Assembly (NCBI RefSeq): GCF_037975245.1
Contig: NC_092575.1
Coordinates: 26,819,841 to 26,883,840, forward strand
Reading direction: 5' to 3'
Origin: Apostichopus japonicus
Lineage: Eukaryota > Echinodermata > Holothuroidea > Aspidochirotida > Stichopodidae
Length of the DNA: 64,000 nucleotides
Below, piece after piece: positions 1-64,000 of this stretch (its first letter is position 1; each line of letters starts with the position of its first letter). The notes below the pieces were generated by a model. It did not search any database, was not told where the DNA came from, and was given only the letters and a program-made list of their open reading frames with translations. Both the position numbers and the translations under genes were made by a program.

Positions 1-162
1 AATTTTCAATGGAAAAATTTCTATAACAGTCATATAGAACTAGTCAACTTTCTATCTGATTTGTCGAGGTAATTTGCATCTATGACTCGGGCAGAAATTG
101 CTATTTTCCTTAAAAGTTAAGCAAGCAACAGTGTTTATCATCTTACTAAACACGCATTGAAC

Positions 163-218
163 AAGGAGGGAGGGTGGGGTGAGGGAGGGAAGGAGGGTGG
201 GTGTGGGGGGGGGGCTTT
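163..218 (+). repeat. G-rich low-complexity tract
   Basis: GGGAGGGTGGGGTGAGGGAG-type sequence with at least eight runs of three or more G and a run of ten; quadruplex-prone by composition. Confidence 0.5.
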
Positions 219-2338
219 AAGATTAGCAAGAAAGTTTCTAAAAGTTTTGTTCTGTGGATATGTGAAGTTTAGCGTGGGCCTATACGTTTACGAAAAGTCA
301 CACCAGGCGAGATCCTGCGCGGTTAAAAGCAGATGATTATTTAATCTATCAGACCCCACTCTAAACCACTTCGGGTAAATCGAAAACGGTCTCCTCATAA
401 TAATGTCAGTGTGTGCATACTGGGGCATGTCAAAGTTACCTTAGTCAGGGAACGGAAACACAACTCAAGCCGCAACAAGGTATTGAGATGGGCCTTCACG
501 AGACAATATTCTCTTTACTGAGGTGAGATTTCCACAATTATTTGCTACCGAAATTGACTATTTACATGTATCTTATGGGGAACCCGATGGGCTTAGACAC
601 ACTATAAGAAAAGAAGAAATGACCCTCAAAGCACTCCAGTTCTATCCGGTATCACCGGGATGGCTATCCAAAGCAATTATGCCTTTTGCCAATAGAGAAA
701 AATGATACGTTGTCCATGTTGTACCCTGGTCGTCCACGTGTAGTTAAATATGCATAAACAGCATAATACCCTGAAATGAAAATAAAATAAGAAAAACATC
801 TCATTATTTAGTTAAATAAATTAATCGATACATTACAATTGAAACACCAAGAAATAGCTCTCTGCAGAACTCTCACATTTAATAATTTCTTTTATCCTTT
901 TCGTCGAACATCACAAGTACTATTTGTCTGTTATTTAATTCCCTTAATTCTTTGTAAAAGATAATCTTAGGTTTGCGAACACTAAAACACTTCGGCTCCC
1001 ATATTGCATTTGTTTTGATGGATACCCTGTAATGTATTTTCAGTGAGAGATTAACCTATATGACGTAAAAATCAAAAGACAGAAGTATTTTTCTAATAAA
1101 TTTCTGTCATCGTGAATGTATTAAGAGATTTAGTCAACTTAAAATGACAAGGGAATTTATTACAATGGAAGCCGGAGCCGGGTAGTGCCCAGGGGGAAAA
1201 CTTATGTCACTGACCGCCTTTTGTTTAGCCCGTAAAATATTCCCATATGTCTGCTATTTGGCTGCGGGCATTTGGCTCGTATTCCACCACCCCCTCCCCA
1301 AACGCCCTCCACCTTTCTCGTATGAAAAGGTTGTTATATATAGCTTAATTATTAAATGATTACGTCACAACAATAATGAGAAATCTTACCCCCTGGTATG
1401 AAGAAAAACAGCCCTACTATTATACAAATTATATCCGTCACTGTTTCTGTTAAAGAAAAGAGCAATAAAGTACATGGTAAAATCTTGAAAAATTTAATTG
1501 AAAATGGTATCTGCAGTGTGGATCCAATAGGATGACTGTGATGATTACTTACTTCAAATACATAACAATTTCTGTCAACACATCCGTGTATTGTAGTCTG
1601 CGTAGGGTTATTGATTGGTCAAAATGCATACGTGTTCAAAATTCTCGAATCTGATTGGCCCGTTGTAGTCAGCTGACCGCGCATTAACCTATGAATAATG
1701 CACCGTTTAAATGAGATCAGTTTTGAATATGCTTGTTAAGTTAGTTTCGAACTCTCATTGGCGTATAACGTCAATTGCTGGAATCCCTCGGCCTACAGAC
1801 TGGTGGATCGCTTGCGTTATACCTAACTTCGTGCATTATCCTGCGATAAATGCACGGTGGACTAGTTGTTGATTAACTCCTACATAATCGAATGACATTT
1901 TAAACAGTCGACAACTACCGGTTCGTGGTATCATCTTCTATATACCCGGTTATTCCTTTGCCATTTGAACGTTCTTTTGACAATCAAAACAAATGCCGTA
2001 TAAGGCGCGCATATAATTTTGTTCAAGATTAAGTTAACGCGCATATTCAAAATTAATATCTTTCTTCCCCTTTTCTTTGGGGTCTTGGATATGACAATTT
2101 TTTGTGGGCTTTCATTCCTATATGAAATGATGACACAATCATATTGTTACTCGTCATATTTGTATCATACCATAACATGCTGGAATATATGTCGGCATTC
2201 ACACACAATACTTGCCATCTACTTTTAGTCTTTTTGTCTTCATGAAACGATTGGCGTTCCGTGAATTATTTACTAGAGACGAAGCAACTGTACCAGAAAT
2301 AGTGTTGAAATAACAGGTATTGAATTGCATAACGGAAA

Positions 2339-2401
2339 CTTTGTACTTTTGAGGACAAAGTGCCAACTTACTTTGTCCTCAAAAGTACAAAGTAAGTTGG
2401 C
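2339..2401. repeat. Two overlapping, mutually exclusive hairpins
   Basis: A 23-bp perfect inverted repeat (2339-2361 with 2370-2392, 8-base loop) overlaps a 14-bp perfect inverted repeat (2362-2375 GCCAACTTACTTTG with 2388-2401). The second hairpin uses the first one's loop and part of its right arm. Confidence 0.5.
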
Positions 2402-3119
2402 GCAATTTGTACAATGTGTAAATATAAGAGAGTCTTAAACTTACTTTAAAGGAGATGTAAACACAACCATCATCATTGGTCTATTTGATCGATGTAACTA
2501 TTGCGAAACAACTTCCCTAAACAGCTTGGAAGAATATCATTCCAGTGCAGAGGAGTGTAATGTCACGTGACACACAAGATAAAGACTTGATCAAGTCTAA
2601 ATATGCCATCATCTACTGACTTGGTCTTACTTTTCTTTTTCGTTTCTTTTTTCTATTTGGATTTATTTCTCTAATTACGACAAGGTTTAATTTCTGTAAT
2701 AGAAAATGGATTAAGGAAATGCTGAATCTAGAATTTATATTACCACGACCTAAGGATGACACAAGTTTAGTTCAGTATGACGCCATTGATTTACAAAGTG
2801 ATAACTGCACCTTCCCCTCCCCGCATACGACTTTTAAATTATGATATTTCCCCACAACGGAGCAAGATTTAGTTAAGCTGTTTGCTGGGGTTGTTCATCA
2901 CAAAGATCTTTATTATTTAAGCTAACGATGATCTTTAAGAATTATAAAAGATTCTTATTAATCTACGAGTCTTAAACCGCTTGAGAAAAACAAAACCCAA
3001 CAATAATTGTGACCGTACAGTTTGTAAACAAGTGTGCTATATTGTGATCAGATCTGTTTGCCCATCGTGCTCTTATGGTAGACGCACTGGGCACTCATAC
3101 ACATTTACGTAGTACTCAC

Positions 3120-6100
3120 CATTTTCCCTTACTTGAGCGAGAATACCAGCGACGAATAAACCTAAAATAAAGAAAATATAAGTGAAAATGTACCAATGTT
3201 TGAAGTAATAAAACAGGTTGCAAATGTTTATGACATATATAGTATGCTCGTTTGACTCCCAACTATAAAACAATTTTTCACGTATTTATGATTTCCCGCA
3301 AGCTTATGATCAGATATGCGCTGAATGAATATCTTCTCACTGCAGGCCGTTCCCCCTATTCTTCTGGTAGTATCACATATATGGTATCCCGGGGTAACAC
3401 TGCAAATGGTGCCGTTAATACTTATTATTACAGGAAAACCTCTCTAGGAAGAAACTTGACTAGTAAAATAAATAGAACAGCACACGCATGATGAAAATAA
3501 CGCCTTTTCACACATCCCCAATTATTACAGATTCCTTTATGCTTGCCAACCGTCAGAACGTCGCCATATTGCTCGTAATTGTCATATTTCGCTTAATACT
3601 AATACCCTTCGAATGATGCAAGTCTAAATACAATACGAAGATATGAAGTAAACATAAGTTAAGGGGGAATGCCCAATGGTTTTGATAACGTTTGTTTTGT
3701 TGTTGTTGGTGTTTCGTTATAAATGTTGCAATATCGTTGTAATGCCACCTTGTTGTTGCCTGCTTGCGTTGTTAATGTCACATTGTTACACCGTGCGAGT
3801 AAGACAAATTTATCCTGTGTGGGTTTGTGTGTTTGTCTGCTTCTGTATGTGTTGTGTGTGCAATTACACTGGTAACTATAGTTCTACGAAGGAAGCTTCC
3901 ATAATGTAGTTAATACTGAATGTCTCTCGATTGCACATTAGTTCCCTATGCTGAGTACTAGACACCAAACAAATTTCACAAACGTTGACAATATACGGCA
4001 TGACCATTGGAAGTCTACGTTCATTTTCTCATAGCGGTACATCGTTTAAGGCTGACTTTAGCCATGCAGTACAATGTGTGACATATCCAAGGGCAAGTCT
4101 AAAAGAATAGATAGCTGAAATGCTAGTTATATTTCTGTATAGTTAGGCCTATGATAGCTATATAAAACCAATAAAAGAAAGCTACCTTAAACGTTGTGTC
4201 TTTGGTGCTGTAAGTTTGTTTACTAGCTTGTAAAGATCAGTTGAATTCTTTCAAATAAGTTTGTATTCTGTAATATATCGTTACTTTGAAAGAACGTTAT
4301 ACAAATTATCGCCCACGCACTCTGCCTGGCAGGTTTCAATCTATGGTTAGACAATATATATATATCTTGATTTTACTTGAAAAGCCGATGTCCGGATGGT
4401 AGATTGGTTTACCTATTACTATATACATTCTTTTAGGAGTGTCCGTGTGCGTTGTAGTGTTTATTCTTCATAGCGATATTAGCAAGTTTTGACCACTATA
4501 TATAATGAACTCTTTGCGAATCAGGCTTGCGTGATATTTCTTATTAAGTTGTTAAATCTGTTTCTAGTTAAAGGACCGCACTACCGCCAGTATAGGCTTT
4601 AAATATATAAGTAATTGTATTTCAGGGATGGACGGCCACCTTTCTCAAGAGAGATGGTCTCGAAACTAGGCCGGTGATATCGGTGCAAACCGTTGTCAAA
4701 CTTGATCGAAAACTTTGACCACCAATCGGCTGAGAACAAGTTCTTAAATCTAAACATTTTATTCATTTCTTATTCATTTCTGTTCAATACAGTAATTCAT
4801 TCTCTCCCGATACCCACAAAAATGTGAATTCAAACAAAACCCTTTTTTGGACAGAGAAAGCCTGACAGTGCCATTAATGGGCGTCTAGAGGTGCCAAGTA
4901 TCAACAAATTTCTCCCTTAGCTCAAACCATGGTTGGGCTAGGGTGAATGTAGACTATCCCAAGAGAACCATTTATATAGCTGTATATAGCAGGTGCGTAT
5001 CCAGGGGGGGGCGTTGGGGGCGCGCGCCCCCCGGGTAAGAAAAAGAGGAGAGAAAAAAAAAGAAGAAAAAAGAGGGGAAAAAAGAAGAGGAGGAGAGGAA
5101 GGAAGAGAAAAGAAAAAGAAGAAAGAGAGAAAAAGGAGAAAAAGAGGGAGTAAAAGAAAAACGCGAAGACACCGGGAAGAGAAAGAGGAACAGTGACATC
5201 ATTACAGCGCTGAAGGGTAGCCAGTGACGGATCAATGATTTCGTAAAAGTTTGACTCACCCTACCCCTTACACCGACAACTCCATTTTTTGACGTTTCCA
5301 TTTTCCTCTCTCACTAATGATCTATATATATACTATATATGGTCTATCATAACGCGTGTGTAGAATTGTGCTATCAAACCAACTGTGGCTGGTCTCGAAC
5401 TCGATCGTGTCGTTGGGGAACATGACGATTTTTGGGATGGGGGCGACCGCCCGCCCCCCCCCCCCCCCATTCAGCATTGTTTTAAATGATATCGCTAAGT
5501 AATTTCAAAATAGAAAGTGCTTAGATGCAACTTACAAGGCCTGGGAAGTGTCATTTCCAGCGATCTGGGAGACATTTTCGGCCAAAATTTGCTTGTACGC
5601 TTCGCGCTAACAAATGGTCCTGTGTAGTGCCATTTCCAGCGATCTGGGAGGCATTTTCGGCCAAAATTTTCTTGTACGCTTCGCGCCAACCTGTGGTGGC
5701 GCTACGCTGAGATAATTTGCCTACAGGCTTCGCCCTCCCTTGGCAAATTCCTCGCTATGCGCCTGTTCGAATTTGTGACGCAAACAGCAGATATCACATC
5801 ATATCAGTGAGCATGAAAATGGCGTTCCAGGATGAAAAGCCTCAAAACTGTCCGACTTGCCTAAAAAAGTAACCCAAAATTTCCGCGCGCTTCGCGCGCG
5901 TTCAACGTGTTAATGTCAATATCATATAAGCAAGCATCGGTTAATACATCGCATGCCATCATGTACCGTACGGTCCGTTCAAATTGCGCAGTATACCGCG
6001 GGATGCTAATGTAAACAACGACATGTCTCATGTAGATGTGTATAAAAAGCATGGAGGTCCAATTATGTCAAAACTCTCTTTTACATTAGTAATGGCGAAT

Positions 6101-9100
6101 TAGGGGCTGCACACCCGCCGCGCAGTGGCGGAGCGTCCATACGGTCAGGGGGCGCATGCCCCCCCCCCCCTGACGGACTCAAATGGACTGCTGGCGCGTT
6201 TTTCAGCTCTTTACCACTTTTTACTTATTCTAGATTATTGACTTTTTTATTGCGCTCTCATCTACTTATTGACATTTCTCACATTTTGTTCGTGTAATTT
6301 GGAGATGACACCTATTTATTCTTCGTTTATCTGCAAAATTAGCCAGGCCCGGAAAAGGTCATTTCCGGCTATCTAGGGAGTATCTTTACTCAACAATTTT
6401 CTGTACGCTACGCGCCAACCAGTGGTGGCGCTCCGCTTAGATAGTGTTGAAAGCGCCCCTACAGACCATTCTCGCTCCTCCTGACCAATACCCCTAGCTC
6501 CGCCACTTCCGCCGCGCCTCCTACGCCTATGTGTATAGTGTTCGGTTTCGGAAATATCTGCTATTTTTTCATTTCCTTCAACCAAGTTTTATAATAGCCG
6601 TTATAACAGGTTTTAATATTTCTACACCAATAAATTAACTGTGTCTGAATTTTCGAAAATTTCTGACCAACATTCTGCATGCACACTTCCCTCTACTCGT
6701 GCAATTTTGACCAGTCTGTTAGGGGTTCAAGGAAGTTTTTCTATATTGGTTGTCCATAGATGAAATTTTGTACAACATTATGGGTATGTTTTCAAGTGAG
6801 TTTATTCACGAGAAATGGGAATTTTCAAATTCGGAACAAATATGGGGCTTAAAACCTTGAAAAGTGGGGCTGACGGGTATTGTTGGCCGTGACGTAGAAT
6901 CACCTACAAAAGCAAAGACCCACAGGAGATGCGATCAGGTCGAACATGATGTGTGCCGGGTTGACAATCTTCAAAAAGGTTATGGATGGAAAAAAAAAAC
7001 TATTAGGAAATACTTGGTTCTCAGGCAAAAAGTGTACATCTGGTTGGTCATTTCAAGCCCGAGAAGTGCCGTTTCCGGTGATCTGGGGGGTATCAAAATA
7101 AGAAATTTTCTTGTACGCTGCGCGCCAACCGATGGTGGCGCTCCGCTTAGATAGTAATTCGCGCCCCCCGGGTTTGAAAATCCTGGATACGCGCCTGTAT
7201 AGGGTGTACTGCATGGACCAAAGCGTCACTAAACAGATTGATTGGATATTATTGTCGTGGCAACATGTGGCATAATTCAATACGTTCAACTTAGAAGAGA
7301 TAGGAAAGTACTTTCGCTTAAGAAAAGCTCTGTGTATTTACTGCAATGATCATGTAATTGAAAGGTAAAATATTCCAATTCAGTTGTTTCAGCCGTCACA
7401 TTTGTACAACCATTTTCATTTACCATTTACAATAACCAACAAACAGACCACCTTATTTACATCACATGCAGGTTGTGTCCTGGTAAACTCATCGCCAATC
7501 TGAAGACCCTTATAAGTCCACGAAGGTCCTTCTAACAATTAGGTAGACAGGAGGTATATATTCTCAAAGAAGGGAGAATGTGGGACACAATCGGATCTCA
7601 TGAAGAATCCATCAGTGACTGTGGTTAGATTTATTCATAACTGATGGTGTGATACACGTTTTATCAACTTAGCATCATCGAGACATCTCTCAGTATTTGT
7701 TATATCACTATTCAACCGTTGATTGAGCAATGGACAGTCTACGGTATACCACACACAAGCTAAAACACAACGCTTTGAATCAATTTGATGTATCTCATCA
7801 TAAACATTATTATGTAGCCATGACCTTTGACCGTCGTCTCGAAAGAAGTGATGCATATAACTGCAACCAACCGTAAAGGGTAAAGCATAACTTGTTTTAT
7901 GTGTTAAAATGTATAAATTCGGAGTACACTTTTAATCCATGTACACTGCAGTTAAACGCGTTTAAGTTAACACAGCACCTGTTTTTATGCCCTTAGTTGA
8001 TATGAATACGTAACACGTTTTTCTTGTTTACAATGCACTTCATGGAATGTAAAATTGCAATAAAGTGCAACTTCCTTTACATCTAGGAGTATACAAAATT
8101 CTGTTAAAGTGGACTTGACGTGTATTTGTACGCGTTACGAGACGGTAAAAATCAATAGTGCGCTATTATCACACGCTCCTACAATGAGCAACATTCGCCC
8201 CGATAAGTATATGCAAAGTGGTCTAAGCTAGACTGGGGTACCTGCTATGAGAATACGTTGAATGCCTAAACTAATTGACGGAGGAATTGAATTTCTCGAG
8301 ATACTGCAAAACTAACTGATTGTGACATTGAAACAACAAACAAGTTTTGTTTCTTTTCACCAGTTCCTTTCCAGCATATGTATATATTTATTAAATTCAA
8401 TTGGAAAAAACATTCTCTTAGCATTGCACAATATTTTTCCTCATTTTCAGTGCATTTATATAGTTTTAAGTATTGTATATAAATTATCATGATGAATACA
8501 CATTTTTCTTCTTTGTACCTGTCTTTCTAGTTTGTATTGTACATCAAAAATATTCGTTTAGGCTTTGTTAAACATTAATGTATTGTTCAAAGTTGCTGGA
8601 ATTTAATTGTTGTCATTGTCATTGACAAACCGATAGAATATTCTGTGTGTTAAATGTACCGAAACTGTTCCCTGTGTTGTTGTCTTTGTTTTGTTTTTGC
8701 TTTGTGTTTTTTATTAACCATAGAATATTTTCAGCGTATTTATTGTTTCTACACCGGGAGGGGGAGGGAAAGGAACAAGGATGTGGAGGGTGCAGGTAGG
8801 GTCTGCTGTTTGACGACTTGCAACTCCTTTCCCAGGAGAACATGTTGTCAGTGTTAATCGGTCCTTTAGTCAGGTATGAATGCAAAAACATGTTCCAAAG
8901 TATTGATCCAAGGTACTCATCTACGCTGTAAACTATGGCCTATTAAGGGGGAGGCTTGCCCCATAAAAGAGTGAGTTAATCCCTCATTGAGTCTGACCTC
9001 TGGCCCTGACTTACCTAAGCCAATAATTAAAAGAGTCCAAGCAACTATAATAGCTTGCTTATATTCTCGGACTTGAGGATGCTGCCACCACCTATAGGAA

Positions 9101-12100
9101 AAAAAGGAAAGTAAACAAGGAGAAAAAGAAAAAAGGATAAAAGTTATGTAATGTATTCAATCTTCTCTTGTAAATAAATAATTCTATGGTAACTTCGACA
9201 GACCTGGAAATTTGAAAGATTTCATTCTCACACACAACATAGACATTACGGTTCATTCACGTGAGCAATCGAATCAATTTATATATATATTTACTTATTT
9301 ATATGTTTAAAAAGTACAAATACCAATCATTATTTGGTATATTTTATAATGTACAAATACCAATCATTATTTGGTATATTTTATATTTGAATATACCTGC
9401 TCCGCTGTTTTTTTTTAAATAATTCCAGAATGTTCTAAACTATGGAGCAATAAATTCCTACAGGATTGCATGAAAAAAAAGCCCTTCTCACCATTTGCGT
9501 CGACTGTGTGATGGACTCGTTTTAGTTCCATTCTGTTCCACATCTCTCTTTGGGCTCGATGCCGCGACGGATGTCGCCGCTGCAGGGTTCAGTAGTGGCT
9601 ATGTAAACAACAAATGATATAAAACAATGTGTTACAGCTCCGTGTCTGTACTAATAATGATGCATTTATTTGCTTAATAGATACGTACATTGCATTGACT
9701 GACTCGGAATGCTAACGACCCCTGTACGGACTTTGTTATTTTATCACAATTTGGGTGAGGGTGCGACGGCACTAAGTAGGTTTAATATTCAAAGTTCAAA
9801 GAATATTGTAACATGTAAAGCAATTAAATGTCTGATAGTTACCGTCAACAGTTTAAGATAAAATTTGAATATATTTTGTTATATGTACATGTATATATGT
9901 ACATGTATATACATGATTGTGTATATGAATATGTATATGTATTTATAAATGGCAATGAATATGAATGTTAATATGTATATGTGTAGATATATGGGTCTGT
10001 TCACGTTAAAGCGCCCAAATTAGCATAAATGGCATTTGGAGCATTGTGACAAAATAATTAGAGATTCTAGAGATACAAATATTATCCCCATGGAGAGAGT
10101 CCACCTAGCTGTACCTACCATAGCATAGACAATTTCCTGAGATATGCATATATATATGCTATACTCCCAGAGGTGCCGAAATGTGGACGGAAAATGTTGC
10201 CGTTTTCAAACTGCACTATTTGTACTTCGAGCTATTCTCAACTCCAAAAGTGGATTACTCCAAATTTTGTCATGATTGAACTTTGTGGCTATAGGTTCCC
10301 TCTCATAAATATTTCAGAAAATTTCATTGATGAATTTGCGAATTATTGCGAAACCGGACCAGTGTTTCGGACATCACTTTTTCCGTCCACATTTATACAC
10401 CAATTTGTGAGTGGCATAGTTTGGGGTTAAATAACAAATGTTGACAGTGGTGTGCTTTTTCGATACTGTCATAGTTGTATCAAATAAAATATATATCAGA
10501 TGCATGTCCATTCAGCCACATTTTACTATACGATAAAGTTAAACAACATGCAAAATGTTTCCGTCCACATTTTGGTGATGTCCGAAACATCATGAAGCAA
10601 CTAATATATGAAGTATGTTAAAACCCACAAGACTATTTTGTTACTCTAATTAAAGCATAAGTACTCCCTCAACTACAGTATGTACATGACACATTTCCAC
10701 TCATCCGTTTTGATTTTATAAACATTTCAATTTTTCCGTCCATGTGTGTGATGTCCGAAACACCAGTGATGTCCGAAACAAGTTTTCATTAATATTGCTT
10801 TATATTGCTTGAATAAAAGACACAATAGATGAGCACTTCATATATTATGACAAGTTCTATTGTTACAAACATACATACTGTACTACTCAAAACTTTTTCC
10901 ATCTTTACCAAATATTATAGCAAAATAACCTTAAAAGTATGTTTCGGACATCACCGTGTGTTTCGGACATCACTTTTGTGAATCCAACATATTGTAAAAC
11001 AGCACTAGTTTCAACTGAATGATTCAATTGGTTGATTTCAGTGTGCTAGAATACACTAAGATCCTACAACAGAATGCTTCTTAACTTTTGGTGTCATGTG
11101 ACCAACATGTATTCATCTTTTGATGACTTGTGACAAGTCTAAAATGATATTCTACATATTTGGGTATGAATGTTACTGGGAACATCAAATTACTTGGATT
11201 TTTCTAGAACTGACATCATTAACACTACAATTTTCCATCACTTAGTACTGAAGAAGTAAAAAAACCGTTTAGTGATTTTTTTTCTGACATAACATGTAAC
11301 AGGATGCCATCACAGTATACAGTACATTAGAAAGTAATGCTGTAATTGTCTGCTATACTGTAGCTTGAATCAAGCTATTTGTCACAACCATAGAAAGCCT
11401 ATTTACAGGCTAGAAGAACTACATCAAAGGGCACGTGGGTACCATGCATGGACTGTCATGTGATGTGTTCCAGCTTCCATGGCGGTACCAATTTGATATT
11501 TCCCAATATCATATTGAGAATTGTAAAGTTAATTACACACAATTGGAATAGGCCTAGACGAGTTTTGTAGCACAGTAGCTCATGTTTCTATCACATCGGT
11601 CTACAGCATAGTATGTCAACGTCACTTTGGAAAACTGAACACCGTTCAGTGTCGTCTGTCGCTCTATATGTATGGAATCAGTGTGCATCTATAACACCCT
11701 ATGTCAGAGCAGTTTAACTGTTGATGGGAACTTGATGGTTGTCAAGAAAAGCTACCAGTACTTTGGGAAGATGTTAGCTAAGTAGTAGGACCGTGGAACG
11801 TGTCTGGTGATCTAACCTATAAATATTGCTCAACGACTATAACTATAATGTTAAGGTACGACATTGCTAGGTAAATGTGTGTTGTCTGCTGCTAGAAGCC
11901 CAAATATACATTTACTGTAGTTAGTTAGTAAATCACAATGGGCAATGTGGAGATTAATGCAGTATATCAGATTATTAGTACCACCCTGGAACACATTACA
12001 GTACATGACCCTCTTTGACTGGTACGCGGATTTACTGTGTGATGAAACCTCCAGGTTTACTCGATGGTGTCAACAGTATTAATATACACAGAGTGGTGCA

Positions 12101-15100
12101 TCATGCATGACCATGTTTTCATTCCGAGTTGCTTCAGACTTCAGAGCTTTAGTGATATGTATACAGATATTTATCATTATGAAACTTAAGGATAAAGCTG
12201 AACAATTTGCTGAGCTGCTGTATACCATAACATCTAGGCCTTATACTTAAATGTAAGTTTAGGCCATAAGCTTAAATAATAACAATCTTACAAAGTAAAT
12301 CATTTAATTCATATGTGACAAGGAGTATTTGTACAAACCATGTAATACTTGTTTTTCACATTATAATAGCCAATGCATCATGATGAATCTCAATAAAGAA
12401 GGATATTTAAACTAGTACTTATACTGTAGTACTACTAGTATAGGGTACTACTGTTGCTTAGCTGGGCCAGTGGAAGCAATCTTCAACATTGGCAGATCCA
12501 GCTCAAAGGTGCATGGGGAGGGGGTGGGAGCGGGTGGGTACCATTTGAAGGGGTGCAAAATAGTTGTTATTGCTGACATAACAAAATAGGACCAAGCATT
12601 CTAGTGGAGTTTAGGATATGATAACCAGGTCCTCCCCTCTGAAAATTGTTTAAATAGTAGACTCAATGATACTAGCTACAATTGACAGGTGGGTGCCAAA
12701 TTAGCTACAGTATGTAGGGATGTCTCCTGTGTACATCTGTATATTTATTAAATGGTAAATATTTGCTGTTTGTTATTGCAGACTTCATCTAGGTAATGAT
12801 GGAAATGTGGAAACCGTAAAAGTTAAAAAGAATTCTATAACCCTTTTGGGGGAAAAATTTCTTTGCAGTCAATAATAATACCATTTTCTGCATGTATAAG
12901 TTGATGTTTCTGGGAAGTGTTGGTGTATGCTGGCCAATGCAAATGGTATGCTGGACAGGTAACAAATGTGGTGAAGCAGAGATTAACTTTATGCAAATGG
13001 TGATCAATGAATGGTCACTATGTGGAGTGTTATGGAGTGTTAGCTCAGTGGTTAACGCCGGTGCCTTTCAATCATAAGGTCCCGAGTTTGTGTCACTCCA
13101 AGATTAATGTATGTCGTCAAGTTACAGAGTTGTTGACAATTGACAATTCATAATCATGGTCGTTAAATATGAATCTAAGAGACTGACTTCGGTCAGCTTG
13201 CGGCTTTGATATAAAGCCAATGATGGCTTCTTCGCGAGTTCCTGCTTGCAGGAGGATCTAAACTACATGTGTGTATTCTGGATATGTATGAATTAAGTAT
13301 GTAGTAAACAGTGATAATTCATTAACATTAAATGGGGTTATCATTTACACCAAGCCTTCAGATTTTCACTTATCACCTATCTTTTCACCTATTGGCTCTG
13401 TCCAGATGTTCAATTTGAAATATGTGCCTCAGGGCATTTGTTTTCCCAAGAATTTACAGTGCCATTATTTTTCAGTCCACCTTGTTGATTTCCCAGTCTA
13501 TGGTGTTTTAATAAACTGCATTCCCTCAAAAATTCATAATATCTAGTGTACAGTAAATCTGCTACTGTCTGACTGTTGTGTATATTTTGAAGCAGACTTT
13601 TGTTGCTTGAACAGGTTTGAATAGCAAAAATATTACTTCATATTGTTGTTACCTGCTGAAATATGTATTATTGCTATGCAGCTTTGTGAACATTTTTCCA
13701 AGGTGATGTCCGAAACATTCAGTGATGTCCGAAATGCTCATTAAGTAACATTTAATGAACACTGAGGATTTGAACTATAATAAGTTCAAAACTGTCATTA
13801 TAGCTTAAAGGTAGCTTGTCAACAACAAAGACCCCTTTGTTACAAATTTAACTTTTGATATGATATGCATTGTGTAGAAAACATTACAGTGATGTCCTAA
13901 TACAGTTGTGGTGATGTCCGAAACATAGTCCAAGACAGTCTTATGCAAATCTATAAAACAAGTGTTTGCATTTTTCATTATTTCAAATGAATTTGATGCT
14001 GTTTGTTAGCATCACATATCGTGATGTACAGTACTGATATATACCGTATTGCTAAGTATTAACAAGCATGGCCTTCGTTTAAAAATTGTCTTGTTGATCA
14101 CTTGGATCACTTGTATCCCTTTTCTTTGTTTTGAACTTGGAACCTAGGAAGGGTCCATAGCTCTCTTTTGGTACGGGTATCAACTTACTAAAATGCTTTT
14201 CTATTCATTATTATTGCCATTAAATGAACATCATTTGGTTTATTACTAAATATTAGGTTTAATATATTAGGTAAACCATTGGTGGGTGATGTCCGAAACG
14301 AGATCAATTTGGAGGGGTGATGTCCGAAACAAGAGTCAAGAAAAAAAAAATTCTGAGAGGACATGACCCAGAATTTTCAGCTTTTGGTTAATATATGTGC
14401 TTATGTTGTGGTTTAATTTTATGGTGTAATTGTTACTATTAATTTCAATTTTGTTCTTTAAAGAAAAACTTTTTAAACTTTATTTCAGGAAAAATTGAAT
14501 ATTTTCTAACGATACTCTAATATTTTTGAAAAAACATCATCGATATTATTGAAAACTTGTCTTACAATAGCAAATTTTGTGTTAATAAAGAAAATAAAAA
14601 CAGAATTCCCAAATGTAGCAGCAATGGAATGACACACCACCATTAAAAAAAGAACAAATTTGGGGAAATTTATAGATTGTCACACTTTCAACCATCTTGA
14701 ATATAATTTCCAGAATAGTTTAAGCTCTGGTCAATTCTGATTCATAAATTGCAGATATTAGTTATGTTATTTATTTAGAATAGAAGTTCTTTACTGTAAT
14801 TTGAAAATTTGGTACCTCAGGCAACCAAATTGGGCGCTTTAACGTGAACAGACCCATATACGTTGAAAACCCGGTGTTCTAAACCCACCAATACTGAAGC
14901 GGATACACGAATTAGTATATCTCAGAAACGGTCTTGGGCACGTCAGTAAAATTGTCGCTTCGTTGAATAACCATTCATGTTGTCATCATGCATGCATAAA
15001 ATCATGTGACTGGCTTATTGTCAATTCATTATTTCAATTTTTGTGTATAAATACGTTTTAAACAACATTTTCCGGTTCAAAATTGTCACGTAATGTGATT

Positions 15101-16298
15101 AGTTTACATAATAGGATCGGTTTTATATTACAAAATATATAGGCCATATTTGATTTTAGATTTTTTTGAAATAATGCGGTATGAGTTGTGGTTGGAATAT
15201 TACATATTACATATATATTTATCGATTTATAGTGTGTACATTTAAATGGCTACAGATTTGTAGACATATAAGTTTGTTTCACCTGCACTTATTACAAAGA
15301 CAAAGTTGTCAGCTGCAGGTCAAACCTTTCATTTCGACTTCACTTCCTTAGAAGATTTCAGTTATGTTATGATCATTCTTTCATCTTCTTTTAAATTCTT
15401 TAATGCTAATTTTTTTCTGCAATTAGTTTGATACATTTAGATGATACCATAGTCTACTGTTAAATATAAGACCAGGTTATATAACATATGATTGGTTCCT
15501 TGTTTTCATGTTGTTGTTTCCCTCGCAAAAATTGAAACTGTTAATTCGAAACTTTTTGCTCTGCAAAGTAAACCTTTGAATGAGGCATTTTTCTTTTATT
15601 TTATGCCGACTAGTTTCGTTATGCATAAGGCAAAGTTGATTTACCATCTTACTGTCATGGTTTTAAGTTAAAAGAATAGTGCAGGTCAACATTTCTTATT
15701 GATATGTAAAAGAGGAACATAATCTAAGCATTCTGGTGAAATTTGCATTCAACTCCTATTCTTTTAATGAGCCAGGTTGATATTCCACAGCATCTCATTC
15801 TTAGCAGATGAAATTTATTTACAAAAGGATTTAGAATAATAACAAATTACGGCCTTCAACAAATCTTGCCTCTAGGATATTTAATGCGAGGAATACTTAG
15901 TCCTTGCAAACGTTCGTATTCCAAGTGCTGTCCACAGTTTTTACTCTTTTTTTTTCCCCTTAAGAAAATAACTTAAAGATACTGAAGGTTGGTTCATTAA
16001 ATAGGTAAATAACATTGCCTAAATGTGGAAGCAAAATGTCACGGGGAAAATAAGTAATACCTCTCAAACATGAATCGAGATGGCCTCACTTTGCAAATAC
16101 CTTACTAACTTTTCTTTCATCATTTTTTATTTGCAGCTTGATAGTTTGGTATATTATTTTCATATGGATTTTTTTGTTATGATCGTGACTATGATATATT
16201 AAGTTCAACCGTTATCAACATACATATAGACTTACTAACTTCAAATTCATACTTACTTGTTCAGTACCAGGTTCACTCATTGTACTTCCACTTGCCAT
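3120..16298 (-). CDS. TMEM134: TMEM134-like (DUF872 family) membrane protein, 5' part, spliced
   Basis: Four exons on the minus strand join with matching phases: 16298-16257 (ATG start, donor GTAAGT), 9598-9492 (donor GTGAGA), 9091-9015 (donor GTAAGT) and 3161-3120 (donor GTGAGT), each acceptor ending in AG. They give 89 residues plus a split codon. The N-terminus begins MASGSTMSEPGTEQ and is polar. The motif WWWQHPQV then precedes a hydrophobic segment, QAIIVAWTLLIIGLGLFVAG, read as the first membrane span. Human TMEM134 has the same order (a W-x-Q-H-P motif, then a first span ending in L-G-L). Family members are small two-span membrane proteins. The second span and C-terminus would be encoded downstream; I found no convincing exon between 3119 and 1, so the gene probably continues off the left edge. 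Intron 1 (6.7 kb) holds the 4.86-kb transposon. TMEM230 is the alternative paralogue. The exon structure is seen; the family name is inference. Confidence 0.5.
3170..4980. other. Intron of the TMEM134-like gene, nothing further seen
   Basis: Short T-rich and A-rich frames only (3252-3491, 3676-3909), without family resemblance. Confidence 0.5.
4990..5435 (+). mobile_element. CAGG(C/T)GCGTATCC-family element, 5' block with polypurine core
   Basis: Starts CAGGTGCGTATCCAGG, then a GC-rich palindromic stretch, then about 120 bases of almost pure A/G (5040-5160), then a tail shared with 22.78 kb (CCAACTGTGGCTGGTCTCGA at about 5379). No right terminal repeat immediately follows; the copy may be joined to or deleted against the next block. 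Confidence 0.5.
5520..5765 (+). mobile_element. Same family, 3' block with duplicated core module
   Basis: Contains the module (A)GTG(C/T)CATTTCCAGCGATCTGGGAG...CTTGTACGCTTCGCGC twice in tandem (about 5545-5625 and 5630-5712) and ends TATGCGCCTG, the right terminal repeat. Closest to the complete 63477-63764 copy. Confidence 0.5.
5780..7197 (+). mobile_element. Same family, long 3' copy with a nested insertion
   Basis: Starts near GCAAACAGCAGATATCACATC, is interrupted by about 0.7 kb (5850-6530), then runs parallel to 24.92-25.59 kb, sharing for example TGTTCGGTTTCGGAAATATC and CACCAATAAATTAACTGTGT. It ends with the core module (7035-7155) and the right terminal repeat CCTGGATACGCGCCTG (to 7197). 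Short open frames here are non-coding. Confidence 0.5.
6124..6507 (+). mobile_element. 384-bp MITE nested in the preceding copy
   Basis: Bounded by the 11-bp perfect inverted repeats AGTGGCGGAGC (6124-6134) and GCTCCGCCACT (6497-6507). It also carries the shared core module at about 6352-6445 (CTACGCGCCAACCAGTGGTG), so its ends differ from the main family while its middle is the same. Confidence 0.5.
7200..9010. other. Intron of the TMEM134-like gene, nothing further seen
   Basis: Unique AT-rich sequence; no exon or repeat recognised. Confidence 0.5.
9313..9386 (+). repeat. Tandem duplication, unit about 38 bp
   Basis: GTACAAATACCAATCATTAT followed by TTGGTATATTTTAT occurs twice in a row with no visible change. 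Each unit holds the inverted repeat AATACCAA/TTGGTATT in part. Intronic in the TMEM134-like gene. Confidence 0.5.
10362..10973. repeat. Left cluster of the GTGATGTCCGAAACA motif
   Basis: Six copies. On the minus strand: 10362-10377, 10940-10954, 10959-10973. On the plus strand: 10575-10589, 10748-10762, 10766-10780. The last two in each group are close pairs. They lie 370-980 bp inside the element's left end. Likely subterminal protein-binding sites by analogy with other DNA transposons; that role is inference. Confidence 0.5.
13034..13275 (+). mobile_element. tRNA-derived SINE
   Basis: A tRNA-like head spans 13034-13099: acceptor arms GGAGTG and CACTCC pair, an A box TAGCTCAGTGG lies at 13041-13051, and a degenerate B box GTCCCGAGTTT at 13079-13089. 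The anticodon loop is eight bases, so this is not a working tRNA. A body follows with three short hairpins: GACTTCGGTC, then GGCTTT/AAAGCC, then CCTGC/GCAGG. The right limit is approximate. It is nested in the 9993-14855 transposon. Confidence 0.5.
13703..14330 (+). repeat. Right cluster of the GTGATGTCCGAAACA motif
   Basis: Copies at 13703-13717, 13722-13735 (ends AAATG), 13911-13925, 14286-14299 and 14317-14330, plus a degenerate one at 13889. All are on the plus strand, unlike the mixed left cluster. They lie 525-1150 bp inside the right end. Confidence 0.5.
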
Positions 16299-17130
16299 AG
16301 CCACTCCACTCCGCACAGTCAGGTCATGTTGATCTATTTATACAATGAAGAATTTGTTCCTATGCAACATTGGTGTCGTAAATCTGCTGCAAGGTAAATT
16401 TGCGTTCCTTATATTATCAACTAGCAGTTTCACTCAAGTGCCACAAACAAACGTCATTCGGGCTATACACGAAACATATAATTACTACTCGCCTTGCCTT
16501 TCATAGAAGAGACAACTATATTTGTATAGGCCAATGTATTCTCGCGTGATCATTAAATGGTTAGGCCGCACGGAAGTATACGTTATCCTCACAGTACGTG
16601 TAGGCCCATACTATCAATACAGGCGATGAGTCAAACAACGTGAGGATAATAAACTTTAAAAAGAACGACCGTTGGACTTTGATCCGCATTGTTTACAGCT
16701 AATTAATTACAGACAAGCAAACCGTAGTCTACGTTTCTGCTTAAACGTGTATACCTCAACAGTTGTGATAATATAAGTGCAATTACGATGGACATAATGT
16801 TAGGCTGAAAGGGTGTATAGGCTATGATGTACCACAACTGTATGTAAATAATAAAACGCCTCTAAATAACTATAGCTACTCATTTACCAATAACAAACGT
16901 CGTCTGCTGGTTTGAGCAAACAAGCAATCAGTGCATATTTGTTTTATTTATACATGCTAAGTGACCATTAAAGAATTGTATTAGCCAAATAATCCGAGAG
17001 ACTTGAAAATTTTTGACGTACTATTACCTATATGAAGTATATAAAATAAAAGTGCGCTCACCTAATTAGCTAACTGATAGGTGGGCGTGATTAACCTTTA
17101 CCAACGAGAACTTATAAGTTACCCTGGTTC
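14860..17130. other. Intron 1 start, first exon and divergent upstream region
   Basis: 14860-16250 is AT-rich intron with nothing recognised. 16300-17130 lies between two opposite-facing candidate first exons and may hold promoters; I see no convincing TATA or CpG-rich block. Confidence 0.5.
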
Positions 17131-17133
17131 AAA

Positions 17134-17208
17134 ATGGTAAAGAATAAGAAGCGGGAACAAGCAGCTCATTGTAAATCTATAAATGGGCAACAATTGTCGA
17201 ACATGCAG
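17134..17208 (+). CDS. Candidate first coding exon, unidentified plus-strand gene
   Basis: An ATG opens 25 codons, starting MVKNKKREQAAHCKS, that end exactly at CAG followed by a good donor (GTAAGC) in phase 0. The encoded stretch is basic and polar and matches no family I can name. It lies about 840 bp from the ATG exon of the TMEM134-like gene, which points the other way, so the gap could be a shared two-way promoter. I did not find the next exon with confidence. It could be chance, since one ATG, 25 codons and a donor is modest evidence. Confidence 0.5.
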
Positions 17209-17209
17209 G

Positions 17210-19770
17210 TAAGCAATACAAACTTTGTTGTGTGTGAGATGATTGACATGCTTCTATATGTACCTCCATCTAGACTTGAACAAGTCCTAATTAAATGATA
17301 CACAGACACACTATAGTGCTTGAACTACCAATGTTTTCTTATTTGCCTCATTTACTCAGTATATGTGGTAAGAAAACAGCGAAGCTCAACACATTTCCAA
17401 ACAAATGGAACGTACGGTATACGGACAACCGTTGATATGCACGTCAAACTTACATACCATCCTCCTAGTCAATAATTTTAACATGCTAGAAACGTTTTGG
17501 AAAGATTGATATAACACCGGGTTACAGTGGGGTAGGGGGCTCCTCTGTGAAGATTGTTGTCCCCCCCCCCCACTCCACGTCGCCCCCATATGTGCCATCA
17601 TCATGTCACAAATAACAGGACATGAGTTTTGTGCCACTCCTTAAATTGTAAGAACCCCTCCTTAAATTGTTCGCGCTAATCCAAATCAGAAATCCTGTGA
17701 ATGGGTCTGAGGGTAACCGTTGTGACCATCCAATATGTTATGGTTCATAGTGATGAATATTTGAGTTCGCATTAGTGCAGTAATACAAATTGAGCAGACG
17801 CTTATTAAATGACAGACATTGGCTGTTCGTCTCGTGCATGTCACCACTTACCAGCTTTTACTTTGTGAACGTCCTTTCATAGGCCAGCCGGGCAAAACTG
17901 TAACTTCGTGTTTGTTAAGTTCCACTGAAAATTATGTTCCCGCCAAAAGATTATTTGAATAGAACGCGTTATGAGATTTGGCAGATGGTTTATATTCAAT
18001 GTGTGCGCGCGCGTGCCATGCTGCAGTGTTTATGCGTCATTAACTATCTTTTTTCGGTCATGTAGCAAGACTTCAGGAGGACGCTCCAGCAAAGGTTGCT
18101 TTAAGAGAAGCATTGAGACATACTGCTAAACCAGTAGGAAGGCCCGTGTCTACATTGCTTGGAAAAAAGTCGCAATTTAAGGACGTTAACATTAACAATT
18201 TCGAGGAAGCAATAAACCTTGCGCAAGATCGTGATACGTGGCGGATGTTAATCACTGAGCATGTCGGATAGACGAGACTTAACTTACTACTACTACTAAA
18301 CCATCTTCCTTGCGCATTAGAATGAATGCAGAACAACGCGTTTACATATTATTCTTAAAAGGGGTACGTAATGAACTGAAACGTGTTTGGATTAGTGCGT
18401 CTTGGGTGGGAAGGGCTGGGGGTACGTACGATTAGTTAACTTTGGATGCTTATGTACATAGGCATATGCTGCTGTACCAACGCTATTGAAAACGTGCAGT
18501 GGCTCTTTGACTTTTGAAATCATAGGTCAAAAGTCAAACGAAAATGCAGAAACAACATTTTGACCATTCAAGGCGTACGAAAAAAAGTGAAACTCTCATA
18601 TCCATATGTAGTAAATAACACCCACAAACTTTGTATTAGAATATTTTTAATTATAACGTAATACAGGTACATGATTCCAACGTGCCAAAATGATAAACTG
18701 CCCGATACCTCCCACTCGTGAAATTAAATGCCAAAGGTCACGTGGTCAATGAAGAACAAAGGTAAGAGCTATGCAAGACTTGTTCGAAAAGTAGGTCGCG
18801 AACGTCTCCTTAACCTATACAGCAAGCTTGGTGGGTGTTTTGTTTGGATTATAGGATGTTGCGCAGAAAGCATGTCAAAGTTCACGTCAGGTCACACGTT
18901 ATTAAAAAGAAAGCCCTATAGAGATGTAGGGAATAAGACTTTAAATTAATTAGCGTAAAATGCCATCGGTCGATGGAGTTCAAATGTCAACTTTGTGCGA
19001 AAACGTGTCATGTGAACTTCTCCTTACCCATAATAGCGATAGGCTACGAAATAGGTCTGGTCATGGCCTGTTGGGTCTCTGTGAGTTATCGTCTAACGTC
19101 CTATGTCAAAGGCCATTGTAACCAAACTTTCTTTTTGCCATTAGAAGCCTTTCAAAATGGAAAATGACATGCATGTACCACGGAAACTTGCGTTTAAAAT
19201 ACAATTAAGAATGTCTTGAAAATTGCTTACATTTTAAAACACAAGCGCAAAGTCGTTACACTGGTAACATTTAAATGTACTATATAAAATATACATAAAA
19301 TGTAAATAAAATGTACATAAAATGAAAATAAAATGTAGGGAGAATGATGGAAGTGATTGCGTTTTACTCCCCTTACCCAAAAAAAACATGTTCAACTTTT
19401 CATGAATTAGTGATTCGATATTACGCAATATAACCTTTGACATGCATGATCTCTATTTCTCAGCCATGTAAGCTGTCTTATTTCCATTAATTTGACAATC
19501 AGTGTTAAAAATATGAAAACTGATTTTCTGTTGAGTTACAACTTCTTGAAATTTTCTGAAATCTTAGAAAGAGATCTACACTCACATTCGATCACAGCTA
19601 TACAACGTATTTGACCTATAACTGTCGTACACTAAATAATGCCAGATTTGATATGGGAAACTTTGGCGCTTTATATAAATTCATAAAAAAAGTCCTAATT
19701 TTACTTGATTAGATTGTAGAAAACAGTGGATTGACATTAACACTGAGGCTTCCACTGAAGCGCTGCAGTG
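17210..19770. other. No gene recognised apart from the LINE fragment
   Basis: Includes a C-run (about 17563) and a GC-alternating GTGTGCGCGCGCG stretch (about 18001). Frames at 18728-18949 and 18973-19167 have no splice or family support. Confidence 0.5.
18051..18298 (+). mobile_element. LINE 3' fragment (end of reverse-transcriptase ORF plus TAC tail)
   Basis: One frame reads FGHVARLQEDAPAKVALREA, continues through GRPVSTLLGKKSQFKD and ends AQDRDTWRMLITEHVG at TAG (18269-18271). The WFGHVAR-like start and DR-x-x-W-R end are typical of the C-terminus of non-LTR retrotransposon proteins. A (TAC)n tail follows. Possible 9-bp target duplications, AACTATCTT (18042) and AACCATCTT (18299), differ at one base. 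The copy is truncated at its 5' end. Confidence 0.5.
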
Positions 19771-19774
19771 TCAT

Positions 19775-20250
19775 ACTGATGCTACGGACATACTCATACT
19801 ACGGAGATACTCATGCTACGGATATACTCATGCTACGAACATACTCATCCTAGGGACATACTCATGCTAATGACATACTCTTACTACGAACATAGTTCGG
19901 ATGTACTCATGCTACAAAAATACTACGGATAAACTCATACTACGGATATACTCATACTACAGATATACTCTTACTATGGACAAACTTATTCTACGAATAT
20001 AATCATACTAAGAACGTGTTCGTGCTACGGTCATACTATACGGATATACTCAAACTACGGATGAACGTATGTAACGGGCATACTCATACTACGGACACTG
20101 CGGATATACTTACACTACGAATAAACTCATACTACGCACATACTACGGATATACTCACACTACGGGTAAACTCACGTAACGGATATACCCATACTACGGA
20201 CATACTCGTACTATTGACATACTCATGCTACGGACATACTCAAGGGCTCA
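19775..20250 (+). repeat. Minisatellite, unit about 17-18 bp (ACTCATACTACGGACAT)
   Basis: About 25 diverged copies of CATACTCATACTACGGA-type units. Flanks appear unique. It lies about 280 bp left of the AGATATCT MITE. Confidence 0.5.
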
Positions 20251-20534
20251 TTTTTAAGAAAATGTTAAGGTATTCTTTCGGACAACGTTGCTTTCATATT
20301 TGGTTGTCCGAAGGATTGTTTGGTTGTACAATGAAAACACCAAAAAATACTACTGGAGTTGCCTGAGTGTGGTACATCGCACGCATCGTGTGCACTAAAG
20401 TTACTGAATATATGCCTAGTGTCTATTGTTATAGTTACGTACGTCCTGCGATTTTCTAACACTTGGGAGTTTTAAAACGGGGCGCCTTGCGCGAGATCTG
20501 TACGTAAAAGTAATACTACAATGTATCGATTTTA

Positions 20535-21465
20535 TGGAAAGCCGTTTTAACATTTAATAAGGAATTTCAGATATCTCGAAATAATTTCAGATATCTCAAA
20601 TTAAATTACAGATATCTCCAATTTATTTAAAATATCTACAAATAATTGCAGATATCTTAAAATCAATTTCAGATATCTCGAAATACCAGGGAATTTCAGA
20701 TATAAAAAATTGAATTCGAGATATCTCGAATTCATTTTCAGATATCTCGAATTTAATTTCAGATATCTCGAATTCAATTTCAGATATCTGAAATAGAATT
20801 TTAGATATCTCGAATTCAATTTCAGATATCTCGAATTCAATTTCAGATATCTGAAATAAAATTTCAGATATCTCGAATTCATCTTCAGATATCTCGAATT
20901 CAATTTCAGATATCTCGAATTCAGTTTCAGATATCTGAAATAGAATTTCAGATATCTCGAATTCAATTACAGATATCTCGAATTCAATTACAAATATCTG
21001 AAAATTCTCCATTAAATGTTAAAATGGCTTTCCATACGTGCCATTTTAACATTTAATCGGAAATTTCTGCATATGCATTACAGATATCTGGAATTCAATT
21101 GCAGATATCTCGAATTAGATTTGCAGATATCTTGAATTCAATTTCAGATATCTCGAATTCAATTTCAGATATCTCGAATTCAATTTCAGATATCTGAAAT
21201 AGAATTTCAGATATCTCGAATTCAATTTCGGATATCTCGAATTCAATTTCAGATATCTGAATTAGAATTTCAAATATCTCGAAATCTATTTTAGATATCT
21301 CGAATTCAATTTCAGATATCTGAAATAAAATTTCAGATATCTCGAATTAAATTTAAGATATCTCGAATTTAATTTTAGATATCTGAAATAGAATTTTAGA
21401 TATCTAAAATAAGAAACAATTTAAGATATCTGAAATTCCCGATTAAATGTTAAAATGGCTTTCCA
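20535..21465. mobile_element. TA-flanked MITE built of palindromic AGATATCT repeats
   Basis: The left end TGGAAAGCCGTTTTAACATT and the right end (inverse of TGGAAAGCCATTTTAACATT) are inverted repeats. TA sits on both sides (20533-20534 and 21466-21467), the usual target duplication of Tc1/mariner-type elements. Between them lie roughly 40 copies of a unit of about 21 bp, TTCAGATATCTCGAATTCAAT, in which AGATATCT and often GAATTC are palindromes. A right-end sequence followed by a partial left-end sequence at about 21010-21065 shows two copies lying in tandem (20535-21033 and about 21039-21465). Open frames on the minus strand here are by-products of the 21-bp period. Confidence 0.5.
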
Positions 21466-22119
21466 TACGATTTAGCCTTGTAGGTGAATACTGTAACGTT
21501 AGACTTCGCAGACCAGATCTATCGGCATGAGGCTTACGTTTTACCCTTAGTGAGTAGTCTTACGCAATACCTTCAAATTGCTTCCGTCTTACGTTTTGGG
21601 GTCAACAAATCCCAAGTACACACACTCACAGCTTGCCCTATGAAAAACAAAACAATTTATAACGAATATCTTTCTTTCTTTTCCAAAAAACCACAACTTC
21701 TTCTCAAAAGAACCAAAATTCCAATCCTTTGCACGGATGATTGAATTTGTTTGAAATCAATTAAATCATAACAATCAACCGCAAGTATACATCGTACACA
21801 ACAAGTCCATTGCAGAGATTTTCATGCTAAAATAGTCCATGGTGGTTTCTAAATTTCTTGTGATATGCTTGGCTAATAGCTTTTCATTGTCTGCAAGCAT
21901 TCTTGCATCTATAAGTTCTCAATGAACACAAAGGGTGTTGTTTAAATGCAATTATACTTGTAACTATATGGTAACTAATCAACGGCAAACTTCGCGCTTC
22001 AGAATTTGACAACAATTTTGTTGTCGTATACTAGTTACAGCTTCATCATTCGATTTTTTGTGCACTAGCCGATGTTTTTCAGGGATCATTTTAACTTAGT
22101 ATTGTGCGTTCTTGTAGAG

Positions 22120-22624
22120 CATGGTTTCCCTAACTTTATCCCTCCACGAACCCCCTGTGGATGTCAGAGTTGTCCACGAACCCCCAACTTTTCGAGACAC
22201 GATCTGAGTCATTATTATACTATAATACGCATAACAGATCAAGTTCATAGTGTAATAGTACATAGTGTAATAGTTCATAGTGTAATAGTTCATAGTTTAA
22301 CAGTTCATAGTGTAATAGTTCATAGTGTAACAGTTCATAGTGTAACAGTTCATAGTGTAATAGTGTAACAGTTCATAGTGTAATAGTACATAGTGTAATA
22401 GTTCATAGTGTAATAGTTCATAGTGTAATAGTTCATAGTGTAATATTGTAGTTTGCCGATACTCGATTTGTACAATTTTTGTATATTACTAACTTATATG
22501 ATATATCAGATTTTAGTTCAGCAAAAAACACTCTAGTTTTGACTTTCAGAAAAGTCTCACGAACCCCCTGGAATTTACTCACGGGCCCCCTGGGGATTCA
22601 TGCACCCCGGTTAGGGAACCGCTG
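22120..22624. mobile_element. hAT-type MITE with 8-bp target duplication
   Basis: The ends are CATGGTTTCCCTAAC and the inverse of CAGCGGTTCCCTAAC (12 of 15 match). The flanks TTGTAGAG (22112-22119) and CTGTAGAG (22625-22632) form an 8-bp target duplication with one change, as hAT elements make. CACGAACCCCCTG occurs near both ends. The middle is a 15-bp tandem array. No coding capacity. Confidence 0.5.
22243..22446 (+). repeat. 15-bp minisatellite (TTCATAGTGTAATAG)n
   Basis: About 13 copies of a 15-bp unit with few changes, wholly inside the 505-bp MITE. The unit length is a multiple of three, so it leaves a spurious open frame. Confidence 0.5.
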
Positions 22625-22778
22625 CTGTAGAGGTATCATTTAAAGTGCATGTTTTCATGGAGGACTGAAGGGACACAAGTTTTTCTGAGCGGACGCAAAC
22701 ATTCTTAAGACGTGTTATCTTTTAAATCTTGGTAAAAACAATGAGTGTAGAGTTATAGACATTTTATGTGTATGACAC

Positions 22779-23118
22779 CAGGCGCGTATCCAGGGGGCGT
22801 TGGGGCGCGCCCCCCCCCCCGGTAAGAAAAAGAGGAAAGAAAAAAAGAGAAGGAAAAAAGAGGGAGAAAAAAAGAGGAGGAAGGAAGGGAAAAGAAAAGG
22901 AAGAAAGAGAGAAAAAGGAGAAAAGGAGGGAGTAGAAGATAAACGCCAAGATACCGGGAAGATAAGAGGAACAGTCATAATTACAGCGCTGATCACTATT
23001 ATATACACAGGGTAGCCAGTGACGAATCGAGGATTACGGAGGGGTGTGCGCCTCACCCTACCCCTTACACCGACCAACTCCATTTTTGACGTTTCCATAT
23101 TTCCTCTCTCACTAATGT

Positions 23119-23193
<75 letters not shown>

Positions 23194-23300
23194 GGTTCTA
23201 AATATGATAACGAGTGTGTGTGTATGGACGCCTTAAATTGTACAATTGTGCTATGAAACCAACTGTGGCTGGTCTCGAACTCGACCGAGTCGTCGGGGAA
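22779..23300 (+). mobile_element. CAGGCGCGTATCC-family element, 5' block with polypurine core
   Basis: Starts CAGGCGCGTATCCAGG and carries an A/G-only tract (about 22825-22945), a shared tail, then a long (AT)n run. It continues with CCAACTGTGGCTGGTCTCGA as in the copy at 4.99 kb. The two copies align over about 430 bp. Confidence 0.5.
23118..23194. repeat. (AT)n microsatellite
   Basis: An uninterrupted TA/AT run of about 77 bases inside the preceding element. The matching site in the 4.99-kb copy has only a short, imperfect TATA stretch, so it expanded here. Confidence 0.5.
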
Positions 23301-24530
23301 CATGACGAACCCATCACTTCTTGAGGTTGTTCCCATCTGCATGAAAACGCGCGCCCACAAACATACGCCCACCCCTCTAATCGCTTCCCGATGAGTTACG
23401 AAACTAATTAATTAATGACCTTCGCCCGTAGTACCAAGACCTTGACAAAATCCGACAACACACCACTTCATCGATAACAAGTGATCGGGTATATTAGTGA
23501 CGTCTAGAGGTCGTGCACTGACCTACATAGAGTGTGACCACTTCCGACTTTGCAATTTCCCCAAGCTCAGGCCCCGAAAAATCCAAGAAATCCAAGGGCA
23601 CTGTACTGTATGGATATCTAGCAATATCTAGCGATAGGGATGAAAATCCCAAGATCTTCCCTTAACTGAAGGCAGATAGAGAATCGAAGCCTTCAGTGTG
23701 TAATGAACTTGAAACTGTGCGTCTTTCGAAATGAAAAGATTGTGGGGCAAAGTAGCGTAACTCCTATTGGCTCAGACCGTGCTAACCAGGTGGACCCGAC
23801 CAAAAGGGGGCCCCGCTATACTGATGCACAGAAAAAGGGTATACCTATTTGGATAGGGAGGGCCCGTTTTACTGGGAAAGAAAAACTCATGCAAAGACTG
23901 AACAAAACAATATACATATTTTCACGTGATACGGAATACGGACATCATGATCATGGGCTCATTGGGTATTAATGTCTGTGTCGAGCTAGTTATGTTATTT
24001 ATTATTATAATCGAAACGAAGTATATTATTTAAAACCCAATTCCAGCCAATGTTGTACTGAGTACAACATCGGGACATATGATTTTTTGAAAAATTCTAA
24101 AACAATAACCCACCACCCAACAGACTTGAAACTGCGTTCATTTGAAAAAGAAGGCAGGACTTGCCTATAAGTATAATATAAAAGGTAAGAATAAAGATGC
24201 CATCGGTGTATCTGGTAAGTAAAAAAGCACAGGAAATTAGGCTTAGATGGAGACAAAGTTTCAGCCGAAATTTATACCAAGGTTTATACTAAGGTTTGAT
24301 TACTGTATTTGTACAGTAGTCTCCATTATACTCCATACAGTACTTGCCCACTCCCCCTGGAAAATCACAAATTAAAAAAGAAAGTTAAGCATTTGAAATT
24401 TCAATGATTTCCCCCAACCGACAGTTCTCTAGTTATGTTCATTGCATAAGGACCCATAATGCATTACTGAAATTATTGAAAGTCAAAATCCTAAGACATG
24501 AGATCTCAAAATAACCGATGTGTAAATGCA
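23300..24530. other. Unassigned sequence between two blocks of the CAGGCGCGTA family
   Basis: Contains an 89-codon frame at 23703-23972 with no recognisable motif. It may be the interior of a longer family member deleted from the 4.99-kb copy. Confidence 0.5.
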
Positions 24531-24536
24531 ACTTGA

Positions 24537-25586
24537 ACGGGAAGTGTCTTTTCCGACGATCTAGGAGTATTTTTTGGCAAAGAAATCGTCGTGCGCTCCG
24601 CGCCAACCGATGGTGGCGCTCCGCTTAGATAGTATACTCAAGTAGTGTGTTACACCTTTATGACCTACTGACCCCCCCCCCCCCTGTAAACATTTCTGAG
24701 GACGCCCTTGCTTAGACCTCCTGATAGGGGCCCCTTTGGGCCAGGAGCCCGCTAGGCTCATCGTTACACCCGGGTGGAGCATTACACAATAAACAGATAA
24801 TAGTTACTTATTTCAGTCTCCTTTCAACTATTCGAATTTTTAAAGCAAACAGCAGATATCACATCATATATCAGTGAGCATGAAAACGGCGCTCCGAGAT
24901 GAACAGCCTCCAACTGTAGATATGTGTTGTGTTCGGTTTCGGAAATATCTGGTATTTTTTCATTTCCTTCAACGAAATTTTATAGTAGCCGTTATAAGAG
25001 GTTTTAATAGATGTACACCAATAAATTAACTGTGTCTGAATTTTCGAAAATTCCCTGACCACCGTTCTTCATCATTATTCCCTCCATGCAATTTTGACCG
25101 GTCTGTTAGGGGTTGAAGGTTTTCCTGCATTGGTTGTCCATAGATGAAATTTTGTGCAACATTATGGGTATGTTTTGAAGTGAATTTATTCACGAGAATT
25201 TGTGAATTTTCAAATTCTGAACAAATAATGGGCTTAAAACCTTGAAAAGTGGGGCTTACGGGTATTGTGGGCCGCGACGTAGCTAGAATCACCTACAAAA
25301 AGCAATGATCCACAGGAGATGCGGTGAGGTCGAACATGATGTGTGACTGGTGACATCTTCAAAAAGGTTATGGATGAAAAAAACTTTTGGGAAATTCTTG
25401 GTTCTCAGGCAGAAGTGTACATATGGTTGGTCATTTCAAGCCCGAGAAGTGCCATTTCCGGTGATCTGGGGGGTATCAAAACCAGAAATTATCTTATACG
25501 CTGCGCGCCAACCGATGGTGGCGCTCCGCTTAGATAGTAATTCGCCCCCCCCCCCCCAGGGTTAAAAAATCTTGGATACGCCCCTG
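24537..25586 (+). mobile_element. Same family, 3' copy with two core modules
   Basis: Core modules lie at 24537-24635 and 25430-25537 (both with CCAACCGATGGTGGCGCTCC). Between them is sequence parallel to 5.78-7.03 kb without that copy's 0.7-kb insertion. Ends with GGATACGCCCCTG (25586). Open frames here are degenerate by-products. Confidence 0.5.
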
Positions 25587-25719
25587 ATTACCATTGACAT
25601 AATCAAGATGAACACCCTTGCTAGCTTGGTAAATTTGGAACTATTTAATTATTCGCCCGCCTTGTCAGGTGACTGCACGTGATGTATCTTCACATGTCAA
25701 TCATCACCAAAATCAGAAT

Positions 25720-26310
25720 TTGGAATATGTTAATGAGCTATATCGATGATATGTCGATTTAAATAGGTATATGTCAATTTGAGTTGCTAGAAACTAGTAT
25801 AGGCCCAAGTCCAAAGCAATTGACTTCTACCGATTTAATTCGACATATCATCGATTTAAACTAGTAGATGTCGATTTAAATTGACATATACCGATTTATT
25901 TTACATCATCGTTTTAAATTGGTATATGTCGATTAAAATATGTCGATTTAAACTGGTATAAGTCGAATTAAATTGGTATATGTCGATTAAAATATGTCGA
26001 TTTAAACTGGTATAAGTCGAATTAAATTGGTATATGTCGATTTAAATTGACATATACCGATTTAATTCGACATATCATCGATTTAAACTGGTATTTGTCG
26101 ATTTAAATTGACATATACCGATTTATTTTACTTATCATCGATTTAAATTGTATATGTCGATTTAGATCGATTATATGTAGAATTAAACTGGTATATGTCG
26201 ATTTAAATCGGTAGAAGTCAGTTTAAGCTGCTGGAAACTAGTATAAGTCGAAGGAAATTGAATTGGTATATGTCGATTTAAATCGGTATAAGTCGATTCC
26301 CCACAATTTG
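25720..26310. repeat. AT-rich array of inverted TCGATTTAAAT / ATTTAAATCGA units
   Basis: Many units of about 20 bp of the type TATGTCGATTTAAATTGG occur in both orientations. The outer parts share CTAGTATA with TGCTGGAAAC or TGCTAGAAAC. Likely a palindromic MITE or satellite; I could not fix termini or a target duplication. Confidence 0.5.
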
Positions 26311-27159
26311 AGACTGATTGCCCGCCATAGTGCTGTACTATTTTGGTAGGTTCTACTGCATACACCACTGCGCATAAACTTTAACAGTATACTGTATTCA
26401 AATTTCAAACCAATCCGTTTTACTATATTCATTACACGTTAACCCAGATTCAAATTTCTTACAAACATTTCAAATGAATGAGCGAACGATCTTGCTAGTC
26501 ACTGTTTTACTGCTGATGTCGTATTTGAGGCTAATCCAACATCGAAGGCATTTAATATTAGGTCTTAACACCTAGGAAGGTATATGCGTAGGCTAATGTA
26601 ACGTCATTATATGCTAGGCCATACGTAAGGGTTCTAGCCTTTTAGTACTGCCGTAGCAACCGAGTCCAAAATCATCCGTTTCGAAGTAATCATAAATTAC
26701 CGTTTTTTTGGCCTCTTCAAAAACCTGTGAGTTTGGCGTACAATGAATTATAGTTTATTAGATTAAAGTGGACTGTCATTCAGTTTGTTCTAGTCTCACG
26801 AACTTAACGGTGACTTTTATGCAGTGTTGGTCGAATCGATGCGAAGAAAAATAAAACGTTTTTACGTATGGCGTCGTTAGGTAGTGTTTCTGTTAAGAAA
26901 GGCCCGGCCTGACATTTGAACAAACACAACGTAGGTATACCTCACGCCTACTGCACGTTCAAAAATACCCGCCAAATTACAACTGGATAGAGCGGATATT
27001 ATAACTTAGTCGGAAATCTCAGGTCACCATAAGTCCGCGACCGTTCACATTACATTTATCAAGAACGCAAGAGGGATTACAGAAACCCCGAAAAAAGGAT
27101 TATTCTTCAAAACGCACGCGGACTTGAAGTACGAGTACGCGAGCGTTCAAACAAACATA

Positions 27160-27200
27160 CATACATACACCCCCCCCCCCACACACACACACACACGCAT
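27160..27200. repeat. Compound microsatellite (ACAT)n, C-run, (AC)n
   Basis: ACATACATACAT, then ten C, then ACACACACAC. Simple-sequence slippage; no function implied. Confidence 0.5.
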
Positions 27201-27921
27201 ACATACATAGACATGCACTCAAACCGATGAAAGCATCATACTTCTATGACATCGTGCAATAGCACCAACATAATATTGGGTTAAAATTATCACAAATTCA
27301 TTTCTATGCAGAGCATCTTTTTTTATTCAAAATGGTTTCTTAAATGATTTGATTTAATATATGTTTATTGATATTTCCTTATTCTTTTCAGTTGACTAAC
27401 ACTTTGAAAACTGATGCTTTTTTTACTAACTCTTAATTTGCCTTTAATCGCTTTTATGGAATTTATCTATCATACGTTTTATTCTCTCTTATTAAACATA
27501 ATTGTATTTTATGCTATTTATACTGGAATGAAGGATCGGAAACTGAAACTATAACTAGATCTAACAGCTAGGACATGTTCCTTTTGAATTTATGTGTGCT
27601 ATGAAAAAAGAGGTTCGACCCACACCCTCTATCCACTCTTGTTCAAACATATATTAATTGGATGCCACCATATACAAATTGAAATGATAAAACTACCATT
27701 AATTTATCATGCACAACCAACCTGAACATTCTGCAGCTTGCTTGCATTTTGTGTGCATTGAAACCTTAGCTTTTTCTTAGTAAACTTGTCTAACATTCTG
27801 TCCAGATGTTGATCAAGGAATGAAAAGAATGTAGTTTCACAGGTTTACATTAGCAAGACTTGAGAAATCAGCAGAAAGCTGTACAAATAGAAAAATCTTA
27901 TATTACTACCAAGTATTATTC

Positions 27922-28115
27922 TCAGTATTGTTACCGGGATTTTAAGAATTGCGCCAGCGCCGGGATACAACATCTTAAAAATTGTTTGCGTCCGCTCAGA
28001 AAAAAAACTTGCGTCCACACGTTCCTCCATGAAAACATGCACTTTAAATTACCTCTACAGGAACGCACAATACTTAGTTATAATGACCCCCGACAAAAAC
28101 TTTGGCTTGTGCGCA
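27922..28115 (-). repeat. Uninterrupted copy of the same dispersed repeat (empty site)
   Basis: The reverse complement matches both flanks of the MITE at 22120-22624 and reads straight through a single CTGTAGAG at the insertion point. Confidence 0.5.
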
Positions 28116-28680
28116 ACGGATATCCTATAGTTATAGGTTTATAATGTGCATATTGAAAATCATAAATGCAAATTACACAACTCATGCCTATGGAAGCGTG
28201 GGGACATTAATATTATATGTATTATCTTAGATTACAAATAAATTCATGTGTTTGCACTGAAACCCTTTACAAGGTGTACTTACTATATAAAGAGAAGTGC
28301 AACTCATAGCAAGAATATTTTGACATAATGTGGTAGCCCATACATGCAATACAGACAACTCTTTAAATGTACATTAATATTCACACAGATTGAAACAGAT
28401 TGAAAGAGGAAGGTGCCAACTGCATTATCAGTACGCAGCTGGTACGGTACGGTGCCAGCATTATCTTAATATATGCCAGAATTAATTTGAATTTATGTCC
28501 ATATCAAATCAATTTTATGTAGACATAAAGAAGTCCTGCCCTCTGATATGTCGTCATAATTTCTGAATTTTGTCCACTGTGGCCAACCATACACGTTGTG
28601 ATATTTGAGAGTGCACACACATGAGAGCCTATACTACAAACTTTGCTATCTCTACACGGGACAGCAACGTTACAATTAGT

Positions 28681-28725
28681 TGCATTGAGACCGTCAGTAT
28701 AATGCGCTATATAAATAAGTTATTT
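28681..28725 (-). repeat. Dispersed repeat, TATAGCGCATTATAC type
   Basis: The reverse complement, with TATATAGCGCATTATACTGA and CGGTCTCAATG, matches 42771-42812. Probably part of an old SINE. Confidence 0.5.
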
Positions 28726-30369
28726 AAACATAATACGTTGTGTTTATTGAGCACGATAAATGCAAAAATGTTTGCAGACAATGGTAGGGACTATTAGCCA
28801 AACAAATCACAGGAAATTTGGAAACGCATCATTGACTGCTTTCAACATGAAACTTCTTTGTAACGGGAGTGTTTTAAACCTTCTACTTTGCGGTTGATTG
28901 TTATCATTTATTTGTTTTGAAACAAATTCAATCATCTATACAAAGGATTGGAAGAAATTTTGGTTCTTTTGAGAAGTTGCGGTTTTTTTAAAAGAAATAA
29001 AGAAAGATATTATTCCAAAAAGTACGAAAACATGTTATTGGAAACCTGCTCAAATACCGAATCATGTGTCGTTGTACTCTTGTTTACACAATTTACACGT
29101 TGACACTGAGGGTTATATCTACGATTTGTGCAAACAGATGAATATTTTTTTCAACTCCCTGGTTTAAAGTTGCAGTTAAAACGGCATGTCTGTTAAGTGT
29201 TTATATGAATGAGGAATTGTTATAACGGAACGCCATTACTCTTTTAGAGATGTGTAACCATTTTCTTTAAAACTTTCCTAGCTTCCAAGATTGTTATTAT
29301 TTTGAATTCTTATACATGAACTCATACTTTCATTTGTGGCTTCATCATCTGTTACTAACAATGTGTTCAAATTTGTTGTATCACAGTGTTCTTGTGTTTA
29401 ATTGTTTCTACCTGGTAAGTTGCATCACATAATTTAAAAAACAAAAAAGCACCCACGGTTACAGTTTACCGTTAATCAATGAATCACAGGTAGGGATGTG
29501 TCTGTTGTATAAAGCTTTACAAGATTGATTGCCCTACACAACAAACAATAACAACACCACTGAACTGAACAATGTGGCAACAAACACGTATTTAATGTAG
29601 CTCCCATCCGTACAGTATACCCACAAAGAAATGTGTAATATACACTCGAGTCCAGTTTTTTTCTGCACTCGGACTTTAGACCAATTCCAATTTGGTATAT
29701 CATCTTACTTAGTCTTGGCAAATCTCTTATTTCTGAAGTTTACTCTTTGAGTGTCCAGAATGAGCACTTATGTAAGGAGTCAATGCAGTCTTACACATTT
29801 AGCCACACATACAATGAATATCTTCTTGTTTAAAGCAAATCATATGAAGCCAATGCTTTGATTGGTTGCTGCTGTTCGTCATATGGTAGATTCTTTAGCA
29901 TAAACGATAGTGGCTTTGTAATTTATATAGAGACTGTGTGTATACGGTAATTCTCACAATATAACTCCATTTCAATTAGATCCTTTCATCGTTCAAAGCT
30001 GTTTCAAAGTTATGGTTACAAAGATAAAACGGTGATCATATAGATGTCATTTTGATCTTAGTTATACAGTGAAAAGCAGTGCGATGTGACAAACAATAAT
30101 TCACAATGACACAGGCTGTCCTGAAATGACCATTGACCTCAACAACTGGCTTCTTGTACTAAATGTGATACATCAAAATACTAAATATGACATCTGTCCT
30201 TGTTAAAATATTGTGATAAACAATGGTTTCCACAATTTGACCCCTGGTGAACTCAACGAATATATGACCTTCGCCCACAACATAAGGCTCAATATCACAA
30301 TATTGGGACTACTAGCCCCCTTCATCATCTACATGGCTGGCTGGTGAATGCCAGCTGAACATACACTCT

Positions 30370-30641
30370 CAGGCGCGTATCCAGGGAGAGGCGTTGGGGC
30401 GTGCGCCCCCTGGATAAGAAAAAGAGGAGAGAAAAGAAAAGAGAAGAAAGGGAAAAAAGAGGGGGAAAAAGAGGAGGAAGGAGAGAAAGGAAGGGAAAAG
30501 AAAAAGAAAAAAGAGAGAAAAAGAAGAAAGGGAGAAAAGGAGGGAGCAGAAGAAAAACGCCAAGACATCGCCAAGATGGTGGCGCTCCGCTTAGATAGTA
30601 CTTTGCGCCCCCCGGGTTAGAAAATCCTGGATACGCCCCTG
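30370..30641 (+). mobile_element. Complete 272-bp CAGGCGCGTATCC-family MITE, polypurine type
   Basis: Left end CAGGCGCGTATCCAGG, right end CCTGGATACGCCCCTG. Flanks TACACTCT (30362-30369) and GACACTGT (30642-30649) match at 6 of 8 positions, consistent with an old hAT-type 8-bp duplication. The core is about 140 bases of A/G, followed by the 3' part of the shared module (GATGGTGGCGCTCCGCTTAG). Confidence 0.5.
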
Positions 30642-32531
30642 GACACTGTGCATGATTAATCATGTTGGGATGCGGGAATTCTCTGGTATTGAAAAATTAT
30701 TTCTATAATCGTTTCCGATCTTTTCCAGAAACAGACGGTAAGCCCAGGGTACACAGCATGTACATTGCAGCAACATAAACGAACGTGTGGTATACCCACA
30801 TGCACAGCATAGCACTGCTTACACGTTGTACTCCAGCTAGTTTGTCATATGGGCGTTCGGCCGTGAGGTAAAAAGCAAGCGTGTATATGTCTATACCATA
30901 AATTCCAATATTGAAATATTTCTTCAACAAAGGTCATATCTAAGTGCTAATAAGGTAAAAGCGAACATACTTATTATCAAGCATGCAAGAAGACCCACGC
31001 GAATGATATGGAGAGGGCGGGGCGGGGGGGGGGGGGTCACTAGCTCAGTTCTGACACTAAATAAAATAATAAATCGTTTTTACATTATAGGACAATCGGA
31101 TCTTGGGCATGATTTGGTTTTAGTTTGTTTTGATAATAGATATTTTTTTCAAATTTTGATGGGACAAAACGTATTTTACCATTCAGTAGGGGGCGAATTA
31201 TACACTCCGGGTCCTCCCGTAAAAGTTCATACCCCTGCATAAGCTGAGGGGGGAGAGGTATACTTCCCAAAAACCACTTTTGAAATCCTGTGCACGTCAA
31301 TGCTGTTACGACACTACTAGGCTATAGGAATTTTGTCTCGCTTCCTTTGCAAAAGCAATCACCAACCAATAAACAAAAGGATGCCAAACAAAAGTCTAAT
31401 TAGAAGAAGATTAATTTTATGATCGAAAAGCTGTAATTGACATAAATATAAACCATTAAGGAATATTTCAAAAACTTGTGCTTTTACAAACAGTAATTAT
31501 TTTAATATCACACTCTAGTTAATGGACAAATGATTAGTTCATGTTACTTTTTCGAAATGGGAACTCATGTGGAAATGTGGGACATTAACCTCCATTCGAA
31601 AAACTTGAATGGTCTTACAAAATACATTTGAACATGACATTTAGTATTAAGTATCATATATCTTCACTCTTCCTGACCGAATATAAATCACTTCGTGGAT
31701 ATGATATGTCACTTTCAGAGCAATAATCATTGTCTAGACACAAATAGTCTAATGTAAGACCTGTTTTATCCCATGCATTTTCCAATAGGTCTATGGGCTA
31801 CTGTGTGGTTTGAAGCCTATATTTTTTTTCTTGCCCATTTTTATAAAAGTGATGAAAGGTATTTGTACAAACACACTCATATTTATTACTCTTTGTTACA
31901 GTAATTTACAAACATAAATAAGAAAATCAAGATTGTACGACTACAAACTTAATATTCAGTCACTTTGTTAATGTGTTGGAAGTATTTGATGAATCAAACA
32001 TTAATATCCAAAATGCTTCACATGCATCATTATTTGGTGTAAAATTTCTATATTATGAATGTTTGATTAATTCGTTCTTTACGAAATTAAGGCTGATCAC
32101 AATACTGATACATAAAGTTAAACAGATGCTGCACACATGTGCACAGACCTGTACAATGTTTGCACAGCTTCTACAGCCAATACATCACAATTACGTTTGA
32201 TGTAAGTGATGTACAGCAAGAGCCCATCTCTTCTGGAATTTCATTATTTACTGAGGACCTATCAGCTTAAATAAATCATCATTAAAATGTATGTGCTACT
32301 ACCACATGGTGCGATCACCATAGTAACATCATTTATTCACACATAGGTGAACATCAATAATTATAAACATGTATTAATTAAATAATTAATGAATGACATA
32401 ACAAGCCAAACTGATTCACAAGATTGTAAAAAATAACATCATTTTTATGATGGTGGAAATTAATTATTTGGAGTTTACAGTTACACTAAAATAGATTAAT
32501 TTCATAGGATGCACAAGAGAAAAGTTTTGAC

Positions 32532-32775
32532 GGGGAGGGTAGTGAAGGGGAAGGGGTGGTGTAGGTGAGGGGCGGTGAAGGGAAGGGGTGGTGTAGGGGA
32601 GGGGTGGTGAAGGGAGTGGGGTGGTGTAGGGGAGGGGTGGTGAAGGGGATGGTGGTGAAGGGTAAGGGGTGGTGTAGGGGAGGGGTGGTGAAGGGGTGGT
32701 GTAGGGGGGGTGGTGAAGGGGAAAAGGTGGTAAAGGGGAGGGGTAGTGAAGGGGAAGGGAAGGGGTGGTAAAGAA
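32532..32775 (+). repeat. G-rich minisatellite, GGGGTGGTGTAGGGGAGG type
   Basis: Alternating GGGGTGGTGTAGGGGA and GGGGTGGTGAAGGG units. The G-rich strand has many runs of three or four G, able in principle to form quadruplexes. The proline-rich frames on the minus strand follow from its composition. Confidence 0.5.
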
Positions 32776-32878
32776 AAGTTGAGGGGGGACAGGAGGAAGA
32801 AGGGATGGCAAGACAAAGATGTTACGATAATTTAAATTAATTAACTAAGGAAAATTAATTTACAAAATCCCCTTTCAG

Positions 32879-32986
32879 CTGATTACCTCAGCAGAGAAGA
32901 AGTCTTATTGAAGAGAATCATTCCACTGTTCGCTAAAAACCCCATCGCAATATTTTTGCTCCAACTCCAGTTATGGTTGATTAAAT
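32879..32986 (+). CDS. Candidate internal exon, unidentified
   Basis: A pyrimidine-rich acceptor (CCCCTTTCAG) precedes 108 bases that are open in one frame and end at a perfect donor, GTAAGT. The exon starts in phase 2 and ends after one base of a codon. It encodes 35 residues: DYLSREEVLLKRIIPLFAKN, then PIAIFLLQLQLWLIK, an amphipathic-looking stretch. I do not recognise the protein. It is on the opposite strand to UFD1, 2 kb beyond its stop, and could belong to the same gene as the exon at 17.1 kb, but nothing links them except strand. The LINE and MITEs between the two would then be intronic. Confidence 0.5.
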
Positions 32987-34190
32987 GTAAGTTATTGTGG
33001 CTGGCTAGACCTTCAAACCTTCCTGGCAGAGGATCGCATTAGATTGTCTGTGATATTTTCCTATTCTTCTTGATAATTTATTGTTTGAAACCTTGAACAT
33101 GTGCAATATTAACTTTGCTTTAGCTCTCAATGTTCTGTGTAGCTAGAATGTCATCAAAATGCAACTTTTTCGTATAAATATTAGTTTTTTCTTTGGATAA
33201 CAGATTAAAATAAAGACAAAGACATTTTCAGCTCAATTGCCGTGATGACATCATTCACTCTGCTGTTGCGAGATGCATTTATGAAATATCAGCAAATATT
33301 ACACAAAATTTAACAAATCTTGGCGATACAAAATGCTACAAGGGGATGTGGCTTTAACCTATATTATTCAGAAAATTCTGTGCACTTTTTGCTGAGCAAT
33401 CACCTTCAACCCAATGGAAAATCATTCTAAGCTCTTAATTCTTAGATTTAAACCTAAAATATAAGGAATATTTCAATATTGATATCAATAAAGATTTAGA
33501 AAAAACTTGAGACTGAGCAAATGTAGAGCACATATCAATATACAAGGTTTTCACAGAACCACTTAAAATTTATCTGCGTTTTAAGCTACATTTAAGTGAG
33601 CTGCATTACTAATCTACTAAAGTTCCCCAGTACCGATCAGAACCGCTCAAATGCCTTCACCATCCACAAGAAAAACGATAATTTGAGCCTTACAATCCCC
33701 AGGTAACACCCATCACAACCACTCATTTAACCCTCAGACTAGGACGTGCTTCCATATTGATGTAATAAAGAATTGGGGAATTTTTTTCCCATCAAGATAG
33801 GTGCAAACAGATGGGTATAAACCAATAAACTTTATGACAAAGTACAACTTCAGTCTAAGGATGAAACTACAGACACGGCAGAGTCTATTTGTCAAAATGA
33901 TAAAAGCCTAGAGGCTTAGAGTTGATATATTAGTAGTGCAAAATCCAGAACTAATTAACACATGAAGCCGTATGCACACTGCTCAACTAAAACTCAAGCT
34001 GACTCTACTCATTCATATAACGTGGGATATCGAGAAAAGCTGGGCAGTAAGATCAAGATTTAGTCAGTTTTTAGTCGCATCGGCGTCAGTAAGGAAAGCT
34101 CAACAGGGTAAAATTTCCCTGGCTAAAAGTTGAATGTTGATGGGATTCGCAACTACAACTGCCCAGTATCAACAGATGGAAATTTAGTTA

Positions 34191-34200
34191 TTTATTTATT
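34191..34200 (-). promoter_or_regulatory. Possible polyadenylation signals of UFD1
   Basis: Two overlapping AATAAA hexamers read on the minus strand about 750 bases beyond the UFD1 stop. This is the first clear signal I noticed downstream, but the stretch is AT-rich, so it may be chance. Confidence 0.5.
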
Positions 34201-34539
34201 TTACAGGATTTATATAACACCTTATCCAATATAAAATTGCTCTGAGACACTTTACAATAAAACATACAAGTCAAGAATTTTTTTGTTTTTTAAGCATTGG
34301 GGATATAACTTTGGAATTGAACATAATGAGCAATGGTTCATTAAACAGAGTATGGTCATTCAGTGCCTGCTCATTACGAAACTGGAAGGGGGGAGGGGGG
34401 GGAGGGGACTATGGGATTTGACTACTACTGAAATTAGGTCACAACAATCAAGTTGAGTCGCATTAATTGGGACATCTGTAGTGACACCTATAAATACATA
34501 TATAGATACATAAAAACGCACATACTTATATGTGTGTAT

Positions 34540-34599
34540 TTACATATACATTTATATATATATATATATGTATATATAGATATATATATATATATATAT

Positions 34600-34632
<33 letters not shown>

Positions 34633-34640
34633 TATATATA
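34540..34640. repeat. (TA)n microsatellite with GATA interruptions
   Basis: TATATA runs broken by GATATA and GTATA, about 100 bases, downstream of UFD1. Confidence 0.5.
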
Positions 34641-34948
34641 CGTTTGGTTGGTTAGCGTCTATCTTGGCGCAGAGTGGTCTGTGTCTGGTGGACAGAGAAA
34701 AATATATATATTTGTATTAATAGTCTTCCGTCAAAGACTCTGTACCCAGCAGATTTCGGATATGTCAATCTGACCACCGAATAAGGACCTGAGAACTTCT
34801 ACCTTCTTTGTTAGGCTATACTCCAAGTCTTCATACTTTCATCTACAGACTTACGTTGAGCTCAGATTTTTAAATAGCACCAGCTTTATCGAGGTCTGCA
34901 AGTATCCCAAACAGTTCAAGTATCTTTCATTTGGCAAAGAAAGCCAGT

Positions 34949-37900
34949 TCAAGGTTTTTTCGTTCGTTTTTTCTTCAGGACTTGACCTTCACCAGTGAAT
35001 GGCTTGAATAATACTTCTTCCGTCTACACAGCAAAGACAAAAGTGAAAATAATTAAAACAATGAGATTCCATAATCAACAATCAAATCAAGAGAGTAGGT
35101 TTTTCTTTACAAAATGATCAAGACTGTTAGTTCTTCTAAATTACAGAATAAAGTAATAAATAAAGACACACAATCAAAGCAAAATATCTTATGACTTTCA
35201 AAACAATCAAGGAAACATTGGTCAGGGAATCAGATTTTTTTTGACAGAGCATCTTGTCATCATTATTTATCAAAGACATTGCACCTTAATTGCCTCAAGT
35301 TCACTCTTGATCAGAAATTTAATAAACTTATACCCTTACTAGGATGCATACATGACACCAAATTCTCATATTCAGGCCAAATTACAAAATTTTGTCTCGT
35401 TTATTCATTTAAAAAAAACAGTTTCTAGTCATGAATCATTCAAACCCATGGACTAAAATTTGTCATTTTTAGATAAGACTTTACAGATACATAGAGATTT
35501 TTTTACAAAAACGGTGACTACTTTATTAATCTTTTAACACTAACAACCCTGTAGCAATAAAACAATGTTGTCTACTTCTTAGTCATAGATGGTTTCGTCG
35601 ACCTTATTAACAACAATTTAACAATCTGGTCCAGCAGTTTGCTTACAAGATACCCACCTCGTCAACTGAGTTAGTATTGGATGGTTTCCCCGATCTTATA
35701 AAACAACAATTTAACAATCTGGTCTACAATTAGTATACAAGATACCCACCTCTTCAGCTGAGTTAGTCATGGATGGTTGTGCCAACCTAATAAACAACAA
35801 TTTAACAATCTTGCCAATTATTTACAAGATACCCACCTCCTCAGCTGTGTTCATTGTGGATGGTTTCACCGACCTAATAAATGTCAGGGTACCTCTTTTA
35901 TAATCATAGTTGGGGACACCTCTGCAAAAGAAAAGAAAACTCAACAAACTTAAATAGGATTCAGTAACACAGGTTCAAAACGTGTAACTCAAGGCAAATG
36001 ATAGCTTTTAATATTCCTTATAATGTAATGAATAACCAAAAGAAAAATAAATGTGATAAAATCCCCTAAAAACTTTCCTAAATACCATTTCCAGAGTGGT
36101 TCTATAAACAGCCCAAGGACAGGATTAAATTCTTCGATATGAGTTACCTGTCACAACTCCTGGGTATTTTATAATTCAAAATCCCTTTAGCAGTAAAACG
36201 TTTGATCCAAAACAGAGAATTAAAGAGTAAAACCACATGACACACCTTTTATAGATTAAAGGCTCCAGGGGAACTGGTTCTGACTTTGTGTTCTTCGTCT
36301 TTCCGTCTAGGCGTCTTCCCTCTCCTGTAAAGGCCTGCGTAGAATTATAAAGTACATGTGACTACAAGGCTTTTGTCTGATCATATGAGGGAATTATTTT
36401 AGCGCTAACATTTTGAGAAGTGTGTCTCTTGTAAAGTACTATGGTTCCTATGGAGAAAACTGCTATACAGCTGTGCATTTGTATAGCAATTTGGCCACCC
36501 ATATTGTATAGCATTTTGTGATGCGATATCAAGTAAATTATTGATTACACTGCTACTGTAACAATATGGGTCCACCATGAAGTAAACCAACAAGCCTCCC
36601 TTGGTTCACCATGAAGGAACCAACAAGCCTCCCTGGATTCACCATGAAGGAACCAACAATCCTTGCTGGGTTCACCATGAAGGAAACAAACAAGCCTCCC
36701 TGGGTTCACCATGAAGTAAACCAACAAGCCTCGCTGGGTTCACCATGAAGTAAATTAACAAACCTCCCTGGGTTCACCATGAAGCTAACCACAGCAAGCC
36801 TCCCTGGGTTCACCATGAAGTAAACCAACAAGCCTCCCTGGGTTCACCACGAAGGAAACTAACAAACCACCCTGGGTTCACCATGAAGCTAACCACAGCA
36901 AGCCTCCCTGGGTCCACCACGAAGGAAACCAACAAGCCTCACTGGGTTCACCATGAAGTAAACAAATAGCCTCCTTTGGTTCACCATGAAGCAACCAACA
37001 AGCAGATTCTGGTAGTGATACAAAAACTTGATTGATATGCTCATATGTTCACAAGGTTTCAGCGAACTTAAAACTAATTTTTAAAAAACCTTTAAAAATT
37101 AATAAATGAAAAACTGACTGGAAAATTTTAGCCGACTTTTCCATTAAAATAAAGTTATCAGCAATTTTGGATTCATGTATGGTATAAACATATGTTCATA
37201 AAACTGTTTGTGATTACATAGTGACATAAACTGAGTAAATCAATCCAGGCATAGCTTTCGTCCTCGTCCTGATAACCTCAGTTTGTGACTCTTTGCAATA
37301 CATATTACACGTCACTAGGGTTGGGCGATATATCGAAAATTATTATTATCGCGATAATTTTTTTTCAAGACGATATTTTTTGAGGATTGAACAAATGACG
37401 ATAATTTCTTGTGAAAGAAATTTGAAATAGATGTAGAAAAAAAATTCTCTGTTTTATGTGTAAATGTTATTCTAGCATTCCATGGTTAAGAAAGTTGAAA
37501 AGAAATATTTTATCAACTTCATTTACTGACTTTTGAACTTCGTAAAAACCCGTTCTTTACAACATTGACTGTATAGAGAACAAAACTCTGAAAATCAGTA
37601 GAGAAATAACCAATTGTGTACGAACAGTAAGTTGGTATACCTTTCTAATTTTACGAAAGATCGAGCAAAATACTTTCGAAAAATTCATGCGAAACTGGCA
37701 TATCGTGCTAAATGCAACAAGTGTCATGTAAACAAGGCTCTAGTACACCCATTTATGAATAAACCAGAAGACCACATCTGGTGTAAAGCGGGAGAAAGAA
37801 AGTATTTTCTAGAATTTCCACACAAAAAAAATAATAATAATAATATCCTACCATAGTTAAGTGTATAGTAAATAGCCTAACCACTTCGTCGGTTACGGAT

Positions 37901-40900
37901 CTCATGACGTAACAACAAAAACACAACTAATTGTATTTTGCGAAGTTGATGATTTCTACAAGGACATGGAAACAATACTTAGCATTAAGTTAATCACGCC
38001 TGGTGGCCTAAAACATGGAATTACAAGGTTTACTTTCATAAAGATGGCCATACTGTAGCTTTCGGGGCCTTGATATCGTGCTTCAGTATGTCTGTATGGT
38101 ATAGACTGTGCTTCGTGTATCATGGGGAATAGATTGTTTTGTTCATGCGGAGGAGTCGGTTGGCTTGAGGTGTGTTTTACTTACCTTAATGTTACGGGGA
38201 TATTTACCTACTTTCCTTGAACGTCTAAGATAATATTTCGCAAAACTTTACGGATCCTTTACTGACTGACCTAATTAATTCTAGAGTGGAGCCAAAAAAG
38301 TTTACTCCATGAAAAGTTTTTTGGAACCGTGCCAAAAATTGTTAACAAACAGGTGTTAGACAGGGGGGTGGTTTTGCAAGGTACCTGAGAAAATTTGAAG
38401 CACATTGTAGCCTACCGTGATATTTAAGTACGGTTAAACACTGCAGTTGTAAACTGATTGTTAGGCAGTCTAGAAACGGGGCTTTGCCGCACGTAGTTTG
38501 TTTCATAATATCGACAGTTTTGTAAGTTAAACTCTATAAAGATTGTAAGACAGATTAATTCTCTTTTCATTTTATCACATAATATAGCTACTCTAACTTG
38601 TCATTTTAAAACTTTCATCAGTTTCGTGACAATTTAAATTCATAAAGTTAGTCAGTATTTTGAATCCTCAATTGCGAATTTTTTATCGCCAGACACGAAA
38701 AAAATACTTAACTTTTCCGGGGGCCTTCGCCCCTGGACCCCTACAAGGGGTTCCACCCCTTGACCCCAACGTGTCTCTAAGGCGGGCCCTGAACCCCACA
38801 CCATTATGCCCGGTGTGTTTGCTGCGCGAAAACACCGGTAGGAAATCAGCAGTTGTTTTTAGTGTGTTCGCGAACACACTAAAAACAACAAGAAAAAATT
38901 ATCGTAATTATCGAAATATCGCGATAATTTTTGAACTATTTATCGTGACATTAAAAAGCAAATATCGCCCAACCCTACACGTCACACTAACCATAAATGT
39001 GTTCTGTTCAACAAATTCCTTCGCATGATCTTGCCCATCAACCTGCATATCCTGGATTTAAAAATAAAAAATTAAATTAAAATATATTTATCAATTAAAG
39101 AACTAATCAGTCTCATGTATTGTAATTTTCTTTTAATGAGTTAGCTACTTAGGTGTCATTCTTGTGCTTAAGAAACTGTGATTCTGCCAATTTTAATTCG
39201 AATCCAGGCCATTTGTTGTTTAGTACAGGGACAACAGTAACATGGACTACCAACCCAAAGCAGGATTTGGCAATCAAGTAAAAGCATGCTTTAGTAACTG
39301 AATCAAATTTTATGCCCAAAGTAAGTATGACTACTTTAAGATAGAGTATCTGATCATAAAAAAATGGTTGACCATTTGAATCACAAATCACGACAAAAGA
39401 TCAGTTTGGTGACCTCTCGATGGCTGGATTGTTGCACTTGTATTCATCTAACTTTAAACCCAAAATGAGAATCCAATGGCTCAAACTTTTTAGATTAAAT
39501 TAGATTTGAAAATATGATCTATACTTGGTGAAATATAAATAATTCTATTAAACTTTGGCAAATCCCCCTGACCGAGAAACTTATGTCATGGTAACATCCC
39601 CTCTTAATGTTTGGGGGTATATGATCTAAGCCTTCTCAACTAACACTCACATTAATGTGGTATATTCTCATTTATACCTTCACTTTGTATTACTGATATA
39701 TTTCACTCCACCATAATCTGTCTTTTAAGTTAATGTAATGGTGTCAGCAATGGGAATCCAGCTGACACCATCCAAATAACTGAGCAGTTTCACTTGTGAC
39801 ATTTTGATATTAACTGGTGTGTGTGTGTACAAGAGCTAAAACCAGTGGCATAGGAAGGTACTTTTGAGTGGGGGGGGGGGGCTGAAGACTGATGGACGGT
39901 CTGGGGGGAGGAGTCTAAGGGGAGGGGGTGAAATTTATGCATTTCCAGGTGGCCTCAAATGCAATTTGGTGCAATAAAGCACACTTCAACACCCACTCCA
40001 TTTTGTAAACTTAATTTTGTATTTTCACCTGGCCTTAGATGCAATTTGGTGCTCCAAATGAGATTTTTTTTCTCATTTGGAAATGAAAAAGGGGTTTTCT
40101 GACTTGCGAAGTGGGGGGGGGGCGGAATAATACTTCCGCCCCTCCACAATTTTCACTGGGGGGGCTGGCGCCCCCCAGCCCCCCTGGTTCCTACGCCCTT
40201 GGCTAAAACAACCATCTATTATAAAACTCTCTCTAGAAGAAATACTCACTTCTTGGTCATGATGGTTAACTTTAGGTTTTTGCGGCTCAACGTAACCGAC
40301 AGGAGGTGCAAACTCGACCTAATACAAGAAAAGGCAAAACAGAATAAATTATCCAATTTTTACTGCAATCAGCTGAGGATTAAACCCCAATCTGACAGTG
40401 AGATCACTGAAACAAGTGCAGTGAGTTTAGTGCAACTGGCTAGTAATTAGAATTTACATTTAAGAACAAACACAACTTCTGCAATGATTCTTGTTTGTAA
40501 ATTGACCAGGCCTAGGAATGGAAATTTCCTAGTCCTAGGATATCTCTTTTATGTCGTATGCTTGTGTTTGTCTTCTTTCGATATATTAACATACTACATC
40601 TAAAACATCTGTGCTGTGACATCAAATGCAAGAAACTTTGGAAATATTTTGATTTAATTTACTGTGAGAGATGTTACCCTGCAATAAATTTTCCTCAATA
40701 TTTAGTTTGGTGTACAGTGTCTGCCCAACTTAAGATCAGATTGTCCGAAGAAAACATTCGAACAAGAGACAATTGTTAAGAGGTTGTGTCTTAATATTGT
40801 TCATAGCTGATATTCTTTCCGCTATGTCAAAACTCCATCATTACTCTTCTAAGACATTTACGCAAAACCTGTCATCAAATTTGCCTTATGTCTTTTATAA

Positions 40901-43900
40901 GCAAATGTTTATTTGGTTACTTTGAAACAACTTATCATTGTCTTCCTAGCTTTACTTTATCTATGCTTAAATTTGTTTTAAAATGAACTAGAAGTATTGA
41001 ACAGAATTCTTGGTGAAATGACAGATTTGAAGAATCTCTGAAAGAGAGTACTTACACTCATATCACACTCAATAATGGACACCGCATTGCTGGGTTTTGT
41101 CTCTAAAACTAACAGTTCATAAACCTAAGGATTAAATGAAAGAAAGAATTAAGGTAATTTTAAATCTGCCAATCATAACTAATTTGTATCCTTTAGATTT
41201 TCATAAAACAGATAGCGAAGCCTTCTTTAATACAACAAGCAAGCAAATCAGTGGAAGGATTTCTTATTTTCAAATCCATTCTGTTTCAAGACCAAATTAA
41301 CATTTTATTATCCCATCTCATTACACCTATAACCTGATATCTAAATCAAGTTAACTAGCTAGTTCTATCAAGAGCTAAAATTTGAAATAAATTCCCTAAT
41401 TCCAAATTCAAAGCAGGATAGAAAGCATTGGCAAGACCCTCCCCACCCCCTCCCCACCCCCCCTCCTCCCTCCTCCATAAAAAAATAGACAAATAGTGGG
41501 AAAGGGGGAAAATAATGACAAAAAAAATACGTAGTTGCCATGGTAACTGAGGTCAAAAGCTCACATGATCTAAGGTCAAATGTATGTTTTTAGTGCAGTT
41601 TTGCTGGCGAATTTAAATCTTTACTTTTAGAAGTGCAGCATAATACTTGGTCATTCAAGCCATAAAGTGACCATCACAAACATGTCATTACAATGAACCC
41701 ACCAACCTTTTTATTGTACTTTATTGCAATCAGGTCTCCGTTTGTCAGACATGCAAAGCTCCTTAAAACATTTTCCAGACTGTAATGGAAAGAAGTCAAG
41801 GACACATAACATGAATGATACCAATTTAAATATATTTTTACATCTGAAAATATCCAGCAAAACGAAAGAATTTTTCTTTTTAGACTTTGTTTAATGACAG
41901 TGTCATCATTCAATGCCCGATTTGAATTATAAATTGGCAATTCACAGAAAGGATAGTCTACTGTTTTGATAGAAAATTCTCTTTTTTTCTTAACAGGAAT
42001 GACTTGAAAGGATACACAGCCTTTGGATTTGAGATGTCCAGAAAATCCACATTTTGCGGTTGAAATTTTGAGTAGGTCGCTACTGGCAGACTTGCACTCT
42101 CAATTTCTATCAGATCACCTTCCTCCAGAAGTAAATTCTGCATCATCTGAGAAGAAGAGTAAAATAAGTATTAATCAAAGGGCAATCAGTTTTACATCAA
42201 TTAATCAGAACAGAGTGTTGGGTATAGCCAGGATTTCAAAATTATAAGAGGAATTAAAATTAGTTCAGTTGATGCACACATCTGATATTTGAGAAGGCCA
42301 TAATCACAAATGATTTCTTAATACGACAACAATATGAATAATTTCTAAAACATACTCCGATATGTTGGTTACTACTATCAACTTTTAGCTCAGTTATGAT
42401 TAATCACTATTCCAAGATTGGAGAAACCTTGCTGAATTTCCTGGCAAAATGTTTGCTAATGCAGTACTTTGAAACAGTGATCACTAGCCAACTACGAAAC
42501 ACTAAAATCCAATCTTACAAACATATCATTTGAGATGTCTGAAAGAACGCAAAATGATAGCTCACCCAGTAAGGAATGTGAATCTTTCCTTCATCTGCTA
42601 CAAACTCCAAAACTCCACAATGTGTCACTTTCTCTGCATTCTTCTTGGAGGATAATTTGAACAGCATCGGGTATTCAATGCTAAGTTTTTCTACAGAAAA
42701 ATGAAGCCAATACCGTAGACAATTTCTCACTTTCTTATCAGTGACTAATAATAATCATAATAATAATTTTAATACTTATTCATATAGCGCATTATACCGA
42801 CGGTCTCAATGGGCTTTACGAGAAACAAAATGAGTACAAAATTACAGCATAGTAGAACAAAAAACTTAAAGATACAAGACTGCAAAGATTATTTGTACCA
42901 TATGTCTGCAAACTACAGCAATACTCCAGAGAGTTTAGGATCACTGTTAGAATGACTCACTTAAATATTCTCGCAGTAAGCCTTTGTGCTGAATACTGGG
43001 ACTGGGTCTTATTTTATATTCCTACATTAATCGTAACGTCTGAAAACTTACCTAAAGTGTCTAGAGCTGATGGTGGCATGATAACTAAGAAACGAAGAGA
43101 GAGAGAGATAAAGATAGATACAAATGTAAAATATGACAACCACATTTCGTAGGATAACAAATGCATGCCAAACACTGACTTAGGAGAAAGACACACACAC
43201 ATGAAAAAAAACTAGGCAAGACTAAAACACAATGACAAACACACAATATAAAACAGTTTGATATTTGATAAATGGCCTGGTAACATTCTTCATACATCGG
43301 CTCACTCTCAACAATGTAATTTTGAATATATATATTGAAGGGCAGTTTTCTGGTCACAAGATCTAAACCATGCAAGGCATTAATTTATTGTAACTTGTGT
43401 ACTATCCCTACAGATCTAGTCTACAACTTTCAATAAAACAACATCAGAATTAACATGTTTGGCTTTATACAAAACTCTTACTTTAGAAGTACAGAGGCTG
43501 GGCCTACAGTAATTGTGCATTTAAAAGTAGGGCAGAAAATTATAATATACAGTACTTAACCGATGAGGTGTACATTCAAACAAGGTCTAGAAACCTTTAC
43601 ACCAGCAATCTTTAATGGCATCACATAATTCTTGCCTCCTGTAAGTGTTATCATATTAGCTTTTTACATGTACCATCGCCACTGTTTGCATACTGTACCC
43701 TTGCTACTGTGTGTATACTGTATCATTGCTACTGTACACGTGTACACTTTTCATTGTTACTGTTTAGGTATACTGTACCACTGCTGCTGTGTTTGTACAC
43801 TGTACCATAGCTACAGTGCATAAACTGTACCATTGCTCCTGTGCGTACAATGTACCATTGCTACTTTGTATGCACACTGTAACATTAACTACTGTGTACA

Positions 43901-46900
43901 TACACTGCACCATATCCACTGTGTTCATACAGTATACTGTACCATTGCTACTGTACATTACTGTACGTATGACAACTTTTCTTGATGCTTTACTGTACAT
44001 AGCAAACATCTTCAGGACTTGAATGAACTATGCAAGAACCTATTGTTTTACTTACATTAGCAAGCTTGGAAAATACTTATTTCATGTTGGAAAAAAAACT
44101 GTCAATTGTGGACAACAATATATACTCACTCTTGCCACCGCTCTCCAGGTCTGCTCTTGGCACAGAGAGCATACTCACAGAGTAGCATCTATACTGAGTC
44201 TTAAACCTCTGTGGGAAAGGTCCTCGAAACATGTTGTATCCAAACTGTCAAAAGAAAGAAACTAGTATAAAATGTGACTTTGAAGTTGTTAGAAAATACC
44301 AATCTGTATTACTTTAAAAATATATATTTCAATAACCATTAAACCACCTTCACCGTTTGTGTCTTTGTGTTTGATTGTTTAGTTACATTTGCCAAACTCA
44401 TTTAGAGTAATCTGAAAATATTCTGTGCAGCAAGACTTATAAATATTATTAAGCAATCAAACCCTGTTTTCCATTTAACCGTCAGCCAGTTGAATAGTTA
44501 GCCAGCTGAAGAGTAATTTATGCTATTCCACAGAGCTTCCATGATGCATTTCCTTATCCTTCTGGTACATAAATGGAGATGACATAAACAAGCTAAAAGT
44601 GCAGACTCAGTGAATTGGAGAGTGATGATGGTGGGGATGGGTGGGGGGGTGGTTGACATAATCCATAAAATTGACAAAATTGTTTATTACCTCAACACCC
44701 TTAGACAAAGGTGACCTTTTCTTCCCAGGTAAACTGGGGATATATTGATGTTGACCCCATCATGATGACATCATGATTTAGATCCCCACATGTTGTATGT
44801 TTAAAGGGAGGGATAGCATTTTGAGGGCCTCTCATAGTGTTGGTAGTTCAAATGCCATGGTGATAGTCAAAAGTCCCATTGTAGAACACCTCTTTCAGAA
44901 ACAAACATTTGGCATGATTAAAAATACAATGCCAGAAAAAAAGGTTGCTGTTGGAAGTCTTGTTATTTAAGTGCAATGGTATGTTTTCAATGTGAATTAC
45001 AGCTTGGTTATGAAGTTATTGAATGATCTGATCTTGTTTGGCTTAATGTTTGTTAATGTAAACAACCACAGCTATTCATGCTGTTTCTAGGGATGGCAGG
45101 GCAAACAGGTAAAAACTGAAATCTGGCCACATTACCCTAGATCTACTCTTGTCCATCCCAAGCAATGTAGGTTACAAATTACTATACTGTAATAGGTCTC
45201 TATATATGATGCACAGTAGGCTAGTAAGTGTGCAATTACTGTGTGAAATTTTCCAAAATTGGTCGATACATTTTCTATTTTCCTTCAAGCAAACATTCCA
45301 ATGAATTCTGAATTTTCCACAACATTTTCTAGTTTGCTGTGAAGCAAACGTTCCAATGAATTTTGCATCATCTTCTGGGATAAAATTGGTTACTTATTTA
45401 CAATCCGTACCATTCGACTACCTAACAGGCTAAAAGAGAATCATTCATGTGACACACCTATTCACTGACTGTTATTCTTTTGATTTGGGAGACGGAAACC
45501 AAGCCGATGCGAGCACACACGTTCAGCCAGATTATACAGTTGTTATTCTGCCGATTTGAAGTAAGCTTTCCCATTCATATGGTATGGATTCTAAAGTTAG
45601 GCCTAAAATTGTATACTCTGAATTGGTTATGTTACAGCCTGGGGTGAAATGTGACAGACACATACAGTTGTTACATAAATTAATTATGTAACTTCTTAAG
45701 TCTATTTTTCTTTGCCATCCACAGAATCAGTATTTGTGAAGGCTGGGTTTGGTAGCCCGGGTAACACACAATGATACAGTAGGCCCTAGTCTAGCAATAT
45801 TGGTACAGGAGTGTAGGATGAGGAACAGTAAAACAGTTTTAATAACAAGAACTGATGTAGGCATAAAGATATAGTCCTGGAAGTTATCATTATAGGCCTA
45901 TAGTCTAGGATGTACGTAGAAATACCCATGATTAGGCCTACAGGCTATTCTAGAGTGTGTAACACTGTTACTGTTCCTAGGTATCTAGAATGAAGTTTTT
46001 ATTCGCGGAACTAGTACCCGTGTACAACCACTTTGGAATATGATGCAATGAAGTAGGGATAGCAATAAAAACATCGTCTGAAGTAATGAGAGATATGCAA
46101 AAGCTAAGATAACACTGATAACTACAAACCATCTTGATTTTTTCTCAATGCAAAGTCTTGAAAGTTCGAGGCAAAAAGAAATACACTGAAATAAGACATT
46201 TACTGTTACGCTGATGTCACGATCAATTTACTACCAATCTGAAGCTATACTAGCGACCTCAGCTGAACATTCCAGCCGCATCTTCATCCATATGTTTAGA
46301 TCATAACTGTGCTAGATTTAATTGTGAATTACCGCCCTCGTTTCTGTAAAAGTTTCACTAGTTTATAAACTACTGTACAGCTTTCCCGATTTGTATAAAT
46401 AACACTATGTGACAAACTAAGCCTTTGATCATTTTCATCTCTCAAAGAATTCATTCGGAACCTGAAGACTCAATGCCAAGATGGGGAATTGACAGGGCGG
46501 GATTGGTCAATAAAGGCAGGCTACCGTTCTAGGAAATTGACAAACATGTGCAACAGAAAAAATAATTTGAAATAACTGCATGCGGAAAAACTTTCCTTTG
46601 GACCGTTATTGCCCTCGTTGCTAATTCTGCTAACTTATTAGGGAATAAGGCTATGCTTCATATTCTGTTGGTCTGCTAACGAGGAGGTTAGAGCATGAGC
46701 GTGCACAGGATTTCAAATGTAGGGGATAAATTTAAATCAGTCGTTCTGTCTTAGATATTGAAGTCATCCTTGAAATAGATTCATGAATGTGAGCTGAAGC
46801 AAAGTAAACCATGTCATAGTATATTTTCATGGATTAGATGATTTACTTATTTACCGGAAATATATACAGATGATCGTTGGCCCAACCTCAAATATTCCTC

Positions 46901-46992
46901 GATATAGGAAAGAAAACAAATAGAATAAAGCATCTTACCGACCACAGTGTGTAGAAAATGAGAGGAAAGGTGATCATGCTTTGCACTTCCAT
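34949..46992 (-). CDS. UFD1: UFD1, ubiquitin recognition factor in ER-associated degradation
   Basis: UFD1 pairs with NPL4 as the adaptor that lets the p97/VCP ATPase extract ubiquitinated proteins. Minus-strand exons: 44244-44130, 43084-43052, 42690-42566, 42146-42016, 41779-41707, 41124-41056, 40318-40250, 39051-38992, 36334-36246, 35921-35837 and 35023-34949 (stop TGA). All phases agree; the total is 924 bases, 307 residues plus stop, and human UFD1 is 307 residues. Landmarks: [69 protein letters not shown]. Two p97-binding SHP-type motifs are visible: [10 protein letters not shown] in exon 36334-36246 and [11 protein letters not shown] in the last exon, which ends KKKRTKKP. The start is uncertain. 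The first core exon opens FGYNMF where human has MFSFNMF. An upstream exon, 46992-46939, would add 18 residues beginning MEVQSMITF, in phase; a separate exon supplying only the Met is equally possible. Donors GTATCC (after 42016) and GTTGGT (after 41707) are weak. Confidence 0.5.
35581..35837 (-). repeat. Tandem partial copies of a UFD1 exon and its donor
   Basis: The 3' half of exon 35921-35837 with its donor (GAGGTGGGTATC on the minus strand) and following intron is repeated, with change, at about 35741-35820, 35646-35740 and, in part, 35581-35645, period 87-95 bp. The first two extra copies keep an open frame related to the exon ([14 protein letters not shown] and [14 protein letters not shown] against [14 protein letters not shown]) and keep the donor. 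Confidence 0.5.
36569..37003. repeat. Minisatellite, unit about 36 bp, in a UFD1 intron
   Basis: About 12 units of GGTTCACCATGAAGTAAACC followed by AACAAGCCTCCCT, with small length changes. It lies about 235 bp upstream (in transcription order) of UFD1 exon 36334-36246. Confidence 0.5.
37316..38977. mobile_element. 1.66-kb hAT-type element beside a UFD1 splice donor
   Basis: Perfect 15-bp ends TAGGGTTGGGCGATA are inverted at 38977. Perfect 8-bp target duplications CACGTCAC lie at 37308-37315 and 38978-38985. Subterminal AT-rich stretches with ATCGCGATAATTTTT occur at both ends. The interior has no long frame. It sits in the UFD1 intron between exons 39051-38992 and 36334-36246; its right duplication begins seven bases into that intron. 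Confidence 0.5.
38852..38889. repeat. Perfect 38-bp palindrome
   Basis: GTTGTTTTTAGTGTGTTCG is followed at once by its exact reverse complement, with no spacer, centred at 38870/38871. It lies near the right end of the 37316-38977 element, just after a GC-rich segment. Confidence 0.5.
39842..40202. mobile_element. 361-bp MITE in a UFD1 intron
   Basis: Imperfect inverted ends CCAGTGGCATAGGAAGG and CCAAGGGCGTAGGAACC, each next to a long G or C run. It ends 48 bp from UFD1 exon 40318-40250. No target duplication seen. Confidence 0.5.
42747..42812 (+). repeat. Second copy of the dispersed repeat, with TAA-rich lead
   Basis: CATATAGCGCATTATACCGA then CGGTCTCAATGGG, preceded by a (TAA)-rich stretch. 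In a UFD1 intron, about 55 bp from exon 42690-42566. A weaker relative may lie at 34205-34270 (TTTATATAACACCTTATCC). Confidence 0.5.
43640..43980. repeat. Diverged minisatellite in a UFD1 intron
   Basis: Repeated TACTGTACCATTGCTACTGT-type units of about 25-35 bp with uneven spacing, roughly 11 copies, between UFD1 exons 44244-44130 and 43084-43052. Open frames through it are incidental. Confidence 0.5.
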
Positions 46993-47177
46993 TGCTGAAA
47001 GTTAATATATTTCAAGGCACCTACATAGACAATCTTCATATACCTACAAAGTATAGACTAAGATTAAACATTAAAAATAAAACATTAAGGTCTCTTAACT
47101 ATTAAAACTGCCAGAAAAAACATTGAGTTATACAATAAAATTTACTAAATCAGTAGTTTCAAATACGAGTAAAAATA

Positions 47178-47380
47178 TGTCCAGAATGATGGTCAGTCTT
47201 TTGTCAATGCAGATTAAGTATCATTTATGAAATATTGCATTTTGACATTAAAAGGATTTACTATGTCCTTTAAAAGGATTTACTATGTCCAGAATGATGG
47301 TCAGTTTTTCTTTAATGTAGATTAAGTATCATTTATGAAATATTGCATTCTGACATTAAAAGGATTTACTAATGTGAATT
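47178..47380. repeat. Tandem duplication of about 105 bp
   Basis: GTCCAGAATGATGGTCAGT...GACATTAAAAGGATTTACTA occurs twice with few differences, and AAAAGGATTTACTATGTCC is also repeated at the joint. Between UFD1 and TPMT. Confidence 0.5.
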
Positions 47381-49432
47381 AACATATGAAGACGAGGTTT
47401 TTTAGTAATATTGCAACAAATGCTGCCCAAACGTTTTAAGGCTAAATTTGGTGTAGTAAGGAGATTCCATGATCAACTAAAAGTCAATTTCTTACTGGAA
47501 GCTCTACCCGATACAGTTACAGCTACTCAGGATGGCTTCTCATCTGTTGTACATGCCTGTAAGTATACACAATTAGCAAACTTGTAACCCCAAAGATGGA
47601 AGCGAACAGGGAGGCAGGGGAGGGTATGGGGAATGGCATTACAAGCATGGTATGGCTTATACACAAAGACGTATCTCAAATATTTAGGCAATTTTGAAAA
47701 ACAATGTAACACTTTGGAATGCAATGCTAGTTGTTTCGATTCCACCTATCCAAAGATAAGCAAAACTAGGGGTGGTCACACATTTTCATCTAACAGTCCC
47801 ACAAAGTTCTGCAATGATATTTAAACATTTAGGTGCATAGAAACGATGACATCCCTATGTTCTGAATTATTTCTTTTTGTCGGAACATACAGACATCAAA
47901 ACATACAGACGTCGGAACATTTAGATGTAACCATAGAGACAACTACGTTCACGCACAATAAGGTGGAAACTTATGTGACTTCTTTGGCTTATTTGGACTC
48001 AATCTGTAAAAGTATTTACATGTAAAAGTTCACACGTATGATTGTATTCATTTGTCACTTGATAAATACTTATGTCATCATACTTGCTGAGGTAGAAAGC
48101 AGCTAAGTTCAGATTCCCTGAGGGTAATATAAAAAATAAAAAAAGTACTGGACTGAAATAAGACCAATTTATGAGTTGTATAAGATATAATGTTGATTTA
48201 CTGTTACTTATCTAAAAGAAAACATGATCCACTCTTAACCATAAATCCCTTAAATCGAGACTGTAAACCAGATTATGAAAGATAATGGCAGTGTTAGGTC
48301 AGGCAAGTTTCACCCTTACAGTATGATACCCACTAGTTTTCATGTTGATATTGATACTTCACATGAATGTGGTAATACCACTCAACCAATCAATTGACAT
48401 GCAGACTACAATCTTGGCTTTGGTATTCTGCTCCAGAAGATTTCTTTTACACTGACATCCCATCAATCAGTTGACTGCATGGCATACCTTTGTACTGGCA
48501 TCAAATATGTCCCATTATCACACGAAAAAACCAATTCAGCCAACTCCTGTACCTGAGATTCAAAAATTGTATGTATGAAATACCTCCATGCTTTAAACTT
48601 AGGCAATATGCTCCATAAAATATATTTAAACCCAGTTTACAACAAAACCACTGTTGTATTGAGTAATGGAAGTTCTTTGAACTGAAAACATTAACCGTAA
48701 CATATTCTTCATTTCATAAAGAAATCAAGGACAGGACTTGCTTCTTGAACTTTTAATGGTCAAGACAACAATATGAGTTACTTGGTATTTTATAATACCT
48801 AGCCATTATGCTCTACTAAACAAACATTGTCCATTTAAAGGGTGTGAAGACTCGCCCAAAAAAGTAAGTCTAATGGCGGTAATCTGACCTAGTTTGGAAT
48901 GAGGTGTAACAGAAGTTTTAGACACCACCATTGATCCCAGAAAATACACACACAGCTGACACTAGTGTATAGTCAGTACATACAGCTGCGGTCAATATCC
49001 ACAGCACAGTGTATAAACGATACAGTGAAGGACATCTCAGGTCCCAGCTAAAGATAACAAGGTATCACATTTCATTACTGTCTGCATTTTGTAGCGACAC
49101 AAACAAAACGTCATTTGCAAGCAACAGAAAGTTAACTTTTTCAGATGGTCGCACGCGGTTTGAGGGGAGTCTTCATTGCCTTTTATTCTCCATCATTCAT
49201 AGACACTGTGAAATAGGAAAAGCTGCAGCAGCTGCAATACCCCTGCAGTAAGGCTGAGTATCAAACAGTAGTGATTACATCGGTAGACCAGCATCGCCCA
49301 TTGCATGAAGTTACACGCAGCCTGGCTGCAAGATGCTGCAGCCTCCAACAGCATCCTGCTCTTGACATAGTGACTGATTACTAAGAGTATGAATGAATAC
49401 TGACCATGATTGATATAAAATTATATGATCCT

Positions 49433-49438
49433 TTTATT
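49433..49438 (-). promoter_or_regulatory. Polyadenylation signal of the TPMT-like gene
   Basis: AATAAA reads on the minus strand about 130 bases beyond the TAA stop of the TPMT-like gene, a usual 3' UTR distance. No transcript evidence is available. Confidence 0.5.
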
Positions 49439-49567
49439 CTTAATTGTTACATTTAATAATGTATATAAGTGTGAATGTATATGAGTGTTTCAATTAAGGC
49501 AAAATATCATGATATTGAATATATATGAATTCCCTCTAAAAGATTGGAAAAATATTAATTGGAACCT

Positions 49568-52500
49568 TTAAACCTTGCTTTTCATAATATAGACAATATT
49601 AGTCATCCACGTCAGACCCCACTCTCTGAATACGGACTTTTCATCTATTTTGTCGTATCTCTCCTCCTCTGAAACATCGGCCCAGCTCGCTGTTTAAGAA
49701 GACAAAAGACCAGAGCATTTGAATGATGCAAATTCTCAACGAACCTCTTGTTAAGATTTGAGCATGAGAAATTTGACCAAATATATAAGACACACTTTTC
49801 CAAAAGTTATAAATAAAAAAGTGTAATCACCTATATGCATGATAAAACACTGACTTTTTCTGGTTTTAATTATACCTGTATACATCCCAGTTCATTTAAT
49901 TAAAATGCCCCCTTCAAGGTCAAATTGATGACATCAGCAATGACTATAGGATTATACAGCTACAAAGCACATATCAACATACCATATGCAGCTGTGTAGA
50001 GGACACACCACTGTCAAATATTCAAGCTTTGCAAACGGTAGCATATCTCGTTTTTACATCTAAATTATCTACACGAGTGTTGTAATGGAACACAATAAAT
50101 ACTAATATTGGGAAAACCTATCCAAAACATGTCAAAACATTGAGACTTGAGTTTGTTGTTCCTTGGCTGATAAAGTGCATTGATGTAAGTACATGTGGTG
50201 ATAATCATGAAATAATGAAGTGTTCAAATTCTGCATAGCAGTTTTGGAGACTCGGTCTCTCATAAAATAATATCATATCTTGTTACAACAACTGCTACAC
50301 ATCTTTGCATTTTGAGAAGGACCAGGACAACTGAGATAATACAAGACCGTCCCATAACATGCCTTTGAAGAAAGCAGTGCTCAAGGTGTAAATCTTGTGG
50401 GTCCTGAAAATAAGACTGAACTTGAAACACTCATATGTTTTACAAACTTTGAAATCTATTCAGTTCCTTCGAAGGAAATTCTTTTAAAGCCAACATAAAA
50501 AATGATCAATGAAGTGTGGGATATGATTCCTATTTTCCACTGACATGGAAGGTTAATGCCATTATCCGTATAACGAAAAAAAAAAATCTGCAAATATCTT
50601 CTCATTCCTAGAATTCTGGCATCTTTCATTTGTTACTTCAGGTCTTTTTTGTGACCAAATTTAAGGAAGAATTTCTTAGCTTTTTTCTTTAGGTTGACTG
50701 TTTTTTTGGTCTACCATAATAATTTTCACATGCTTTTGTTCTAACTTTCATTAATTATCCAAATTCTATGACTGGCATACCAAATGTGCATATTTGATAC
50801 GGATTATATTGTTGTGCATGATTCTTGGCATAAAAGTCAAGTCAAATCCTGGTAAAATCCTCAGATACAAAATTCAGACCTTAGCTACTTAGTCTGATAC
50901 CATGAAAAATGATGGAATGCTCACCAAAGATATCATCGACATCCTGCCGGAAAAATGGATATGGGGCATCTGTAAACCATGAAAATAAGACAAAATATAT
51001 AAAAACACAATATGTATGAAATCTACTGAATCCAAAATAACTTGAAAACTTTAATCAACCAAAAGATTGTGTCAAAAGTTTCAAAGGCTATTGGAGAGAT
51101 GCATTGTGGGAAGTTTACATTGAATCCCCAACAAAATGGAAAATAGTTTGAAAAATACAGTACGTAGTTAATCAACCTATCAAATTTTCTTTGATATTAA
51201 ACTGTAGACAAATCAATCAGTATGATAATAACAGATACAATTTACCGAAAGAGTAATCAAGAGAGGATGGTGAGATAATAATTCAATGCTGACTATTTTT
51301 GCAATTTATCACTAGAAATAACACTTTTTTAGCAAAAAATACCAAAATTTAATATTTGGGTATTATTAAGTTGACCTTACTCCACAAGACAATGCTTTTA
51401 TAGCCCATTGTTTCTATTAACCATTCTATGGGTTACTGTAATAGGAAGGTAATAGAATGTTTAATTGCTAATAAATCAGACCTAAAAAATCAAGAAAATG
51501 CCACGGTGCTGACAAACTGCAACATTTCAAAGTAAAATAATTCAGCCAATTTGAAAGCAATGCAAGTGAAATTTTCAGAATATGCTTATTACATGGCACA
51601 ATAATCATGCAATGAGGGTGGTAGTCATTTTTGGAGGGGGTCCAGCAACAGCCATCAGTGATTTGACAAGATATGACCCTACCATGAGAAAGTGTTTCAT
51701 TTGGAAAAAGTCATGAGGTTTTTATGTCCCTATAATTGAATAGAGCTCAAATAAAAAGATCTAAATTGACCAAATAATTTAAATCTACTTACAAATGTAA
51801 TATAATAAATACAAACTCCAACTTACGTTGTTTAATCCTCTGGTCCCAGTCATATTCGTAAATCTCTGCTAGAATGTTGGTCCCTGGTTTGGAAACATCC
51901 TTCAACATTTTGATATATCTGAAAATAAAAGACATAGAATTGTGCAACAGAGCATCTCACACACAGCAGATCTACAAGATTAGTTTATTACATTACATTA
52001 CATATTAGGCACTTATTAGGCTACATCGAGATCGTAGTGCTTTGACAACTTAGCCTTGGTCATTGGTAATTTGTCACACCTACACACCAAAGTGTGCGCG
52101 AATCAATCAATCTCTCCTGGGGCACCACAGTGCACCACAACCACGTGTCCCTAGGGGGACTTCCCATAGTGTGCAGCCACAAACCGGCGCACGAAACTAT
52201 ATTTACAAGTTACCTCGCAAGTCCCCATTTATACACCTGGGTGAAGAGAGGCAATGGAGATAAAGTGCCTTGCCCAAGGACACAACGCAATGATCTGGCC
52301 GGGGCTCAAACCTGTTATCCTTAGATCCCCAGTCCACTGCCTTAACCACTTGACCACAACGCCCCAACATTAGAATGACAGTATCATAATAATAACTGAA
52401 AAATTTGAATTTATCAACTGCAGGCTGTCCACTCACATTTGGCTAACTAAGAGATTGATGTGGTTACAAACATGCAGATGTTGCGCCTTTAACTAGCTAG

Positions 52501-55500
52501 TAATTTAAGGTGTTATCCAGTATAGACAAGTTTCAATCATTTTTAAATCTAAGAGGAATGTTTTAATCTCTCTTTCAAATTTCTCACAATGATATTTAAT
52601 GATATTTCATCACTTCATAGCCAAATTTAGCAACATACTGATTTTCTAATTGATTGCTTACCCGCCTAATACTTAACACTGTACATCTTTGTGTAACAGA
52701 TGCTTATCCAAGAATTAAGACCTTTGACCTCATTGCTGTTTGTACTGTAGCATCCAAATATACCAGAAATGATATCAATAGTCAACCTTATCAAAACAAA
52801 TTATTTGAAACCAAAGAGAGTTATTATTATCCAAACAGAGGGTAATTGTTTTCTCTCTATACATTGTTTACAAATTGGTGAATAATCAACTAGGCAGGTC
52901 ATCTTACTGATTCACTATCTATTGCATGACTTGCAGATTCATTTAGTTAATCTATACAATACTGCAATATACATCCATTATGATATAAAACAGTAAAAAC
53001 TCACCAGGGATCTGCAACATACAGCCTACCATCATAGCTACATACACACTACCATCTTAGCCACATAATACACACTAACATCATAGCCACATAGCCTACA
53101 CCTGACAACTTGGCATGGGTAAATAACTATGTCTGCTATAAAGGGACATGGAAATGTTCTTTCAGTAATGGTTTTCTTGCACCAAGTACAATTTTTGTTC
53201 TGGTAGTTGAACTTTATTGGTATTGGTTTCTCCCTATATACATTGTTACACTCTGGTAGATTATCAACAATGCAGTGTCTCTTAAATTCAGTCAGTTCCA
53301 TGTAGTGGGCCTGTACTCCTGTTCTAGTATATAGTTACCTGTAATCGTTCTCACCCGTGTGGATTTGCATTGGCACTTGCAGAAATTTGAAGATCTAGCA
53401 GAGATACTAGTGTGCAAGAGTACACTCCTGCTCGTAACCATGGAAACTGTACTCATATCTCTACTCATAATCGGAATCGTACTTACACCTGTCCTCATGA
53501 GCATTATATTTGTAATACATGTAGATTGGCATATTCAAACCAAACATATTCCATGAGTCTATTGAGTAAAATCACTCTGAAATATTCTTAATTCTGAGCG
53601 ACTTTTCACTTCAAATGAGGCAACTACTTACTTCACCCAATGAACGCAATACCACTGGATGCAACACACTTTCAAGTTCATCTTTTGTTTCAAATTCAGG
53701 CTATTTGTGCCCCAACAAGGGGAACAAGGATGTGCACACTATATAGCACTTGTCACAGATAACGTAGCAGGACTAGACAACTCCCCGCCCCTACCACCCT
53801 CCCCACACATCCACAAATTGAATGTAGCATGTGACTAACATGTCTATTTAACCACCAATCATAATACAACTTACCCAGCTCTGTCTGGAGGGTCCATAGC
53901 AACCAAAGAGCCCCTGTCCCAAATAGCATCAAACTTGCCAACTAATGCACTGTGTAGAAATAAAGTTGACAAGTAAACCAACATTAATACATGAAAGGTC
54001 TTGTAAGGAAGCATAACTACCTTATTACATATTAAATAATGATGTCGATGGTGATAATGATAATCAAAGGCATTTATAGATTACCACAAAATCATAAACT
54101 GCAATCGATTAAGATTGTTAACCTTATGGATGGACCTAGCATGGATGGTTTCAGGTTAAGCACATGGCAATTTTTCTTATCCAGTATTTACTTTGGAGAT
54201 CAACAATGAAATTGAGACAAAGAGTGGTCAAATGTGGATAGCTATATTAACTTCTGGAGTATTTATATGTGTGACTGAGTCAAACATTTCACAACCTTGC
54301 AATGATTTGATTTCTGTCAGGTAGTTTTATTTTCCTGTTAAGAGATCTCCGACAATGGTGACTGTACTACTTACAAAACGTTTTAAAATTAATCATCTCT
54401 GCAGTAAATTGCATGTTGATAATAACAATGACCCATGATTCTATATATAACCTACAATTTGGGTTTGTCACACAGGCAAAACAAAAATGGGTTCTATTAC
54501 TGCTAGAAGATAATTCATTTGTCCAATCCATATTGGAATTTCAATTTTGTTTACATTGATATGGATCGTGATGCACTGATTACTTCTTTCTATTGTTGTA
54601 GCTCTGTTAAGCTATTAAATTAATGTATACTAAAATTCATTGTTTCCTTCAAAGGCTAAAATATGATGGAACAAAAAACAGCAAAGTCTTTGAAGGTGAA
54701 TAGTATCGTCCACAAAACGTTGGATATAACTTTAAAGAAATAAACTTGTCATCAAATTGAGCACCATGTTAACTGCCAAACCTCTAAATGTTAACCCGCT
54801 TTAAAATATATAAATGTTTTATTGACTTTGCTCCTTTGCCTGAGAAAAAGTAGAGGATTGAGGCATCTCAGACATCCCAAAGTTGTGAAACTGCCCGGCA
54901 ATTTCTACAAAATAAACGTTAGGATATATCAATGTTAATTATCTTCATTTTTATAGGAATATACAAAATATGAAAAACTCACTAATACTAACCTAGTGAT
55001 AGCCAAAGCATCACACTTGTACAATTTGATTTTGCCAGACTCTCCCTGTATAAAAAGGACAGTCAAGTAAAATTTAAGTTATATATTACAGGTTTCATAT
55101 TCATACATACTGAACATAACATGACCACTTTTCCGAGCCAAGCTATGATTGCTGTTCTGGAAATAATATTTTGAATGTGAAACTAATGATGTTGTGATAC
55201 AACATGGTGTTAGTTACAGACACCAATAATTTTTTGTCTTGATTTTGATTTCTAAGAAGGGCATCAGAAAGATACTGTAAGTGTAACTGTCATTATAAAT
55301 GGAAAGTGTACATGCCAAAGGTTTGAACAACTCACGCAGGAAACATGGCTACTAAAAGATCTCAAATTTCAAATGACCTCCAGAATTATATTTGGGTTAA
55401 AGATACCAGTAGTGCCCTGCAGTAATAATCCCGGAAGGAAATGAGGTTCCCACATATGGGACATCACCACATTAATTGTATTATGTGACTAAACAGGCAG

Positions 55501-58500
55501 GGATGTTGGAAGTGGGTTCAAACTAGAGGGGAGCAGATAGGACACAAATGTTGGGAAATGTAGGACACATGCTAAGTTTAAAGTTTTCACCAAAAGCATA
55601 ATTTTTCATCAAGCTGGAGTGGCAAAGAATTTTGTCACAAGAGGGGCCCTTCTAATTAATTAAAAGTGGTGGTTTGAGACTTTCCATGACTGGAGAATCT
55701 AGTGTCCTTTGGTCCCCTCCCCCTCCCCCACTACTTTACATGGTCTTCTCCCCCCACCCCCCCCCCCTTACTCCCAAGTTCTGAATATGTAAATCAAATA
55801 TATGCAAATCTCACTTGAAAAATTGTAATTTAAGTTTTGACAAACTTTTAGCCTATTCATTAGCAAAGAAATGTTTCTTTGGAAGTCTTAATTTACCATA
55901 TTTTGTTATCATGTATGCACAAGAAATGAATTAAAACCCCAACCAATACACTACCTGCTGATCATGACTGAAATATTTAGCCCTGGGAAATAGAGGCAAT
56001 ATTATCACTGTTCTACTTGGATAATCATGGATCTTGCAAAGTCTTAATCAAAAAGAAAACAAACCCTGGAATTCAAAACCAATTAATACTTACAGTGAAT
56101 AATTTACCATCTGGAATGCCTGGAATATCAGAAATGGAATATTTCATATTCTGTTCCTGGAAGAACTGCTCGCAAGCCATCTCTACTCCTTCTACACCTA
56201 CAACCTCCTGTCCCTGATCAGAGAGCCTTTAGGTGAAGTATAGAGCACTGTTAAACTATAGTCATAGTAGTAGTAGTAGTAGTAGTAAGTTGAGTCTCGT
56301 CTATCCGACATGCTCAGTGATTAACCTCCCCCACGTATCACGATCTTGCGCAACATTTACAGCTTCCTCAAAATTGTTAATGTTAAACTATAGTCATAAC
56401 TGTTAGAAATCTTCCACTTATAATTTTTCAGCACATTGCTTCCTGGTACAGACTAATTTTGCATGCGTATATAAGTTTGTGTCATCTTCGTGTATTAATT
56501 TTTATAGCTATCAAATTATTTACCAGTTTCCTGTACCGTTTTGAACAAAGAGCAAATGATTCTTACAGTAGAGGAACATGCATTGTGCTAGTAGCTTCAC
56601 AGAATCTTGTGGATAAGACACTACTGTTACTTTAGATTACATCACGTAACATGCTGCTAGTCACAACAAGGACCTACAAGGTTTTCAAGTTTTTTTTTCT
56701 TGTAAAGTACGGTGTCTGGTAGGCCTGTGGTATTATGCATATAGACTATCACTTCTTGTATACATTCCATAGAAATTTGGCTATACCTGGAAAATCACTT
56801 TGTAATACACTGTTCTCACACTATCAACCAATGTGAGTATCTATAGATCTAAGACCAATCCTAACATGTGAACTAAACAACTGGATCCCGCTCTCGACCC
56901 CAGTCTCCTTACATCAAGACTGGAACCTTGTGATCCCAATGGTATTCCCTACAAGTAATACCCGATTAGTCCAAGAAATCTCATCACTGCGATGTAGGTT
57001 AACTTGGGGCTGTGTGTACACTTTAGTCACACCACAGGAGGAGGGAGGGTGATGCATTTAAAGCTGATTTGTCAATTATAAAAGGCAGATCTGTGTAATT
57101 AATCACTCCCTTGCAGAGTATTGTAAACATGAATTACAGGGGTAGCAAACAAGAAAAAGAAATTAGTTGTCCTCACTAGAGAGAGTGTAACCCTATATAC
57201 ATTGACAGTTTGCCAAACCACTTGGAGTTCTATTTATATATGTCATGATTTGTGAGGACCTGCGGCTATATTGAAAGATAAGTTTGAATTTTGTTTTATG
57301 ACCACAACTCATAGGGCACTACCACTGGTGATGAGTGACAATCCTTTAAGAAACTATGGCTTCTTCAGATCTCCTTTATTTTTGCTCCCTTTTTGTTTAA
57401 ATTTATTTTTCAGTAACCCAAATATTATTCCTTTTTGTGCCAAGATATGTATTCCAGTTTCAAATAAAAAAAGTTGATCAAAATAAAGACATGAAGGAAG
57501 CCGAACATTTATCAAAGATGGAATGTAACATACATGTCTATTGGAAGATAATAAATCCAACTCAATAACTTACCATTTCATGTCCAGAGTTTTACCGCAT
57601 AAAGGAATAAAGAATCTCAGACCCTTTTTACCCCCAGTGAGCTTTCCATAGTACTTAACTAATGAACTGAAACAGAACAGAAAATACATGTATTTATCAT
57701 GTCTTGAAGAATCTATTGAAAGCTACATGTCTTTTATGCTTAAAAGGTGCTAATAGCAAGAGTGATTATAATGGCTTGAAACAATCGAAAGTGGACATTC
57801 CTCTGAACATCATATAAGTGTACGTTGAACAGCAACGGTTTCATAAACACAGGAGCTTACTGTACAATCACCATTTCACAAGGAGGAGCAGAGTGATTTC
57901 AAGACTGACTAGCTGTTTTGAGACTTACTACACTTACTGTAGCTGGCCGAGCAAATATTTGTAACGAGCATCTGGTGATATTTTGTTTCTCTTGTAGCAA
58001 CTTTAACGTACAAAAACACAAATGTCAGAAAGAGAAACTACGGTTCTCTGAAATGTATGAATTCCAAGTTCGTTGGGGGAGCCTGGGGACGAAAACATCA
58101 GTGTTTGCAGATATTTCTTGTTCTCTTGAAGCCATTTTAAAGAACAGATTTAAAGAGAAAATTCAACTTCAGTGAAATGTAAATCCCCTAAATGCTGTAG
58201 CATTTTCTCAGGTAAATGTCATCCATATCTTTGAAATGTAGAATTAAAGGAGAAACAGAGAGAATGATTTTGTTTTCTCAATTCTTTTTTATTTTATTGC
58301 TATTACCTTCTTGGGGGGAGGGGGGGGGGGTTGTAAGACCACACGGAATTTGGCTTCACTTTTGAGACCCACTTAGCACTGATTTGAGACTTACTTTCCA
58401 TTTTGCCAACCCCCCACCCCCACTCCCTCAGTATTTGTATGGCTTCCTCCTGTACACATGTAATTTGACTATCTACCTCACCAAGCTGAATATTGCACAT

Positions 58501-58623
58501 GTTCCATGTTGAATAACACATGCAATAGGAATAATTTACTTACTGGTTCACCTTAGGCATGTGAAAGTCTATCCATCCGGCTTCCCAACCTTTCTTCCAT
58601 TTGTCAACTCTTGATTCATCCAT
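49568..58623 (-). CDS. TPMT: Thiopurine S-methyltransferase family enzyme (TPMT-like)
   Basis: A class I SAM-dependent methyltransferase; the vertebrate enzyme methylates thiopurines in the cytosol, and its natural substrate is unknown. Coding exons on the minus strand: 58623-58544 (ATG), 57666-57574, 56226-56094, 55045-54993, 53949-53875, 51918-51827, 50969-50925 and 49689-49568 (stop TAA). They total 693 bases, 230 residues; human TPMT is 245. All eight join in phase with GT-AG ends. Family landmarks: a W-rich start MDESRVDKWKKGWEAGW; the SAM-binding motif FFIPLCGKTLDMKW (residues 45-58); VVGVEGVEMACEQFF; FDAIWDRGSLVAMDPPDR (126-143); and WGLTWMTNIVYIM near the end. A CAG lies just before the first ATG, so a 5' untranslated exon is likely upstream. 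Introns carry a SINE and a LINE fragment. The family is clear; the substrate here is inferred only by family. Confidence 0.5.
51985..52365 (-). mobile_element. tRNA-derived SINE in a TPMT intron
   Basis: On the minus strand it begins GGGGCGTTGTGGTCAAGTGG, with an A-box-like TGGTCAAGTGG (52347-52357) and a B box GGTTTGAGCCC (52302-52312). A body follows with CTTGGGCAAGGCACTTTATC and TCACCCAGGTGTATAAATGG, wording typical of widespread animal SINEs. It ends in a short TGTAA-type tail (51985-52003). The tail lies about 67 bp from the acceptor of TPMT exon 51918-51827. A short possible target duplication, A(G/C)ATTAG, flanks it. Confidence 0.5.
56267..56381 (-). mobile_element. LINE 3' fragment with perfect 17-bp target duplication
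   Basis: The same LINE family as at 18.05 kb, in reverse orientation: the last codons read NINNFEEAVNVAQDRDTW, then GRLITEHVG and TAG (56303-56301), followed by a (TAC)n tail. GTTAAACTATAGTCATA occurs on both sides (56250-56266 and 56382-56398) without mismatch. The insert is only 115 bp, severely 5'-truncated, and its tail lies about 40 bp from the acceptor of TPMT exon 56226-56094. Confidence 0.5.
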
Positions 58624-59453
58624 TCTGCAATGAACATAAGTTGATACTGATTATAACTAATTCAAGTTGTGAAGTCCATTTCAGTGACAGAGCAAAGAAA
58701 TTATGTTCTTTCCATATTTTTATATACTGTATTTACCCCCAGTTTACCTAAAACAAAATGGTTACATTGATAAATGTTCACTTAACCTCTCCAGGGTGCA
58801 ATCATTTAAGATCAATACTGATGGCCTTGAACTGAAGGTTTTCAGAACTGGCATAGCTTAGAAGTGCTAGGACAACAGCCTAACCTGGTTTTACCTTTTT
58901 TTCGTTTTAGGTCAGCTCCAACAGTCCAAGGGCATGTATGAAAAAAAGTATGATATAGCTACCATAACTGCTTCAGTTTCATAGTATATTTCTTTCAGAT
59001 CTCTAACTTGGTAATTGAAAACATGGTGTCAGTGCAGGGCACACAAATGTAGGAGAGGCTTTTTAATCTTAGTTATATAACGCAAAGTGTATTTGTACAT
59101 CCCTGACCTAACTGTATTGTATACTATTTGTAACTGAACATGCTACAGTAACGGTACGTATCATTTCGCGCTATTTGGATACAATGGCAACATTCCGTCA
59201 GCGATTCGGTCTAGCCTAGGCCTTAGTATAACATAGTACTAGCACTAGGATGGTGACTTCGAAGTTCGGCCACTTAAGACTTAAAACACCCCAAAACTAA
59301 ATCTTCTGGTATAAATCATTTGAAAATATACTTCATATGGTGGGAGAATTTTGTCATAGTACGATACACGGCCAAACTTTCTTTCCTGCAAACTGTTTTC
59401 ACGTTGTTTTCCAAGAAGATTCTTCGTGATTGTGGAACTGGTATTTCTTGCTA

Positions 59454-59732
59454 GAGTATTGCGAAGTTCGGCCGCGCAACCCACAGTGTGGCGATGGTGA
59501 TAAAATTGGGGGCGCAGTTGCTTTTTCAGTAATTATAACAGACTTCATAGATCTTCGTCATTTTATTGACAAATATGTAAGTAATTTCTTGCACACGGGT
59601 CATTTTGGAGAGAAAATAACTGTAGCTTCGTACTTTTTGGTGAAATTTGACTCTTCCTGTAGATTTTCATGGTGAAATCGTGTATTTCTTAAGGGTGGCC
59701 GATCTTCGCAGTGTGGCGAACTTCGCAATACT
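59454..59732. mobile_element. 279-bp MITE near the TPMT 5' end
   Basis: Perfect 16-bp inverted repeats AGTATTGCGAAGTTCG at 59454-59469 and 59717-59732; CAGTGTGGCG occurs inside both ends. A related GAAGTTCGGCC lies outside at 59261. It sits 0.8 kb upstream of the TPMT ATG and directly left of the pogo element. No clear target duplication. Confidence 0.5.
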
Positions 59733-59751
59733 GACTATATAGTGAATGCTT

Positions 59752-62599
59752 CGTAATTGACGCACCCCCGTAATTGACGCACCTCAAAATATTCCTAGTT
59801 ATCACCGTAGCAACCATACTGAAGACAACCTAACCATTTTGCACCTTAGTAGAGATAGGTTTTTCACGAGTATGAATACTTTTCAGGTATGTGAAGATGA
59901 AATTTTGGTTCATTTTGAAGCTTTTTCCACACTCCTCCCATTGTTGCAATTTTTTTTCGCATTTGGAAATCTTACTCTCTAAAATTATCCTAAATTACCT
60001 CGAGATGAATCCGCTACTCCGTAGGAACGATCCGTCTGCTACATATTGGCATGTATAGTGTGTGTGTGTGATATGGCCTACACTATGCTTTCGTCAATCA
60101 GCTGTTTACCGCTAGAAAAAATTTACATATTTCTTAGTTCACTTTAAAGCAGTATGCACAACAGAGAATTTATGATTTTGTTTGTTATACAAAGATTACT
60201 GTTCTTTTAGTCTGCTGTTTTTGTTTGTTCGGGAGGGTAGGGGATGGCGGAAGGGTAGATACAGGGTAGAGTTATATTTTAAGACTTCCTGACATACTTT
60301 TAGCTACAGAATGGCTTCCCCCCACAAAGCAAGCTGCCCCACCCCCCCCCCAAAAAGAAATATGTATTAAAAATTTGGTTTAAAATTCCCAAATCGGTAA
60401 CAAAGAGATGTCCTGCAACTCACATGCATCATATTTTTTTTTATGTAGGGGAAATGTTATCGTTTGTACGATAACAAGTCTATGAAGAGGGCCTTTAACT
60501 TGGTCAGGAAAAAGAGGTGGCCAGTACGAAAAGCGGCAAAGATATGTGGGGTTCCGGAGCCTTCTTTGAGAAGATTTGTGAGGAAAGGAAAAGACAAAAT
60601 TGACTGTCCCATGGGGAAACAACCTATCATACCAAAGCAGCATGAGGAGAAACTGAAAGACCACATAATTCATTTGGCCAAACTGGGTTTTCCAATGTCT
60701 CGGTCAGACGTTATTAAGTTAGCGACTAATACGGCAGTTTTTTTAGCAATTAAGGCAAATGATGGAAAGATGTTTACTAAGAATTGGTTGGACAGGTTCC
60801 TGAATAGATGGCCAGAACTGAAAGTTGTTAAACCTTTAAAACTTAGCCTCAGGAGGGCTAAGGCAACAAGTGAAGAGACTGTCAGCAATTACTTTAAGGA
60901 ACTCAACCAAATCATGAATAAGTATAATCTGAAAGAAAACCCACAATTAATTTTTAATGTAGACGAAAGTGGCTTTCAGGTGGAACATAATCCCCATAGA
61001 GTGGTGGCACCGAGAGGTATGAAAGTTAATTCTATCGTTACTGACCGTGGTGCCATGACCACTGTTTTAGCTGCTGGGAGTGCCATCGGGCAGCCAGTTC
61101 CTCCTTTTTTTATTTTCAAAGGGAAAAGGATGAATGACATGCTAAAGAATGGTGCTGTTCCTGGAAGTGGCTTTAGTATGTCAGACTCAGGTTGGAGTAA
61201 TAGCCAAATTTTTAAGAATTACCTTGAGAATCATTTCTCTAAGTTTTTACCAAATCGAGCTTCCGACGAACATGTGCTGCTCTTATATGATGGACATTCG
61301 TCACATATTTCCATGGAGTTAATTAATTATGCCCATACCAAAAACATAATCCTTTTCGTACTCCCCCCTCACACTAGCCATATTCTGCAGCCCATGGATG
61401 TTACCATGTTTGGACCTTTGAAAACTTTTTATCACCAGGAGTGTCAAAAGTTCATGAGAGAAAATCCTGGGCAAGGTATCACAAGATATCATATTTGTGA
61501 ACTTATATCCAAAGCCTTTCTGAAGTCTTTCACCCCAGCAAATTTAGTTACTTCCTTTCGAAAGACAGGTATATATCCAGTTGAGCCTGATGCAGTCAGC
61601 AAACTGCATTTCATTCCTGCAGAACATCTTAATGTGGCTAATCAAAACAAAAGCCGAAACAAAATAGCTGCCGACACAAATCACTCAAGAGATGATGATG
61701 ACAGATTGGACGCTTTTCTAAAAGACAAGATTTCAACTCCTAAACCACCCAAAAACACAAAAAGAAAGTACAAATACAGGCCAGGAGGTGTAGCGATCAC
61801 AGAAGATAGAATTGTTCTAAAAATCAGAAAAGTTATAGAGGAGTCCAAGGGCCCATCAAACACAACTGCCAATCGTGATCACTCAAGGGAATCCCCAAAA
61901 CCAGGACAAAGTAACAAGTCACCTCTTGAAGTAACATCCAGAAAACCATCTCAACCCCAGAATGACTCTGATTCCAGTCAGGAATGTAGCAACGATGTTT
62001 GTTGTGTATGTAAGAGGTTCTCTCCCCCAACTTTGAGGGATTTCCTAAGGAGGGAAGTCAAGTTTGTTAACTGGGGACAATGTGAACACTGCACTCATTG
62101 GACACATTTAGAGTTTTGTGTCCCTGAAACCAAGGGAAGCATTGAGACTGGAAAGACCTTCTTATGCCCCCATTGTCTCCAGGAAGAATAAGAAGACATT
62201 ATTTTTTTTTTTTTATAGTTTTTATATTTTCAAGAAAGACTTTCATACTCCTTTAAGATGAAAGTTCATCAACCTTTTGTGACCTCTCTGTGACCTGTCT
62301 TGTCTGATTCGAGGTGAGAGGCTCAGAGCGTGACAAACAGCGTACAAAGTCAATGGATACACGCACACACTAACCTATGGACAAATGTGTCAATTACGGG
62401 GTATTCGCGGACTTCACAAGCCAGACGTATTCGGGTCAGTTTCTTCTCAACTGTACGTTTTGTGGGAACAGCAGAATAATTATTTTGGGGTTATTTTATT
62501 TAAGAGATACTATACATCTGAAAATCGTATAGATGTGACTGTTTTAGGCTTTTCCTTAAATAGATATCGTTCATCAAATCCTTAAGTGCGTCAATTACG
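59752..62599 (+). mobile_element. Pogo/Tigger-type DNA transposon, apparently near intact
   Basis: The left end has CGTAATTGACGCACC at 59752 and again at 59769; the right end has the inverted forms TGTCAATTACG (about 62388) and GTGCGTCAATTACG (62586-62599). The outer pair gives a 14-bp perfect inverted repeat, and each end therefore carries two motif copies, the right pair about 200 bp apart. The element is about 2.85 kb and encloses the transposase. Pogo elements normally duplicate TA on insertion; I see no clean TA at these limits, so the exact ends may be off by a few bases. Confidence 0.5.
60449..62191 (+). CDS. Pogo/Tigger-like DDE transposase with C-terminal PHD-like finger
   Basis: A frame of about 580 codons, the only long one in the window. 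Residues are numbered from the TTG at 60464. Order: a Psq/CENP-B-type helix-turn-helix (about 3-42, containing RKAAKICGVPEPSLRRF); a second DNA-binding helical region with NWLDRFLNRWPEL (about 107-119); a DDE_1 catalytic domain with candidate Asp167 (FNVDESGF), Asp276 (LLYDGHSSH) and Asp312 (LQPMDVTMFGPLK), 35 residues between the last two; a basic, Ser-rich linker (about 395-508); and a Cys-rich end with C513/C516, C540/C543, H548/C552 and C568/C571, a C4-H-C3 pattern. No ATG begins the frame: it runs up to a stop-containing acceptor, TTTATGTAG at 60448, so an upstream exon probably supplies the start. Otherwise ATG at 60482 would give a protein lacking part of the helix-turn-helix. No internal stop is present, so the gene may be young or domesticated. 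Confidence 0.5.
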   Translation, partial: GKCYRLYDNKSMKRAFNLVRKKRWPVRKAAKICGVPEPSLRRFVRKGKDKIDCPMGKQPIIPKQHEEKLKDHIIHLAKLGFPMSRSDVIKLATNTAVFLAIKANDGKMFTKNWLDRFLNRWPELKVVKPLKLSLRRAKATSEETVSNYFKELNQIMNKYNLKENPQLIFNVDESGFQVEHNPHRVVAPRGMKVNSIVTDRGAMTTVLAAGSAIGQPVPPFFIFKGKRMNDMLKNGAVPGSGFSMSDSGWSNSQIFKNYLENHFSKFLPNRASDEHVLLLYDGHSSHISMELINYAHTKNIILFVLPPHTSHILQPMDVTMFGPLKTFYHQECQKFMRENPGQGITRYHICELISKAFLKSFTPANLVTSFRKTGIYPVEPDAVSKLHFIPAEHLNVANQNKSRNKIAADTNHSRDDDDRLDAFLKDKISTPKPPKNTKRKYKYRPGGVAITEDRIVLKIRKVIEESKGPSNTTANRDHSRESPKPGQSNKSPLEVTSRKPSQPQNDSDSSQECSNDVCCVCKRFSPPTLRDFLRREVKFVNWGQCEHCTHWTHLEFCVPETKGSIETGKTFLCPHCLQEE

Positions 62600-62604
62600 A
62601 GCCC

Positions 62605-63470
62605 ACCATGCTACTAGTAGTAGCTATCAGCTATGCTAAATAATTTTTCACTAATGGCCTGAGAAACAATTCGATTTGAGAAACTAACTTATAGTGACCT
62701 TCCAGCCAACGACAGAAATAAACCGAGTAACATTGAGTCGTGGTTTTCTTTCATGTTGAACACTAGGCCCTAGTATTAATTACTATTCGTCAAATTGATA
62801 CCGCTATACTGTAGGTAATTACTTCGGCCTATAGCCTAGGCCTAGACCGATCTAGTAATAGTCATAAAAATTAGAAAAGGGCGGCATTTCTCAACCAAAT
62901 CATTGATGAAACGCATAGCCGTTGTCTACATCAAACCTCTCTGTAACTTTCTCCAAATATACAGATGAACACTGGCAGGTTATCTTTGAAGAGAGCGTGA
63001 GGTTTGAGTCACTTGACTGTAGTTTGCCAAATGTCTGGTGTTCTGAATATGAGAGTTATTTATGTTACCAGGCCAGCTGATCGTCGATTCAATAATAGTG
63101 GCGCTCTTGCTTTTTACCCGATCATCACACCCATTATCGTTGATCTGGTGCATAGTTTACCCGATGGCAGGTTGTTATGCTTGATGTGCCCCTATTCTGC
63201 CGACCGCTGGATCCCGGATAGTTATACACTCATCCCATTGTCAACCCGGCCCCTCACCTAACACATTAAACAATATAAGTCGAACCTAGCAAATAACCAG
63301 GGGCGTATATAGCTACCGTGTGGTGGTGCAGGGGGAGGGGGGTATAGTGCTCCTCCCCAAACCTCTTCAAAAACTTGTCACAGGAACCCCGCGAGTGGAT
63401 CAACAACAAAAACTAAAAAAGGAAAACGAATGGCAAGGAGACGAGAGAAATTAGGGTGGGATTTAATACA
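62605..63470. other. No gene recognised
   Basis: An 85-codon frame (63004-63261) has no motif or splice support. CAGGGGCGTATATAGC at about 63299 may be the degraded end of another CAGG-type element. Confidence 0.5.
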
Positions 63471-63476
63471 ATGAAT

Positions 63477-63764
63477 CAGGCGCGTAGCCAAGGGGGGGCG
63501 AAGGGGGCAGCCGCCCCCCCCCCTTGAGCATATATTTTTTTTTTTAATTTTTTTGTGATATTGCTAGTATTTTCAAAAGAGAAAATGCTAAGATGCAACT
63601 TACAAGGCCTGGGAAGTGCCATTTCCAGCGATCTGGGAGGCATTTTCAGCCAAAATTTTCTTGTACGCTTCGCGCCAACCTATGGTGGCGCTACGCTTAG
63701 ATAGTTTGCAGTGCCAAATCTACAGTTTCGCCCCTCCCTTGGCAAATTCCTGGTTACGCGCCTG
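63477..63764 (+). mobile_element. Complete 288-bp CAGGCGCGTAGCC-family MITE, core-module type
   Basis: Left end CAGGCGCGTAGCCAAGG, right end inverse of CAGGCGCGTAACCAGG. Target duplications CAATGAAT (63469-63476) and CAATGGAT (63765-63772) differ at one base. Instead of a polypurine core it holds the conserved module (63596-63700, with CTTCGCGCCAACCTATGGTG). This copy gives the clearest limits for the family. Confidence 0.5.
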
Positions 63765-63950
63765 CAATGGATAAAGCTCTTGCAGTTTAAAATGAAGTAA
63801 CAGTACTAATTAAAATGTCTTCAAGAATGTTATTTTTTGACGCTCTTCGGCGCGCACCGCATGTAGATGCTTGTCATGGTTCTCATTGCTTCCTGTTGGA
63901 AAGCGTGGGTGGAATTATTGTTCCAATGCCCCATGCAACCATTACCAATG

Positions 63951-64000
63951 CAGGGGCGGATCCAGGTTTTTGCCAAGGGAGGGGTTTGTTCACGTACGTA
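63951..64000 (+). mobile_element. Left end of a related element cut by the window edge
   Basis: CAGGGGCGGATCCAGG starts at 63951 and runs into a G-rich stretch like those at the ends of neighbouring elements. Only 50 bases are visible. Confidence 0.5.

Follow-up and report, generated by a model that had tools for sequence, protein, structure and literature searches.

Among DNA transposons, those without genes often measure just a few hundred bases. The window analysed here—a 64,000-nucleotide stretch of the genome of the sea cucumber Apostichopus japonicus—harbors a complete gene-free DNA transposon of ~4.9 kb (9993-14855), and this raises the question of what moves such an element and what the repeated motifs deep inside both of its ends are for.

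A gene-free element with motif arrays inside both ends

The element is bounded by inverted ends (GGGTCTGTTCACGTTAAAGCGCCCAA), with the left terminal inverted repeat on the plus strand (9993-10021; GGGTCTGTTCACGTTAAAGCGCCCAAATT) and the right one on the minus strand (14827-14855; GGGTCTGTTCACGTTAAAGCGCCCAATTT when read inward). Outside these lies a 4-bp target site duplication, ATAT, at 9989-9992 and 14856-14859, confirming the ATAT that the initial annotation had placed on both sides. With the palindromic ATAT flank included, the inverted arms (9988-10021 and 14827-14860) extend over 34 nt and are 97% complementary. The ends had been described as near-perfect over 27 bp; they are indeed inverted, with identity running for 26 bp and base 27 differing.

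That the element has no coding frame, as first proposed, is borne out by frame lengths and Pfam: its longest stop-to-stop frame is 119 aa, the longest frame per shuffle (n = 200) having a median of 94 and a maximum of 158 aa, and neither a coding frame nor a Pfam domain was found in the window copy and the consensus. Pfam matches to Gal11_ABD1, IL8, and Nucleos_tra2_N were weak and fell below the cut-offs, an Rfam lysine-riboswitch match (22.6 bits vs a gathering score of 30 bits) was taken as chance, and an ARAGORN scan had no hits.

Within the element, the 14-mer GTGATGTCCGAAAC occurs ten times exactly and eleven times at ≤1 mismatch, matching the eleven good copies counted initially, with none at ≤2 mismatches in the remainder of the window and a background mean of 0 (0.02 at two mismatches) in 300 Markov-1 sequences. 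The left cluster comprises sites at 10363-10377 (minus strand; TGTTTCGGACATCAC) and 10575-10589 (plus), an 18-bp-spaced pair at 10748-10762 and 10766-10780 (both plus), and a 19-bp-spaced pair at 10940-10954 and 10959-10973 (both minus). In the right cluster, all sites lie on the plus strand: a 19-bp-spaced pair at 13703-13717 and 13722-13736 (the latter with one mismatch in the 14-mer), a site at 13911-13925, and a 31-bp-spaced pair at 14286-14300 and 14317-14331. Outside these eleven good sites, a degenerate motif (family D1; plus strand, 13889-13903; GTGATGTCCTAATAC) is degenerate in 24/24 aligned copies. Measured from the nearer end, the sites are 0.37-0.98 kb in on the left side and 0.53-1.15 kb in on the right, with mixed orientation on the left (-+++--) and a single one on the right (+++++), in line with the layout described at the outset (0.4-1.1 kb inside the ends, left mixed, right one-way). 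Clusters within the arrays are spaced about 160-215 bp apart, with one interval near twice that.

Copies across the genome define a transposon family

In the 671.6-Mb A. japonicus genome, the 24-bp end core had 46+50 matches at ≤2 mismatches vs 0 for the reversed control. These form 37 convergent pairs, 36 spanning at least 4.6 kb and one spanning 132 bp, with no pair length in between. Several dozen closely similar copies are present, and we read 29 full copies, the window copy included. All 29 end at the same tips (GGGTCTG...CAGACCC), with the right tip altered in two (L023, L030), and their 20-bp flanks differ by eye. A 4-bp target duplication is exact at 20/29 copies, has one mismatch at seven and is worse at two; the adjoining 4 bp further out agree in a single copy (1/29), inside an AT repeat. 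ATAT is the preferred duplication. It is scarcely conceivable that this is an ordinary repeat, or chance inverted ends with a tandem-like motif and no transposon at all: the palindromic ATAT flanks in their AT-rich context could mimic a duplication, but the 28 further copies share the same tips, have differing flanks and include the non-palindromic duplications ACCT, ACTC, AGGT, and TTCA.

The initial annotation had staked its reading on ends that coincide with copy limits, which they do in 29/29 copies with differing flanks, and the target-site length that it left to be derived is 4 bp. These observations support a genuine family of DNA transposons, with ends that are the copy limits. The family has the defining features of a non-autonomous TIR DNA transposon—inverted ends, a duplication of fixed length and no transposase gene in the window copy or consensus.

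The arrays travel with the family. Both motif clusters are present in 29/29 full copies, nearly always as -+++-- and +++++, and the pair spacings of 18, 19, and 19 bp are unchanged wherever both pair members are present. Genome-wide, the exact motif totals 183+185 matches (1+0 for the reversed control), the 18-bp pair 23+21 (44 matches; control 0) and the shortened 31-bp pair 18+14 (32 matches; control 1); a motif-pair search with the gap one base shorter gave 0 genome matches. Five motif places outside full copies, taken from the first 100 matches listed, all proved to be fragments of this family, which makes the motif look element-specific. As to copies lacking the clusters, named at the outset as evidence that would count against the interpretation, every full copy read has both, while L051 (on C21), a 132-bp copy with both ends flanked by ATAT/ATAC, is devoid of the motif; this copy either moved without the sites or lost them later.

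Site conservation in diverged copies

The most diverged copy read, C20:28478542, retains 156/165 motif-site positions identical to the window (94.5%), vs 1472/1883 (78%) for the rest of its ends. None of 20,000 random draws reached a site identity as high, and when left and right sites were tested apart, 0 and 6 of 5000 draws did so. Three other diverged right ends pointed weakly in the same direction (145, 191, and 243 of 5000 draws). Extra conservation was absent from three left ends (C9, 1303; C8, 2588; C12, 2615 of 5000 draws) and from a right end on C15 (1388/5000), where the inner half of the fragment is not family DNA, blurring the test. Nor was it seen in recent copies, whose sites and remaining sequence diverge by 1.53% and 1.75%, a tally in which the degenerate site was counted and one site was shifted by one base.

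The non-coding middle (10990-13690) is kept in young copies and is for the most part unalignable to C20:28478542, whose longest frame is 79 aa. Part of that copy's middle, about 0.7 kb, can still be aligned to the C2 copy L007 as part of a 68% match, indicating that variation in the middle has some limit. The initial proposal that the motif copies are transposase-binding sites gains from C20:28478542 and weakly from three right ends, and gains nothing from the four other fragments. In this one strongly diverged relative, the retention of the sites favours a putative role in cis as binding sites.

Searches for an autonomous partner

The prediction that the genome holds an autonomous partner is so far unsupported: no family transposase gene was seen in the copies read, which take in all but six of the paired copies and, of the 45.6-kb C20 copy, all except ~35 kb. 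Longer copies, suggested as the place to look for a transposase gene, do exist; those of 7.6-10 kb owe their extra length to insertions. In the long copies considered as partners (C1, 8.4 kb; C3, 10.1 kb; C12, 7.65 and 9.3 kb) the extra sequence is other, inserted DNA, after which family sequence resumes with 2-16 bp overlaps. The first 2.6 kb of the C3 insert is a separate multi-copy repeat, the insert of the 9.3-kb C12 copy has reverse-transcriptase-like frames (Penelope-like by eye only), and the C1 insert has no frame of at least 110 aa.

In searches with parts of the family end (GGGTCTGTTCAC), we found no partner in what was read of the matches to the 24-bp end at ≤2 mismatches (all 96 listed), to the first 15 bp exact (first 100 of 116 listed; control 0+2), or to the leading 12 bp with C, G, or T as the next base (first 100 of 137 listed; control 13+6). 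The first 15 bp followed by a non-A base gave 40 matches (control 0+2), with no partner in the 24/40 read. Eighteen of the latter included 17 family fragments, mostly in larger repeated blocks sharing flanks, and C3:14186743, where similarity to the element stops with the end itself; the others read were four of seven on C16, L051 on C21, and L010 on C22. Motif pairs led to no partner either in the seven stretches fetched for the 18-bp pair and the six for the 31-bp pair, which proved to be copies rearranged or shortened by truncation, stretches without family DNA, and stretches with other frames. Three of these frames were Gal-3-O-sulfotransferase-like (L082; PF06990), Gypsy-like by eye (L087), and a reverse transcriptase, by eye, inside the C20 insert (L081).

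A fourth frame, L083:497-2833 on C19, encodes a P-type transposase of 779 aa (PF21787, 1.9e-30; PF21788, 3.6e-14) and stands directly before family DNA and a family right end, in colinear arrangement. This position would suit an element derived from a P-superfamily transposon by internal deletion, a derivation we regard as very improbable: the P-type element is bounded by ends of its own (CAGAGCCGTATAT...) and its C21 copy is flanked by an exact 8-bp duplication, TTGAATGC, vs 4 bp for the family; its C19 copy has a left end only, the right end being missing where family DNA begins; and the ~4-kb pieces flanking the C21 gene, like those flanking another C19 gene, hold no family DNA, motif, or end. 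By straight comparison, only 6/24 positions match between the family and P-type ends. The P-type transposase beside the C19 copy is part of a separate element.

A proposed mechanism and its alternatives

Taken as a whole, the best explanation is probably a recently active family of long, non-autonomous cut-and-paste elements whose arrays are bound by a transposase supplied in trans. We infer this role of the 15-bp sites. Such a transposase, perhaps together with a partner protein, would bind the sites cooperatively, two subunits occupying each closely spaced pair (18-19 bp or 31 bp). From the sites, the complex would be loaded onto each end; a cut staggered by 4 bp and insertion would follow, at the GGG...CCC tips. 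On this view, the sequence that functions in cis would take up ~1.2 kb at the left end and ~1.4 kb at the right, which would account for the near absence, among the copies seen, of short deletion derivatives whose ends are well kept. Binding sites by themselves do not account for the retention of the 2.7-kb middle in young copies. A Sola2-type transposase, or one from an undescribed group, is the probable source; it may be extinct, absent from the assembly, encoded in an unread copy, or associated with clearly different ends.

Alternatively, the arrays may be sites for a host factor (transcriptional or chromatin) that were picked up once and have since been copied with the element. We judge this unlikely, albeit worth serious consideration: the sites are set 0.37-1.15 kb in from the ends and not beside them, recent copies and three diverged left ends lack extra site conservation, and the 132-bp copy has both ends without sites; against this, arrays occur at both ends in 29/29 copies, the motif looks element-specific, and in the most diverged copy read the sites are better preserved than the sequence around them. 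More speculative still is an undescribed group with bipartite end recognition, in which the tips only define the cut and the deep paired 15-bp arrays recruit the complex, so that elements losing their arrays hardly spread, and in which a gene-free lineage would have kept its arrays through ~22% end divergence, with the middle mostly beyond alignment. Under bipartite recognition, the array intervals of ~160-215 bp would correspond roughly to nucleosome length. Should the deep arrays be needed in cis, as in the preferred explanation of trans-supplied transposase, the family would offer a natural experiment in a transposase finding ends up to 1.15 kb away, and its copies of several ages would let the end bases that matter be compared.

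Comparison with known superfamilies

In CACTA/EnSpm elements and their non-autonomous derivatives, a binding protein uses short subterminal sites that are repeated in either orientation close to both ends; the ends are of CACTA type and the duplication is usually 3 bp. The present family too has short repeated subterminal sites near both ends; unlike CACTA/EnSpm, it has GGG tips (GGGTC), a 4-bp duplication, and sites 0.37-1.15 kb inside, and ends in GGGTC in place of CACTA speak against membership. Kolobok elements duplicate TTAA, which is found in 0/20 exact duplications of the family and excludes this assignment; the same count excludes piggyBac, for which an excerpt of PMC5199201 gives TTAA. 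That excerpt limits MITEs to <800 bp, vs the at least 4.6 kb spanned by 36/37 end pairs here, so the family is no MITE. P elements resemble it in their cut-and-paste mode, inverted ends, and presence in the same genome, and differ in the 8-bp duplication TTGAATGC and ends CAGAGCCGT vs 4 bp and GGGTCTG; the 4-bp duplication rejects P membership.

Some members of the PHIS group (PIF/Harbinger, ISL2EU, Spy, Pangu, Nuwa) begin with GGG-type starts. The family shares this start and, with several of these groups, AT-rich targets. Its 4-bp duplication fits none of those excerpted from PMC4482050 (Harbinger TWA, ISL2EU AT, Pangu ANT, NuwaI CWG, NuwaII probably TNA, Spy none), which speaks against membership, while the excerpt of PMC10045372 allowed 1-4 bp for the wider group. 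Ginger1 and Ginger2 likewise have 4-bp duplications, Ginger2 preferring the AT-rich RTATAY (excerpt of PMC2836005); Ginger ends there are TGTNR, not GGGTC, and these groups are excluded too.

Sola2 elements start with GRG, which speaks for a Sola2 origin of the family. Literature searches returned no Sola2 end sequences and no match for subterminal sites of this kind, and the first 12 bp of the end surfaced only in papers with unrelated titles. The Repbase rule, as excerpted from PMC4455052, demands that duplication lengths agree and that the first 11 bp match with ≤1 mismatch. In the excerpt of PMC12550476, 'Sola' is only part of a species name. A non-autonomous family derived from Sola2 in the strict sense is possible and at best tentative: the genome searches by end and array yielded no Sola2 transposase in what was read, whereas Sola-2 is annotated in another sea cucumber, where its 1856 bp mark the long end of the DNA transposon subfamily length range (excerpt of PMC13228809), and AT-rich duplications of 4 bp are described for Sola2-type elements elsewhere (AWWT, ATAT; excerpt of PMC3627910). 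The family differs in its subterminal site array, absent from the Sola2 descriptions in the latter excerpt, and in the lack of a transposase in the family element; it agrees in its 4-bp AT-rich duplication, ATAT included. While the assignment is unproven, it is Sola2 that this duplication fits best, judged by described duplications and not by end sequences.

Genomic copies and target-site duplications

The initial annotation described a 4.86-kb non-coding transposon at window positions 9993–14855 with inverted ends and ATAT on both sides, and all of these features are present in the sequence. When the host genome (671,581,487 bases, 35 contigs) was searched with the 24-bp end GGGTCTGTTCACGTTAAAGCGCCC at up to two mismatches, we obtained 46 + 50 matches, as compared with none for a reversed control. 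From 74 of these 96 matches, 37 convergent end pairs were made by hand, leaving 22 matches unpaired; the pairs spanned 132 bp (n = 1), 4,604–5,803 bp (n = 31), 7.65–10.06 kb (n = 4), and 45.6 kb (n = 1). Full-length reading covered 29 of the 37 paired copies, the window copy included. Outside these 29 are the 132-bp copy (read), the 45.6-kb copy (read in part), and six further pairs, of which five (C7:18150912, C11:13913583, C15:17629461, C16:3419820, and C19:8548646) align to the window element along nearly all of their own length; the sixth is C16:41961240.

The target-site length, for which the annotation had pointed to other genomic copies, proved to be 4 bp. Exact duplications flank 20 of the 29 copies, with one mismatch in seven, three in one, and four in one, while the adjacent 4 bp farther out—our control—agree at a single copy, within an AT repeat. 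The three-mismatch case is a 9.3-kb copy on C12 with an additional GGGT at its tip and ATAT outside it; the four-mismatch copy (L023) has an altered right tip. ATAT makes up ten of the exact duplications, the others occurring once each (ACCT, ACTC, ACAT, TACT, ATAA, TTCA, AGGT, GCAT, ATGT, and ATAC). Since there are non-palindromic duplications, the element limits are fixed as GGG...CCC.

Eight aligned copies form a 5.2-kb subgroup with ~400 additional bases at window ~11598–11608 and an 11-bp overlap at the junction, reflecting either an old insertion that spread with the element or a loss from the shorter form. Family end fragments also recur inside larger blocks (C16:6881420–7156565 and C12:14787005–17262936), which, given the flanks common to those read, are duplicated or amplified chromosome segments carrying an old insertion.

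Coding capacity and internal content

The element indeed lacks a coding frame of note: its longest stop-to-stop frame, 119 aa, is of a length that shuffled sequences also reach (200 shuffles; median 94, maximum 158), no frame above 101 aa occurs in the consensus built from 24 copies, and the longest frame of the diverged copy C20:28478542 is 79 aa. Thirty frames of the window element were compared with Pfam (25 start-codon frames of at least 40 aa inside it plus the five longest stop-to-stop frames), and none had a match above cut-off. The most divergent segment among recent copies is 13000–13400. At window ~13035–13110 lies a tRNA-like stretch (GTTAGCTCAGTGGTTAACGCC...), in which ARAGORN called no tRNA and which, judged by eye, is a piece of a tRNA-derived SINE within the element. 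An Rfam lysine-riboswitch match at 13690–13827 scored below the gathering threshold (22.6 versus 30 bits) and is probably due to chance.

Motif arrays of fixed layout

Of the 11 motif copies, GTGATGTCCGAAAC(A), noted inside both ends, ten are exact 14-mers and one carries a single mismatch. The remainder of the window holds no match at up to two mismatches (mean of 300 Markov-1 sequences at that level, 0.02), and genome-wide the 15-mer has 183 + 185 exact matches (reversed control, 1 + 0). Copies devoid of the clusters would have spoken against the annotation; left and right clusters were found in all 29 full copies. The left array reads −+++−−, its first site 362–372 bp from the end, and the right array +++++, its nearest site 520–526 bp from the end. 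Exceptions are L030, which lacks one left site, L008, with an additional match farther inward, and L026, whose right array lies 311 bp from the end owing to a deletion; the 9.3-kb C12 copy was left unturned by our orientation rule, so that its left array is listed as right and its right array counted as middle.

The tight pairs are 18, 19, and 19 bp apart wherever both sites occur, and the outer right pair 30–31 bp. The larger intervals are variable, measuring 211–213, 158–178, and 172–176 bp on the left and 169–201 and 345–375 bp on the right. Outlying intervals of 659 bp (L010) and 726 bp (L004) contain inserted DNA, and one of 293 bp, in L030, a missing site. Motif sites in the left end are adjoined by a further short repeat (TTTTCCGTCCACATTT and variants), located at 10179–10194 (minus strand) and in three plus-strand copies 175–178 bp apart (10379–10394, 10557–10572, and 10732–10747), with a weaker match at 13469.

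Among 24 recent copies (divergence from their consensus, 1.2–2.6% in 22 and 9.3% in two) we saw no conservation signal, motif sites being 1.53% diverged as against 1.75% for the rest of the ends, in a count that took in a degenerate site at 13889 and placed one site one base off. C20:28478542 (3,918 bp) is the most diverged both-ended copy read. Its 11 sites match the window at 156 of 165 positions versus 1472 of 1883 for the rest of the ends, an identity that 20,000 random sets of 11 windows never reached, and its pair spacing is 18, 19, 19, and 32. A blastn comparison aligns the first 1.41 kb of the window element to it at 76% and the last 1.47 kb at 72%, with just two short pieces (76 and 61 bp) aligning in the middle. 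A 68% match to the C2 copy L007 runs 2.15 kb inward from the right end, so that ~0.7 kb of its middle is common to L007. In nine tests of diverged ends, two of them from C20:28478542 itself, the observed value was equalled or exceeded in 0, 6, 145, 191, 243, 1303, 1388, 2588, and 2615 of 5000 draws; only two of five sites were aligned in C17:15619487, one of the three weakly supporting right ends, and three of five in a C15 fragment. Support for site conservation thus comes mainly from one copy, weakly from three right ends, and from none of four fragments, and the effect may be enlarged by alignments being anchored on the motif itself.

Search for the transposase

An autonomous partner elsewhere in the genome had been proposed; none was found in the copies and stretches read, and the additional length of long family copies consists of inserts without a family gene. 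On C19, a 779-aa P-type frame (PF21787, 1.9e-30; PF21788, 3.6e-14) lies upstream of a family right end and is followed by family DNA in the correct order. We rejected this gene as the partner, the P-type element having its own ends and its own 8-bp duplication: a related C21 copy is bounded by inverted ends of 31 bp that match perfectly (CAGAGCCGTATAT...) and by an exact duplication of 8 bp (TTGAATGC), its left end is also found upstream of the C19 gene, and pieces of ~4 kb flanking the C21 gene and another C19 gene on either side are without family DNA. We interpret the C19 arrangement, of which there are two occurrences separated by 26,029 bp, as two broken elements joined together. The C21 copy, a P-superfamily element of ~7 kb with a long open transposase frame, occupies C21:1208331–1215346 (L089, L090), and the C19 relative shows, by eye, THAP-like frames upstream.

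A separate observation concerns the family copy C20:17815837–17861483 (L080, L081), which contains an insert of ~41.5 kb (C20:17818205–17859684) bearing inverted ends of ~280 bp, 95% alike. Paired by hand, the same ends bound stretches of ~1.2 to 37 kb elsewhere in the genome (for example C17:24954690–24982941, C17:20096707–20133707, and C17:15407833–15431276); the insert is possibly a giant inverted-end element.

Proposed mechanism and relation to known systems

The family combines defined ends, a constant duplication length, absence of genes, and arrays of fixed layout. A transposase made elsewhere would bind the arrays and make cuts at the tips staggered by 4 bp. That short copies with good ends are scarce (one of 37 pairs) fits a need for the arrays in cis; the 2.7-kb middle is likewise kept in young copies, which such a need leaves unexplained. 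Because a two-mismatch search favours young copies, older short ones could escape detection. In L078, a rearranged older C21 copy with no recognised left tip, left and right arrays are joined and the middle is gone.

DNA transposons without genes are already known as a class. With its fixed size of nearly 5 kb and its paired site arrays 0.4–1.15 kb inside both ends, this family is, to our knowledge, an unusual variant, which we do not claim as unreported, Repbase and Dfam lying outside the comparison; our search of published literature on the end sequence and on subterminal site clusters returned nothing relevant. The P superfamily is excluded because its member in this genome makes an 8-bp duplication, Ginger by its TGTNR ends (PMC2836005), and the PHIS groups covered in PMC4482050 by their duplications; for the wider PHIS group, PMC10045372 allows 1–4 bp. 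We assign no superfamily. By duplication, the closest is Sola2, which according to PMC3627910 makes an AT-rich 4-bp duplication like that of the family, and PMC13228809 reports Sola-2 elements from a different sea cucumber.
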